From positions 496,001-560,000 of the forward strand of contig JAIWZP010000012.1 in assembly GCA_025201375.1 (NCBI GenBank): a stretch of 64,000 bases of DNA. Reading direction: 5' to 3'. Positions 1 to 64,000 of this stretch are shown here, in pieces. Position numbers and translations under genes: made by a program. A model generated the notes under the pieces. It saw nothing but the letters and a program-made list of their open reading frames with translations. It was not told where the DNA came from and did no database searches. The DNA is from Gongronella butleri (lineage: Eukaryota; Mucoromycota; Mucoromycetes; Mucorales; Cunninghamellaceae). Numbering within the stretch: position 1 is the stretch's first letter; every line of letters starts with the position of its first letter.

Positions 1-3000
1 ACGTCATGCATGAGTGGCGCCATCGAGTGTATGTCGAAAGAGCATTCTTGTGAACCGACTGAAGGTACGCCTTTTGCAAGTGAATGCTGAGAAACGATGA
101 ACCATGGCGCTGGAGCACGTCGCAATGCTTTGTACGCAGGCGTGCAATTGAATCCCAAAGCACTTTGTCCAATCCGACGTTTACGTTTAACAATGTTTCC
201 TCTGTTGTATCCGTGCGCTCGGTTTCAGGTGATGTTTTGTGTATTAACTCGTGCAAAACAATTGCTGTGTGAGCATTGCTAGATCCTGACTGTGTTGCAT
301 TGTTGTCGTTCTTCCATATCTCTATTTCACGATAGATTGGCGTGGCATGGTGGAAGAGCCCCATTTTTTGGTGTAAAATATTCCTTAAAACGCTAATTCT
401 TGATGCTTGCCATTGAGCATTTTGTTGTATAGCACTGAAGATGGCCTGACGCGGCCGTTCGCGCCAATTGAATGAGTGGGCGCGAATACGATTGGCCGTC
501 ACGTGCAAGATCAAAAAGCAAGGCTTTTCATTGTTATTTCTTATGTGGATGTCTTGACTGGGGCCGAGTTGACCATCGCTTGACAAGATGGATGGTGATA
601 CAGAGACACTTTGCACTTGACTTGCTGAGTTTTGTGGGGAATGGACTTGATGATCCGTTTGAATCGAGCGATTACTAAAGGTACTAACGCGTCTTCGCAT
701 GTTTGATCCGTAAATTGGGCTGCCAAACTGCTGAACCAACTCCTTCAGACCACAAATAGCCATGAATTCGATGTTTTGCAGTTTGTTGCTCGCAAATGCG
801 CGCGTATTGTACGGCAACCAGTCAGAATCGTGATTCTTAATGTCATCAGCTTTTCGCCAAGTTATCGTGGGCATAAAGGGCCCTGTAAGGTTGTCTTCAA
901 GACACGACACAAAGGAGGACATAAACCATGGAGTGACAGTCTCGGATCTTATGTCAATTGTCTGCACCGTTGGATTGCCCCAATCATCTGATAGCTGAAG
1001 CAAGTAGAGTACCATGTCAATGATTTTTTTGCGCACCATTGTTCCCAGTCTGAATGTTAGAGGTGGGCGGCCAAGGTATTCGACAGCGTTTTGCAAAGCA
1101 GCAAACTCAGACGACAAGATGGATCCCAGATTCAACGACACGACTTGCTCAATAAAATAATCGCAAATGCTATGGCGGAAGCTCGATTCAATGTATTTGA
1201 GAAGCTCCTCTGCATTGACATCACCCATTGTCCAGATTTCGATCTTGAGCTGGCAAATTGCATTGGATTGATCAATTTGCAGCAAGTCGCTGCTCAGATA
1301 GCGCTTGATAGCTTCCAGGTCAACCGACAATGGAAACGATTGGTACCCGCCAAGGTCAACCAACTGGCCATGATCATTTAAAACGCTAATCAGCACCCCA
1401 GCCATTCCGCAACCACATTTGATGGCCAATGGGGATGATTTCAGCGTTCGTTGAATACAATTATAATAAAACGAATAGAAGCTATTCAGTAGAAGTTATT
1501 GTTAGCCAGATCTCATTGGTAGCGTGTAACTTTTTTTTTACCTTGATTCATAATTAAATGCTTGTTTGTCATGGCCAAGATTGCTTGCCGAGCTGTACTT
1601 AATCCGCAATGCTTCCAAAATCCCAGAACCCGCCATTGGTTTGATGTGGTGACCAGAAATTGATGATTTGAAAAACTTGAGAAGCTTCAATGGGTCTGTA
1701 ACGATACTGGATACAGAGAGTGTGTGACTGATATTGCAATCCGTGTTCATGGGTAGCAAATAATCGGCATCCTGGGCGAAAATAGACATAAATTCAGCAA
1801 AAAAAAAAAAAACTTGTTATTATTGTAAAAACTTACCGCCAAAGTAAGTTTAGCATCAGGGTTTCGAGAGAAAAAAGCTTGCATTTCTTCAAGCGTTACT
1901 TCAGAATCCAACTTGGCTTTGATCAATGGAATAAAATCATTTTCAATCCAGATGGGGCATGATAGGCCATGCACTTGTAAAACAATGCTGTGAGCGTTTC
2001 CTAACTTGGGATTTCCTGGCACCAATGGAAGGGCTGGTGTATTTTTGCCCGAGCTGCTGAGAGTAAAGTACACAATGCTGTTTTCGCGCTCGATTACAAA
2101 CATCCCTGGAATGTTTTGAACTGCAAATGGGCGCAACACGTTTGTTTTTAGATGATTCATCGCCTTCTCAGGAGACACGCGCCAGTGCAAAGGAAATTCG
2201 GCAATGTGAACAATAGGACATGCAAATTGTCCGGGTAAAAAGCGGCGAGTTTCGACTGAGAAGGATTCGTCAGCAGATTGCCCGTTTTCATCGGACGATG
2301 ATAGCAATTCCGGGCACGCCACCAGGTACACACTATAACGGATGGCTCAAAAGTTAGCTTGTGTAAAATACACGATCAAGGAACCCCTAACCTTGATACT
2401 CGGGACGACTGCAATTGTTTCAGCAACATGAGCTGATTTGCGCGTTTTTCAACTGCCTTCAATTTATCAATGACTTGAATGTTGTCCGGGCGTTCAATTT
2501 CGTTGATTTCAATATTGAATGGCGAGAAAAGGATGTGTACATCGACATGATGATGATGCACACGCATCAGCACCAAAAACATCTGTTCGCCTGCAATGTC
2601 GGCAGCATGCAGCAGATTGTCCAATCTTGTCAAACAGAACCCATTCACGTCCTGCTCCAATTGCTGCAAGAATATTCCATGCTGATTGCTTTTGATGAGA
2701 TGTAGTGGCACTGAGAACCGGTTGTAATTTTTGTTGTAACAAGAGCATTTGTTTAGCTTTTGCTCAATGAACTTGAGCATCGTCTCCGTAAGGTTTTTGT
2801 TATGGCGTATTAAACCGGAAATCATGTACTCTGTCAACAGCCATGAGATCATCTCTTTTGTTTCAATGACAGCCAAACATTGATTTTTTGCAAGATATTC
2901 TTCAAAATCGGATTTTTTTGCATTTTTTCTACAAGAAATCGATCATCAATGGTTTTAACATGCACGTCGCTTAAAAATAAATGCGGGTAGACTTACGCTA

Positions 3001-4678
3001 AAATGTGATCTTGAGCTGGAGTGACTTTAAACACCAAATTTAGCAAAATGCGACTGGCATGTAGTGGTGATGCATTATTGTCTGCAATAGCGTCCTGGAA
3101 CAGTTCATAATTTACGGATGGCTCATCCGAAACATTCAATAAAATTTCTTGCATAGCCTCGATTGATGCCAGTGGCTTGCTGAGAGGTACCGTTTGTAAT
3201 TTTGCTGATAGAGTCTTGGTCACATCCGATGCACTTGATCTTGGGAGGCGAGGAGAGTACGTACAGCTGAAATTGAGAAACAATGGGCGTCCCAGTTCTT
3301 TGTTTGGCGCCTTTCTACCATTGTAAACATAGACTTGTGCCCGCTGCGAGTCTTGGGATTGCTTAGATTGCGTCTGTATTCTTGTAAAGTGATATTCCAG
3401 TGTCTTTTCCCAGGTCGTTTCGACAGCGCTAAAGGGGCCACTGTATTAATAATAACTTTTATATTTTTTTTTTTTTTTTTACATGGGCAATACTGTATGT
3501 TACTCACGATTTTTCGCACTGTTGCAGAGCCATTGCATAAATGTATTCAGTCATATCCAGCTTAATTACTAGCTCATCACACGAAGCCAATGTCTGATCG
3601 ATATCCAGAGAGTAGGGACGTGTATTGGCAAGAATTGACGTGTACATCACCTGAATAAAACTTTTTGCATAAAGTGCTGTCAATTGTGCCAACAATTGTG
3701 ATTGTGAAACCAGCATTATTGATGATTGATTATGAATTGACTGCACGTGCTCACCCATGTACACTTTTTCTGGTGAACAAGCATGTGTAACGTCAATATA
3801 ATCGTGAAAAGTCAATGCAATTGGATCAAAAGGAAGATGTCCATTCTTCTCGAGATCCGTCGAGGGATTGTTTGCAACATTTGCGGCCATTGTCAATGGA
3901 GAAAGATGCGTGGTAGCTTGTCGGGTACATTCAAAGACACAAAACGGTTGAAAGGCAAGATTGTGTCTTTCAAAAGACGTCATTAAGATGGTGACAGACT
4001 CGTCGCTAGTACGACAAAGATAATAACTTGGATTTGCGCTTTGCTTGACGCCGATGAGCACCAAGTGCTTGAATATATTATACCAAAGCTGAGAATCCGC
4101 GTCTGCTTGAATCACATTGATATATTGGAATTTTTCGGCGAGCAAAACACTCAGGTGTTTGTAAAAGGTTGGGGCGAATCCTAAACTTTCATTTTCATCT
4201 GAATCCAGATTTGGTAGACGATAAACATATAGCAAGTACGGACTGGCGGCCAGCAATTCAGGTACATTGATCAAATCTGCCTCTTGCAAAGTCAAAACGT
4301 ACTGCTCGTCAGATTTCAATTTCTCTGTTGCTTGATTCGCAGTGTTTTCCATGGACGTGGTGGATGATTTGACAAATTCAAAAGTTATCAGCCGAGAAAT
4401 GTGCCACCTGTCCGTGTGAAACGTATTTGTAGTCATTTGCAAGAAAGCATGGCTGCTGAGACAAGGTTCGACCCACAATCCAGATTGTACGCCACCATTT
4501 TCATCTGTTTGAACCAAAAATTGAACTCCAATGGTACAAGTTTTCTGTGCTTCAGTAATTGTTTGGCTTTGATTCACCGTCAATTCAAAGTAAAGCAACA
4601 TCTTGCTTGAATTTGATATAATTATTTTGTAGCCCTGTTGTTGATGAGACGACCGTAAGATTGCAAGATCCAGGAACA

Positions 4679-4757
<79 letters not shown>

Positions 4758-7552
4758 TTGGATAATCTTGATTTCACAAGATAATCAAAAACACGTTCCA
4801 TCTTTATCGCAATTGAACTCGGGGACCATCGCCAAGTGTAATGCCACAGGTAGTCGTTTACAAGAGTTTTTTCGACCATTAAAGCTCGCAATGGGCGATA
4901 CCAAAATGATCGAAATTTCCCTGATATTGCGGCAATTGAGTCACCAAGTACAAGTCGTGGCAATGGCCTTGTGCAAGCGGTAAATTGAACTTGGCTTTTT
5001 AGCAAAGATTGAAGGTGATTCTTTGCCTGCTGCCTGGCGGCAGCATCCATATTGAAATAGCAGAGTGTGACTGTCGCAAGGTGTCCACAATCAATGTGAA
5101 TCTTGGCATTGCAAAATGAAGTGTCGCCGTCGTATTTCAAATGGGCTTCAACACGTGTAAATGAAATCTCGCCATTGTCGCCTTGGTATTGGATATGCGC
5201 CCAACTTGCACACAAAAATTGCTCCAAGATGCTCATATCTTCACGCAATGGCTTGTCGTTAAATGCGAACAAGATACCAAAGGTCTCGAAATCGAACCAG
5301 CTGCGCTGCTGGCGCTTTTTCCAAAGTTTACACGCAAGCCCAATGTTTTTTTTGATATCCTTGGTCTTGGCAGCCAATGGTGTAGCAATGAAGTAATCTG
5401 GGATGGGCTCTTCCTTGATATTTTGCCAGTGGTTGTTGAGCGTTTCGTCTCCGTCATATATGCGGAGCAGCGTGGCCACAAGTCGCTCGATTTTTCCAAG
5501 CACGTCAGCTCTGGATGCTTGATTCTCACGAGTATTCTTGCCCGTTGCCATCAGATGCAATTGAAGCTGCTTTCGAAAATAGGTCCAATTTTGCAAAATA
5601 TGCGCAAATTCGCCTTCACCACGCACGACAATTTCTGCATGAATGTTTTTCAAGCGGCGACAAATCGATTCGTGCGGCTGGTCCTCGTTTGCAGCTGCCA
5701 ATGACCCTTTAACCCGGTATTCGATTATGACGCAAGGGTGCCAGTGCAAAGTTACCGTAAGATTGACTTGATTTGACACTGCTGATGGCTGATCAATAGA
5801 TTTACTGAGCCAAATTCGGTCCATCTGGAATCCTTCTCTGCTCCGTGCACTCAGTATCAGCTCCAGGGGTGCTATGATCGCGTACTCTTTGTATTTGATC
5901 AATCGCCATTCTACAATTGGAGGACGACTTGTCGGATCCCAAGGAAAGTTGTGGATGTTTTCATTTTCGCTAGACGCCAATGGGACAGCTCTGTTGAATA
6001 TTTCGTGATTTTTGCCTGTTGATTGATTTAAAAGGTACTTTTGCTGGTACGAATTTAAAAAGCTTGGAATTTTCAGCTCAGAGGCGGGGATGGTGTGGTG
6101 CAAGTTAATGATTTTGTTGCTGCGCATCAAATCAACGACAAATTGAGGCCTTTTCAGACGTGCCTGTTGATCGGCAAAGGTGTGGGTGCCTCCAGTCGCT
6201 GTTGTCATGTATTTGAGAATGTCATTGTTTGGTATGAACCCAAAATTGTGACCCGGAACAAAAGAATGGGCGGCAGTCACTTGCACCGCGTGAAAAACGA
6301 TATTTTGCTCGGCAAGCTGCTGAAGCATGGTGCAGTCTTCCGTGCTGGTTTGGATGGCTCCGTCTGTGATCAAAATCGAGAGCCTTTTTCCTTTTTCTCC
6401 AAGCAATTCGTGTGCAAAGATGCTTGCATATATGATTCTTGTCAAATTTGCACCATTTGTCCCTAATACTCGCAAAGAGCTGACATTTGGCTCTTCCAAA
6501 ACGCGCCGTTTGTTGACTTGAACAGATTGGCTGTCGTCATGATCAAGTAGACGCCTTTTTATGTCATTTGTTTCGTCAATTGGCACGGGTGCAGTTTGGA
6601 TGTCAAGATCGTATTTTGTGTTGACGCGTACTAGTCTCAATTGTCGTCGCCACCGACACGAATCGCGCTGGAATAAAAGGAATTCGTGGTACAGCTGAGC
6701 CAAAATATTGTCTACGTTGGACATATTGATGACAATGTTTTGACAGAGAACACGCATTGTTGGATGGCCAGCAAGTATAGGGATCACATTGGTGTTTGAA
6801 GCAAATTGAAAACATTCAATCAAGACAGTCACTCTAATAACTGGATTCTGTTTATAAAAAAAAAAAGGTAAATCGCATGCATTTCACTTAAAAGCCCCAT
6901 TTATTACCACAACACTGCTGGTGCCATCTTTTTTCAGAATCAATGGACAGGCTAGTCCTTCAAGTGAGTTTCGAAGCCTAATGAAAAAGCAATGAGTCGA
7001 CAGATGCAGTGTCATGGCATTTTTTTACGCTTGAAATGCTTTAGGGAGCGGTGCTTGAAGGCCCTCGCCCTCTACAGTGGCCAGGCTTGCACTCAGGTCA
7101 ATTATGTAGACGACATTGTATTCTGAATAGATTGTCATTATGTGTGTTCTCGGCGTGATGATAAATTGAGAATCCGTCGTGGCTGATGGTCCATCATGTA
7201 AACGCACATTTTGGAAAGATTCAATCCAGTCATGACTTTTGTCGCTTGTAATATGTAATATTTGCGACCTCTAAGAGCAATTGTGAGGTCTCACATATAG
7301 CCAAACAACGCCTTACCGAGTCAGAAAAGGTTTTCCCGATTGTTTTGAACATTGTGTCCAATTTCCACAGGATCTCATCACTGCAGCTCACCAGGAACTG
7401 AGGATTCAATAGAAATATGGCTAGCCGTAATTCCTATAAGCAAATAAAAATATAAGATATTGATCAGCCATTATATGATATGCAATTTTACCCTGTGACT
7501 TTCCATGAATGTCTTGTAAGGACGAGAAAGAAATGCGCCGATGCTGTGATTC

Positions 7553-7554
<2 letters not shown>
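1..7554 (-). CDS. SZT2-like protein (KICSTOR-type nutrient-signalling scaffold), 3' end outside window
   Basis: Exons on the minus strand: 7492-7554, 7317-7433, 7029-7270, 6908-6977, 4757-6847, 3508-4634, 2997-3440, 2392-2928, 1837-2332, 1542-1771 and 1-1481. All junctions are GT..AG and phase-consistent, giving about 2,300 residues. The last exon has no stop up to the window edge. The N-terminal region matches my memory of animal SZT2: RELRLAIFLLNP, then FIITPRTHIMTIYSEYNVVY followed at once by IIDLSAS, a D-x-S-x-S MIDAS-like vWA motif at 7085-7099. Further on are LSILITDGAI and a REGFQMDRIWLSK segment. In animals SZT2 is the large KICSTOR subunit that ties GATOR1 to lysosomes and restrains TORC1; that role here is inference. 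The true start is unresolved: a candidate ATG at 7600 lies across a 28-nt homopolymer from the first solid exon. Family call fairly confident, function less so. Confidence 0.72.
4681..4754. repeat. 74-nt uninterrupted T homopolymer inside an intron
   Basis: A pure T run. Read on the minus strand it is an A run starting two bases into an intron of the SZT2-like gene (donor GT at 4756-4755, acceptor ending at 4635). It is the longest homopolymer in the window and follows the same donor-adjacent pattern as shorter runs in other introns. Confidence 0.95.

Positions 7555-7555
<1 letters not shown>

Positions 7556-7583
<28 letters not shown>
7556..7583. repeat. 28-nt T homopolymer upstream of the first supported SZT2-like exon
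   Basis: T run that on the minus strand forms an A tract ending in AAG just before exon 7492-7554. It separates that exon from the in-frame-looking ATG at 7600, so a length error here would change the predicted N-terminus. Confidence 0.9.
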
Positions 7584-7655
7584 GCACTGGTAAGAACCAT
7601 TTTAAGTGCGGAGTTTTAAGATCAAAAAGTGATCAGCACAGCAGTCAGAACATCA

Positions 7656-7661
7656 GTCTGT
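7656..7661. repeat. Left target-site duplication of the LINE (GTCTGT)
   Basis: GTCTGT here is repeated at 10841-10846 directly after the LINE poly-A tail. Six bases is short for a LINE duplication; the preceding A could extend it to seven but is ambiguous with the tail. Confidence 0.6.
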
Positions 7662-7665
7662 AGAA

Positions 7666-7703
7666 CCCAAGCCCTATGGGATGGCCCAAGCCCTATGGGA
7701 TGG
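7666..7703 (+). repeat. 19-bp tandem duplication at the LINE 5' truncation point
   Basis: CCCAAGCCCTATGGGATGG occurs twice in direct succession (7666-7684 and 7685-7703), starting four bases inside the element. Such micro-duplications can arise when the reverse transcriptase slips or switches template while completing a 5'-truncated insertion. Confidence 0.85.
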
Positions 7704-10700
7704 CATCAAAGGTGTTGCCAATGACACTGCGCAAGCCTTTTCGCGCCACCGCCCTCATGTCTTGGCTCGCAAGCTCCGTCAGGCCCAAAAACGACGTAAT
7801 CGCTTATGTCGCGCCAGCATTGAGACCATGGACTTTGCCCGATACCATGAAGAAATTGTCGCTCTGGAGACCACCATCGGTGAGATACAGGAGGAACAGG
7901 CACAGCGCAAATATTTGCAAAAGAGGAAAGAATTGCGTGAAAGAGGGGAAAAATCGCCAGGATACCTCAAAGCAGTATGCAATGCCCGCGCCGCCCAGAG
8001 GCGCCTCCCGCCGCTCGTCCATCCGATCACTTGTGACACATGTTCCCACCCGCCTGCCCTGGAAGACGCGCTCAATTCGTTCTATTCGCGACTCTATACA
8101 CCTGACCCTGTTGACCAATCCGCCATTGATCGACTCACTGCCATTCCCGATCATCTACGTGTTTTCGAGGCAATGGCCGCCCGACTCATGGCCCCCTTCA
8201 CGCTTGAGGAGCTCGCCTTCGCCACCAATCGCGCCCCCCGCCGCAGCAGCCCGGGTGACGATGGATTACCGTATCAATTCTTGTCCCTTCTCATGGCTCA
8301 GCCCACTGTTGGTCCACTGGCCCTCGAGGTTTACAACGAGGCTCTGAGTCAGCAGTGTTTTTTCCCGTCATGGTGCCGCACAGTCCTCACGTTACTGCCC
8401 AAAAAAGGTGATCTGCGTCAATTGGCGAATTGGCGCCCCATATCCTTGATCAACACCGATGCCAAGGTCTGCACGCGTCTTCTCACGGCCCGCCTCCAGA
8501 AGGTTTGCACGGATCTCATCCACCCGCTACAAACCGGCTTTGTGCGAGGCCGCTTTATATCAGAAAATGCGTTTATGGCTCGGGCCCTCATCGACGACGC
8601 CCGCAACAGTGATCGCCCCGGCGTTGCCCTCCTTTTGGATCAGGAAAAGGCATATGAGCGGGTGCATCCGGATTATTTAGCCGCGATTTTGTCGCGCTTT
8701 GGAATTCCCCAGTCTCTCATCTCATCACTGACGCGTCTTTTCTTTTCCGCGGAGATCCGCGTCAATGTCAATGGCTCTGTCACCCAATCGCCGGTCATCC
8801 AAGGATGTGGCCTACGCCAAGGTGACCCCTGTCCCCGCTTTTGTTCAATCTTGCCATGGAACCTTTGATTCGCGCATTGGTTTCTGATCCTGCCCTGGCT
8901 GGCTACACCTTCTCCTCACCACGTGTCGCGGCCACCCCGCATCCAATGGGTTTTGGGTTTGATTCCTTTCCCACTGGTCAGGCGCCGCGTATCCCCCTTT
9001 TGGCCTATGCCGACGATCTGCTCATTGTCGCGTCCTCCCCCAATAATGTCCAAACGATCAATTCGTGGATGGAGACTTACGGGTTCGCGTCCAACGCGCG
9101 TCTTAATCGCGCCAAGACGGCGCTCAATGACAAGGATCCCCCACTTCCGATGATCGATGCACTCGCTGCCGCTGGTTTCCCCACCAACGTGACCACCAAA
9201 TTGTCCCCCGCACCCGCAATTTACCTTGGCTACCCCCTGGCTTTGTCCAAAGCGCAAATCCTCCATTTCTTTTTGGCATTGGTGGCAAAATAGCGTAAGG
9301 CCCTTGACATTTACTCCATGCGGAACCTCTCCTTAGCAGGACGTGTCACCGTGTGGAACTCCCTGATTGCATCGCGCCTATGGTATGTGCTTCGGCTGTT
9401 CACGCCTCCTCCGAGCATACGGAAGGAATTGGATGGCTTGATGGCTTGATGGCCCGTTTCCTCTGGTGCAAGTTTCCACGCGTCAATCGCGCCTGGCTGT
9501 CTCCCCCCCCGCAATAATGGTGGCCTCGGCGCGCTCTCCCCCTCTTTGCAAGGCAATTCACTTCAAGCACGATGGCTAGATGGTCTTTTGGACGACACCA
9601 AAACGCGTCTGGCCCCTTTTGACCGCGTTTTGCGATGGATCTTGGCTACCCATACCAACAATCGCCACCATGTTCTCACCATGATCTTTCCCCAGTTGCG
9701 CATTGGCCGACTTTGGGCCGCGACCGACCATGAGCAACCCCCGCCGTGCATTGTCCCGCTTTTGCACGCATTGGATATGACCCCCCGCCCCCCTTGGCAA
9801 GTTGCGCCGGCTCCTCATCTTTTGGGTTGCCTGCCGATGCTCATGCTTTGGTCTGCAGACAATTTGCCGCCACGTTGCAAGACAGCAGCCAAAAAATACG
9901 CAAAAATGACTATCCACGATCTTTTTGACTTCATAGACACGCCCAATGGCTTTCGCTTGGTCTTGGCCCGCGATGCCGATGGCGGCGAGCCGAGTCGTTC
10001 CCTGTCCCGGTTGCATCCTTGTTCCCTCGCCGTGGACCGCCACATGATGGCGCCACCCACTAGTTTCGCTCAACTTTTCCGGCAACAAGGGAACGCCTGG
10101 TTTGCCACCCTCTGCCCCGACGCGCTACTCGACACGGTCGACATCATCATCACGGACAAGAAACGACTGACCTCGTCGAGAATCCGTGCATGGATCCGCC
10201 CCCCGCCTCCATCCCGTCCCCCCACCTCCCTGTTTTCTGATTGTAATGGCACTGATTGAGCCTCCCTTCGGCGTGAACCCATGTTACATCGCGCCCGGGA
10301 GACCTTGTACCGCCTATCCCTCAACATCCTTCCCTGCGGTGTCAACTTGCACAAAATGCGCATGGAAAGCGTCCCCGCACCTCATTGTCGCATATGCAAA
10401 GTCACCCATGAGGACAATCTCCACCTGATTTTCCGCTGCCCGTACAAGGCACGCATCTGGCTCAAGGCCTGGCGTGCCCTCTTTTCCGAAAACGTCACAG
10501 GTATCCAAGACGTGCTCAACTGCTTCCAAAATCAAGATTGGCCGTCTCCAAGGGAAGCCTTTGCCTCCGTCCATCCCCCCTCCTCCTCACATGTGTTATC
10601 GACGTCGTATGGGGTGCCCATTGGACCCTCATCTTTCACGATTCTTCCTTCACCCCTTCCATCGTGCACCGCAAGGTCATGAAGGCTGTCCGTCGCCTAT

Positions 10701-10731
10701 GCCAAGAATCAATTCTTGAGCCATCCACCTA
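7681..10731 (+). pseudogene. LINE ORF2 remnant: reverse transcriptase plus zf-RVT-like C-terminus
   Basis: The first open segment (7681-8868) contains the RT fingers and palm: NWRPISLINTDAKV, LLDQEKAYERV (motif A Asp) and GLRQGDP. The frame breaks around 8830, where the conserved segment after GDP should continue; the correct frame resumes as FNLAMEPLIRAL and reaches the catalytic AYADDLL motif near 9003-9023, then stops at 9291. Later segments (9546-10259, 10281-10682) carry the thumb/connector and a Cys-His cluster (HCRICKVTHEDNLHLIFRCP) typical of the zinc finger after non-LTR RTs. At least one frameshift and several stops make it non-functional. Confidence 0.88.
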
Positions 10732-10840
10732 GTCCCCTGTTATATCTGTCAATTCTTGTGCCCCCTCTGCCCAATTCTTCGGACAAGGGGCTCTGAAATA
10801 AATCTCATGGCTCACCGCCTCTTTAAAAAAAAAAAAAAAA

Positions 10841-10846
10841 GTCTGT
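10841..10846. repeat. Right target-site duplication of the LINE (GTCTGT)
   Basis: Matches 7656-7661 and sits immediately after the A tail. Confidence 0.6.
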
Positions 10847-11013
10847 CGAACAAATGATAAATTTGCTCATTTTCTGCTTTTACAAGTGACACGGTGTCGA
10901 GATTTTCAAGGAGATTCAAGATACGTTGTCAGCAGGGGTCTCTTCTAATACATACTCGCATTTGCCCGGAAAAATCGCAATGCTAATCGTGTTTCTACAG
11001 CCAAAAAAAAAAA
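10847..11013 (-). pseudogene. Frameshifted coding remnant of unknown family
   Basis: Read on the minus strand, a T-rich acceptor-like tract is followed by an open stretch that includes ISIAIFPGKCEYVLEETPAD. One extra base would join it to LNLLENLDTVSLVK and AENEQIYHLFDR, which runs up to the LINE junction. The protein-like composition on both sides of a single-base break suggests a decayed exon or a sequencing error. It may be a lost 5' exon of the SZT2-like gene, but nothing in that family's N-terminus lets me assign it. Confidence 0.3.
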
Positions 11014-11100
11014 AAAACACTTGGTGCGTCGATTGCGCCTGCGCGTTTTGATTTTCAGGGATTGCTTGGCTCAGAGAATTTTGTAGTAAAAACGATCTGA

Positions 11101-11352
11101 ACAACCAATGTAGTCAAAACGAGCCAATTTCGCACTGCCGCCACAATCACCCATTGCCGCCCTGCCGCTGACGCGCCCGCTGCAGCACAACCAACACGAC
11201 GACGCCGGGCCCCACCCGACTGGGTCCTCCTCGTCGCTCGTCGCGCTTCCGCCGCAATGGCGATTGATCCAATTGATTATTGTGCCGGTGACTCGAAGGC
11301 GTTTCAGGATTGCTTCGGTGGTCTTGTTAAGGACTTATACAGTGGTACGTAA
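11101..11352 (+). pseudogene. Possible CHCH-domain fragment
   Basis: Open frame with an Ala/Pro/Arg-rich lead followed by DPIDYCAGDSKAFQDCF, a C-x9-C spacing seen in one helix of twin-CX9C (CHCH) mitochondrial proteins. The second CX9C helix is missing and the frame stops soon after. A GTACGT donor-like site at the 3' end leaves open a spliced gene, but no following exon was found. Weak call. Confidence 0.25.
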
Positions 11353-12125
11353 GGTAACGAAAAAGAAAAAAACAAGGCGATTTTTAATCTGGTAGATTCT
11401 CACTCAATCCCTTGGCTCAATTTCTTCCCTTTGGTTCATTTTCAAATTTTTGTCCCAAAATTCTTAATAAAACAGTAGAATAGTCATTTATTTTTGTAAG
11501 CTTAGCTGTTATTTACGCGTGCCAATCAAATTTTCATGGCAAACCGATCTGTTTTTGATGTGCGATCAGCTGGCTCGCACAATTTATTTTTTTTTGCTGC
11601 AACGTAAGCCTGTTCACACGCAAAGCAAGCTGAGCATGCGCAGAGTAGATCTGTGATGCACAAAGAGTTGTGGTATGGTGCCAGATTAGCATTGAAAGCG
11701 CGATGGTTGAAGTTAAAATGTATGCAAAAAAAAAAAAAGGGTAAATTGCGCCAACATTCGACTTGCACCGAGCGCTAGGCGCAAACTACGCGTTTTACAC
11801 GTTGCCCGCAGGCATTGAGAAGTAGGAGGTGTTGTGTTTTGTTTGTCTTGGTCACTCAATCGATTTTATTAAAATCTTAATTCAGAGTTGTAGTATAGGA
11901 CAGTCGGCGTGCCTTGGTCGTTCTCAAAGTTTTTAATTCGATGTTTCCGCGGGCCAGCTTGTACCTTAATCGGTTTAGAATATTTCATGCATAAAACCGA
12001 AGCACGTATAGTTAAATATCATATAGTTATTCTCCGAAATATGTTCGGACTAATATACGTAAAAAACCGTATAAAGGTTGGGAAGTATCGCCCAAACCAG
12101 CAGTTTTGATAACAAATTGTAAATC
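11353..12125. other. Intergenic, AT-rich, no gene seen
   Basis: Contains short A/T homopolymers and upstream sequence of the secreted-protein gene at 12126, including AT-rich TATA-like stretches. No convincing coding or RNA feature. Confidence 0.5.
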
Positions 12126-12656
12126 ATGCATTTCTCATTTACATTCTTCTCTGCCTCTGCGTTGGCCGCAGTTACCGCTGTTTCAGCCTTGTCAATCAAG
12201 ACTAACAAGGACAGTACCGTACCTGATTCAAAATATGACGGTATCTTTATACTACCTGGTGTTGACGTTGACTTTCAACGTTTCAATTGGAATAGACTAG
12301 AAGATGGGACCATCCGGAGTGACCATTCCTTTATGCTATATTTACAAGAACCTGCATTGATCCAAGTCGTAGACTATGGATTTAATGGAGACACTTATGA
12401 AATTTATGATATGGAGAATCGAATTGAATCAACAACAGTCAATACTAATTCTGACAACAATATTACCTTTGCTGAAACCCCTGAAGATGCCTGGGGCGAC
12501 AAACGATTTTGGCAGCTCGAATATCCAGTTAGCAAAGGACATCATCAGGTGGACGTCCGTGTCGTTCATTCCGATGATGATTCAGGCTCTGGTGCCGTTA
12601 GATTGGTCACAAACGAGATTTATCGTCCCGAAAAGCCTCTATACGAGCGAATCTAA
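12126..12656 (+). CDS. Small secreted protein, founder-type single-domain paralog
   Basis: Intronless, 176 aa. Residues 1-22 form a signal peptide (MHFSFTFFSASALAAVTAVS). The mature domain carries LQEPALIQVVDYGFNGD, then FAETPEDAWGDKRF, and ends with SGSGAVRLV. The same three landmarks occur in order in the minus-strand gene at 25764-26270 and in the N-terminal domain of both giant repeat proteins, so this is a local four-member family. The domain has many beta-strand-like stretches and no Cys pairs. I do not recognise the family; a cell-surface or extracellular role is inferred from the signal peptide and from the adhesin-like architecture of its relatives. Confidence 0.8.
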   Translation: MHFSFTFFSASALAAVTAVSALSIKTNKDSTVPDSKYDGIFILPGVDVDFQRFNWNRLEDGTIRSDHSFMLYLQEPALIQVVDYGFNGDTYEIYDMENRIESTTVNTNSDNNITFAETPEDAWGDKRFWQLEYPVSKGHHQVDVRVVHSDDDSGSGAVRLVTNEIYRPEKPLYERI

Positions 12657-13622
12657 ATCTTCCATGTTTCTGTTGGCGCATCAATGCTGTTAACTTGGAA
12701 AATAGGCAAAATTTATTAAATGTTAATAACCATCACTACAAAAAGCGGAGCAAAGAGAATAAAGAGAGCTCTGGCAAGTAAGAAGAGAGCAGATCCAGGA
12801 AATGTGAATCGGTGAAAGCGAGATTGCCACCTCAAGGAATATAATTTGTACTTGCAGATTGCGCAGTCAGAACCTTTTCGCTCTTATTTCACGTGAAATA
12901 TTTGATGGTGAGCTAAATACATAACCATTGTATACACGTTGATAGGCATATTGTACTAATAATGAACAATGAAAGCTAGAAAGTGTTATACTATGGTTGA
13001 AGACCGTCAAGTGGACAGGATCAGCTTTGTACCAAGTATGAATGAATCAATTTTTTTTCAAATGTGCCAATTCTACGGACAGGCTGATCTCTCATTTTGT
13101 TCAGGATAACTAGTTTGACTCGCCTACCGTTCATCAGATATATTCAAATGACACATTCGAATAGTTTGCTTGCCTGTACCTACAGTACGTCTAGAATATT
13201 TTATTAAAAATCGAGACAAAAGTAAGCTAGAAGAAGCAGCATTGAAATGAATACTTTCAATCAAAAGTGCAATCAATTAGCATCTATGTCTATTCTCATT
13301 TAAATATCATAAATCTCATAGTCAGTGACATTGCTGCATCTTTGGCTGGCATAGTACCTAGCGTAATTCTTTCCTTAATAATGCATATGATTGTATTTTC
13401 GTGCACAAACTAAAATGTTTGTGTAAAATAAAAATATTTTGGAACAAACAAGAAAACGTGTAATTTAAGCCGGACGGTTGATATATTGTAATGTTGGCAA
13501 GCAGACCTGACAATGTAATATGCAAATACAGTAGTCCTTTCTGGTCTGGGAGATAAGAACTAAGACTCCTAAATTAAATAAGATTATCTTCCAAATCACA
13601 GGCATTTTATTTAAAGCTAAGC
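12657..13622. other. Intergenic region between convergent genes
   Basis: About 1 kb of AT-rich DNA between the 3' ends of the small secreted gene (plus) and the giant secreted gene (minus). No open frame of note, no inverted repeat or RNA gene recognised. Confidence 0.6.
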
Positions 13623-16600
13623 TTATGCAGGAAAATTAAAAGGTGGGCGGGTCATATCAGTTTTAGGATAAGCGCACGATGCCAGATCTCCAATATGTGT
13701 AGGTGCACCGCCAGGTCTAGTTGGTCCGGGGAACATAATAGGCTTCAAAGGATCGGCCATATTCACTTTTGACATCCCGTCAAAGCCACCGTAGAAGACG
13801 TTTCCATCCTTGTCAAATGCTATGCCGTAAATTGCGCCATTTGCTGCACGTATTGGCGTTCGCCCATACCCATCTGTCGCATTAGGGTTGTCTTGTCTTG
13901 TGATTTTTCCTATAAATTTGACCGGACCACCTGGATTTTCGTCTTGTTTTTGGGTCGAAACGTACAAATTTCCGTTCCCTGTGACAATCCAAGCATATGG
14001 ATACCCATCGAATGCAATATCGTCGAAGCAGTTAGCGGCACTGTTGCAGAATTGTGGGTCGTTGCCCGGCGCGTTAGTGTATACAATCTCTCGGTTGTTT
14101 CCAATCGTAGCAGATTGTCGTTCATGCAGGAATGCAAGTCCTCCGTTGGGAGCCTTGCCATAATCTGCACGTGAAGCCCATACAAATCTTCCGTCTGGCA
14201 ATGAACCCCACGCTGAGACAACGCCGGTGTGAGACCCTTGAGAAATCCAACCAAAACTACCGTCTGGTTTTTTGAACCGCCTAACACCATTGCCCATAAA
14301 GAGATCGTTATATCGATTAATGGCGACTGCGTCAACCGCTCCACCAACACTATCATCGCCAACCCTGTTGACCAAGTGCATATCGGACACGTTAAACCGC
14401 CCCGTGTCCTTTTCTGGATCTAAGTCGTATACGTTCCCGGCGTCTGGAGGACAGTATATACCAAACGAAATTCGCGACTCGCATTCCAAAATAGAGGAGT
14501 ATACAGTTGTCGTTGATGTTGTTGTTGATGATAGCGTTGCCGTTGTAATGGTAGTAATAGTTGATCCTCCAGATGTTGTTGTTGTTGAGAGGGTGACGGT
14601 TGTTCCCTCAGTAGCTGTGCCACATTCTGATGTAATCGACGTCGACAGGTTGGTCACAGTTGAACCTGCCAAAGTCGTCGTTGTGATGTCTGTCACAGTT
14701 GATGCTGATTGTGTCGAAATCGCAGTCATTGTTGTCGAGTCAATCTGCGTAACAGTCGATTCAATAGTCGAAAGAACAGTTGAATAAACGCGAGTAGTGG
14801 TAACAACGATAATTTCAGTGCCATCAGAGGTAATAGTCGTTGTTCCCGCTTGAGTCCCTTCAGTGAATGTGACTAGCTGCTCACTTGTCGCGGTAGTTGT
14901 AGCGGTTGTTCGAGCAGAAGTGGTGGTAACAACTTTGACCACAACGCCATTGTCATCAGTGTATGTGCTTGTGCCTGCCACGGAACCACCTGTAACTGAA
15001 AGCGACTGTTCTCTGGTGGTGGTGGTGGTAGTGGTGGTGCGGATAGGTGTTGTAGTAACAACGATAATTTCAGTGCCATCAGAGGTAATAGTGGTTGTTC
15101 CCGCTTGAGTCCCTTCAGTGAATGTGACTAGCTGTTCACTTGTCGCGGTAGCCGTAGCGGTTGTTCGAGCAGAGGTAGTGGTAACAACTTTGACCACAAC
15201 GCCATTGTCATCAGTGTATGTGCTTGTACCTGCCACGGAGCCACCTGTAACTGAAAGCGACTGTTCATTTGTAGTTGTAGTCGTCGTGGTTGTTCGAGCA
15301 GAGGTGGTGGTAACAACTTTGACCACAACGCCATTGTCATCAGTGTATGTGCTTGTGCCTGCCACGGAGCCACCTGTAACTGAAAGCGACTGTTCTCTGG
15401 TGGTGGTGGTGGTGGTGGTGGTGCGGATAGGTGTTGTAGTAACAACGATAATTTCAGTGCCATCAGAGGTAATAGTGGTTGTTCCCGCTTGAGTCCCTTC
15501 AGTGAATGTGACCAGCTGTTCACTTGTCGCGGTAGCCGTAGCGGTTGTTCGAGCAGAGGTGGTGGTAACAACTTTGACCACAACGCCATTGTCATCAGTG
15601 TATGTGCTTGTGCCTGCCACGGAACCACCTGTAACTGAAAGCGACTGTTCTCTGGTGGTGGTGGTGGTGGTGGTGGTGCGGATAGGTGTTGTAGTAACAA
15701 CGATAATTTCAGTGCCATCAGAGGTAATAGTGGTTGTTCCCGCTTGAGTCCCTTCAGTGAATGTGACTAGCTGTTCACTTGTCGCGGTAGCCGTAGCGGT
15801 TGTTCGAGCAGAGGTAGTGGTAACAACTTTGACCACAACGCCATTGTCATCAGTGTATGTGCTTGTGCCTGCCACGGAACCACCTGTAACTGAAAGCGAC
15901 TGTTCTCTGGTGGTGGTTGTGGTAGTGGTAGTATGAACAGGTGTACTAGTAACAATCACTATTTCTTTGCCATCAGAGGTGATGGTTGTTGTTCCCGCTT
16001 GAGTCCCTTCAGTGAATGTGACCAGCTGCTCCTTGGTCGTGGTGGTCGTGGCGGTCGTTCGAGCTGGTATAGTGGTAACAACTCTGATCACAATGCCATT
16101 GTCATCAGTGTACGTGCTTGTGCCTGCCACGGAGCCACCTGTAACTGAAACTGAATGTATTCTGGTGGTGGTAGTCGTAGTAGTGGTGCGAACAGGGGTT
16201 GTGACAATAACGACGATTTCTTTGCCATCAGAGGTAATAGTCGTTGTTCCTGCTTGAGTCCCTTCAGTGAATGTGACCAGTTGTTCACTTGTCGCGGTAG
16301 CTGTAGCGGTTGTTCGAGCAGAGGTGGTGGTAACAACTTTGACCACAACGCCATTGTCATCAGTGTATGTGCTTGTGCCTGCCACGGAGCCACCTGTAAC
16401 TGAAAGCGACTGTTCTCTGGTGGTGGTGGTGGTAGTGGTAGTGTGAACAGGTGTAGTAGTAACAATCACGATTTCTTTGCCATCAGAGGTAATAGTCGTT
16501 GTTCCCGCTTGAGCCCCTTCAGTGAATGTGACCAGTTGTTCATTTGTCGTGGTGGCCGTAGCGGTTGTTCGAGCGGAGGTGGTGGTAACAACTTTGACCA

Positions 16601-17549
16601 CAACGCCATTGTCATCAGTGTATGTGCTTGTGCCTGCCACGGAGCCACCTGTAACTGAAAGCGACTGTTCTCTGGTGGTGGTGGTGGTAGTGGTAGTGTG
16701 AACAGGTGTAGTAGTAACAATCACGATTTCTTTGCCATCAGAGGTAATAGTCGTTGTTCCCGCTTGAGCCCCTTCAGTGAATGTGACCAGTTGTTCACTT
16801 GTCGCGGTAGCTGTAGCGGTTGTTCGAGCAGAGGTGGTGGTAACAACTTTGACCACAACGCCGTTGTCATCAGTGTATGTGCTTGTGCCTGCCACGGAGC
16901 CACCTGTAACTGAAAGCGACTGTTCTCTGGTGGTGGTGGTGGTAGTGGTAGTGTGAACAGGTGTAGTAGTAACAATCACGATTTCTTTGCCATCAGAGGT
17001 AATAGTCGTTGTTCCCGCTTGAGCCCCTTCAGTGAATGTGACCAGTTGTTCATTTGTCGCGGTAGCCGTAGCGGTTGTTCGAGCAGAGGTGGTGGTAACA
17101 ACTTTGACCACAACGCCATTGTCATCAGTGTATGTGCTTGTGCCTGCCACGGAACCACCTGTAACTGAAAGCGACTGTTGTCTGGTGGTAGTAGTAGTCG
17201 TAGTGGTGTGGACAGGTGTTGTGAAGACGACTACAATTTCGTTACCATTGACGTCAGTGATTGTAGTGGTAGCAAGAACATCGCCTTCCGTGAATGTAAC
17301 CTTTTGGCTAGTACTCGTGCTCGTGGTCGTTGCTGGATTACTGGTAGTTGTAACAATTATAACGATGTTACCATTGAAATCGGTTACAGTGGTTGTGCCA
17401 GCTTTGTCACCACTTGTTACTGAAATCATGGGTGTCTTGGTGGTGGTAGTGGTGGTAGTGGTGTAGGTTGGCTTTATCTTGTAGTGATGCTTTGTCTTGT
17501 GTTTCCAATCTTCTTTATCGTCTTTGTCATGTTTGTCGTCTCCATCTTT

Positions 17550-17596
<47 letters not shown>

Positions 17597-18258
17597 TGTC
17601 ATCCTTGTCATCCTTGTCATCCTTGTCTTCTTTTTCATAATGCTTCCTGAATTTTCGATGACCATTTCCAAAGGTGCCAAGGCCTTTATCTGAGGAGGAA
17701 TATAGAGCTTGGTCATCCAGTGCTTTCACTACGCGAATGGCACCGGTTCCGTCGCCATATTCTGAATTGGCCACCTTGATGGAAATTTCATGAGGCCCCT
17801 TTTCTAACACGTATTCCCCACGCCCGAAGTTGTCGGCCTTTTCCCAGGCTTCATCCGGTGTGGCAGCATAGGCACGCTGATCAAGCCCGCCGCCATAAAC
17901 CGGTGAACTACTTCCAATGACTTTGCCATTGTCGAATATATAAAATGTGTCTCCTCCTACGAAAAATAATTTAAAAATAAATTGTAACGTCTTTTTTTTT
18001 TTTGTACTTTCTTGTACCATCTTTGTAGTCGACAACTTGAAGATGAGCAGGTGCCTCCAGATAAAAGGACAGAGTCTTGTCCGTTATATTTTTATCAAAA
18101 GAATGGAATGTCGACAGATCCACAGCAGCATTATTATCGTTGCCAATGTTGTGTTGACTGTCAGCATCAGCAGGCTTCAAACTGGCAGCTGACGACAGTG
18201 CAGCTGCAAATAGCAGCGAAAACGGAAGCAGCATGAAGTAACAACTAGCGATTTTCAT
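13623..18258 (-). CDS. Giant secreted Thr-rich repeat protein (adhesin-like), left member of inverted pair
   Basis: Two exons (18018-18258 and 13623-17956; intron 17957-18017) encode 1524 aa. The start was chosen at the Met opening the signal peptide MKIASCYFMLLPFSLLFAAA; the frame is open further upstream. Order: signal peptide; family domain with LQVVDYKDGGDTFYIF and ATPDEAWEKADNF; a Lys/Asp linker ending in a long Asp run; 21 repeats of about 42 aa alternating between SVTGGSVAGTSTYTDDNG and FTEGTQAGTTTITSDG types separated by Thr runs; a second Thr/Ser tract; then a C-terminal domain of about 240 aa (ISFGIYCPPDAG, VVSAWGSLPDGRFVWASR, AFDGYPYAWIVT) resembling a beta-propeller. The repeats recall fungal flocculin-type repeats. 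No GPI signal is visible at the C-terminus. A role in adhesion or the cell wall is inference. Confidence 0.85.
14796..17450 (-). repeat. 21 tandem coding repeats of about 127 bp, higher-order period about 255 bp
   Basis: Two alternating unit types make a 255-bp dimer that is almost identical across most of the tract, with one out-of-order place where two SVTGG-type units follow each other. The end units are the most diverged, as expected if the middle is homogenised by unequal exchange. Confidence 0.9.
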
Positions 18259-18486
18259 GTAGCGACATCCATGAAATTTATATAGATATTTGTGCACATT
18301 CTTTTGACCAGGAGGCTCGTTCTGTACACTATCAATCATTTCAGCAAACGAATAATTTCCATTCGTCCTACCTGCCATTGCAAAAATGTTCATTCCTCAC
18401 AGCACGGATCAGCTACTTGGACAGTTTGTAAAGAATCATTTTACTCGAGTTTCATACTTCACCAAACAAACTGATGCACGTAATTC
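17490..18486 (-). repeat. Left arm of about 1-kb inverted repeat
   Basis: Nearly identical in reverse complement to 19098-20090. It covers the promoter, signal peptide, intron and family domain of the giant secreted gene and ends at the Asp-run linker. Outside this arm the two genes diverge strongly. Confidence 0.9.
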
Positions 18487-18697
18487 TTGATATTTTACAC
18501 CAGCATCGCTAGTGACACATGCGGAGCTACCAGGTTACCTAAAGCATATTGATAATACATGAGTGAAATACTTCAACGGCTTTCTGTCGACGACACAATT
18601 TGCAATTTTGAGTCGTAATCATAGACAATGTAAAATGCCGTGGTTCTCAACTCGATTTCTTTGAACTGCGATTGCTGTGGTTGTGATCGGAAACTTC

Positions 18698-18791
18698 ATT
18701 TTAAGTTTCCAGTGAATTGGAAATGGTACCTTGGAATACACGTCATTTTAATTTCCCAGTGAATTGGAACTGGTACTTTGGAATACACGCC
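18698..18791. repeat. Two tandem copies of an about 47-bp unit
   Basis: Units start at 18698 and 18745. They share the core CCAGTGAATTGGAA, then TTGGAATACACG, with a few substitutions between copies. Confidence 0.85.
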
Positions 18792-18881
18792 ACCAGGCAT
18801 GTTAAAAATCGAAAAAAATGGACATCAGAAAATTTAGGAACTTGAAAATGGGACCTTGTAAGGGGGGCTGTTTCTTGGTTA

Positions 18882-19077
18882 CAGTACCGTAGAGTACCGC
18901 TATATCGGTTTCAACTTTTTTCCATTTTTGGGCTGCCGATATAAAAATCGTCTGCAAAATGCCGATAAAGTGAGTGAGACGCTTTTTTGATTTTCATATG
19001 TAACGAAAATGTGAAATGCTGCCTATATAGCGGGAAAACCGATATAGCGGGAAACCCGATATAGCGGTGCTCTACTG
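18882..19077. mobile_element. 196-bp MITE with CAGTA termini and TA target duplication (pogo/Tigger-like ends)
   Basis: The left end begins CAGTA and leads to GAGTACCGCTATATCGG; the right end in reverse complement begins CAGTA and leads to GAGCACCGCTATATCGG. The element is flanked by TA on both sides (18880-18881 and 19078-19079). The left end carries an extra five bases. Near the right end CCGATATAGCGGGAAA-type units repeat. It has no coding capacity. TA target use and CAG termini suggest mobilisation by a Tc1/mariner-superfamily transposase such as pogo. Confidence 0.75.
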
Positions 19078-19097
19078 TAATTTTGAAATCGGGGAAA

Positions 19098-19993
19098 TTA
19101 CGTGCATTAGTTTGTTTAGTGAAGTATGAAACTCGAGTAAAATGATTCTTTACAAACTGTCCAAGTAGCTGATCCGTGCTGTGAGGAATGAACATTTTTG
19201 CAATGGCAGGGAAGACGAATGGAAATTATTCGTTTGCTGAAATGATTGATAGTGTACAGAACGAGCCTCCTGGTCAAAAGTATGTGCACAAATATCTATA
19301 TAAATTTCATGGATGTCGCTACATGAAAATCGCTAGTTGTTACTTCATGCTGCTTCCGTTTTCGCTGCTATTTGCAGCTGCACTGTCGTCAGCTGCCAGT
19401 TTGAAGCCTGCTGATGCTGACAGTCAACACAACATTGGCAACGATAATAATGCTGCTGTGGATCTGTCGACATTCCATTCTTTTGATAAAAATATAACGG
19501 ACAAGACTCTGTCCTTTTATCTGGAGGCACCTGCTCATCTTCAAGTTGTCGACTACAAAGATGGTACAAGAAAGTACAAAAAAAAAAAAGACGTTACAAT
19601 TTATTTTTAAATTATTTTTCGTAGGAGGAGACACATTTTATATATTCGACAATGGCAAAGTCATTGGAAGTAGTTCACCGGTTTCTGGCGGCGGGCTTGA
19701 TCAGCGTGCCTATGCTGCCACACCGGATGAAGCCTGGGAAAAGGCCGACAACTTCGGGCGTGGGGAATACGTGTTAGAAAAGGGGCCTCATGAAATTTCC
19801 ATCAAGGTGGCCAATTCAGAATATGGCGACGGAACCGGTGCCATTCGCGTAGTGAAAGCACTGGATGACCAAACTCTATATTCCTCCTCAGACAAAGGCC
19901 TTGGCACCTTTGGAAATGGTCATCGAAAATTCAGGAAGCATTATGAAAAAGAAGACAAGGATGACAAGGATGACAAGGATGACAAGGATGACA

Positions 19994-20032
<39 letters not shown>

Positions 20033-20090
20033 ACGACAAACATGACAAAGACGATAAAGGGGATTGGAAACACAAAAAGACACACTATAT
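19098..20090 (+). repeat. Right arm of about 1-kb inverted repeat
   Basis: Reverse-complement partner of 17490-18486. The shared upstream sequence begins near ACGTGCATTAGTTTG and continues through the intron; differences are sparse substitutions plus length change in the Lys/Asp codon run. Confidence 0.9.
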
Positions 20091-23000
20091 CAAGGTGCTA
20101 AAAAAAACCACCACCACCACCACCACCACTAGATCGAAGTCAGTTTCATTAACAGGAGGTGACAGAGCTGGCACAACGACAATCACTGATGGAAATGGAA
20201 ATGAAGTTATTGTGATCACCACGACTCCTGGTCCCACCATTACGACGACCACAACCAGACGCCTATCTGTTTCTCTCACTGGTGGTACTCAAGCTGGTAC
20301 CACGACGATCACACGCGATGGTACCGAAGTTGTGGTTGTCACCACTGTTGCTCATCCGAGAACGAAAACGTCTACTACCGTGCAAGAAAAGTCAATTTCT
20401 CTCACTGGTGGTGCTCAAGCTGGTACCACGACCATCACCAATGATGATGGTATTGAAGTTGTGATCATCACCACCACTGCTCATCCAACAACCACGACAT
20501 CTACTACCGTCCGAGAAAGATCGGTTTCTCTCACTGGTGGTACTCAAGCTGGTACCACGACGATCACACGCGATGGCACCGAAGTTGTGGTTGTCACCAC
20601 TGTTGCTCATCCGAGAACCAAAACGTCTACTACCGTGCAAGAAAAGTCGATTTCTCTCACTGGTGGTACTCAAGCTGGTACCACGACCATCACCAATGAT
20701 GATGGTATTGAAGTTGTGATCATCACCACCACTGCTCATCCAACAACCACGACATCTACTACCGTCCGAGAAAGATCTGTTTCTCTCACTGGTGGTACTC
20801 AAGCTGGTACCACGACGATCACACGCGATGGCACCGAAGTTGTGGTTGTCACCACTGTTGCTCATCCGACAACGAAAACGTCTACTACCGTGCAAGAAAA
20901 GTCGATTTCTCTCACTGGTGGTGCTCAAGCTGGTACCACGACGATCACCAATGATGATGGTATTGAAGTTGTGATCATCACCACCACTGCTCATCCTACA
21001 ACGACGACATCTACTATCGTCCGAGAAAGATCGGTTTCTCTCACTGGTGGTACTCAAGCTGGTACCACGACGATCACACGCGATGGCACCGAAGTTGTGG
21101 TTGTCACCACTGTTGCTCATCCGAGAACGACGACGTCTACTACCGTGCAAGAAAAGTCGATTTCTCTCACTGGTGGTACTCAAGCTGGTACCACGACGAT
21201 TACCAGGAACGATGGCGTTGAAATTGTGATCATCACCACCACTGCTCATCCTACAACGATAACATCCACTACAGTTCGAGAACGATCTGCTTCTCTCACT
21301 GGTGGTACTCAAGCTGGTACCACGACGATCACACGCGATGGCACCGAAGTTGTGATTGTCACTACTGTTGCCCATCCGACAACGACAACGTCCACCAGCG
21401 TCAGAGATAAATTAATTTCTCTCACTGGCGGTACTCAAGCTGGTACCACGACGATCACCAATGATGAGGGTGTTGAAATTGTGATTATCACTACGCCTGT
21501 TCACCCTACAACGATAACATCCACTACCGTCCGAGAACAATCTGCTTCTTTCACTGGTGGTACTCAAGCTGGTACCACGACGATCACGCGCAATGGCACC
21601 GAAGTTGTGGTTGTCACCACTGTTGCTCACCCAACAACGACGACGTCTACTACCGTGCAAGAAAAGTCGATTTCTCTCACTGGTGGTACTCAAGCTGGTA
21701 CCACGACCATCACCAGGAGTGATGGCGTTGAAATTGTGATCATCACCACCACTGCTCATCCTACAACGGTAACATCCACTACCGTCCGAGAAAGATCTGT
21801 TTCTCTCACTGGTGGTACTCAAGCTGGTACCACGACGATCACACGCGATGGCACCGAAGTTGTGGTTGTCACCACTGTTGCTCATCCGACAACGAAAACG
21901 TCTACTACCGTGCAAGAAAAGTCGATTTCTCTCACTGGTGGTACTCAAGCTGGTACCACGACCATCACCAATGATGATGGTATTGAAGTTGTTATCATCA
22001 CCACCACTGCTCATCCAACAACCACGACATCTACTACCGTCCGAGAAAGATCTGTTTCTCTCACTGGTGGTACTCAAGCTGGTACCACGACCATCACACG
22101 CGATGGCACCGAAGTTGTGATTGTCACCACTGTTGCTCACCCAACAACGACGACGTCTACTACCGTGCAAGAAAAGTCGATTTCTCTCACTGGTGGTACT
22201 CAAGCTGGTACCACGACGATTACCAGGAACGATGGCGTTGAAATTGTGATCATCACCACCACTGCTCATCCAACAACCACGACGTCTACTACCGTGCAAG
22301 AAAAGTCGATTTCTCTCACTGGTGGTACTCAAGCTGGTACAACGACGATCACCAATGATGATGGTGTTGAAGTTGTGATCATCACCACCACTGCTCATCC
22401 AACAACCACGACGTCTACTACTGTCCGAGAAAAGTCGGTTTCTCTCACTGGCGGTACTCAAGCTGGTACCACGACGATCACACGCAATGGCACCGAAGTT
22501 GTGATTGTCACCACTGTTGCTCACCCAACAACGACGACGTCTACTACCGTGCAAGAAAAGTCGATTTCTCTCACTGGTGGTACTCAAGCTGGTACCACGA
22601 CCATCACCAATGATGATGGTGTTGAAGTTGTGATCATCACCACCACTGCTCATCCAACAACCACGACGTCTACTACCGTCCGAGAAAGATCTGTTTCTCT
22701 CACTGGTGGTACTCAAGCTGGTACCACGACGATCACACGCGATGGCACCGAAGTTGTGGTTGTCACCACTGTTGCTCACCAGACAACTATTCTGACAAGT
22801 TTCTTGACAACAATTACCCAATCTGTTGGAACTACGACAACGACAATTACGACGCAAGCAGCGTCAACTGTGACTAGTGTCGCGACGGCGACCCCGACTC
22901 CATCAACTATCGACAGTGTGACGATTAGCACGGACACAGACTGCACTACAAGCACAACAACAAGGACAGCAAGTACTACGACAACTGCAACTACATTAGG

Positions 23001-24102
23001 ATCGACATCGACTGTTGTCAGCACAAGTACTACCATAACGCTGTCGTCCACAACGACAACAACGACTATCACCAATATAGAATCGTTACCTACTACTACA
23101 ATGCCATCGGGTGATGAAAGCTCAGAGTCGACGACACCGATACCAAGTACATCGACATCGTCATCGTCGTCGGTACCGACCACTACATCGCCAACGTCGT
23201 CGTCGGAAACATCCACTACATCGTCGTCGTCGTCATCATCATCAACAACTTCTGACATACCTCGATGCCAATCACGTATCGGATATGGCGTATGGTGCCC
23301 ACCAGATGCTGGGTCCTTGTACGACTTTGATCCTAAAGAAATTGCAAATGGCGTCTATACCGGAGATATTGGTGTGATTCGGCAACAAAATATCAACAAC
23401 ATTGATGCTGTTGCTGTCAATAAGGACAGTGTTTGGTATATGGGATCGTATGGAAACCAGTTTAGATTGGGCAACGACAGTACTTGGCTTTCAACAGGTC
23501 CAACCCGAGCTGGTGTAGTCTCAGCCTGGGGTTCTTTGCCGGACGGAAGATTCGTATGGGCGAGTAGAGATATCGCCTCCCTACCAGCCACAAAAGGGAT
23601 TGCATATTTGCATGATGCCCAGAGTGTTGTTGGCTCAGAGATAATTACTTACACGGACGACCCAAGCAATGCAGAGCCTTTATGTAATATCGGAGGTTTT
23701 GGTCTAGCAAGCAACTGCATCGATGACATTGCATTTGACGGCAATTCATACGCTTGGATTGTGACGTCGAAAGGAAATTTGTACATTTCGACCCGAAGAC
23801 AGGATACAAGTCCCGGTGGCCCAGTCAAGTTGATTGGAAAGATCCCCTTAAGCCCCGGACTGGGTTATAGCGGCATAGCATTCGACAACGAAGGAAATGT
23901 CTTCTATTCATCATACTGTATTGGCTGTGCATTTATTGCAAAAGCACCAATGAGCGATCCTCTGAATGTGACCAAAGTTACAGGCATCACGGTCGGAGCA
24001 GGTTCACTAACCCCAGGAAGAGTACCGGATTTTGGTGATTTGGCCTCCTGTGCATATCCTGTAACAGATATGACGAAAGCACCTTTTAATTTTGCTGCAT
24101 AA
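19323..24102 (+). CDS. Giant secreted Thr-rich repeat protein (adhesin-like), right member of inverted pair
   Basis: Exons 19323-19563 and 19625-24102 (intron 19564-19624) encode 1572 aa. Start chosen at the signal-peptide Met, as in the twin gene; a TATATAAA stretch lies about 20 bases upstream. Signal peptide, family domain and Lys/Asp linker are nearly identical to the minus-strand twin. The central region instead has 21 units of about 42 aa built on SLTGGTQAGTTTIT, alternating R-D-G and N-D-D-G forms. A Thr/Ser-rich stalk follows, then a C-terminal domain with IGYGVWCPPDAGSLYD, GVVSAWGSLPDGRFVWASR and IAFDGNSYAWIVT, clearly homologous to the twin's C-terminus but much more diverged than the N-terminus. 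That contrast points to recent conversion of the N-terminal arm. Extracellular or wall function inferred. Confidence 0.86.
20138..22778 (+). repeat. 21 tandem coding repeats of about 127 bp, dimer period about 255 bp
   Basis: The nucleotide core GGTGGTACTCAAGCTGGTAC recurs in nearly every unit. Alternating single-codon variants define the 255-bp dimer; one place has three similar units in a row, a sign of unequal exchange. The repeat number equals that of the twin gene although the units differ. Confidence 0.9.
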
Positions 24103-24345
24103 GTTATTAAAAACGGATTTATTTTTGATGCGTCAGTAATAATAAAAAAATAGCGGTTTATTATGGACATATAGACTTTTATCCACGTTTCAATAACACG
24201 ATCTGTTTGTAGGTGTTACTTGAATAATCATGGGTGACTTTACAAGTCACTGGTTTGTAAATATTGTAGGACGAGTAAAAATACGACAATAATGATGGTT
24301 TTTTTTTATTATTATTTATTGGGTAAAGATTTGGTCGATTTGTTT

Positions 24346-25645
24346 GGGTCGATTCGACCCAAAAAGGTCGACAATAAAAGTGCTTTTTTTTCAGGGTCCC
24401 TTGGGCCGACCAAGTCAGAAAAAATATGCTCGCGTTCTTTAAGGGGTCCAGAATTATTTGCGCCGACTCGCTCTTCTTTTGCTTGTTCCTTTTTATTTTT
24501 TATCGATTTTTAAAGATCTTGAACATTTTGTGTTGATTCAACGTCATGCCTGCTCCCAGTCCCAAGCTTGCTGCCAATGTGCGCGTCTCTGTGCACAGAC
24601 GTTTTTTCAAGGACAGGTCTGTTTTGAAGTACTAGTACGTGTGGTCCACGACTAGGTTGTTTTTTGTCGGGCGCACCGTTTTTTGCCGTCCATCTGAGCC
24701 CATCAAGTCGATCTTCGGCGCCATTCTCGACGATGTCCCCTAGTTACGATGGAGCTGTCAGGTGGTTGCCTAAAACACGTCAGACCACTTGCGGAAGACG
24801 ACCAATTCGTCGACGCACCCAATGACCACGTTTATTTTAGCGAAAACGCGCTTGACGTCGTCGACGAGATGATAGATCTGCTGGAAGATGCCGAGGAAAG
24901 CAAGGACGAGATCGACTTGACACGTGATGTCCTGGAAGTACACGACAACGATGGATGGACGTGGCAGGGCACCTTGGTGGACTCGCGCATTATGGAATCT
25001 CGTATCGGAACAAAAAAACGCGCTTCTCGATGCCCAACTATCAGCACGCGCAGGTATTCGATTTTTTTTGTTCTTTCTACCACAGCATTTTTTTACGCGT
25101 ACCTTGGAGAACACGGACACCACCAATGATGCGGATCAAGGCACGACCACCACTGGCATTTTGCCAGACACTCTGGTAAACATGAACTCGCGTTTTCAGA
25201 GATTAACTCGCTTGTGTCGCTGCTCGTGCCTCGAAAATGGTAGGCGTGGGCCGCAGACGCGTGCTGTTTCTTGCTGTAGTTCTTACCCTGACCGTCCAAT
25301 ATGCTGACAATGTCATGTCGAGCATGCGGTTCAACAGGATGCCCAATGACCCCTCAAATAATTCTTTGGATCTTTTTCTTTCTTTCTATGTTTTTATTTT
25401 TTATTTTTCATTGTAAATATCAAGATAAACATGCAATTAAAAACTCGACCTTTTTGGGTCGAACAACTTTGTCTCAAACCTTGCGTGATAAATCACGCTC
25501 CAGCTCCCCCATAAATGATCCAATGTCCTTAAGAATTATTTTCAATAACAATGAGATCTAAACGATTGTATTCTGAAACTTTGAGCGAAAAACACAGATT
25601 CATTCATTCTCTGCTATCACTAACAGCTCGACCCAAACGGGTCGA
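24346..25645. mobile_element. Degenerate DNA transposon or foldback element with GGGTCGA-rich ends
   Basis: A perfect 19-bp inverted pair, TTCGACCCAAAAAGGTCGA at 24353-24371 and its reverse complement at 25446-25464, encloses about 1.07 kb. The motif GGGTCGA/TCGACCC is repeated as local palindromes at both ends (24346-24360 and 25628-25645). The outer limits and any target duplication are not clear. The interior holds a broken coding region. Confidence 0.55.
24546..25330 (+). pseudogene. Broken coding region inside the transposon remnant
   Basis: A short open start at 24546 (MPAPSPKLAANVRVSVHRRF) stops after about 29 codons. A second open segment from 24749 encodes an acidic stretch (ALDVVDEMIDLLEDAEESKD) and ends at a donor-like GTATTC before a T-rich tract. 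Further codon-like sequence follows near 25093. No intact gene can be built. I do not recognise the family; a transposase-associated protein is possible only by position. Confidence 0.3.
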
Positions 25646-25763
25646 AATGCCTAATCTGTACTTGCTTAATGACAATAATTACATTAGATACGCATTGATG
25701 TGTCAATATAAGACAAACTCTATACACAGGTTTGACATTGCATATCTAACCATGACAAAGAAT

Positions 25764-26270
25764 TTATTTTTTGACCAATCTAACGGCACCTGTACCTGAA
25801 TCATAGTTGGAACTGGCAATTTTGATAGCAAATATTTGATGCGTAGCTTCAGGGCCCACTGAAAATTCGAGACGTCCAAAGCGCTTATCACCCCAGGCAT
25901 CTTCAGGAGTTTCGGCATAGGCAATATTGCCATCAGTATCAACCTTAGCAGATGTTGATCCAACAATATCTGTGGTCATAGCGTTGACAATATCAAAAAC
26001 ATCCCCACTAAATCTGTAGTCCACGACTTGCAATGTGGCAGGTTCTTGTAGTTTAATATGGAAAACACGGTCAACGAGGAAGATGCCTTCTTCATTTTTT
26101 TCCCAATGAAAGGGTTGCCAATCCACGTCAACTCCCAAATCTAAATTTGTATAAGATGATACGATATCACCAACGGTTTCGTCAAAATTGGACTTGGGTT
26201 TGCTAACGTGATCCGCTAAAGCAAGGCAGACCAAAGCAGATACAAAAAAACATGCTTGTGAAAATTGCAT
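25764..26270 (-). CDS. Small secreted protein, single-domain paralog
   Basis: Intronless, 168 aa from the chosen Met at 26270 (an in-frame Met at 26297 is also open). The chosen start gives a clean signal peptide, MQFSQACFFVSALVCLALA. The domain has KLQEPATLQVVDYRFSGD, YAETPEDAWGDKRFGRLEF and SGTGAVRLVKK, matching the plus-strand gene at 12126 and the N-terminal domain of the two giant proteins. It lacks Thr repeats and a C-terminal domain. With the 12126 gene it brackets the giant pair, so the cluster probably grew by local duplication. Biochemical function unknown. Confidence 0.8.
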   Translation of the reverse strand: MQFSQACFFVSALVCLALADHVSKPKSNFDETVGDIVSSYTNLDLGVDVDWQPFHWEKNEEGIFLVDRVFHIKLQEPATLQVVDYRFSGDVFDIVNAMTTDIVGSTSAKVDTDGNIAYAETPEDAWGDKRFGRLEFSVGPEATHQIFAIKIASSNYDSGTGAVRLVKK

Positions 26271-27550
26271 AATTAGCCAAGTTGTTAATGAAGGCACGCA
26301 GGTTCACTAAAATCTTTTGAATGCCCCTTTGGATGACATTTTCTACACAGCATTTATATTATGTTTGTACATTCTTCGGAATATTAAAAATGGTTGCGTT
26401 GTTGGCCTTTAGTATTCACAAAATCAGCTGTGGAATGCAAAACCGAGAATTTTATGCAATTAAATAGTACATAGTGCAAACAAATAAACAAAAAATGGAC
26501 ACAGACCACTAAATTTAACCTCGTCCACGTTTGCAAGTGGTCTGCAGCAATACGTGGACGCAGAACGCAACTGACCCTCCGCTGGTTTTTACCTTTTTAT
26601 TTGGGGAGGGGCAAGAAGTCAGAATGTGTCATAGACGGTCCACTCTAGGGCTCCAGCTTGCGCGTCAATGGCTGTGAGGCCGTCTGCGACTTGCCTGCTA
26701 GTGGACGCACTAACCTGGCGGCTAGGGCTAGGCCGTGACAGTCGCAAGTTTGCGCTGAATGCGATGCAGGTAATTTTGAGTGGGGTCGACCATGCAGATG
26801 GCTAGCTGAATGCAAAATAGTGGAAATATCGAGACTTTTGGCATTTTCGAGTTTCAAAAAAATCGGGCGGACCTGTCTTGAGCACTGGGCCATACGCAAT
26901 AGTTCGTGCCGTGACGCATTTTTCATCGGCAGGCGAGTAGGCTGTAAATTTTTTTTTTTTGGAGGTACGTACATCAGCAGGCCGGCAAAGTCCAAAAAAC
27001 ATGTTTTTTGGTTTTTAAAGAGCAAACGTGTACGGTACGTTTTTGTGCAGTGCTATCATTGAAAAAAATGATAATATGCGGCAATTTCTGTCCACTGAGA
27101 TTGAAATATAGAGTCAAACAGTTTAATTTCGTATACTGTAACTCCAAAAAAAAAAAAAAAAAACGAATAAAAAACGCGTTTTTGTGCGTTTTTCGGGCGA
27201 TGAATCATGGATAGTACTGTATACTCTACAAAGGGCAAAAAAAAAATTTTTTTTTTTTTACAAACGAATAGAAATCACGCTTTGCCTTTGCAGCAATGAC
27301 CTTGCAATACTGTAACTGTACCGTGGTACATAGCAAAAAAAATGGAAAATAAAAAACATCTGATAGGCTGATTAATCCAGAATACTAAAGTCAGGAAAGC
27401 TGTTGGGGCGTTTTTTTTTTTTTTCTGAGCTATTTTGCCTTGCCCGTTGTTTGTGCGGTTTGCTGAACCCATTCAGGACACTTTAAGCTTGTAACGGCTC
27501 CTGATAAGCTGATATATAATTTATTACGGTATGTCATTTTGTTATGCCAT
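26271..27550. other. Repeat-bearing intergenic region
   Basis: No gene seen. Holds one copy of a dispersed repeat (listed separately) and several A/T homopolymers, for example at 27148-27165 and 27238-27259. Confidence 0.6.
26735..27005 (-). repeat. Dispersed non-coding repeat, copy 1
   Basis: In reverse complement it aligns with 58345-58603: shared blocks include GACTTTGCC, TTTACAGCCTAC, GATGAAAAATGCG-like, CGATTTTTTT, AAAATGCCAAAA and GGTCGACCCC. Similarity is spread over about 260 bp. No coding capacity or clear termini. Confidence 0.7.
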
Positions 27551-28056
27551 CTAGCAAGGAAATGACAGATTCCAGAATCCAGGTGGTGTGGACGAGCGTG
27601 GAAGCAGCGTTTGCACTAGTGGCTTTTCTTTTTTTGTATCTTTTACAGGCCTAACCGTACGCAGCGTGTGCATAGTTTCTGTTGCGTGCACGGCTCCATG
27701 TTTCTTGATGACCTCCAGGAACGTTTTACCAAAACGATTCCATTTTTCTTTGGTTATTTTTACGGTGTTGCAAAAATCTGCCTTGGATTTAGGGAGCGTC
27801 TTTGCTAACAGCTTGAGATCTGTGTCCGAAAACACATGCGAGCATTGAGCGATTTGGTACGAGCACACTATCTAAAACGATGCAAGAGGGTTATGAACCA
27901 TCCAAAAAAAGTAAAAATAAAAATAAAAAAAATAAAAAAAAATGTTTATTGTACCTCTGCGCGCAGTTTCTTCATAGCGTCCAGGCACTCCAGCTTGACG
28001 CATGGTGTAGGTGGTTTGAAATGCAGACTGGAACGAATGTTTGCAATGCTGGACAT
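27551..28056 (-). CDS. Stand-alone HRDC-domain protein (RecQ-helicase C-terminal fragment?)
   Basis: Two exons (27955-28056 and 27551-27871, intron 27872-27954, GT..AG) give 140 aa. The middle reads as an HRDC helical bundle: LKLLAKTLPKSKADF and KWNRFGKTFLEVIKKH, preceded by LDAMKKLRAEI, which resembles the lead-in to HRDC in RecQ-family helicases. HRDC domains bind nucleic acid at the C-terminus of BLM/Sgs1/WRN-type enzymes. No helicase motifs are found upstream; a stop precedes the chosen ATG in frame. It may be a genuine small gene or the decayed 3' end of a RecQ gene. Confidence 0.55.
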
Positions 28057-28701
28057 TTAAAAATGCTTGAGCAGATCTGACAGAAGGGAAGCGTCTTCAT
28101 TTTTTTTTACCCATTGATGTCTTTCTTATATGATTTCAAAAAAAAAAGGTCGCGAGCCACCGTTCAACAGAATATCGTGAGGCGAATACGATGCCACGTC
28201 TTGTTCCCGTTGAATGACGTATTTTCATGCATTGCTGAGCAAATACACAAGGTGTCATTGCGCTGATCCAACCGCTTACACACTCTGGCACCCTGATTAC
28301 GCGCCAAATGCAAACCAATGTCGTCAATTGTTGTCAATGAGCCCAGACGGGTAAAAAGAAGAAAGGGGGGAAGAATTGAGGAAATAGGGAGGGAAAATCG
28401 CGTTTATTGAGACTCAAGTGTGGGGTTTTAAACAAAGAAATAGATTCGAAATGCTTGATTGGCTGGCAAGTCTCAAATTTATGCGGGATCAGACGGAGCT
28501 ACCAAGACAGCGCGTCTTTTTTTTTTTTTTCGTTCATTCTCTTTGTTTCCTGTACACACGCTTTGGAAAATTAAGGAGAAGGAATCGTGGCTCTACAATA
28601 AAAACCAAGGAAGCGTGTTTTTTATTTCTTCTTTCATTTTCTTTGTTACTTTTTTCTTTCATTCTCATCGTTTCTTATACCCACACTTTGTTCACATTCT
28701 T
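28057..28701. other. Region upstream of the Fanzor gene
   Basis: Between the divergent HRDC gene and the Fanzor start. Contains T-rich stretches with an imperfect duplication around 28516-28560 and 28645-28700, and ATCGCGTTTA at 28397-28406 that is inverted downstream of the Fanzor gene at 32382-32391. No other gene seen. Confidence 0.5.
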
Positions 28702-31700
28702 ATGTCGCGTCCTTTTGTCCAGCAAGTCTTGGCTGGGACGCGGCGACAAGCGCCTGATGATGACGCACAACAAGCTCCATGTAAGTTTCCTTTGCAGCTG
28801 TGCGTTCAGGTCCTTACCTTTTTTTTTTTTTTTTTTTAGCTTTCAAGCGCCAGAAGAAAGGGAGAGATCGCATTACTACCAAGCGAAAGCAGTTCCTCGA
28901 CGAGTTGGAGAGCAAGCAATCTGGCCGCAAGGAGCACCAGGAGGCGATGAAGGACGGGCGAGCCACGGTGGACTCGCCGTGCACCACATGCATCGTGGCC
29001 AGTCTCGATTTGTCTGAGGAAGCGCAACATATGGTCCGTGTGCATATCGGCCTGGACAATGAGCCCGATGACAATGACGGAGCGGACATTGAGCTACAAG
29101 AGGCTCATCTGGAGCTAATGGATGCGGACGAAGAATATGCAGCCATTGTTCGTGAAGCTGAGGGCCGCCTCGAGATTGCCTATACCCACCAGCGCACCTC
29201 AAGCCGCCTCTGTCCCAGCAATGTGCCACGACAGCGCGCGCTCACCAAGCAACGCGCTGGCGGCGTGACAATGAAGACGTTCACCATCAAACATGGCCTG
29301 GCCACCTTGCTCAAGCCCGATATTCCTCAAGAAGACAAGGACACGTTCCTCAATGGCGTCCAGACTATTGTGGACCTCCACCGGCGCATGGTCATCCACG
29401 CAATGGCCTTTACCCAGTATTTTGTCACTGCCTGCCTCCAAGAGAACCATCACGTGCCGCGCGCCCTTTTTGACATGACGTTTTTTTTTCGGCATTTTCC
29501 AGCTCATCGTCGGCAATGATTTCAGCAACAAGTCCAAGTACACCGACGCCCAGCGCGCTATCATTGTCAACGAGTTTCACAAGTTTCGCCAGCGCCATCC
29601 GGCAATCACTATCCAGCTCGCGCCGCCCGGGCATCGACAGCCACCCGTCTTTGCGGATGTCTTGCCCGCTGCTGCCCGGCAACTCGCCACCGCCATGACG
29701 AATCACGTTGTGGAAAATTTCGACAGCTTCTTCATCAATTACCTCCAAGGTCGTCTTGCGCGTGAATTGGCACCTGGCTTCAAGGTAAAAAAAAAAAAAA
29801 AAACCATTTTTATTGATTAGGATGTCAAGCCACACGTCACACGCGCCTACGCAGCCTACGTGTATCAAGTCTCCGTTCACGACGACGTTCATTCTGCTGA
29901 CAAGCCAACTTGCAAAATTGATGGCTGCTTGAAAGCGCGATTGGAGGAACTGACAAGCGCTTTGGTCGCGGAAACTGAAGCTGTATGGCGACGGGTCAAT
30001 GGCTACATCCTCGAGGAAAAGCGCGAGATTGCCGCGGCAAAGCAAGCACGTGAAGCTATCGTTGCGGGCCAGAAACAAGCTCAGCAAATGAGGCTCGCTG
30101 GTCAATTTGGTGCATCTTCATCTACTGGCCCACAAGACATGGAGGTGGACGACCAGGGGAGCAATGTTGGCGAAGCCAGTACATCCACAGGCCCACAAGC
30201 CATGGAGATCGACGGTGATCAAGGCAATCTTGGCGAGATTGACTCTCAGGCACACATTGGCCCATTAGACGCCGTCACCATCATGTCCTCAGGCGAGACC
30301 CCAGCCATCGTACGTGTCACGACATCCTACATCTCGCGGCATCCCCAGTTTTTTCTGAAAGTTATGCATGAAATCTTGGCCACCATGGAGTCTTGGAATG
30401 ATGGTGATACGCTCCCGTCCTCAGAGCCGCAAAACAAGGTATCGTTTTCCTGGATGCGCCGTGAATTGGAAAATCTCGTGGGCGACGACTGGAAAAGGCT
30501 CAATTATCGCAAAAGAACTCAATTGACGCGCACCATCGTCATGCTGGTCAACGACAAGATTATGCCGGATCCTACACGCCTTCCCAAATCTTTCACGCGC
30601 GAATCCATCGCGGAAATTCAGCAACTCGTATTGGACACGCAGAAAGAGATTCATGCTGGGATTTTTATGCCACCGACGGTCCATGTCCGGCCATCGCTGC
30701 GACTCTTCACGTTGGTGCCGGTTCCATCAATGCATCTACGTTACGTCCACTTCAACCACCGCGCTCTCCAAGCATTCTTGGGACATTTTGGCTTGAAACA
30801 ATACAAAAAAGGCGACAACGCGCTTCCACCGGACGGCTCTCCGCACCCAGTATTTGATCTCTTTGACATGTCCAAGCTGAAGCGGTAAGAGTAGAAAGAA
30901 AAAAAGAAAAAGAAGCTGACGCGGTATTTTTTTTTTTGATTAGGTGTGCCGGTGCGGCCTTTGAAAATGCTTTTGACACGGACGGGTTTGCGACGTCGTT
31001 CACGTTCAAGCGTCCCAAAGGCGATGCTCCTCCGTATTTGACACTGGACAAGGCGGTCAAGTGGCAATTGAGGCAATGCCGAGCCTGGGGCGTGGATCCA
31101 GGCGTCAATGATATCTTTGTGGCTGTGGACGGCAGCTCCTACGCATCTGGGATTTATTCTGCCGCGTCATCAAGCCTTCCACCCCTCGCTGAGCGCGACT
31201 TTGACGTCGATGGGGACGTGATGATGACGACAGACAGCCATGACCGTCCTGCACGTCGCCGGCCACGCTCTGTGTCTGCTGCTCCGCTCTCTGTGCAAGA
31301 CATTGAAGCGCGGTCTTTGCCTGATCGTCGCAAAAAGACGCGTTCTTTGTCCGTGGGCGTCCGTCCTTGTGATGCAGGTGACCCGAAGCTTCCTCGCTCG
31401 CGCCGCGATTATATTAGCACGCACTCGACGCAGCATGAAGTGCGCAAGTTCAGCCCCCACGAGTACAACCGGCTGGCCGGCATCCCCAGGGTCAATGCCT
31501 GGCTCGAGAACAAGAAGGCGGCGCGAGGCATTACGTACATCGAGAGCCGGATACCCACGGCAAGGACCGCACGCGTCGACCGCGTTCATCACCGTGTCGA
31601 ATTTCTCCTAGCCTCGCTGCCCACCCTCCTTGCCTTTTACGACATCGAGCACCAGGCCAAGCGCTTCTCTCTCTATCGTGGCAAGCAGCGAGCCAACGCT

Positions 31701-32302
31701 GAAATGGTCAATATCCTTGTCGGCGGAGGAAAGAAGTACGCGAGAATAGATCAAGATGCCCAGCGCCGGGAGTCGCCATGCACCGGCACGACAAAGTATT
31801 TTTTTTTTTGACACGCAGATGGCGCCCTGCTCCATTTTCTCGCAGTCCACCCGGTGTGACGCCACTGATCTTCCTTGGCAATGGCAATTTTGGCCGTCGC
31901 ACGTGGCGTGGCAAGCCGCACGGTCACGGAAAGAAGCTGTGCAAGCTTCTCGGCAAGGCACAGCAGCAAGGTCGCCTCCTCGTTGTCTCCGTTGACGAGG
32001 CATGGACGTCTCAAGTGTGTTCGCGCTGCGGCCAGCGTGGCATGCGCAACATCCGTGTTCTCCAGCCCATTGGACCGTCGCACAAGCTGCACGGTGTGCT
32101 CAAGTGCAATTCTTGCAGTACACTCTGGCAGCGTGACACCAATGCCGCGCGGAACATCCACGCCATCGCCACCCTCAACGTCCTCGCCCGCCAGCTGCCC
32201 CATGTCTTTAAAGAGGCTAATCCGACCTCACGTCCCCTCGTTTTTACAAGCCCCAATGGTGTGCCCCCCTTCAAAACTCCCTCCTCTCACGCTCAGCACT
32301 AG
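28702..32302 (+). CDS. Fanzor: eukaryotic TnpB-like RNA-guided RuvC nuclease
   Basis: Exons 28702-28780, 28840-29453, 29503-29784, 29821-30884, 30944-31795 and 31846-32302 encode 1115 aa. The C-terminal RuvC-like core is complete. RuvC-I is WGVDPGVND (Asp731). LIFLGNGNFG follows, then VVSVDEAWTSQVCSRCG with the alternative Glu1015 typical of Fanzor. The zinc finger is Cys1022/Cys1025 with Cys1051/Cys1054 (CNSC), and RuvC-III is QRDTNAARNI (Asp1061). Known Fanzors are programmable DNA endonucleases guided by a non-coding RNA made from the element's flank. The first 680 residues are a long, partly acidic N-terminal region (one Ser/Gly/Pro linker near residue 420) that I cannot assign. Weak points: the intron at 29454 uses GTGCCG as donor, and the intron at 29785 is only 36 nt. 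No frameshift or stop was found. Confidence 0.88.
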
Positions 32303-33046
32303 AAGCTGTTGCAATTTACCTTTGGTAAGTCTCCAAAAAAAAAAAAATGGCCTGCCTTGTTCAGGAAACTAGACAACTTAGTAAACGCGATCCTCGTTCT
32401 GTGATTGGCTCACATTCTCTTCTTTTTTTCTGTTTAGTGTATCTTTATTTTGCAGAGGACACGCCGATGAACATCCCCAGGAATTGCGCTTAGAGGGTCT
32501 TAAGGCGTCCTCCCTGGATGGAAAATTTAATTTGGGATCGAATGATGTCACTTTCTTGCCACCCACTCTTAGTAAAGAAGCGAAAAATTGCATATTTACC
32601 TCCAAAAATCAAATCAGCCAGTATGTCGTGAGTGCGATTTCTCAAATAGCGAGAGCGACCCTGTCGACGAGTTGACGTCTGATTTTCTGAATTTTCAAAC
32701 TCGTATTGTTGATGATGAAACAAAGCACGACGAAATTGACTTGCAATTAATGTGTAGCGCGATCCTTGCATTTGCTTGTGAATTGTTTTTTTTTTTTTGT
32801 ATTGGATACGTTGCTTTTGCTTTTGTGTTTTGTGTGCTTTCATTACCAGCATCGCAGGTTTCAATGATCTGTTGGTGAACTATCGTATGCAATCGGCTTG
32901 CCGTGTCCTTTACCTGATTGGCTGGCGCCCTGGGCCTACAGCATAAAAAAAGGAACCGCTCGGTCAGACATTCCTCCACTTTCTTTTTGTGCTTTTTTTT
33001 TTTTTTTTTTGTCTCTTTTTTCCTTTTTCCTTTTGTTGTCAGACTT
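32303..33046. other. Fanzor 3' flank and intergenic region
   Basis: No gene seen. A guide (omega) RNA would be expected to come from Fanzor flanks, so the first few hundred bases are a candidate; no structure could be proven by eye. The segment near 32580-32632 resembles 56890-56945 (shared CCAAAAATCAAA and TCAGCCA blocks), suggesting another dispersed repeat. Confidence 0.45.
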
Positions 33047-35899
33047 ATGGATTCGCCGATCGAGGTGCTGCGGATAGAGCAGAATGCAGTATCCAAGGAG
33101 CTGAATCGATTTCGTGCGTGTGATCCTGTGACCCGGTGTTTCTATTGTCGTGAATGGGCGCTTTATATCTACAAGAAGCATTTTGCGTGGAATGCAAAGA
33201 CGCAAGAGGATATGCAGCTTGATCAAGAGGCCCAGGATATGATGTCGACGGGCCACTATAATATATGTATGCTGCAGCACGTGGGCGGTTATGTCAAGCG
33301 GAAGGAGCGGTCACCCAAGCTGTCTGAGCAGTTTGAGAAGCTGCTGGAAGCCAAAGCGCGCGAGGAAGACGACGACGATGACAATGACGACAATGACGAC
33401 CAAGAGGACCATAGCGGTCATGAGTCGACGACGCGCATGGGCCAGGGCAGCAGCCAAAATAGCAACACATTGACACAAGATATCATTCAGGCGTGCTTGC
33501 TATGGCAATCGTTGCCGAGCAGTTTGTCCGGGCTGCCATCGATCTTTGAGCCGGTGGAATTCAACCCATTTCCCGACTTTATTCCGTTGGAAGACGATAT
33601 CAAGGCGCCAGCGCAGCTGCTGGAACCGCTGATTATTGAGCGACAGGCGCTGTGTCTGCCATCCGAGGGGTTTTATCTGCTAAAGAACCTGACAGGCGAC
33701 ATCTTCATCTCACACACGCAGCCGACATGCCATCACATCAAGCCCGAGGACCCGACACCCACGGACTTGGAAGTGCAGCGACAAATCTTAAACGAGGATC
33801 TGCGCAGCGTGATTGCCAAGGTGCTGGAGGCGATGGACACACGGTTGCTTGCTTCTTGGCGACCACTGTTGGATTTTTTACACCACCTGGCGCAGCTTGA
33901 GGATCGACGCAATCAGCTCATGGGTCAGCAATGCCAGGCAAACGTTGATGATTTTGTGGCGCGACAAGGTCTACCCTCGCTGGCGGAGGTGTGGCAACAG
34001 GCGATGACGCACAATGGCAGCAGGGAAGAACGGACCAAGGTGATTGACGCGTATCTCGACGACGTGGCCGGTCACGTGCGCGCGTTTTTGCACGACTTTG
34101 TCAATCCGCGCCTGGTGCAAATTGGCAAACTCATCCAAGACCTGTGGGATCTCGTGGGGCCGACGATCCAGCACATGGCCGAGCGCATGGCATGCCACGA
34201 GGAGCGCGACAAGGGCAATGCCGAAAATTGCAGGGCCGTCTCGCAGTCGCTCAAGGGTTTGTACTCGACAAAGGAGGTCGACGAGGCAATTGATCGCATC
34301 AAACATGCCATGGCCGAGCGTGTCGATGAATATATAGATCTCGTGCACCAAGTCAAGGCTTTGCACACGTCAGCCGCTGGATCGACCGCTGCCACGGCGC
34401 CGCCATCGTTATCGTCATCATCGGGCACGCCAGGCATCGACAGCGGATTGAAAAAGCGACTTAAGCGCCTGGATTCGGGCTATGCGTCGCTCCGGCAATT
34501 TTTCCGCAGCGAGGTGACGCAAAAGATCTTCCCGGAGACCCTGTTTTGCAAGTTTACGCTGGTGTGTCTTGGTGCGCTCATGCAAGAAGGCGAGGTGATG
34601 GAGGCGATGATCATTGAGACCGAGGTGAAGAAATTTATCGAGAGCCACCGTGATCTGGTAAAGCGGCGTCAGGCTCTCGTTCTGCAATTTGAGGATGGCG
34701 TCCAGGTGGGTCGGCGCGAACTTGCCGGCATTCTTGGTAAACTGTTTTTGAAAGAAGGGATGCGCATCAAGGGCGAAACCTTGGCTCTCAAGCGTCAAAA
34801 CATGCTTCTCAAGTCCATGGGCGTTGGCGACACGACGACGACAGCTTCTTCTTCCTCTTCCACCACCGCAAGCAGCAAAAAGAAAAAGAAGAAAAAGAAG
34901 AAAACCGCCGCTACCAGCAAACCTTCGACTCCTTCCCTCACAGCCACCACTACCATTACCACCGACGATGCCCCAGATTCACCTGTGCATGATGAAAATT
35001 CGGAATTGACTGGCTTGGACGACGCCAGGAACGACCAAGTGGAAGATGACGAGGAAGAAATGGTGGATGCCGCAGCAACCACCTCCGCCGCCGCCGCCGC
35101 CGCCGCAGCTCCAATGCCGGATTCAGATGCCGAAAAACCGCCTCTGGTAACAAAGGAGCCAATGACTCGGACGAATAACGTGTCACCACGAAAAAAGGCG
35201 TCAGCTGCCAAGGACGATCATCCTCCCTCTTTGCCATTGCCTCGATCAGCCTCCAGTGTCACACGTCCACCACCGCCTGCATCACCTGCATCGTCGGCAT
35301 CACCGACACGCCCGTTGCCCGCAGAATCGTCCTCTTCACCGCGCAATGGGTCCACAACTCGCGCATCACCACGCCATTCCACGTCGTCTGCCCAGTCTCG
35401 CACGCCACCACCGCCATCGCCAGCCACCACGTCGCGTCCACATGATTTGTCACCGAAAAAGCCGGCGAGATCGGTGCAACACCTACCTCAGCCCCCGTCT
35501 CCGCCTCGACAGCCAAAGCAGCCTATACCCGTCGAGCCCAAATCGTCAACGTCAGATACCACCACTCAGATTGCCTTGCTTCAGCAGCAGATGCAGCAAT
35601 TGCAGCAAGAGAAGCGCGAGATGCACGACGCCGCCGAATTGATGCGAAAAGACCTGGCGCAAGCTCACGACAAGATCAAGGAGCATGAACAGCAGAGCCG
35701 TGATCAGCAACAATACATTGACCACCTGGAGAGCCAGCTACGCCACGCGCAATTGTCTGCGCAGGCGCCCATCACTGCGCCAGCGTCGCGTCTCTCGCTG
35801 AATAGCAATCACGCGTGGGTCACTGCCGGCTTTGGAAATCAGGACCTCTTTGAAGGCATTAGATACGACATTTTTGACAGACGGATGAATCAATCATGA
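33047..35899 (+). CDS. Large coiled-coil protein of unknown function
   Basis: Single exon, 950 aa from MDSPIEVLRIEQNAVSKELN; the frame stays open upstream through a T-rich Phe run, but that part looks like 5' UTR ending in an acceptor-like CAG. Regions: a conserved-looking N-terminal 100 residues with Cys-rich CFYCREWALY; an Asp run (about 110-125); a helical middle with LASWRPLLDFLHHLAQLEDRR; a segment with FPETLFCKFTLVCLGALMQE; then a Lys run, an Ala run, Ser/Pro-rich low-complexity sequence and a Gln-rich coiled coil near the C-terminus (QQQMQQLQQEKREM). No enzyme motif. Not recognised. Convergent with the bZIP gene. Confidence 0.7.
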   Translation: MDSPIEVLRIEQNAVSKELNRFRACDPVTRCFYCREWALYIYKKHFAWNAKTQEDMQLDQEAQDMMSTGHYNICMLQHVGGYVKRKERSPKLSEQFEKLLEAKAREEDDDDDNDDNDDQEDHSGHESTTRMGQGSSQNSNTLTQDIIQACLLWQSLPSSLSGLPSIFEPVEFNPFPDFIPLEDDIKAPAQLLEPLIIERQALCLPSEGFYLLKNLTGDIFISHTQPTCHHIKPEDPTPTDLEVQRQILNEDLRSVIAKVLEAMDTRLLASWRPLLDFLHHLAQLEDRRNQLMGQQCQANVDDFVARQGLPSLAEVWQQAMTHNGSREERTKVIDAYLDDVAGHVRAFLHDFVNPRLVQIGKLIQDLWDLVGPTIQHMAERMACHEERDKGNAENCRAVSQSLKGLYSTKEVDEAIDRIKHAMAERVDEYIDLVHQVKALHTSAAGSTAATAPPSLSSSSGTPGIDSGLKKRLKRLDSGYASLRQFFRSEVTQKIFPETLFCKFTLVCLGALMQEGEVMEAMIIETEVKKFIESHRDLVKRRQALVLQFEDGVQVGRRELAGILGKLFLKEGMRIKGETLALKRQNMLLKSMGVGDTTTTASSSSSTTASSKKKKKKKKKTAATSKPSTPSLTATTTITTDDAPDSPVHDENSELTGLDDARNDQVEDDEEEMVDAAATTSAAAAAAAAPMPDSDAEKPPLVTKEPMTRTNNVSPRKKASAAKDDHPPSLPLPRSASSVTRPPPPASPASSASPTRPLPAESSSSPRNGSTTRASPRHSTSSAQSRTPPPPSPATTSRPHDLSPKKPARSVQHLPQPPSPPRQPKQPIPVEPKSSTSDTTTQIALLQQQMQQLQQEKREMHDAAELMRKDLAQAHDKIKEHEQQSRDQQQYIDHLESQLRHAQLSAQAPITAPASRLSLNSNHAWVTAGFGNQDLFEGIRYDIFDRRMNQS

Positions 35900-36210
35900 A
35901 AATTTTAATAAAAAAATTTGCTCAATCAACGTTTTATTGGCATCATCGCAAAAAGAAAAAAAATCGAGGAAAAGAAAAAAAAGAGAGTGGGGTATTTTTT
36001 TGTGAAAAAAGTGAAGGGGAAGGGAGGGGGGAAGAGGGGCAAGAAAGGAGCAGGGGTGTGTAGGTGTGTAGGTTGAAATCATGGGCACAGAGCGGGAGTG
36101 GAAAAAAAAATGGGTGTAATCAATCGATGTCACAGATGGAAAGAAAAAAAAAAAGTAGGGGAGGGGGAAGGGGGTAAACAGCGCCACGGATGATCAAGGG
36201 AGCACAGAAA
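35900..36210. other. Short intergenic region between convergent genes
   Basis: Contains AATAAAA near 35907, a likely poly-A signal for the upstream gene. Otherwise purine-rich on the plus strand; nothing else seen. Confidence 0.5.
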
Positions 36211-37315
36211 TCAGCAGACGACTTGCTGTTGCTGAAGAAGCAGGTTTTGCTGCTTGAGATAATCGACTTCTTGTCGCAATTGCCGATTTTCATCATCCAT
36301 CTTGCTCAGCTTCTCAATTAGCTGCTCGGCGTGCTTCTTGTGCTCGTTGACTTGCTGCTCAAGGGTGGTGATGTATTCTAAAAATCGAGGGGAACAATGA
36401 GCACCCATCATCACACGGATATTTTTTTTGTTTTTTTTGGTTTTTTTTTTTTGGGAAGGTAGGTGATTACGTACCTTTTCTGCGAACACGGAAATTGCGG
36501 GCTGAGATCTTGTTGCGCAGCTGTCGTCGTTCTTTTGGGGTCAATTTCTTGATATCAATGCCATCGCTTTCGGCAAATGCCTCCAGAGACACCAAGGGGT
36601 CATCGCCAAGAGAATCGCGTCTTGATTTCTTGTCTGGCAAGTCGCTGAGCATGTCATCGTCATCGTCTGTGACGGCCATGGATGTGGATGTCTTGTTTTT
36701 TTGTTGGGTGGACGGTGTTGCTTGTTGCAATGGTGACGAGACGGGTGCGGAAGCGGGGGGCATGCTTGTGGCGGAGGTGTGAATGGGGGATGCAGGCTTC
36801 ATGAGCGATTCAGGTGATACAGTGTCAGGCAAATCGTCGTGATTGGTGGAAAAAAGGGTCGAGTCGGCGGCGGCGGCAGCGGCAGCTACGGCAAGATGGT
36901 CGCCATTGTGCGAGAGAGGGTCACCTGCGTCGTCACTGTTAAGTTGCTTCTTATCTTGGGCCGCTGTCTTTTTGTCGTCGTCGACTTGTTCGTCTTTGAC
37001 GGCTTTTGTCTGGATGAGCGCCGCGGCGGCTTGGCGAATCGCGAGCTGGTGCTTGGCAAGCTCAATCAGCTGCTTGATTTGCTCCGTCGATGGGAACGTC
37101 AAGGGTGGAGGCGGCACAGACGCCGCCGCAGCAAGTGCCGCCGCAGAGCACGACGTCAATGGGTTGTTGTTGATCATGGCAGACGTCGATGTCGCTTGCT
37201 CGTCAAAGTATTGGCTAAAATCACTCAGGTCGCTGGGAAACAGGTCCATGGGCTCGCCTTTGATCGAATGGCTGTCGAGCCAATCCATGTCGACAATGTC
37301 TTCAAAGCTCATCAT
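36211..37315 (-). CDS. bZIP transcription factor
   Basis: Exons 36475-37315 and 36211-36377 (intron 36378-36474) encode 335 aa starting MMSFEDIVDMDWLDSHSIKG. The intron falls inside the basic region, joining KERRQLRNKISARNFRVRRK to EYITTLEQQV. The N-x7-R DNA-contact signature is seen as NKISARNFR, and the zipper continues through LIEKLSKMDDENRQLRQEVD with Leu/Met heptads. The N-terminal half is acidic and Ala/Pro/Gln-rich, suitable for activation. The basic region is of the fungal type seen in basidiomycete and early-diverging bZIPs. Targets unknown. It is divergent from the DGAT2 gene across 1.4 kb. Confidence 0.9.
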
Positions 37316-38736
37316 GATTTCTTTTTTTGAAAAAGACAGGGAAAAGGGGAAGGGAAAAAAAAAGAGACAAGGGAATAAAAAAAAAAACAAAAAAAGTGGA
37401 AAAGAAAAAGAGAAACAAAGAGAATGGGCCTTGGCTGATTAATATTTCGCTCTTATCCTTTTGTTGCATGTCGCCTCCCACGTCCATCATCCGCTCCCCC
37501 CTTCTCCCACCCCCCTTGTTTTTGCTGGCACCTCCCCCAAAAAAACAACATACATAAAAAAAGACATCCAATCACAATGCCCTGTTTCAAACCTGCCCTT
37601 CTTTTTTTCCCTTGCCGGCTCACCTTTTCTGTCTTGTTCCATTGCTTTCCACTCGCATAAATCGCAAAAAAATAGCGTGATCAACACAAAAAATCAATTG
37701 TTATCACACCTTTTTTCACTACGACGGTCAAAAAGAAATTAGACAGTCGCGCTGGGTGCCAAATTGGATATGTTTGTTCTGCAAAAAAAAAAAAAAAAAA
37801 AAAAAAAACAACAAAAACAAACCCAACCCCCTTTTTTTTGCAATTCTCTTTGTTTTTTTTTCTTTTTGTACAGACACCTGCGCATCATCATGGTCCGCTT
37901 TGCGCCGTGTCTCCCCTCCCCCCAAAGCCGAGATGTCCTTTTTTTTCTTGTCATGTTTACTGCCAAAGATGCCCATTTGCCCTTTTTTACTCATTCTATT
38001 TTTTATTTCTTTTCAAAAAAAAAAAAACGAGGTGGGGTGTTTTTCGTTGGACTTTTTTTTTTCATGCGCAGACGGCTGCGTGTGTCTAAAGCGTGTGTGA
38101 GAGTGTGATGTGTGGGATTTCTTTTTCTGTTGAGCGCAAGGATGCATGTGTCGCACCAAGATTTTTCAGATCAGTCTCACGCGCCTCCATCCATTTTTAC
38201 GTGGATCTCCTTTTTGAGGCATCTGGCTGCAACTCCTTAGGGAGGTCGGTCTTTTTTATTTTTTTTTATTTTTGCAATGCCGACAAGGCGAAAAAAAACA
38301 GTGATGCACCTTGTGGCACGCGCTTGTTCTCCTTGTCACATCCTAATGCGCGTGCCAAGCGCGAAATCGGTACACAAGGGTTTTTTTTGGGGGGAAGACA
38401 ATGAGCAATTGAGGCCGGAGTGAGAGGACACGCAAAATGCGCGACGCGCCTCAAATTCACTGCAACACGCGTGACAATTGTCTACGGCACGCGTTGTATT
38501 GATCGTATCGTCGAGGTTGTCGTGCCCGTGAACGGACCATTTTTAGCCAAATTGCTCACGATTCCCTCCTTTTTTTTTCTCCATTAGAGCGTAGCATGAA
38601 GCTGGATTTTTTTTTTGAACCGTCGATTGTGGAAAGGTGTCGTTGCGTTAAATTAAATTCAATGGCATCAAGCAGACAACCTTGCTCTCAGATCTTCTCT
38701 TTTTCACTTTTTTTTTGTACCTTTTGCTGCAAAACC
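37316..38736. other. Divergent intergenic region (bZIP / DGAT2)
   Basis: About 1.4 kb rich in A- and T-homopolymers, including a 26-nt A run at 37783-37808. No convincing gene on either strand; short open frames consist largely of Lys or Phe runs. Presumably 5' regions of both neighbours. Confidence 0.5.
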
Positions 38737-39924
38737 ATGCTGCAAAACACAAAATCCGCGCCATTGAGCATTCCATTTGTACGCCGCGTGCAAATGGTGT
38801 CCTTGGTCGTGTGGATTACAATGACGCTCGTCACGGCGTCGCTCTTTTTGGCTCTGTGCACACAAGTTCAACTATGGCCATTGCTCGTTGCCTATCTCAC
38901 TTTTGCTTGGATGGACCCGGCGCCTGAAACAGGAGGCCGCCGCAGCGATTGGGTGCGCCACTTGTCTCTCTGGAAATATATGGCCGACTATTTTCCCATT
39001 CGCATCATTCGCGTAACAAAAAAAAAAAAAAAGAGAGAGAGAGAGAGAGAATCCAGGGCTGATTGGGCTTTTTTTTTATTTTTTTCGACGAACAAAAGGA
39101 ACAAGCGCTGGATCCCGAGCAAAATTATCTATTTGGGTACCATCCGCACGGCGTGCTGTCGTTCGGGGCCATGTCCATCTTTTCGACAGAAGGGAGTGGA
39201 TGGTCGCGTCTATTTCCCGGGATCTTGCCACATTTGATGACTGTGTCCTCGAATTTCAAGATGCCAATTTACCGCGAGGTGCTGCTGAGTCTTGGCTTTT
39301 GCTCTGTGTCGCGGTCGTCGTGTGAGCATGTCTTGGCCTCGGGCCCGGGGCAATCGATTGCCATTGCAGTGGGCGGTGCGCAAGAAGCGCTGACGGCTGT
39401 GCCAGGCACCAACAAGATCATTTTGCAAAAGCGCCTCGGCTTCATCCGCCTGGCCATTCGCAAGCAGGCATCTTTGGTGCCGGTGTTTTGCTTTGGAGAA
39501 ACCGATCTGTTTCGCCAACACATTGTCCAAGCCGACTCTATCTTGTACCACGTGCAATCTTTGGTGAAAAAGTACTTTGGCTTCTCAGCCCCGCTGTTTT
39601 ATGCTCGTGGCATCTTCAATTGTAAAGGCTCGATGGCAAGAAACGAGCCTATCGTAGAATTGAAAGAAGGAATGACAGGGCCAAAATGCTCATTTTTTTT
39701 TTTGGCCAGATGACTTTGGTTTGTTGCCTTTTCGCAAGCCCGTGATGTGCGTGGTGGGACGACCAATCAAGATGCCGGCATTGGAGCCAGGTCAATCTGA
39801 AGGCACGCCTGACCAAGTGGCTGCCACACAAGCATTGTATATCCAAGAGCTCCAATGCATCTATGACAAGTACAAAGACGTCTATGCTGCTGATCGCACG
39901 CAAGACCTTCAAATCATAGCATAA
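38737..39924 (+). CDS. Diacylglycerol O-acyltransferase type 2 (DGAT2 family)
   Basis: Exons 38737-39012, 39099-39621 and 39710-39924 encode 337 aa. The start MLQNTKS was chosen because it precedes the membrane segment; the frame is open to Met at 38662 and 38596. One hydrophobic hairpin spans VWITMTLVTASLFLALC and the segment just after it. The acyltransferase core has the DGAT2 signature YLFGYHPHG (His-Pro-His-Gly), VGGAQEAL, LVPVFCFGE and, across the second intron, ARGIFNY joined to DFGLLPFRKPV. The enzyme makes triacylglycerol from diacylglycerol and acyl-CoA at the ER and lipid droplets. Length is normal for the family. Substrate preference (DGAT versus MGAT) cannot be told. Confidence 0.92.
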
Positions 39925-40918
39925 ATGCGCATCTTGCCCTCCCTTTTTTTTCCTCCCCCCTCCCCCCTTTATTCCAACAATAAAGTACACTGGCTCCTGA
40001 TTATTAAAAGTGGGCAGAGGACTTGCCTCGACTGGGCCATTCTCTCCCAATTGGCAGCAGCATCGACTGGATTTAATGCGACACAAGCAATGCCGGTTTG
40101 ACCCACGCAACAGGATGACCCTGCAAAACGAGGGAACAAACAAAAAAAAAGTAAATGAAAGGAAAAAGAAAGAGTGGCAAGCTCTTTTCCACGCTCTTTC
40201 TTTTTCCTTTTTTTTACCTGCCCTCAGAATGCAATTGAAAGAAATCAAGTGGCCTTGGAGAGAAGATGGACAATGGGATGCGTGGGTGTTGTCAAATGGG
40301 CTGCTTGCAAACAGCCGTCCAAGAAAAAAAAAAAAAAAGGGAGCTGGCTTTCAATCGAATCAATACAGAGGTCTTCTTTTCTCTTTTTGTTTTCCTTTTC
40401 TCTCTTCTTCCCGTTCCTCCCCTTTGATTCCGCACAAGGCAATTGCTTCAAAAAAACCATCCAGGCTTGGCTGACATCCCCCATCCTCTTTTTTATTTAT
40501 TTTTAGCCGTTTCTCCATGACCAACGCCGTAAGTGCCATGAGAAATCATTTGGGATTGGAGATTGGAGAGGAGGGGGGGACGAGGGCGGAGGGGGCGACA
40601 GCGAGGGATTGGGCCATCCGTGGGGAAGAAAAGGGAGCCCCTTACCAAGAGGGCCATGCCATTTTTTGCTTTTTTTTTTTTTTTTTTGGTCTTAATGAGC
40701 GGAAAAGAGGATCAATTGAGCCCGGTGGAGCAGGGGATGCAACTGATGAGCAAGGTGGACCAATGTGAATCGGGGGGGGGGAGTGGGGGAAAAGGGAGAT
40801 CCAGCCAAAAAAAAAAAAAAAAGAAAAAAAAAAGGCGGATGGTTGATTTTTTTTTAATGGGCAGGACAAAAATGAAGCCAAGGTCCTGCGGTCGTCGTCG
40901 TCGACGTCGACTCATGTG
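39925..40918. other. Intergenic region with possible upstream HDAC exons
   Basis: AATAAAG at 39979 may end DGAT2. At 40517 ATGACCAACGCC is followed directly by GTAAGT, a good start-exon candidate for the HDAC gene, and 40684-40760 contains an open stretch (GKEDQLSPVEQGMQLMSK) that joins in frame to sequence after an acceptor at 40863-40864. The phases between the first two do not fit, so they are not included in the model. A low-quality minus-strand open pair (about 39978-40324) is also present. Confidence 0.35.
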
Positions 40919-43666
40919 ATGGTGGCACGACACAGCGGATCATCTTCACCATTGAGCTCCCCAGGCTCCCCTGGTTCGGATGACATGGATGCATCAGCAA
41001 GCCCTTTGGCCAGATCCACATTGAAGCGCCGTCGTGGTCGCAGTCGCCATCTGAAGGCAGCCAAATCAGCCGATGAATTGCTTGCCATGTCACACGCACC
41101 AGCCATCCAGCACACCGTGACCAAGCTCAAACGCTTGCGCATCATGAATGGCCTTGGTGAGTTTTCCTCCTTCTTCCCTCCCCCTTTTTTTTCCAATTGG
41201 CGTTTTGCCATTGAATTTTTTTTTCTCATGTCCCTTTTTATTTTTATTTTCTTGCCATGTGTGCTAAATAATAAGATCCGACATCGATTCATGACATGCA
41301 TTCTCCGGCGATTCGCATGGGCGATCAGGTGGATGCATGGAAAGACGACCAGCAGAATTATTATCGTGCACGCGTGGTCGAGATGGAGAGCTACATGGCC
41401 TTTGTGCATTACGAAGGCTTCCCCCACGACCAGGCATGCTGGATTGGCATGTCGAATCTGCGCCTCCTTGGCGGCACACGCCGGCGCCGCTTGCAGCAGC
41501 AGCAAAGATCCGAAGGCGCCGATGACGATGCTAGAGACACCAGTGGCAATTATGGTCCGCGTGGCAAAGAGAGCCATCAATCGTGGCAAGATTACGCGGC
41601 TTTTTACTATACAGATGATGGTGCACGCGCGCGCAATCACACTGGTCTCGTCCAGGACGGCCGCATGGCCTTGCACACGTGCCCGTGTCATTCCAAGAAA
41701 TACACCCATCCCGAGCGCCCTGAGCGCCTGTCTTGCATCTTGAGCCAATTGCATCACAATCGGTAGGGGCGAAAAACAAAATGAAAAAAAATTGCAAAAA
41801 AAAAAGAGTGAAAAAAGGACGCATCTCATGGATCCAATTCCTCACTTTGTACAGCTTATTGCGCTTTGTCAAGCATTTGCATGGGCGCGAGGCGACGCGT
41901 CGCGAGTTGCTTTTGGCTCATCAATTCCAACATGTTCTCACGTACGCGCCAGAGCCCAATGATGACGTCGCACCCAACCCATTGCCCCTCAAAAAGACGT
42001 CCATTGCCGCGCTGCTGAACCCCTTGCCATCGCCCACGGACAATCATGCATTTCCGCCAATGCCAGCTTCCTCGAGCGCCGCCAAACCAGGCATGACGTT
42101 CCATGGCGTCGATGGCGTGGCAACAGGCACCATTTCTGCGCCAAGTGACAAGAAGCAGCCCGCGGAGCTGAATTGCAAAATGGCATGTGGCGAATTGGGC
42201 ATTGCGGCAGACACGACGTATCATCCTGTTGATACAGCCATGTCTGCTAAGGTGGCTGTCGGCTCGCTGCTTAATCTCGTGGATGCCATTGTCGAGGGCC
42301 GACTTACCAATGGCTTTGCTCTCATCCGCCCTCCAGGTAAAAAAAAAAAAAAAAAAAAAAGTCCCAATAGGTCGACCATGCATCGCATCTTGCATAGGGG
42401 CTGACAACCCCCTTCTTTTTCACTTTTTTTTAGGCCATCATGCGGAAGACAGCGGCGCCATGGGCTTTTGCTTCTTCAACAATGTGGCTGTCGCAGCATT
42501 GTCGTGTTTGGAAAGGTACCCCAATGAAATCAAGAAGATTTTAATCATTGATTGGTACGTTTCAAGAAAAGAAAAAGAGTTGGGATGGAAAAGCAGGGGG
42601 CCAGGCCCAACTTATTTTTGTGTGACACTGGCGGGAATCAAGGGGAAACATGGTGTTCATTCTTTTTGGTGATTTTTATAGGGACGTTCACCATGGCAAT
42701 GGCACGCAAAAGATCTTTTACGACAATCCCAATGTTCTCTACATTTCGATCCATCGCTGGGACAAGGGCCAATTCTATCCATTCACAGGCAGCCCTGATG
42801 AGTGTGGCACTGGCGCAGGGCTTGGGAGAAATGTCAACATCTCCCTTAGCGACGCGGAAGACCAATCACGTAAGTCCGATCGTCCTAGGCCAATCAGGGA
42901 CACTGGAGCTGACACGAATGGGTTCTTTTTTTTTTTGTTTTTGAAGGTCCAATGGGCGATCCCGAGTTCCTGGCTGCATTTTACCATGTCATTCTACCCA
43001 TTGCCAGACAATACGCGCCAGACATGGTAAGGCACATTGCTGTGTTTTGATTTTTTTTTTCTTTTGATGACACAAAGGGGACTAATGACACATTTTGTTT
43101 GTTGTGATGGCGCAGATATTTGTTTCAGCTGGCTTCGATGCTGCGGAGGGTCATCCGGACAATGTAAAAAAAAAAAAAAAAAAAACGCGACTCGGTCTCA
43201 TTGCCATTGCGCTTTGTCCTGATTTTTATTTTTTTTATTATAGCTCGGTGGATACAAAGTGACACCACGCGGATTTGCTATCATGACAAAGATGATGGTC
43301 GATTTGGCACAAGAAGTGTGCGAGGGTCGGCTTGTGCTGACGCTGGAAGGCGGCTACGAGCTCCAATCGCTTGCAGCGAGCGCGGCGGCGAGCGTGACAC
43401 AGCTGCTTCCTTCATGGTGCGATCATCCCGACTATTTGGCCACGTACGACCATGCGCTCAACACGATCAAGCCAAATCAGGGCTGCGTCGACTCGCTGCG
43501 GCAATGCGCTGAAATACAGCGCGCGCATTGGGACTTGCCTGAGCACACAGCATCGCCGTCATTCCGCTTCCATCTTCCAGTGACGTGGCGCGCATCAAAG
43601 GGCATCCTCACACGCCCAAAGCGCGACAAGAAGCTGATTAAGATTCCCGCCGTTGAAGGCTATTAA
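40919..43666 (+). CDS. Class II (Hda1/HDAC4-like) histone deacetylase with N-terminal Tudor/chromo-barrel-like domain
   Basis: Exons 40919-41156, 41276-41762, 41855-42336, 42434-42554, 42682-42869, 42947-43026, 43116-43163 and 43244-43666 encode 688 aa. Residues about 90-145 form a barrel-type reader: [20 protein letters not shown] and [15 protein letters not shown]. The deacetylase domain follows, from [15 protein letters not shown]. Its catalytic landmarks are [19 protein letters not shown] (the His pair), [13 protein letters not shown] (zinc ligands Asp and His), [14 protein letters not shown] (zinc Asp) and LEGGYEL, where the catalytic Tyr is kept. It should remove acetyl groups from histone lysines. 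An insertion of about 100 residues lies between the RPERL and HHAED regions. The true N-terminus may be further upstream. Confidence 0.93.
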
Positions 43667-43767
43667 AAGTCTTGATGATTTCTCTCCCTCTGTTCCTTTT
43701 TTTCATGTGAATGGGCAGCTTAAAATGCCGTACAAAAATAAAACAAAGTATTACACGTGTTGCGCGC

Positions 43768-43806
<39 letters not shown>

Positions 43807-44003
43807 GTGCCAAAGTGGTTTGATTTATTTTTGGTTCGTTTTAATCATCGCCAGAAAAGTGGACAATCCCTTCCAATCGCTGCTGCACTAAAGCCAAGTC
43901 GGTCGTCCTGCAGAAAAGAAAAGAAAACGGGGAATCAGCCAGTGCGGCAAGGTAAAACGCGAGAAAAAAGGGGAAAAGAAACGCGTCACTTTGATTTGCT
44001 TGC
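43667..44003. other. Convergent intergenic region (HDAC / BRCA2)
   Basis: Holds AATAAAA near 43738 as a likely HDAC poly-A signal and a 37-nt A run at 43769-43805. No gene. Confidence 0.6.
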
Positions 44004-47000
44004 TTACGAGTCTGCCCAATTCTTTAAATCCGCCATTGCTTGAGTGAATAAGGGTATACTTGACTTTGTAGTGACGTCGCTTTCGTCGGTGGTCTTGATG
44101 AGTGTGATGTTGTACTTGATATCATGCATGATGAAACGGACATTGGACAGGCACAAAATCTTGCAAGAAAAAAAACGAGGTAATGAGTACTGCGAGCCGC
44201 GAGAGAGGGAATGAAAGACGTGGGGTGTGTTTTTACCTGGCCAGCGTGAATAAGAAGGGGGCGCGAAAAGGAATAGATGGAAACTTGGCAAATGGCTGTG
44301 GATGCGTCTGTTACAAGTAGCCGCTGCTGCCACACGGAAATGTCGCTGCTGCGCCGCGTGCAGACCGCGTCATAGGTGTCTGTTGGCAACAAAAAAAAAA
44401 AAAATTAGCAATTGAGCCCCACTGGTGCGCTTGAAAAAAAAAAAAATGAAGAATAAAAATCTTACAGAGAACATGGACGACCATGTCATTGTCGGTATCG
44501 GTGAGAGTCTTGATCTTGTCGCATGGGGTAATGGTGCGCATTGGGTATACAGTGTCAGGCAGTGGGGTGCGCGGCTCCCAATGGGTCATGCGTGTGGTTC
44601 GCAGGCTAAGGCCCGGATGGTGCCTAACCTTGGGCTCGTATGGAATGATGTGGCTAATGCGATACGCCTGGCCTTCCTTTAGAGTGGTGTGGATGAATTC
44701 AGACGCCTGCGACACAAGAAGTGTGGCCATACGGCCCGTTGTGGTGGTCACGTCGCACACGCGCAGCCGAAAATAACCTGACACGTTGCGCTCTTGTGAA
44801 TTGTCGCTCCGCAGCTCGGCGACAGAGAATCGAATGAGCTCTTCCTCCTTGGCACTGCGGATTTTGGTTGAGCCATTGTCCATTGTCTCCGAGTACATCA
44901 TGGGGTATTTCTTGCAAATCACGACATCGAGCATTGTCACGACACCACCGTCATCGTACACGTTGGAATCAATGCGACGGACATGTCGCGCGGATTGTCG
45001 CTGATTCCCAAGCTTGGTGTGCCATGGACAGGTTAGCACACTGTTGGCAGACAGCTGCAAAGACACTGCAGTCATGTCGACCGAGTCCTTGCTCATGCGC
45101 AACGCCTCCAAAGGAGTCATGGCCGACGCGCCTCCAGAGAGCTAAGCCAAAAAGGGGCGGGAAAAGGAAAAAAAAAAAAAAAAAAAGAGAGAGAGAGATG
45201 AGAGTGCTGTCCAATGCACGATTTCTTTTTTTTTTTTTTTTGAAGACGGCACCTGAGCACCACTGATCGAGAGCTTTTGTCCGACGCGGATTCTGAGTTG
45301 TTCCACCATGCGTTCCAGTCTCGCGTCCAAATAAGCCGTGATTTGATACCATCCGTCAGTGAGCTGCAGCCGGCAGGATTTTCCGGTGGCTTCGGTGGGT
45401 GCCGGGGCAATGGCAGTGACCATCAAGACCATGGATCGCATGGGTGAGTCGTCCTGCTCAATGATGCGTTTGAGCACAGATCGGTGACCTTGGTTGATTT
45501 CGCGTTCGTATCGATAGAGCAGCTGATTCAAGACGTGCGCAGGCGACCAAGTCCAGTGGCCGTCCTGGTAGTGCTGCGGAAATTGTCGGATACGCCGAGC
45601 CAAGCGCCACACAATCATGCCATAGTGATTGGCCACCCATTGTCTTGATAGCAAGCTTGCCAAAGCGCCGCCGTCAATCATGGCGTCGTACGCACTGTCA
45701 ATGTTCCAAGAGTCAGTCACGAAGCTGTAGTCGCGTGCCTGTTGAATCGTGCCCATCTGAATGGCATCAATGGGTCTAAAAAAAAAAAAAAGAAGTCGGT
45801 GTCAGCCGCGTGCATTTGCTGAAGTTTTCATTGTATGCACTAACATGTTCATCGCAAGAAGCTGCTTCTCAGTCAAAATCTGTGGTTTGCCTAGGCTGGC
45901 GAGTGGTTGACGACAAGTCATTGCTAAGGGAAAAATAAAAATAAAAAAAGCGCGATATCAGATGAACATGTCGCGTTTCTATTTTTTTTTTTTTTTTTTG
46001 CCATACATTGCAGATTAAACGCGCTCGGGCCCTTGACACGCACGGAGAATTGAGATCGTCCACGTTTTTCGAGGCCAGCTCTAGCGAGATCAATGTTGAC
46101 AGCGGGCGATTTGAACGGTTTGATAGCCCGACGCATCTTGCGCGGGGCGCGGGTGGGAACTGGGTGCTGCGGCCGCGTGGTTTTGATTTGTAAGCCAGGC
46201 GGCTGCTGCGAGAGAACGAAAGGTGCCGAAGCGCGAGTTGGAGAAGCAGCAGCCTGGGGGCCACAAGACTGGCTGGATGGTGTCGTCGATAAAGAAGAAG
46301 ATGCCTCTGGGACGGTGGGCAGATCAGAATGGCTGTGCGTGGACTTGTTAGAAAAAAAAAGCTCCTGTTGCCGGCTTTTTTCATTAGAACCATCCGACGC
46401 TGCGGCTGACAAAAGCTGCTGTGTGGACAAGAGTAATGATGTCGACTCAATGGCGGAAACTTGGCTGTTGATTTGGATGTAGCTGCTACGCTCGGAATTC
46501 GACGCGTCGGCATGCGTGGCCTCGGCCAGCAATTGCTGCGTGGAGAGAAGTAGAGACGAGGACTCATTGATCACTGATGGCTGCTCGCCACTTGCCTGCA
46601 TAGGCCCATGCGGCTGAGAAGAGCGCTGTGTCGTCGACGGTGGCTGTGTCTGAGTCAGAGCGCCGTCGGCATTAGCGGTGAAGAGCGACATGGCACGCAG
46701 CTTGGCGGCATCGGAGACGACAATGGGCTTATGTTTGTGGCCAGCCGTGTGGAAGCCGCCAAAGTCATGAATGTATTTTTCGAATTGACACGGATTGGTT
46801 CGTTTTTCTTGAGTCGATGGGGCATCAGCTGCCAATGTCGTGGCTGCGACCGCGTTGGTGTGCCTATTCGAGGGTGTGGTAGCTGGCGATGACGGATGCA
46901 AGGGCAGCAGGAGGAGCGGATCCAAGGAATCGGCCAACAAATCTCTCGCTCTCTTGTTGGCATTGGCGCTCGTTGCAAGCGTCTTCTTGGAGCCGGCGGT

Positions 47001-47515
47001 TTGGAAGCCTACAAAAGCGGGCAATGCGCTTGTTTCGCGCGTTTCGCGCGTTTCACGCGGCAGCGGCGAGAGTGATTGATCTTCGTCCAGCTCTTTCAAC
47101 ACCGACTCCATGTCCATGCCGTCAAACTCCAACCAAATCGCATCGTCCTTGCAATCGTCACTGATATCGTCGTTGCTGTCGACCTTGTCGCCCATATTGC
47201 CCTCATCTTGCTGAATGTTTAAAACGTTGTTGGCGCTCGTTTTTGTTTGCTCAACCTGCTTTTTGCTCTTGTTGGTGACATCTGTGAGTAAGGCACGATC
47301 CTCATACAGACAGCTGCTGGCATTCATGGCGTCCGTCTTGTGCCGCTTGGCTGCTCGCGGGCTCTGTAAATGAAAGAATCAGCGTCTTGCTCATTCAAAA
47401 CAACGAACCGAGTAACCTATACACGTACATCAGCTCCTGAAAGACGAGGGGCAGTCAGAGATGGCGGACTTGGACAGTCGTCGTCTCGATATATCTCGGT
47501 GCCCGATGGTGTCAT
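44004..47515 (-). CDS. BRH2: BRCA2/Brh2-type recombination mediator
   Basis: Exons 47429-47515, 46007-47363, 45845-45923, 45253-45775, 44466-45141, 44237-44379 and 44004-44159 encode 1006 aa. The N-terminal half carries two BRC repeats: FVGFQTAGSKKTL with RARDLLAD (FQTA at about 149-152) and FGGFHTAGHKHKP with LRAMSLF (FHTA at about 233-236). These are the FxxA motifs that hold Rad51. The C-terminal half matches the BRCA2 DNA-binding domain: a helical part with LLSRQWVANHYGMIVWRLA and LLYRYEREINQGHRS, then OB1 with LQLTDGWYQITAYLDARLE and VGQKLSISGAQ, then OB2. The helical/OB1 region is where DSS1 binds. It loads Rad51 on single-stranded DNA in homologous recombination. About one third the length of human BRCA2 and close to Ustilago Brh2. 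Intron 4 uses a GTGCCG donor. Confidence 0.94.
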
Positions 47516-48868
47516 AAAAAAAAAAAAAAAAAGTGAAAGAAAAAAAAAAAAAACAAGAAAAAGCACGGTGCGCAATCGCCCCCTTTTTACGTGTGGAATT
47601 AAACTCCGACACGCGCATCAAAAAAAAAATTGGTAGTGTCAGGATGATATGCCTTTTTTTATACAGAATTGAGCCAAACGGAAAGAAACAGAGCTACTAA
47701 GACAAAATTGAGCCCCAGGACAAAGAAAGAGCAAAGGTGATGCAGTCGGTGAGTGCCAAAGTTCATTATTCCGATCCATCCATCCTTGTGCCAGCGCTTA
47801 AAAAAACTTAAACAAGCCATTGCCCAGTGGGCTCTCCCTGCGCATGATTTCAATTGTGGGCGTAGAAGGGGGAATGCCCAATTTCAAGGATGATCGACTT
47901 GCTGTAAAAAAAAATTGACATTTTGCCGCCGCCCTCATGGTGTTTCCGCGCATGTTGTCTTGGAAACTCTGGTAAAACAGTGTCAGGCTTTTTGCTCTGC
48001 TGGCCTAGCATTGCTCGCCAATCCGCAGCAAAAGCTGCGGCAAAATGCAACAAAACCAATCTAAAAATACAGTATCCATTGCGCTTAGAAGCGCGTTCCA
48101 TCCGTCCTGCAAAGGTAGATGATCACCAATTCGTCAAGACACCTCAATCTGCATTGTTTCTATTGCATGCTTTCTTTTTTAAATGCTCATCTCTAGCCAA
48201 CAATCTTGTTTCCACTCTCAGTGCACTTCTCTCGTCGTAAGCTTCTCGTACTCACCTCTACCAGTTCTCTGTCAGCCCCTATTTATGCTGTGCTAGCTCC
48301 TTACACAAATGCAATTTTTGATTAGTGAGCATTGAAAGGTGGATCGTGGACCAATGGCCTCGACCTCGAGTCCCTTTCTGGTTTTTCTCTTTTTCAAATG
48401 AGATGCTTTTCAAATATTGTATAAATAGTCACCACAACATTCACATACTGTAAGAAATAAAGCCATCTGCTTCAAAAGCAAGTTTCCTTCTCCCAGTAAG
48501 AAGTACAGTACATACTGTAAGAACATCTTCTTAGAGCATTTTGGTGTTTATTGCGACGAGAGAGTGCTTGCGCAATGCGCATGGGAACATAACAAAACGA
48601 AAGGTCAAAAAGACTGTTGTCGAGACAATTACCATTTTCACGAAATTTCACAATTACAAAGCTAGACGCCAAAAATCCTCGATGAATCGCCTCCAAATTT
48701 CAACTTGTTGGTTGTTCTGGTGTGCCTCTTTCTAATGAATCATTAATATCCATAGATGTAACCGGTATTATTACCGTATGATATTACAGTATTTTCGAAT
48801 ATCGCGAACAGCAATTTTTAGTCGTGGTCTAGCTGCACTTTTTATGTTGTTTTTAACCATGTACATTT
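47516..48868. other. Intergenic region upstream of BRCA2
   Basis: About 1.35 kb between two minus-strand genes. A-rich runs lie just upstream of the BRCA2 start. No convincing coding or RNA gene; a TATAAATAG stretch at 48420 has no gene attached. Confidence 0.5.
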
Positions 48869-49646
48869 TTATTTTTTCGCTATAAGCAGTTCGTACACGA
48901 CCTTGTTCTTTTTCTTGCTCAGAGAAAGGCCAACGTGACGATCAAATGTCGCGGCGTCGATCTTCTTGGAGGCTTTTGGATGCTGAGAAAGACTTGCCAA
49001 AGCTTGCTCGCGAATCTCATTCAATGCCAATGCGCCCTGTCATTACAAAATAATAAATAAATCGTAAGTATCCACATCCGCGCGCTTTTTTTTTTTTTTG
49101 TTACCTTGGCCTTGCTTAAAACATAACGCACAGCAGCGTCAATTTGTTTGTCATCGCCTTTTTCCAGTTTCTGGTTTTGCCACCCATCATCAGTCTGCTC
49201 CTTCTTGGCCTTTTTCTCTTTTTTAGCCTTTTTCTTCTCTTGGGTTGGCTTGTCCTCGCTCTCCTCGGCAGCGCGCTTGATGCCATTTTGCTGTTTCTGC
49301 TCCAATTGCGCAATGATGCTTATAGGCTGGGCGGTGGCGGCAGGCTCTGGCTGCTTTTGCTGCTGAGGTTTAGCGGCGGTGGCACCATTCTTCTTGGGCG
49401 GCTTGTAACCCTTTTCATACTTCTCACTCTCAGTCATGCACTGATTGTGGCTGTTGATCGTGTTGCGATCAAATGTCTTGTGGCAGTCAATGCACGTGAA
49501 TGGAGCGTGGCACCGCATTTGGTGTTGCTTAACCTTGGGCTTCTTGACAATGTCGCCGCACCCTTCGCACTGAAAGCTGCATAAAAGACGTGTCAGTCGC
49601 GCCGTCCAACCAGTTTACGCAAGTTTTAAAGTACTCACCTCACCAT
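48869..49646 (-). CDS. LYAR-type C2HC zinc-finger nucleolar protein
   Basis: Exons 49639-49646 (only 8 nt: Met-Val plus two bases), 49105-49576 and 48869-49036 encode 215 aa. The N-terminus is MVSFQCEGCGDIVKKPKVKQ, then HQMRCHAPFTCIDCHKTF and SHNQCMTESEKYEKGY, which is the paired LYAR zinc-finger arrangement. A Pro/Gln-rich linker, a Lys-rich nuclear/nucleolar stretch and a short helical C-terminus (ALNEIREQALASLSQHPKAS) follow. LYAR proteins act in the nucleolus in ribosome production and transcription. The micro-exon was chosen because the phase and both splice sites fit exactly and it restores the family N-terminus. Confidence 0.88.
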
Positions 49647-49804
49647 GATTCGCAGTAGATCTGAAAGGAAGAGCGAAAAAAATAAAAATTGCCACCCCGC
49701 CGCTCTTTTTGAGCGACGCAGTCCCGCATTGGCACTTTGAAAGATCACCACCTATTTCTTTTTTTTTTTTTTTTTACATAGATTTATTGTCTTTTCTATT
49801 CGAT

Positions 49805-50956
49805 CTAGGACGAAGTGGATGCGGTCTGAGTGGCGGGCGCGTCTTGGGTCTTGGGGGACGCGCTGGCATCAGGTTTGGGCGAGCTGGCCATTTGCCAAGC
49901 GGGGATGCCGGGGCGATTGGCGCCACCAAGGGCAGCGGCAAGGCGGGGCGACAGGCCATCGGTGTTGGGCGTGGCTGCAGCAGCTGTGGTGGGCGCCGAC
50001 ACTGGCGACGATGATGCAGACGATGCTTGGTCAATCAGCGAGGCGCCAGGCGATCGGCGGCTGACCAGAAGCGATTTGAGCGACTTGATCTCATTCTGAA
50101 GGTCGCTGAGCACCGCGCTCTCTGCTTCCTTGTTGCGATCCAGCATCTATGGGAAGGCGAAAAAAGAGAAAAAAAAATGAGCCAAAAGAAACCAAAAATA
50201 CCGCGAGATGGTCATACTTTGGGCACCAGTTCCTTCAATTGCTCCACCTCGGTCTTGATGCTCTTAAATTCTTCATCGCGCTGATCGTCACCCTGTTTCA
50301 ATTCTTTCAACACAGCATCCAGGCTGGAAAGCGACTCCTCGACCTTTTTCGATTGCTCAGACACGGAAGACAAGGCATCGTTTGTCTGCTCCTTGATTTC
50401 CTTCAAAGAATCCTCCACTGGAAGCGGCAAAAAAACGAGAAAAAGGATAAATTGAGTGATCAGGACATCAAAAAAAAACTCATTTTTTTTTTATCTCGTC
50501 TTACCCGCTTGGAATTGCTCGTCCAGCTTTTGCTTATCTTCCTCCAATTCGGTCTGTGTTGGCACTTGGAACCAGGGACCAAAGACTCGCTAAAAGAAAG
50601 AAAAATTAAGTTCCCAATACGTCATCCTGGCACGATGATGGTTCCTTTACCTTTGCCAAGAACCAGACGCCATAGCCGACACCGCCAGCAAGGACAGCAG
50701 CAATGAACAGATCTCTCCAATCATAGCTGGGTCGGGTAGGCACAGGAGGGGGTGTCGACGAGAGGACAAGGCCGTTTTGCGGCTGCGTCGACGCTGGCGA
50801 TGGTGCTTTGCCGTTTGCCCGTGCAAGGGCCTCCTCAATTTCTTCCTTGGACATGCCCTTTGACTCCAAGAAGGACACCTTCTTGGCAAGCGGCGCAGAC
50901 TGCACCTTGGTATCGTTCAAAAAGCTGACAGCTGAGGTAATAAGGTCTTCACGCAT
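49805..50956 (-). CDS. PEX14: Peroxisomal membrane protein Pex14 (peroxin-14)
   Basis: Exons 50651-50956, 50505-50589, 50218-50417 and 49805-50146 encode 310 aa. The N-terminal MREDLITSAVSFLNDTKVQS with LAKKVSFLESKGMSKEEIEE is the Pex14 domain that binds Pex5 WxxxF motifs and Pex19. A hydrophobic segment DLFIAAVLAGGVGYGVWFLA follows near residue 82, then coiled coil (EQSKKVEESLSSLDAVLKEL) and a Pro/Ala/Ser-rich tail. Pex14 forms the docking and pore part of the peroxisomal import machinery. The ATG used is preceded by an acceptor (ACAG|CC), so a short upstream coding exon may exist; one phase-compatible candidate begins with ATG near 51079. Confidence 0.92.
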
Positions 50957-51287
50957 AGGAAAGGCTGTATTTTTGTAAAGAAAAGGAGAAAAAGAGGGTA
51001 GCCCCAAAAAAAAAATGTGGGGGAATTGAGGATGACAAAGAGCACCACGAAAGTCCGCTTCTTTCAACCCAATCATGTGCCTTCTTCGTTTTGGCGCGTG
51101 CCATTCTGCAAACAGGGCCCGAGGTCTCAGGCGCAGCAATTCTCTACACATCTCAAGCTCAAAAAATGCCATGTCTGGGTTGTCACCATAAAACTTCGTG
51201 CAGAAACAAATCACTTTTTTCCATTTCAAAGCTCAATTCATCTGCCTGTTTGCATTGGTGTTCCTAGCCATGACCAATGCGCATTTA
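50957..51287. other. Pex14 upstream region
   Basis: Probably the first intron or 5' UTR of Pex14 and the 3' UTR of HEATR6. No separate gene. Confidence 0.5.
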
Positions 51288-54200
51288 CTATCGAAGATCA
51301 ATGTATTTCGCTTGGAGATCGGCGGGGAGCCATTGCCATAGATGACACAGAGTGGTGTGCGCCTAAAAAAAAAAAAGCAAGGGGCGGGGTCAGTATGGCC
51401 AATTTTTCTGCGCTTTATTTTAAAATTACCTGCTTGGAGAGCTGATCGTGGTATTTGTATTCCTTGTAATCGGCTGTATTATCGTCTGCTTGGCAAGATT
51501 GTAATGTCGCAATGACGCCTTGGTACACGAGTTTCCATTCATCTCCAAATTGTCGGACGGACGACGGCGATGCCAAAGCAAGGCATGCATTGATGCGCAC
51601 TTTGTAATTTTTGCAATTCGTCATGCACTGCAGAAGCGATTTGTAAAATCGTGCCGTCCACGGGAATTGCTTCTCTTGTGCCTTGAGATAGCCAATTGGC
51701 ATTCCTGGGTTCTTCAGCAAATTGCTTGCAGCGTGGCACGCGTTCCAACGCGTCTAGCGAAAAAAAAAGTGAGCCTCTTCTTTTCTATGTTTCATCTTAA
51801 ATTTGATAATACCTTTAGGGATCCTGCCTCCATGTTCTTTATCAACGTCGCCATGGCGCCTTGCACCAAAGGCATGCTCGATGGATGATCAAAATAGACC
51901 TCGGGTGTCACGCGTAGCAAGCCTCCCAGTGCGCGCACCGCGTTTGGTCGAAGCTAGAAGCACAAAAAAAGTCAGTTTTGTGGTCAAAACAAGCGTAATC
52001 TTCGTTTTTGTTGTACCTTGTCATTGTCCAATGCGGCATGATTTGCAGTGTGCAGCATCCTAGTCCACGTATGGAATGAAATTCGCTCCTGCAATTGAAA
52101 TGTTTCGAGGCTGTCATTGGTGATGACCAAGGCGTCGCAGAGATTGCCCTGCGCCCAGCTGGCGCGCAGTCTGACCAGCAGAGAGCTGTCTTCCATGCCA
52201 TTCAGGATCGCTGTGGCCACATCAGAGACAAAGCATTCGTCCTCACGGAGCGTCGGAAACAAGGTAAACACACCAATAGCGCGACATGCTGCTGCACGCA
52301 CTGATGCTTCCTCGTCCTCGGGTAAGGGCATCAATAAAGCGATCGCCAGCCGCTGGTGCCGCGCCTGTTTTCGATGGTAAAAAGACAATCAGTGTATGGC
52401 CTCTGTGGCACAAGTCACTCGTTTCCCTTGACTTACCGGCAATTGTTCAAAAATAGCCATTGACATTGCCGCAAGGCAATCGCATGCAGTCCCCTTGACC
52501 TGGGCCGATGTATCCAAAGATGCCTGTTGGATGTATTTAGCAAGCACCTGCTGCCACCAAGAAATACAAGCATCCTATACGTAAAAACAATAAATACAAG
52601 GATTTGATGTCATTTTTCTTTTCTTAGTTACCAGGGTGTCTTGCTTTTCACTGGCCTCGTGCCATGATGCCAGAGCCAAAGCATAGGATTCAATAAATCC
52701 TAGAGAAACACCTCGGGTTTGCTCATTTTCGCTATTTTGTGCCTTGTCCACCAATAAAGCCAGCGTCGGCCATCTTGTCCTGCCGAAACAAAAAAAAAAA
52801 AAAAAATGAGAGAGGGCACGTGATGGTGAAGCATTGACTTACACCATGTCTGAGAAATGATGCTTAGCACAAGCAGACAAGACGCCCCATGCTTCATGTT
52901 GCAGCATCAGGTCCTGCGCTGAATCCTGCGCCAAGGATATAAGGAATGGGACGGCTGCCTCATGTACACCAACGCCATCCGTCATTAGGGTCGTGACCTC
53001 ATCCGTGCCAATGGCCATGATTGTCGCCATGACTTGAAGAATTGATCCCAGCGTCATTGTGCAAGTCGTCGCGTGCCACAGTGTCATGAGGTTGCAGTAA
53101 AATCGCGTCAGATGCCCGTGTGCCAGGCGCTCGTATGTTACATTGTTCACGAGCACCAGCACCACCTGTCAAAAAACACACGAAAAGGTGAGTTTCCTGT
53201 GAGACACGATTTGGTGCGCTCGAAATACCTTCATGATCATGGACAGCACGTCCGTATCCTTCTCGTTTAACAGCGCATGTGCAAGGCCAAGATGCAAATC
53301 ACGCAAGAGCGAGGCTAGATTTTCGGACAGAGAAGTGAAAGATGACTTTGTGTCTCTGCAAAATTATAATTACACTGAGTCACTTTGTTTTCTTGCTCTT
53401 TGTGTCAATAATACCTTTCAGAGGCAACGCTCAGATACTGACTTGAGCCATCAAACATGGCGATGAGCGTTTGACATACGGTTTTGCGCACGGCCGGCAA
53501 CGGGTCATACAAAAGGATAGTCAAAAGAGAAGGCAGCTGCCGGTCGGATTTGAGGTTAGGAGCTAGCTCGTCGCCGATGGAATTGTTCTTCAAAAAAGCT
53601 GTAAAATTATCAGGTATAAGCCGGTGCCATTGAGGGTATAAGAAGCGTGGCGATGTCTAAAAAAAAAAAAAAAATGAGAGGCATTGCAAACACCCCTTTT
53701 TTTCACGTCATACCTTGGCAATGGCGAGCATGCAGAGGAGCGCGTTCGTTCTAATTTTCGCGTCATCACGTCTGCACAGAAAAAGTCCAGTGAGCATGAT
53801 GCTCCGCGTGCAGAGCGCATTTTTTTATACTTTTGCACTTACACGCGACGCGCAATGGGCGTGCCAGATTCCGAATCAGACAATTCCGAGTCGGAGCTGG
53901 AAGTGTTCAAGGGTGCAACACGCCAAAACGCTCGCTGATGGCTCAAAGTGGATGTGTATGTCGGTGCGGGCGGGCGGGAAACAGGGCGCTGACTCAATGG
54001 CAAGGAAGCAGATGTCGTTTTGGACTTGCCGGTGCCTGAATGATATGAGCCATTGAAATGAGCCTCGCTTGCTAATTTTGGTACCATTCGATCGTTTCTT
54101 ACTGTCATTGCAAAGTTCCTGAAGCACCTGGTACGAGTGCACATTGACTTGGATGAAGATGAATGAATGAAGGATGGAGAAAATGTCGTCGCGAGAATGA

Positions 54201-54807
54201 TCGACAATCGATTTGCATTGCAAAAGCGCGAATTGAAGCGCCCGGAGTGTGCTGCTGGCAATCTTCACGCGTGAAAAAAAAAAAAAAAAAAAACGTGAGG
54301 CATTGATTTTGCTGCCAGTTCGTCGCTTGTACCTTTCGAATAGCAGGATCAGTCATGTCAAAGGTCTTTGCAGCGCCCGATTTGCCAGAGGCATCGACGA
54401 CGCACAAATTGGCTATCAATTGCTCATAAATGAGATGATAATGGGCTTGCATTTTCGTCCCAGCGCCTGCACACGCATTGCCTAGACAATTGATGGCCAT
54501 GCGTCGTATTTCCAACGTTTTCACGGACGGGTGGGCAAATTTGAGCAGCAGCGGAATGAGACGCGTATAATACTTTTTTTTTAAAAAAAAAAAAATGGAA
54601 GTCAGCAACGCTCGCCACGCTCGAATCAAGGCAGTTGCTATACCTTGGCAGTATTGGCGGCATTTTCGAATAGTAGGGAGCTCAGGGCACGTAAGACGTC
54701 GACGCGGCGATCGGCGGGCACGTCGTCGATCTCCAAACCTGCAAGCAGATATCCTATGCACTTTTCAAAAGCATTGGCGCGGATGCTCGAGAGCCGGATC
54801 TGTTGTA

Positions 54808-54838
<31 letters not shown>

Positions 54839-55175
54839 GTGAATTGTTGCACAAAACGGGCCCTTTTGCATTACATATTTGGAGCACTGCTTGAACATGA
54901 ACTGGCAAAAGACTGACGACGCGTCATGATCAAGCGGGATCACGGTGGTCCCTTGTACAATAAGATCGATACGTTGCTACGGAGTGACCAATGGTGAGGA
55001 CGGACTAAAAAGCAATGAAAGCGTTTTTTTTTTCTTTTTTGTATTTTACTTGGTCAGTGATATCCTTGTTGTCTTGCTTGCTATTGGTAGCTTGAAGCAA
55101 AGCAGCAGACAGCTGTGCCGGCGTCACCGGCTGCTGGGCAAAGAGACACTGGCGTAATTGAGCCAATGAATCCAT
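51288..55175 (-). CDS. HEATR6-like HEAT-repeat protein
   Basis: Sixteen exons: 55050-55175, 54875-54976, 54644-54799, 54333-54572, 54103-54262, 53843-54035, 53714-53771, 53415-53656, 53229-53355, 52843-53165, 52632-52779, 52437-52574, 52017-52364, 51813-51953, 51430-51753 and 51288-51362. They encode 966 aa with consistent phase throughout. The diagnostic segment SSSDSELSDSESGT followed by RDDAKIRTNALLCMLAIAKT and SPRFLYPQWHRLIPD matches the conserved core of animal HEATR6. The rest is helical repeats such as RVDVLRALSSLLFENAAN, TLEIRRMAINCLGNACAG and ASVRAAACRAIGVFTLFP. The family has no settled biochemical function; a scaffold role is inferred. Introns are 50-90 nt, several with long A or T runs. 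Confidence 0.88.
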
Positions 55176-55308
55176 CAATTTGAAAAAAAAAAAGACGAAA
55201 GAAAGAAAAAGAAATGTAAAGCCCCGCCATTTCTTGGTGTCCCTGAATTTTTTTTTTTTTTGTTCGTCACACACGCTCAACAATGAAATGCAACAACTTT
55301 GGACTCCT

Positions 55309-56246
55309 TTATTGATCGCCTCGCTTGACATTCCATGTTAAATGCGCCTCGGCCACCGTGTCGAGTACCCGGTCCTTGATCACCACCACCGTCTTGGCTT
55401 CATTGCCTTCTTCATTTGCCTCGGTTGTCTCCGTCGTCATTGGTGGCGTGAAATCCGACGACGCTGTCAGCAGCCCACGCGCCTTCTTTGTAAACTAGCA
55501 TCATCGCAAACAAGAGTCACTCGGGCAGTTCCATGCACCACCTTTATCGCCAATGGCTTACCTCCATCTTGATCTCAATCAAGATTGCTCGATCTTTGGG
55601 TCCAAGCGTGCTAAGAAGTGCCAATTCGCCCACCGTTTCCGCCAATGTCGCGAGAGCTGTTGCATGAATGCTTAAAAAAAGGTTAGATTTATGATAACGT
55701 GTATTTTGTTCTCACCTTTTGAACGGATTGCGGTTCTTTTGTCGGTCCTGAAAACAAAAAAAGAGAATCAAACCTGAGAACACAATGCAATTTGTCCAAT
55801 TTCACTTACGCGCATAATGCCCGTGCAAAACCCCTTTGAGAACGTGGATATACGGATGTCTATGACCCAAAAAAAAAAAAAAAAAAAAAGATTGGGGATG
55901 GAGCGGGTGCACGTGAGACAAGCGTTTGAAACAATCGGCAAGGCATGCTCTTACCAATGCTGCCAACATAGGGGTTGACGCCACACAGCAAAAACGCAAA
56001 TATTTTTGGCCGGAATAACTTGATCACGGGCTTGTTGAGTTTCTCCCATACGTGCAAAGGCTGCCGAGACCCGCGCAAAGTCCAAACGAGGTAAATAATC
56101 GATAGGAGCGTCGACACCACGACACCCACAATGAAACGAGTCAAGATGGTCCATTCCAAGGCAAGTGCCACGCGCGACAGGTGCAGCGTCGCTTGAAAAT
56201 GCTCGGACAGCGCCTGCCCAAGATCCGCGTACTTGGAGCTACTCAT
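55309..56246 (-). CDS. DUF4442 thioesterase-fold membrane protein
   Basis: Exons 55955-56246, 55810-55859, 55716-55747, 55562-55670 and 55309-55494 encode 222 aa. An N-terminal membrane helix (TRFIVGVVVSTLLSIIYLVW) is followed by a hot-dog-like domain: INPYVGSI-type turn (VNPYVGSID), DRQKNRNPFKSIHATALATL and AETVGELALLSTL, then FTKKARGLLTASSDF. The RNPFxSIHA pattern is the landmark of DUF4442 proteins, which are related to acyl-CoA thioesterases. Substrate unknown. The start MSSSKYADLG was chosen as the first Met before the helix; the frame is open further upstream. Confidence 0.82.
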
Positions 56247-58344
56247 TATTATCAGCTGATATGAACAATCACGACAATGTCGCGGAGAGAAGGGTAACAA
56301 GAAAGAGAAAGGACAACCCGGACCCCGCAGGTGGCCAACGCGCACATTAAAACTTTAAAATGAAACGACAGCCCTGCCTCGCTCCTCATCCTCCGCAACG
56401 CGCCTGGAATCATTTTTGATGCGCCGCGTGTTTTTTGATTCCATCCTTTTCTCTCACCATTCGAATCTCAATCTCCATTATGTACCTACTGTATGATAGG
56501 CACCGCGGGAACGCAGGTAGTGCAATTTCGTTGGATTGGCTGCGTCTGATTCCTGTTTTTTTGAAAACGTATAAAAAAACATCGTCATTTAAAAGACAAT
56601 GCCTGCAATGGCGATCGATGCGAAAAATGTGAATCAACTTGGAGCTCGATGCGTTGACAAAGGATTACGGAGGTTCTTGAGCAGTATTCGGCAAGAGTTT
56701 CAACTTTCAAGGTGACCAGAGACCGAATACTGTAAGATCTTGGCTGGGCAAGACGTTTTAATCTCTTACTGGGCCCCCGGGATGCTACTGTATTAGAGGC
56801 TGTATGTAAAGCGTCGTCTCTGGATATGAATTTTCTTTGGAAGCGAATGGGTGTTATTTCGTGCCGCTCTTTCTTTGTAAAAAGCTAAAAACGCGAAGAA
56901 AATCCCACATTTTACCGCCAAAAATCAAAATCAGCCAAAATGTCATACTGTAAAGTGTACGAGGTCGTGGGAGCCGGCGCCACCCCCCGCGCCGCACCCA
57001 CCCAAACGGTATGATGATACTGTAGGGCTCGTCGAAACGCATCAATTGGACTGGCAAAGTACAACAATACAATTAAACAATTTATTTACTGTGTTACTGT
57101 TGTACCGGTAGCATGATGTCATGTCAGTGGCATTGGACAGGAAGAATTGAGTGTCAATGGTGGGCTGTGAAACAGCCTACAGTATGTGCACGCTCTGTCA
57201 ATAGAGTGTGTGTCTGTGAAACAATGCGTAGTAAATAGATTGTGTAACCCGCCCTGGCTAGCTGAATAGTATAAGTAGACATCGGGTTCTCTAATAAAGA
57301 ACCGCCCCTTGATCTCGTATCTCTCTCTGGTCCTGTACCTTCAATTTTTATTTTTTTTCTCTCGTGATTCCGTCTACAATCACACATGATACGCAGGCAG
57401 ATTGAGCACAATTTTTAAAAAAGCACTTTTATTTTAGCTTTTACAGTACTGTACTGTATCAATTCAATCAATCAATCATCTCAAGACTCAAATATCAATC
57501 CATCCATCCATCAAGCTCTCAAGCAGCCACGCCACCTCCCAGTTTACCATACCTATCCGTGTGCAGCAGCCCTGAAGCCCTCCTGTACACATTTTTTACG
57601 GTATACAAGTCCAAGTCCAAGTTCAAGTCCCTTATTTTAAATCCTTCAAAAACAAAATTAAACAACAACGCCAAGTCCTCCCCGCCGCCCCCTTTAGGAT
57701 CAGTTTCCTAGAGTCTTCTTCTTGGGTGTTTATGTGTTGTTTTAGAGTGTGATGATGTGATCCCGCGCTGGGACCTAACAATCGAGAATCGACGAACCAA
57801 TTCAACTCAGCACGCTCCACCAGGATCAATACAGTACAGTATCCCGACGACACCACCACCAAGGCCATTCTCACGCTGTTTGACCAGATCACGACAACAC
57901 GAGTCGCCAAGGGCGCACTCCATGGGCAACAAACAGTCGCATGGTCAACGGAATGGACAGCAATTTGCTTGGGCATTGCTACGCGAAGAAGCAGCAAGCG
58001 ACACGCTCACGTACTGTACCCTGAGAACAATGCGCTCGACTTGATCGAAATCCTCTACAATATTGCACTTTGGACGCGACACTACTACAAGGGTCAACAA
58101 TCGAAGACATCATGTACAACGCCGACCTTTGCTTGATCACGACGTCCCTGTCAACACCACATACAAAAAAAATGTGGGGGAGAAAGAAGAGCAGGCAGGT
58201 AGACAAAAAAGGATCAAAATAGTCAGTGAAAAAGGAGCTTGAGGGATAATCCAGTCTGGGGCGGGATTCAGGGCTTTGTCTCGCATTTGTGTAGGCATTG
58301 CTACGGTACATACACATTTATTACTTTTTAAACACCAAAGAGCA

Positions 58345-58603
58345 GCGTGTTTTTCAGACTTTGCCAGTTTGTTGTATCATACCTCCAGAATTTTTTTACA
58401 GCCTACCTGCCCGCAAATGAAAAATGCGCCACGGCACAAACTACCGCCCAATGCTCATGGACTCACCCGATTTTTTTCGGACATGAAAATGCCAAAAACC
58501 TCACATTTTTACCATTTTACATTCATCTCGTCATCTGCATACCGTGGTCGACCCCGCTCAAAACTGGCTGCATCGCACTCTGCGCAAAATTTGCAACAAA
58601 AAA
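58345..58603 (+). repeat. Dispersed non-coding repeat, copy 2
   Basis: Counterpart of 26735-27005 (reverse orientation). The two copies lie about 31 kb apart and are diverged by many substitutions. Confidence 0.7.
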
Positions 58604-59221
58604 GCTTAAACTCCCAAAGCGCTACGACCACTTTTGAAAAATTCAGGGGTCACTCAGGGGTCACACATTTCAATCTCAGAAAGTGCCAAATTTGGGAATT
58701 TCGAACTCCGAGTGATCAATGCACCCCAAACAGGTTACTCCGACAATTTGCTATTGGCTGACAAAATGGCATATCGCCTCTACAACTTGATGAGAGAAAT
58801 GCCCAACTAGGAGGGACGCATGAACGGCGATCGACTGAGAAAAAGTGCCTACTTTGGTCAAGATTTTTTTGCAAAATTTTAATGTTTGACACTTCCAAAT
58901 TAAGGTGGTGGATTGCATGGAGTTTTTTTTTACTGTTTTTTTATTTTGCACATTTTTATGCGCTGACTGGGCTGCAGCAGGCTGGTGAAATGACCGATGC
59001 CAAAAGTTAAAACCCAAGCTAGCGCGCCGCAAGTTATCCCATTAGGTGCTTTGCCCCCCTATTTATTAGTAAAACTGCAGTAAAAATCGGGGATTGACTA
59101 TGCCGTTGTCGAGCAAATCGCCATTAAAGATTTTGCTGAATAAGTGAATTTTCTCTTCGAGTTTTGGTCATCTATCGACGAAACTTGCTTCATTCGACGT
59201 AGATTCAGCAGCTGCATTTGG

Positions 59222-59520
59222 CACGTTAAAAGCACCGTTGGTTGTTTTTCCAGTTGTCGAGAAAATTGAGATTGAAAATTAAAAAACTAATGTTTGATCG
59301 GCTTTTGCAAGCGAACAAAGGTCGCGCATCATCGGGTGAGCAGCAAACAATCTGGAAATGACATCTGACTGCGTCTCTGTCGATCGTTGCCATTTTCACC
59401 GCGAACCACAAAATACAGTATCATATTTTGAAAGACCGTGCTGAATTCGTGGAAATATCAAGTTTTTGGATTCACCTGCACAACGACTCTAACTGATCTC
59501 TGGGTTTCAAGTTTCAACGC
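59222..59520 (+). repeat. Diverged direct repeat, copy 1
   Basis: Shares ordered blocks with 60240-60525: GTTAAAAGC, TTTGATCGG, CGAACAA, TTTCACCGC and TTTGGATTCA-x-x-TGCACAA-like. Non-coding. Confidence 0.5.
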
Positions 59521-60239
59521 CATGTTGAAAAAGGCGCAACGAAATAAATGGTCAAACGCAAAGGGTTGTTCTGGATCCACTCTCATGAATTGCAGTGTTT
59601 AGGATTACGTTTGTGAAAATCACCATTTTTGGCATTTTATGATATCATATTCAACCGTCTGATTATTGTTGATTTCTAGATTTCAAAGTTTTTTTTTTTT
59701 TGAAACGGGACGCGCCGAAAAATTTACGATGCGTTTTTTGTGTCATTCTGGAGAGTAGGGTTGTTACTGTAATTCGAGCAAGCGAGACGAGGTTCACCTT
59801 GTCTTGTCTCGTCTCGACAAAATTATTCGAGAATGTCACATGACAAAACTCGAGCATTTTCTTCAAAACTTTGCCTGGTGGAGTGAAAAAATCCAGTAAA
59901 AAAGTCAACACAAAGACAAGGGTTGAACCTTTCACGTCCAGAGTACCAAGACAAAGCTTTCCCATTGCACGTTCGCCATCCCTGCGGCTGACATGAGCTT
60001 TGAACAGAAAAATACTGTAAAGCATGCAATAGAAATCATGCAGATTGAGGAGTATCGGCGAATTGGTGAACATCCGCTCTTGCAGATCGGATGTCTTTGA
60101 ATTGGGACACGCTCCTCCTAACCGCGATGGATATTTTTAGATTGGATTTTGGCATTTTGCCGCTGCAATTGCTGCGAATTGGCGAACAATTCCAGGCTTA
60201 CATGGCAAAGCCTGATACTGTAATGACCACTTTCAAGGT

Positions 60240-60525
60240 TTACGCGTTAAAAGCGTCGTGAGTTATTTTGTTCGTTGCCGAGCAAAACGATTTAAAATTT
60301 TATGCGATGATTTTTGATCGGGTAATACAGTATAAGCATGTAAATGTCGTTCATCGGACTCGCAGACAATCAAAAAATGGCGTACAAGCGTGTCCCTTTC
60401 GAACAAGTGCCAGTTTCACCGCAACCCGTCAATTATTTTGAGAACTAGTGATGAATTTGTGAATAATAACGAAATTTGGATTCATGTGCACAATGATTTA
60501 CGTAGTGAATCTGCTTACAAGTTTG
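60240..60525 (+). repeat. Diverged direct repeat, copy 2
   Basis: Partner of 59222-59520, about 1 kb downstream in the same orientation. Confidence 0.5.
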
Positions 60526-60748
60526 TTTGTTAATCCAGCTGCCCAAAGGGTGAGACGACGATCAAGCACAATTGGTATCTTAAGGCAAGTTTTGATCAGT
60601 GGGCAATGTTCTCCAGTTTTTTTTTCAACATCGCCTTTCTTTTCATGCTGCAGTGTTGCCAAAGGGCAAGCCCTTCACAACCATGCTAAAATGTACTTGT
60701 TTTATTAAGTTAATATATGATGCAAATTACAACCGCAGCTGCTGCAAT

Positions 60749-62039
60749 TCACGATGCAAAATGCTCAATATGTTCTAGATGCCCAAACTTGTGCAAAGTC
60801 TGCTGAGAATCCGTCTTGGCCAAGTGCTTGTGTTCTTTTTCCTTCTGCGGGCTCCATCGGGCCACCCAGCAGCCGAGAATCGTGATGCTTTGCAAGGCAA
60901 TGATTGCCATGTTCCTGAAAATTGGCCGGTCAGCACGCTAATTTCCTTTTTTTTCTTTAAATCATCGTATACCAGTAATAACCCAAGACATCAGCGATGC
61001 AGCCTGTGTTTTCTGGGACGCCTGGCTGGGCAGATCGCAGCGTGGGCAGTGCAAAGAGCATGGTGACGCCAATCATGCATCCATGGGCGTGAACGGGCCG
61101 ATGGCGGAATGCGACCTGAAAGCCAAACACAGCGAGGATCAAGGACAGCGCCCACATGAGTAAGCACATGAAAAGGCTAAAGCCAAGAGTGGTGCTGGAC
61201 CGGCCAGTGAGAATGCGCAGACCCAGCCGCTGGTCCAGGGCGGTGAATGTGGGCGTGAAGCTAAAGGACGTCAGGCTGGCTTCCAATCGAAATGACAATG
61301 GAATCTGCTGTTTTGTCGACAAAACACGCGTCGTTGTCACGTTGGAATTTGGCACCGTCTCATTGACACTGGATGGCAGCTCGGCCACTGCGGAAACCTC
61401 GAAATAGCCCGTGTAACGATCAAATGGATAGTCAATGGGATCGCCCTCATCGTAGTCAAAATCCACCTGGAATGGCATTAGCGCGTCGCCGGCAGAAAAC
61501 ACGAATTTCTTCATGGCTGAAAAAGAAATCGTCGTGTTGTGTCTACAAAAGTCAAAAAACAATGGGTGCTGAATTATTACGGGGCCCCGGTGGTCATCTT
61601 TTTTTTTTTTTTTCAATGGCATACACAAGTTGTCCATGTGCGTTCAACATGCCTGGGCTTGGTTCAAAAACAAAGTGAATCATGTATTTTTTCTCATTAA
61701 ACGACACATCCAATAGCGAGGCATTGACAGAAAGCGCCTGCGGCTGACTTGCATTGGGGTGCACGTAATCGATCAAGATGGCTTCCCTAATTCGAAGAGA
61801 CAGGGACCGTGTCAATGCACTGCATGAAAAATTGGGAATAGTCAACTGCACTCGTTTACCTTCCCTCGCCCATGTAGACGTGCCATGTAGGGACTAGAAT
61901 GAATGAATTGCATGTAAGTGCGGCGAATTGCATCCGTCTTGTGTCTTTTTTTCTTACTGATCACGGCCAGCAACACAAGTATAAACAAAAGGAGCGTAAA
62001 GACGCGCTTTAAAAGGAGTCGGATGCACAGCAAAGACAT
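60749..62039 (-). CDS. DUF4436 membrane protein
   Basis: Exons 61958-62039, 61860-61893, 61625-61819, 60973-61542 and 60749-60914 encode 348 aa. An N-terminal signal-anchor helix (VFTLLLFILVLLAV) is followed by an extracytoplasmic beta-rich region (PTWHVYMGEG, MIHFVFEPSPGMLNAHGQL, MPFQVDFDYDEGDPIDYPFD) and three C-terminal membrane segments. These include LFMCLLMWALSLILAVFG, one around HGCMIGVTMLFALP and a last one, MAIIALQSITILGCWVA. The PIDYPFDRYTG motif and topology match DUF4436 proteins known from fungi and actinobacteria. Function unknown. The last intron (60915-60972) was chosen over read-through to the stop at 60957 because it adds the final helix. Confidence 0.82.
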
Positions 62040-62323
62040 GAAATAATGCAAGAAAGAAAAAGAAAAAAGGGCAGGGTGCTCACACGCTAGTAAAATATGA
62101 AAAAAAAGGAGAAAAGAGAGCTGCTGATTGCCATCCATGGCGACAATTGCAAGTAGGGAGAAAAGGGGGGAGCGAAAAAAAAAAAAACGAATTGTGACCC
62201 CCTGAAACAGATGCACGCAAATAGGGGCATTATAAATAAAAAAAAAACGCAATGACAGGTGTCAAAATTGATCAGCAAGCATAAAGCCAAGACATTTAGC
62301 ACGATTTAATCATTCAAATGGTA

Positions 62324-62954
62324 TCATGGGCCTGGAACAAGAAAGCCAACAAGACACTTGTCCAGCATAAACTCGGCATTGACCCAAGCATGCGTCAGCA
62401 CTATTGAAAAAAAAGTTAGGCAAAAAAGCGAGGATTTTGTCGTTAAAGGAGATCTTACTAAAGAGTCGCGTGCCGTCACGTCCAGCAACGCGCAAGAGAT
62501 CCTTAACACCGCCAGGATGGAATTTCATATAAGGCGTGATGTTGTAAATTTTGCCGTGGATAGCCGTCCAGGCGTCTTCAAGCGATTTGTGCTCTTTGAG
62601 GTCCTCCAATGTGTAGCGACCAAGTTGAGGTACACCCTAGAAACACACGCATTGAGCCATTGTCACCCATTTAACACGTGGCTCTTGGCTGTTACCCTTA
62701 GATCTTGGCCTGACGACTTTAGGCGCGCCCAGTCTAAAGGCGAGTGCCCTGGTTCTAAAGCGACTTTGTTGCGGATGCGGCGGCCAGTGGACGCTGCTGG
62801 CAGTCGTTGTGGTCCATCCCGAGCTGGGAATTCTGGTACACCAAGCGTGGGGATATCTAAGTCTATCGCGTCAGAAAAAGCAAAAAAAAATTAGCAACGA
62901 AGGGGCCTTTTTTGCGTGTTTTGGTAGCAACGGTCGCTTACTGTTGTCAGTCAT
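62324..62954 (-). CDS. Cytochrome b5-domain protein (Irc21 / Cyb5R4 N-terminal type)
   Basis: Exons 62942-62954 (13 nt), 62696-62862, 62459-62636 and 62324-62400 encode 144 aa. The segment EPGHSPLDWARLKSSGQDLR precedes the b5 domain, an arrangement typical of Irc21 and of the N-terminus of cytochrome b5 reductase 4. The domain has AWTAIHGKIYNITPYMKFHP with the HPGG heme-ligand motif, VAGRDGTRLF and the second ligand region THAWVNAEFMLDKCLVG, where the His sits. No membrane anchor or reductase domain, so a soluble electron-carrier role is likely. It is divergent from the F-box gene with about 160 bp between starts. Confidence 0.88.
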
Positions 62955-63116
62955 GGAGGCAAAAAGGAAAGAAAAGAGGGCGGCGCAGCTCTTGCCGTCT
63001 TTTAGGTGCTCAATTGCCAAATGTGGGCGGGCCTGCGGCAATTTGATAAAAAAGTGAGTGGAGAACGATTTTTTTCTGCCTTTTTTTCTTCTTTTACCCC
63101 TCTTTTGCTCCTCACT

Positions 63117-64000
63117 ATGCCCCTTTCACCCAACGTGCCGCCGTCCGCCGAGAACGACTTGGAAGAATTCCGCGCCGAGTGGCGCCGCGAGGTTGCACAC
63201 CGCAAAAACGACGCACTACCCAGCGTTTCTTCCTTGTCTTTGCGCGACGATCCACCCGCCGCGCCCAAACGGCCGCCCGCACCTGACCACGAGTCGCTGT
63301 CAGGCGACGACGGGGCTCCAGCATCGCCAGAGCAAGTTCAATCGCCCCAATCTGCATTGGAATATTATGTGCAGGCGGTGGAGCAAGAACAGCGTGGCCA
63401 ACTCGGCCAAGGTAATGCTTTTTTTTTTGTGAATTTTTTTTCTCATCAAAGCTCATGACATTGGATGGCGGACTCTTTTAGCCCTTGCCAATTACAGGCA
63501 CGCGTTCCGCATGAAGGACAATGTCGACCAAGAATACAAAAAGCTGCTTTTGACAGATGCCAAAGCGGTGCATCCATCTTTGCCTGGCGCAGCGCCTTCC
63601 TCCTCAGGCAACACCGACGTGTTCCGCCACACCGTCCCCATTGCCGCCGAGTATGAGCACGATAAGGACGCAAAGTGGCACGATCCCCTTGAATCATTGG
63701 TTGATGCGTTCTCAAGCGAGGATACCACCATGCAGCCTCGTGTCGACTACAAGCCCGTGCATCTGAACAAGCTGCCGAGTAATCAACTTGTTCTTTTTTT
63801 TTCATATTTTCTACTTTTTTTTTTCTTTTTTGACGCGTATTTTTTTTTTTTTTTGCCGTTTCTTTCCCAAAGACGAGATGATTGCGACAGTGATGAAGCA
63901 CTCCATGTTGATGTCATTAGCGTCATTTCCTCAATTGGCGGTGGTGTGCAAGCGGATGTTCCTTTTGACGCGGTCGGCGTCAATTTGGCGGTATTTGTGC
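63117..64000 (+). CDS. F-box protein, FBXO9/Hrt3/Pof7 type (5' part)
   Basis: Exons 63117-63411, 63482-63778 and 63873-64000, cut by the window edge. The N-terminus has ENDLEEFRAEWRREV, the lead helix seen in FBXO9. A TPR/MIT-like helical pair follows (ALEYYVQAVEQEQRGQLGQA joined across an intron to LANYRHAFRMKDNVDQEYKK). The F-box starts at LNKLPNEMIATVMKH and continues with LASFPQLAVVCKRMF and SASIWRYLC, which would bind Skp1. Such proteins are substrate receptors of SCF ubiquitin ligases. The start was chosen at the Met opening the conserved helix; the frame is open further upstream through a T-rich tract. Confidence 0.9.

Follow-up and report, generated by a model that had tools for sequence, protein, structure and literature searches.

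Fanzor proteins have been characterized by a signature consisting of a DPG motif plus an alternative Glu located six residues before the first CxxC of the zinc finger (PMC10711439), and the pattern D-X(125,275)-[TS][TS] has also been given for them (PMC3627910). Most Fz1 proteins comprise 600–700 aa (PMC11423790), some Fanzors reaching about 800 aa (PMC10711439); and the guide RNA of SpuFz1 was reported to originate in the roughly 80-nt region that extends from the stop codon to the right inverted repeat (PMC10432273). By analogy, a Fanzor enzyme would bind the RNA derived from the transposon right end along with the adjoining host sequence and, once so guided, would cut matching DNA, such as the emptied donor site. 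In the 64-kb window that we analyzed—by window we mean that whole stretch of DNA—motif inspection and a Pfam search located a Fanzor gene on the + strand at 28702..32302, whose features are collected in Table 1. We consider it probable that this locus represents one copy, itself probably inactivated, of a giant Fanzor whose relatives are carried by CACTA-like transposons ending in a putative intron, which arrangement could set splicing against guide-RNA formation.

Table 1. Coordinates, within the window, of the Fanzor gene and of the putative intron and terminus downstream.
Feature	Positions	Strand	Basis or remark
Fanzor exon 1	28702..28780	+	ATG; GTAAGT donor at 28781
Fanzor exon 2, as far as the T9 run	28840..29480	+	Paralogue matches of the exon 1–2 piece
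T9 run, frame change	29481..29489	+	Paralogues read through; L009 query splits
Fanzor exon, continuing in another frame	29490..29784	+	Paralogue comparison
Fanzor exon, N-terminal region	29821..30884	+	Paralogue comparison
Fanzor exon with RuvC-I (DPGVND) and the long insertion ahead of RuvC-II	30944..31795	+	
Putative intron, 23 nt	31796..31818	+	Compare 67–106 nt for the final coding intron in the five models of paralogues
Fanzor exon with RuvC-II alternative Glu, four-Cys TNB, and RuvC-III RD; stop ends at 32302	31819..32302	+	PF07282
Putative terminal 3'-UTR spliceosomal intron, 113 nt (GTAAGT...CTCAC...poly-T...TAG)	32325..32437	+	
Putative branch site CTCAC	32409..32413	+	
Inferred right terminus (TG), directly 3' of the putative splice acceptor	32438..32439	+	Analogy with paralogue right ends

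Upon reading through the coding pieces of the window copy, we found the Asp of the RuvC-I motif DPGVND at residue 747, preceded by ~745 residues; VDEAWTSQVC at 1038; the CSRCG and CNSC of the four-Cys TNB zinc finger at 1047 and 1076; and RDTNAARNI, containing the RuvC-III RD, at 1085. All the motifs that an earlier note on this DNA had claimed—DPGVND, the Glu by the zinc finger, the four Cys, and RDTNAARNI—are encoded, and the Fanzor identity proposed there was borne out by the alternative Glu, the DPG, the TNB, and the match of the window protein to PF07282 at 1.1e-12. When the window copy was taken together with the five paralogues that we modeled, the RuvC-II alternative Glu proved to lie six residues ahead of the first zinc-finger Cys in 6/6 proteins, and RDxNAARN was likewise present in all six; DPGV occupied RuvC-I in each of the five paralogue models. 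PF07282 was found in every member of an alignment, designated A2, that contained the window protein plus L009, L012, L014, and L022. By hand count, the spacing that corresponds to D-X(125,275)-[TS][TS] was 295 in the window copy, 281 in L009, 277 in L014, 272 in L013, and 266 in L022, so that two of the five proteins counted fall within the range. As judged by its alternative-Glu RuvC and four-Cys TNB, the window locus is a true Fanzor, from which family RNA-guided DNA cleavage would be expected of the enzyme by analogy; and we would assign it to Fanzor1 rather than to Fanzor2 because of the large size and the non-IS607 context.

The search with PF07282 identified 20 places in the 33.0-Mb, 110-contig genome, 19 of them over the cut-off, and we compared with the window copy all 19 places besides the window. 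Pieces of the window protein matched 17 of those 19 loci, the first N-terminal piece (exons 1–2) matching nine at 37–41% identity. For five loci we joined gene models by hand, without cDNA: L009 (1,153 aa), L012 (1,158 aa), L013 (1,388 aa), L014 (1,353 aa), and L022 (1,385 aa), all of them demonstrably open from ATG to stop and holding among them 22 GT-AG introns of 61–133 nt. Left out of the modeling were L010, L015, L016, L018, and L023 as near-copies, L017 as a distant relative, and L020 and L021 as partial matches. The window protein shares 39–41% identity with the four A2 paralogues. An Ala-rich stretch ahead of the RuvC makes up most of the additional length of L013, L014, and L022; and the frame of L015 changes within its large exon. 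Pieces of the N-terminal region are also found elsewhere in this genome with no PF07282 match nearby, for example at C32:188121 and C1:751425.

That the N-terminus is unusually long, as the earlier note had remarked, is supported by the five paralogue models, which have it too, all of them exceeding the typical and even the large published sizes cited above. The ~745 residues ahead of the RuvC gave no significant sequence match in either Pfam or the PDB: the first 239 window residues returned from Pfam only a sub-threshold Selenoprotein_S (E 0.076, 13.3 bits, cut-off 29.8); none of the five A2 members matched a Pfam family besides PF07282 at E 0.1; and of the 15 matches listed in a PDB sequence search at E up to 10, 12 lay on the TNB region (best 2.2e-4; GtFz1 0.018), the three outside it being non-significant (E 0.078, 1.6, and 2.3). 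In a large protein database, no relative outside the genome was found at E <= 0.001 (7,995 and 8,000 candidates). The comparison among the models indicates that the long N-terminus is real and common to the whole family, which circumstance, if true, would extend the reported protein size range of the Fanzors well past about 800 aa, the N-terminal region being conserved. For the RuvC insertion, the FRI domain of PpFz1 may be a candidate counterpart.

The description of the window copy as apparently intact was not supported by the comparison with the paralogues. Its frame shifts within the run of nine T's, whereas the same stretch is read straight through in one frame in 9/9 paralogues examined (L009, L010, L012–L016, L022, and L023), and the N-terminal query from L009 matches the window as two pieces that lie in different frames on either side of that run. 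When the GT-AG joins at the second junction were enumerated without altering the other introns, 11 restored the frame, one of them yielding Asp731; the in-frame join required by the six-exon structure proposed earlier accordingly exists, but its donor is non-consensus and its excision removes invariant residues, which features render that structure doubtful. The same applies to the entire set: all 11 joins cut out part of HVPRAxFxxxFFxxxFQL, whose residues are invariant in the window copy and the four A2 paralogues, and none of the 11 starts with the GTAAG/GTAAA donor observed in 21 of the 22 introns of the paralogue models. It is simpler to assume that the frame was shifted within the T9 run, in which case the copy has probably been inactivated. 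The copy would be intact if, alternatively, the T9 run had been misassembled or if a short intron with a non-consensus donor were truly spliced there—a reading that can invoke the availability of in-frame joins as well as the codon-position divergence between the window copy and L009 (0.45/0.38/0.65), which resembles that of the intact pair L009–L014 (0.44/0.37/0.66) and suggests that constraint on the window copy lasted until recently; the same divergence also fits a lesion of recent date. Against such intactness, however, in addition to the donors and the lost residues, the four remaining coding introns of the window copy would measure 59, 36, 59, and 23 nt, all below the range of the 22 paralogue introns, and no left end of this copy was recognized in the window; we therefore regard an intact copy as unlikely.

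Comparison of the copies demonstrates that the relatives reside in mobile elements, since near-copies occur at separate loci: L010/L013/L016 (95%), L014/L015 (90%), L022/L023 (97%), and L017/L018 (98%). The six elements whose terminal inverted repeats (TIRs) could be placed measure 3.8–5.1 kb, and those TIRs, of ~15 bp with CAC(T/A) ends, agree at 12–15 of 16 positions in 6/6 elements tested, that of L013 being CACTGCAAAAAAAAA. The left ends read CACTG in L013, CACTT in L014 and L015, and CACAG in L010, L016, L017, and L018, none being recognized in L022 and L023; the right ends read AGTG in 12 of 13, L014 being the exception. An exact 3-bp duplication flanks four of the nine elements whose left end could be placed by comparing copies (L010, CAA; L015, GAT; L017, ATA; L018, AGA); L013 and L016 match at two of the three positions, and at L014, L022, and L023 no target duplication was seen. 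The similarity continues beyond the assigned left end for four bases in L010/L013/L016 and for eight in L017/L018, and the CAA after the terminal TG is common to L010/L013/L016, observations that speak against too simple a reading of the ends.

Members of the CACTA/EnSpm superfamily have CACT(A/G) termini and a 3-bp target duplication, which traits the present elements show in some copies; we call them CACTA-like, and not CACTA. The transposase family PF02992 (Transposase_21) was found at nine places in the genome, eight of them over the cut-off, and at none of the Fanzor loci, the Fanzor being the sole gene recognized in the elements, which were scanned for PF02992. No similar end sequence was found at the one PF02992 locus read, L052 (3.6 kb, truncated by the contig end). 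An element lacking PF02992 also fits a non-autonomous element. A left-end query from L013 recovered six places—five Fanzor elements plus C24:432108, which has no PF07282 match—and searches with right-end DNA of L013 and of L012 recovered three places each; C55:48390-48446 is a right-end match likewise without a PF07282 match. In the window itself, the repeat at 26746-27052 was considered as a possible element end and rejected, being dispersed (at least 41 matches listed, itself included, with 40 of 814 candidates scored).

At the right end, a feature of which the earlier note makes no mention, splice-like signals are demonstrably conserved. A GTAAG/GTAAA donor lies 3' of the Fanzor stop in 16/16 copies, i.e., in the 13 with a complete right end and in the three, L011, L019, and L021, whose right terminus is absent; L024–L027 were excluded from this count, L025 and L027 having no match to the window protein and L024 and L026 a partial one. 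In all 13 complete right ends, CT(A/C/G)A(C/T) is followed by poly-T and then YAG, directly after which comes TG in 12, with GT in L014. The position of the terminus at the YAG was fixed by near-copy comparison for nine of the 13 and inferred for the window copy, L009, L012, and L020. On this reading, the last part of the element is a putative spliceosomal intron, its acceptor situated 2 nt short of the right terminus; its length, 61–126 nt, may be compared with the 61–133 nt of the coding introns. We chose the donors by eye; scored afterwards against matrices derived from the 22 coding introns, the terminal donors reached 5.9–11.8 versus 6.9–11.4 for the coding ones, and the terminal acceptors 2.5–9.8 versus -1.9 to 15.9, with only 0.54% of all positions reaching the lowest of those terminal acceptor scores. 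The branch motif was present in 13/13 right ends versus 11 of the 22 coding introns. The distance from stop to donor was 17, 22, 28, 32, 42, and 68 nt in the window copy and the five models, five of these values being below 50; decay would not be set off by an intron that begins less than 50 nucleotides past the stop. In L017 and L018 the donor found lies about 165 nt past the stop, with another possible intron between.

An equally good donor occurs 59–133 nt upstream of 4,219 of 44,000 random anchors (9.6%) taken in the window and the loci. Given about seven lineages, the agreement among the right-end donors appears far beyond chance, even though any exact P would be too optimistic because the donors were picked by eye, and the 13 counts are not independent because the copies fall into those lineages, some of which are related. 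The acceptor alone is weak evidence because poly-T and GCAGTG also make up the TIR. A right-end profile built from five paralogues with homopolymers trimmed recognized the window at 32339-32429 (E 0.0097) and L011 (E 0.028), its best non-terminal match having an E of 1.4; in L017, L019, and L021 it failed to recognize the right end. Genome-wide, a strict pattern for the block from branch site to terminus, ATTGGYNRCTRAC-N(4-24)-TTTTNYAGTG, occurred three times, always at a Fanzor right end (L009, L012, and L015), and its reversed control never. The core pattern GGGGAGCATAG, 15–35 nt, TTGGYNRCTRAY had seven places, every one with a 22-nt spacer, against 0 for the reversed control: six are Fanzor right ends of three lineages (L009, the L013 group, and the L022 group), in which the exact 11-mer GGGGAGCATAG and its fixed spacer are kept inside the putative intron; the seventh, C55:48402-48446, is the right-end match mentioned above.

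The interval from stop to terminus measures 119–183 nt in the window copy and the five models, and the putative intron occupies 62–84% of it, so that splicing would remove the expected guide-RNA scaffold. In a spliced transcript, the Fanzor 3'-UTR would be joined to the host flank after two element bases and the right-end RNA would be lost, whereas an unspliced transcript would retain both the right end and the flank, as a guide requires. On this view, which we infer from the sequence, splicing would occur, the guide RNA would come from the right-end segment, and the two fates of the transcript would compete. A conflict between splicing and guide RNA was reportedly the subject of a 2024 paper on TnpB IStrons, and we tentatively suggest, as a possibility in which our confidence is low, that the present elements might be a spliceosomal counterpart of those systems: the guide segment would lie inside the terminal intron, each transcript would be either spliced, giving an mRNA whose last exon comes from the host, or left unspliced as a guide precursor, and splicing would set nuclease activity according to the landing site. 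If true, the family would enable a direct test of the balance between mRNA splicing and guide RNA in a eukaryotic RNA-guided transposon nuclease.

A more conventional explanation is that we are dealing with an ordinary Fanzor1 having a long, divergent N-terminal lobe, with a plain constitutive 3'-UTR intron in an intron-rich genome, the guide being made otherwise or no longer. The coding introns of the gene do share the anatomy of the terminal one, whose conservation is only modestly above that of the internal introns (mean z 5.1 vs 2.3–4.5) and whose middle is weakly conserved. Nor was a covarying helix found in the right end: the consensus RNA fold had 0 pairs (in an alignment with L017 poorly placed), and no helix of more than four pairs could be formed in all five right ends, the one with four (TTGG with CT(A/G)A; P 0.04 vs shuffled columns, or 0.56 if one sequence may fail) being nearly invariant and so giving no covariation support. 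A plain intron, however, leaves aside that in 13/13 complete right ends the acceptor coincides with the transposon end, whether placed or inferred, in lineages whose proteins share about 40% identity, and that three of these lineages retain the 11-mer with its fixed spacing within the intron; we thus consider this explanation rather unlikely.

The right-end motifs might, on the other hand, be DNA sites for a transposase, their likeness to splice sites being a by-product. The TIR is indeed composed of poly-T and GCAGTG, and TGCTAT is found, by eye, in the left ends and, inverted, in the right-end core. Yet the left and right ends have no significant inverted similarity past the TIR (P 0.27–0.94, six elements), so that a simple explanation by transposase sites leaves the donor and the core uncovered; moreover, a donor 61–126 nt upstream in 13/13 is not predicted by it, and no donor scoring 5.9 or more was found in the left 80 nt of any of nine elements. 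This explanation appears to us improbable.

With the Fanzor1 proteins SpuFz1, GtFz1, and PpFz1 the present family has in common the RuvC and TNB motifs and carriage by transposons, from which proteins it differs in size—1,153–1,388 aa in our models versus 600–700 aa typical (PMC11423790) and up to about 800 aa (PMC10711439)—and in that SpuFz1 is described as a single ORF (PMC10432273), whereas our gene models contain introns. The main texts of PMC10711439, PMC11423790, and PMC10432273 have 0 occurrences of "intron"; "spliced" and "CACTA" are likewise absent from those of PMC10711439 (as is "EnSpm") and PMC11423790, and in that of PMC10432273 "CACTA" does not occur and "splic" occurs once, in a reference. 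The Fanzor1 elements of Mucor, Rhizopus, and Phycomyces (PMC3627910) similarly comprise several families per fungal genome, some transposase-less, but with duplications of 9 bp (MuDr-like), 11–12 bp, or 6 bp versus the 3 bp of some copies here; the main text of that source has 0 occurrences of "intron," "CACTA," "EnSpm," and "splice." Among the titles and abstract openings listed from the open-licence literature, we found no description of a Fanzor with a terminal intron or of a CACTA-borne Fanzor, nor any treatment of how such a nuclease would balance splicing and guide RNA.

The likeness to CACTA/EnSpm elements lies in the CACT-type right ends, the 3-bp duplications of some copies, and the presence of PF02992 transposases elsewhere in the genome; the difference, in the absence of PF02992 from the Fanzor loci, with no link to a PF02992 element found (one such locus, L052, having been read). 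The reading of the whole element as an introner, removed in its entirety as an intron, was rejected: 0/9 elements have in their left 80 nt a donor that reaches 5.9, and the donor that was found follows the Fanzor stop. Some introners (PMC9860276) resemble the present elements in bringing their own 3' splice site and in having TIRs and TSDs; they become introns of host genes, however, whereas the donor of the present family lies within the element itself, 3' of the Fanzor stop. IStrons likewise combine a transposon with an intron (PMC4227781), which intron in those bacterial systems is a group I ribozyme and here a putative spliceosomal intron that would not remove the whole element; in the 64-kb window no Rfam family, group I introns included, matched at the gathering score. 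Set beside these systems as so far described in the sources cited, the sequences point to a Fanzor family larger than those described, with intron signals at the transposon end.

Fanzor-type sequence extends beyond the loci that carry PF07282, for which the genome of Gongronella butleri (assembly G000) was searched throughout: a right-end core on contig C55 and a stretch resembling the left end on contig C24, neither with a PF07282 match, can be read as either solo ends or decayed copies, and the N-terminal region was matched at four further places, all devoid of PF07282, which may be decayed copies or represent that region on its own.

Coordinates of the features considered, in the window or on contigs (C) of G000
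Feature	Location	Size or period
Thr-rich stop-to-stop frame	window 19498-24102	1,534 codons
Tandem array within that frame	window 20265-22769	129/255-bp period
Dispersed repeat	window 26746-27052	~300 bp
Stretch beyond inferred right end	window 32476-32645	
Open frame	window 33047-35899	950 codons
Right-end core	C55:48390-48446	
Left-end-like stretch	C24:432108-432220	
N-terminal region matches	C32:188121, C1:751425, C66:15942, C72:5708	

Among the PF07282-bearing loci, the separate insertions L017 and L018 have GCTTCA in common in their left flanks, preceding the 3-bp duplication, and the separate insertions L010, L013, and L016 share CCA in theirs; these letters possibly constitute a target motif (TAM) or else element sequence. 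In the right ends of L009, L012, L017, L018, and L019, AATAAA lies a few bases from the GTAAG donor of the putative terminal intron, and polyadenylation might therefore compete with splicing there.

Loci L025 and L027, 93% identical across 3.4 kb, form a second mobile family whose PF07282 matches contain stops; the window protein matched neither locus.

As to the surroundings of the window copy, the dispersed repeat has at least 40 further matches (71-78%) among those listed from 814 candidates, and is also present in five fetched Fanzor loci (L011, L019, L022, L023, and L025). The stretch immediately beyond the inferred right end, with partial matches at five other places (71-83%), is possibly another small repeat. 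The 950-codon frame, which opens ~0.6 kb past the point inferred as the end of the transposon, on its downstream side, gave no Pfam match at 0.01. The Thr-rich frame, for its part, has the look of an adhesin.
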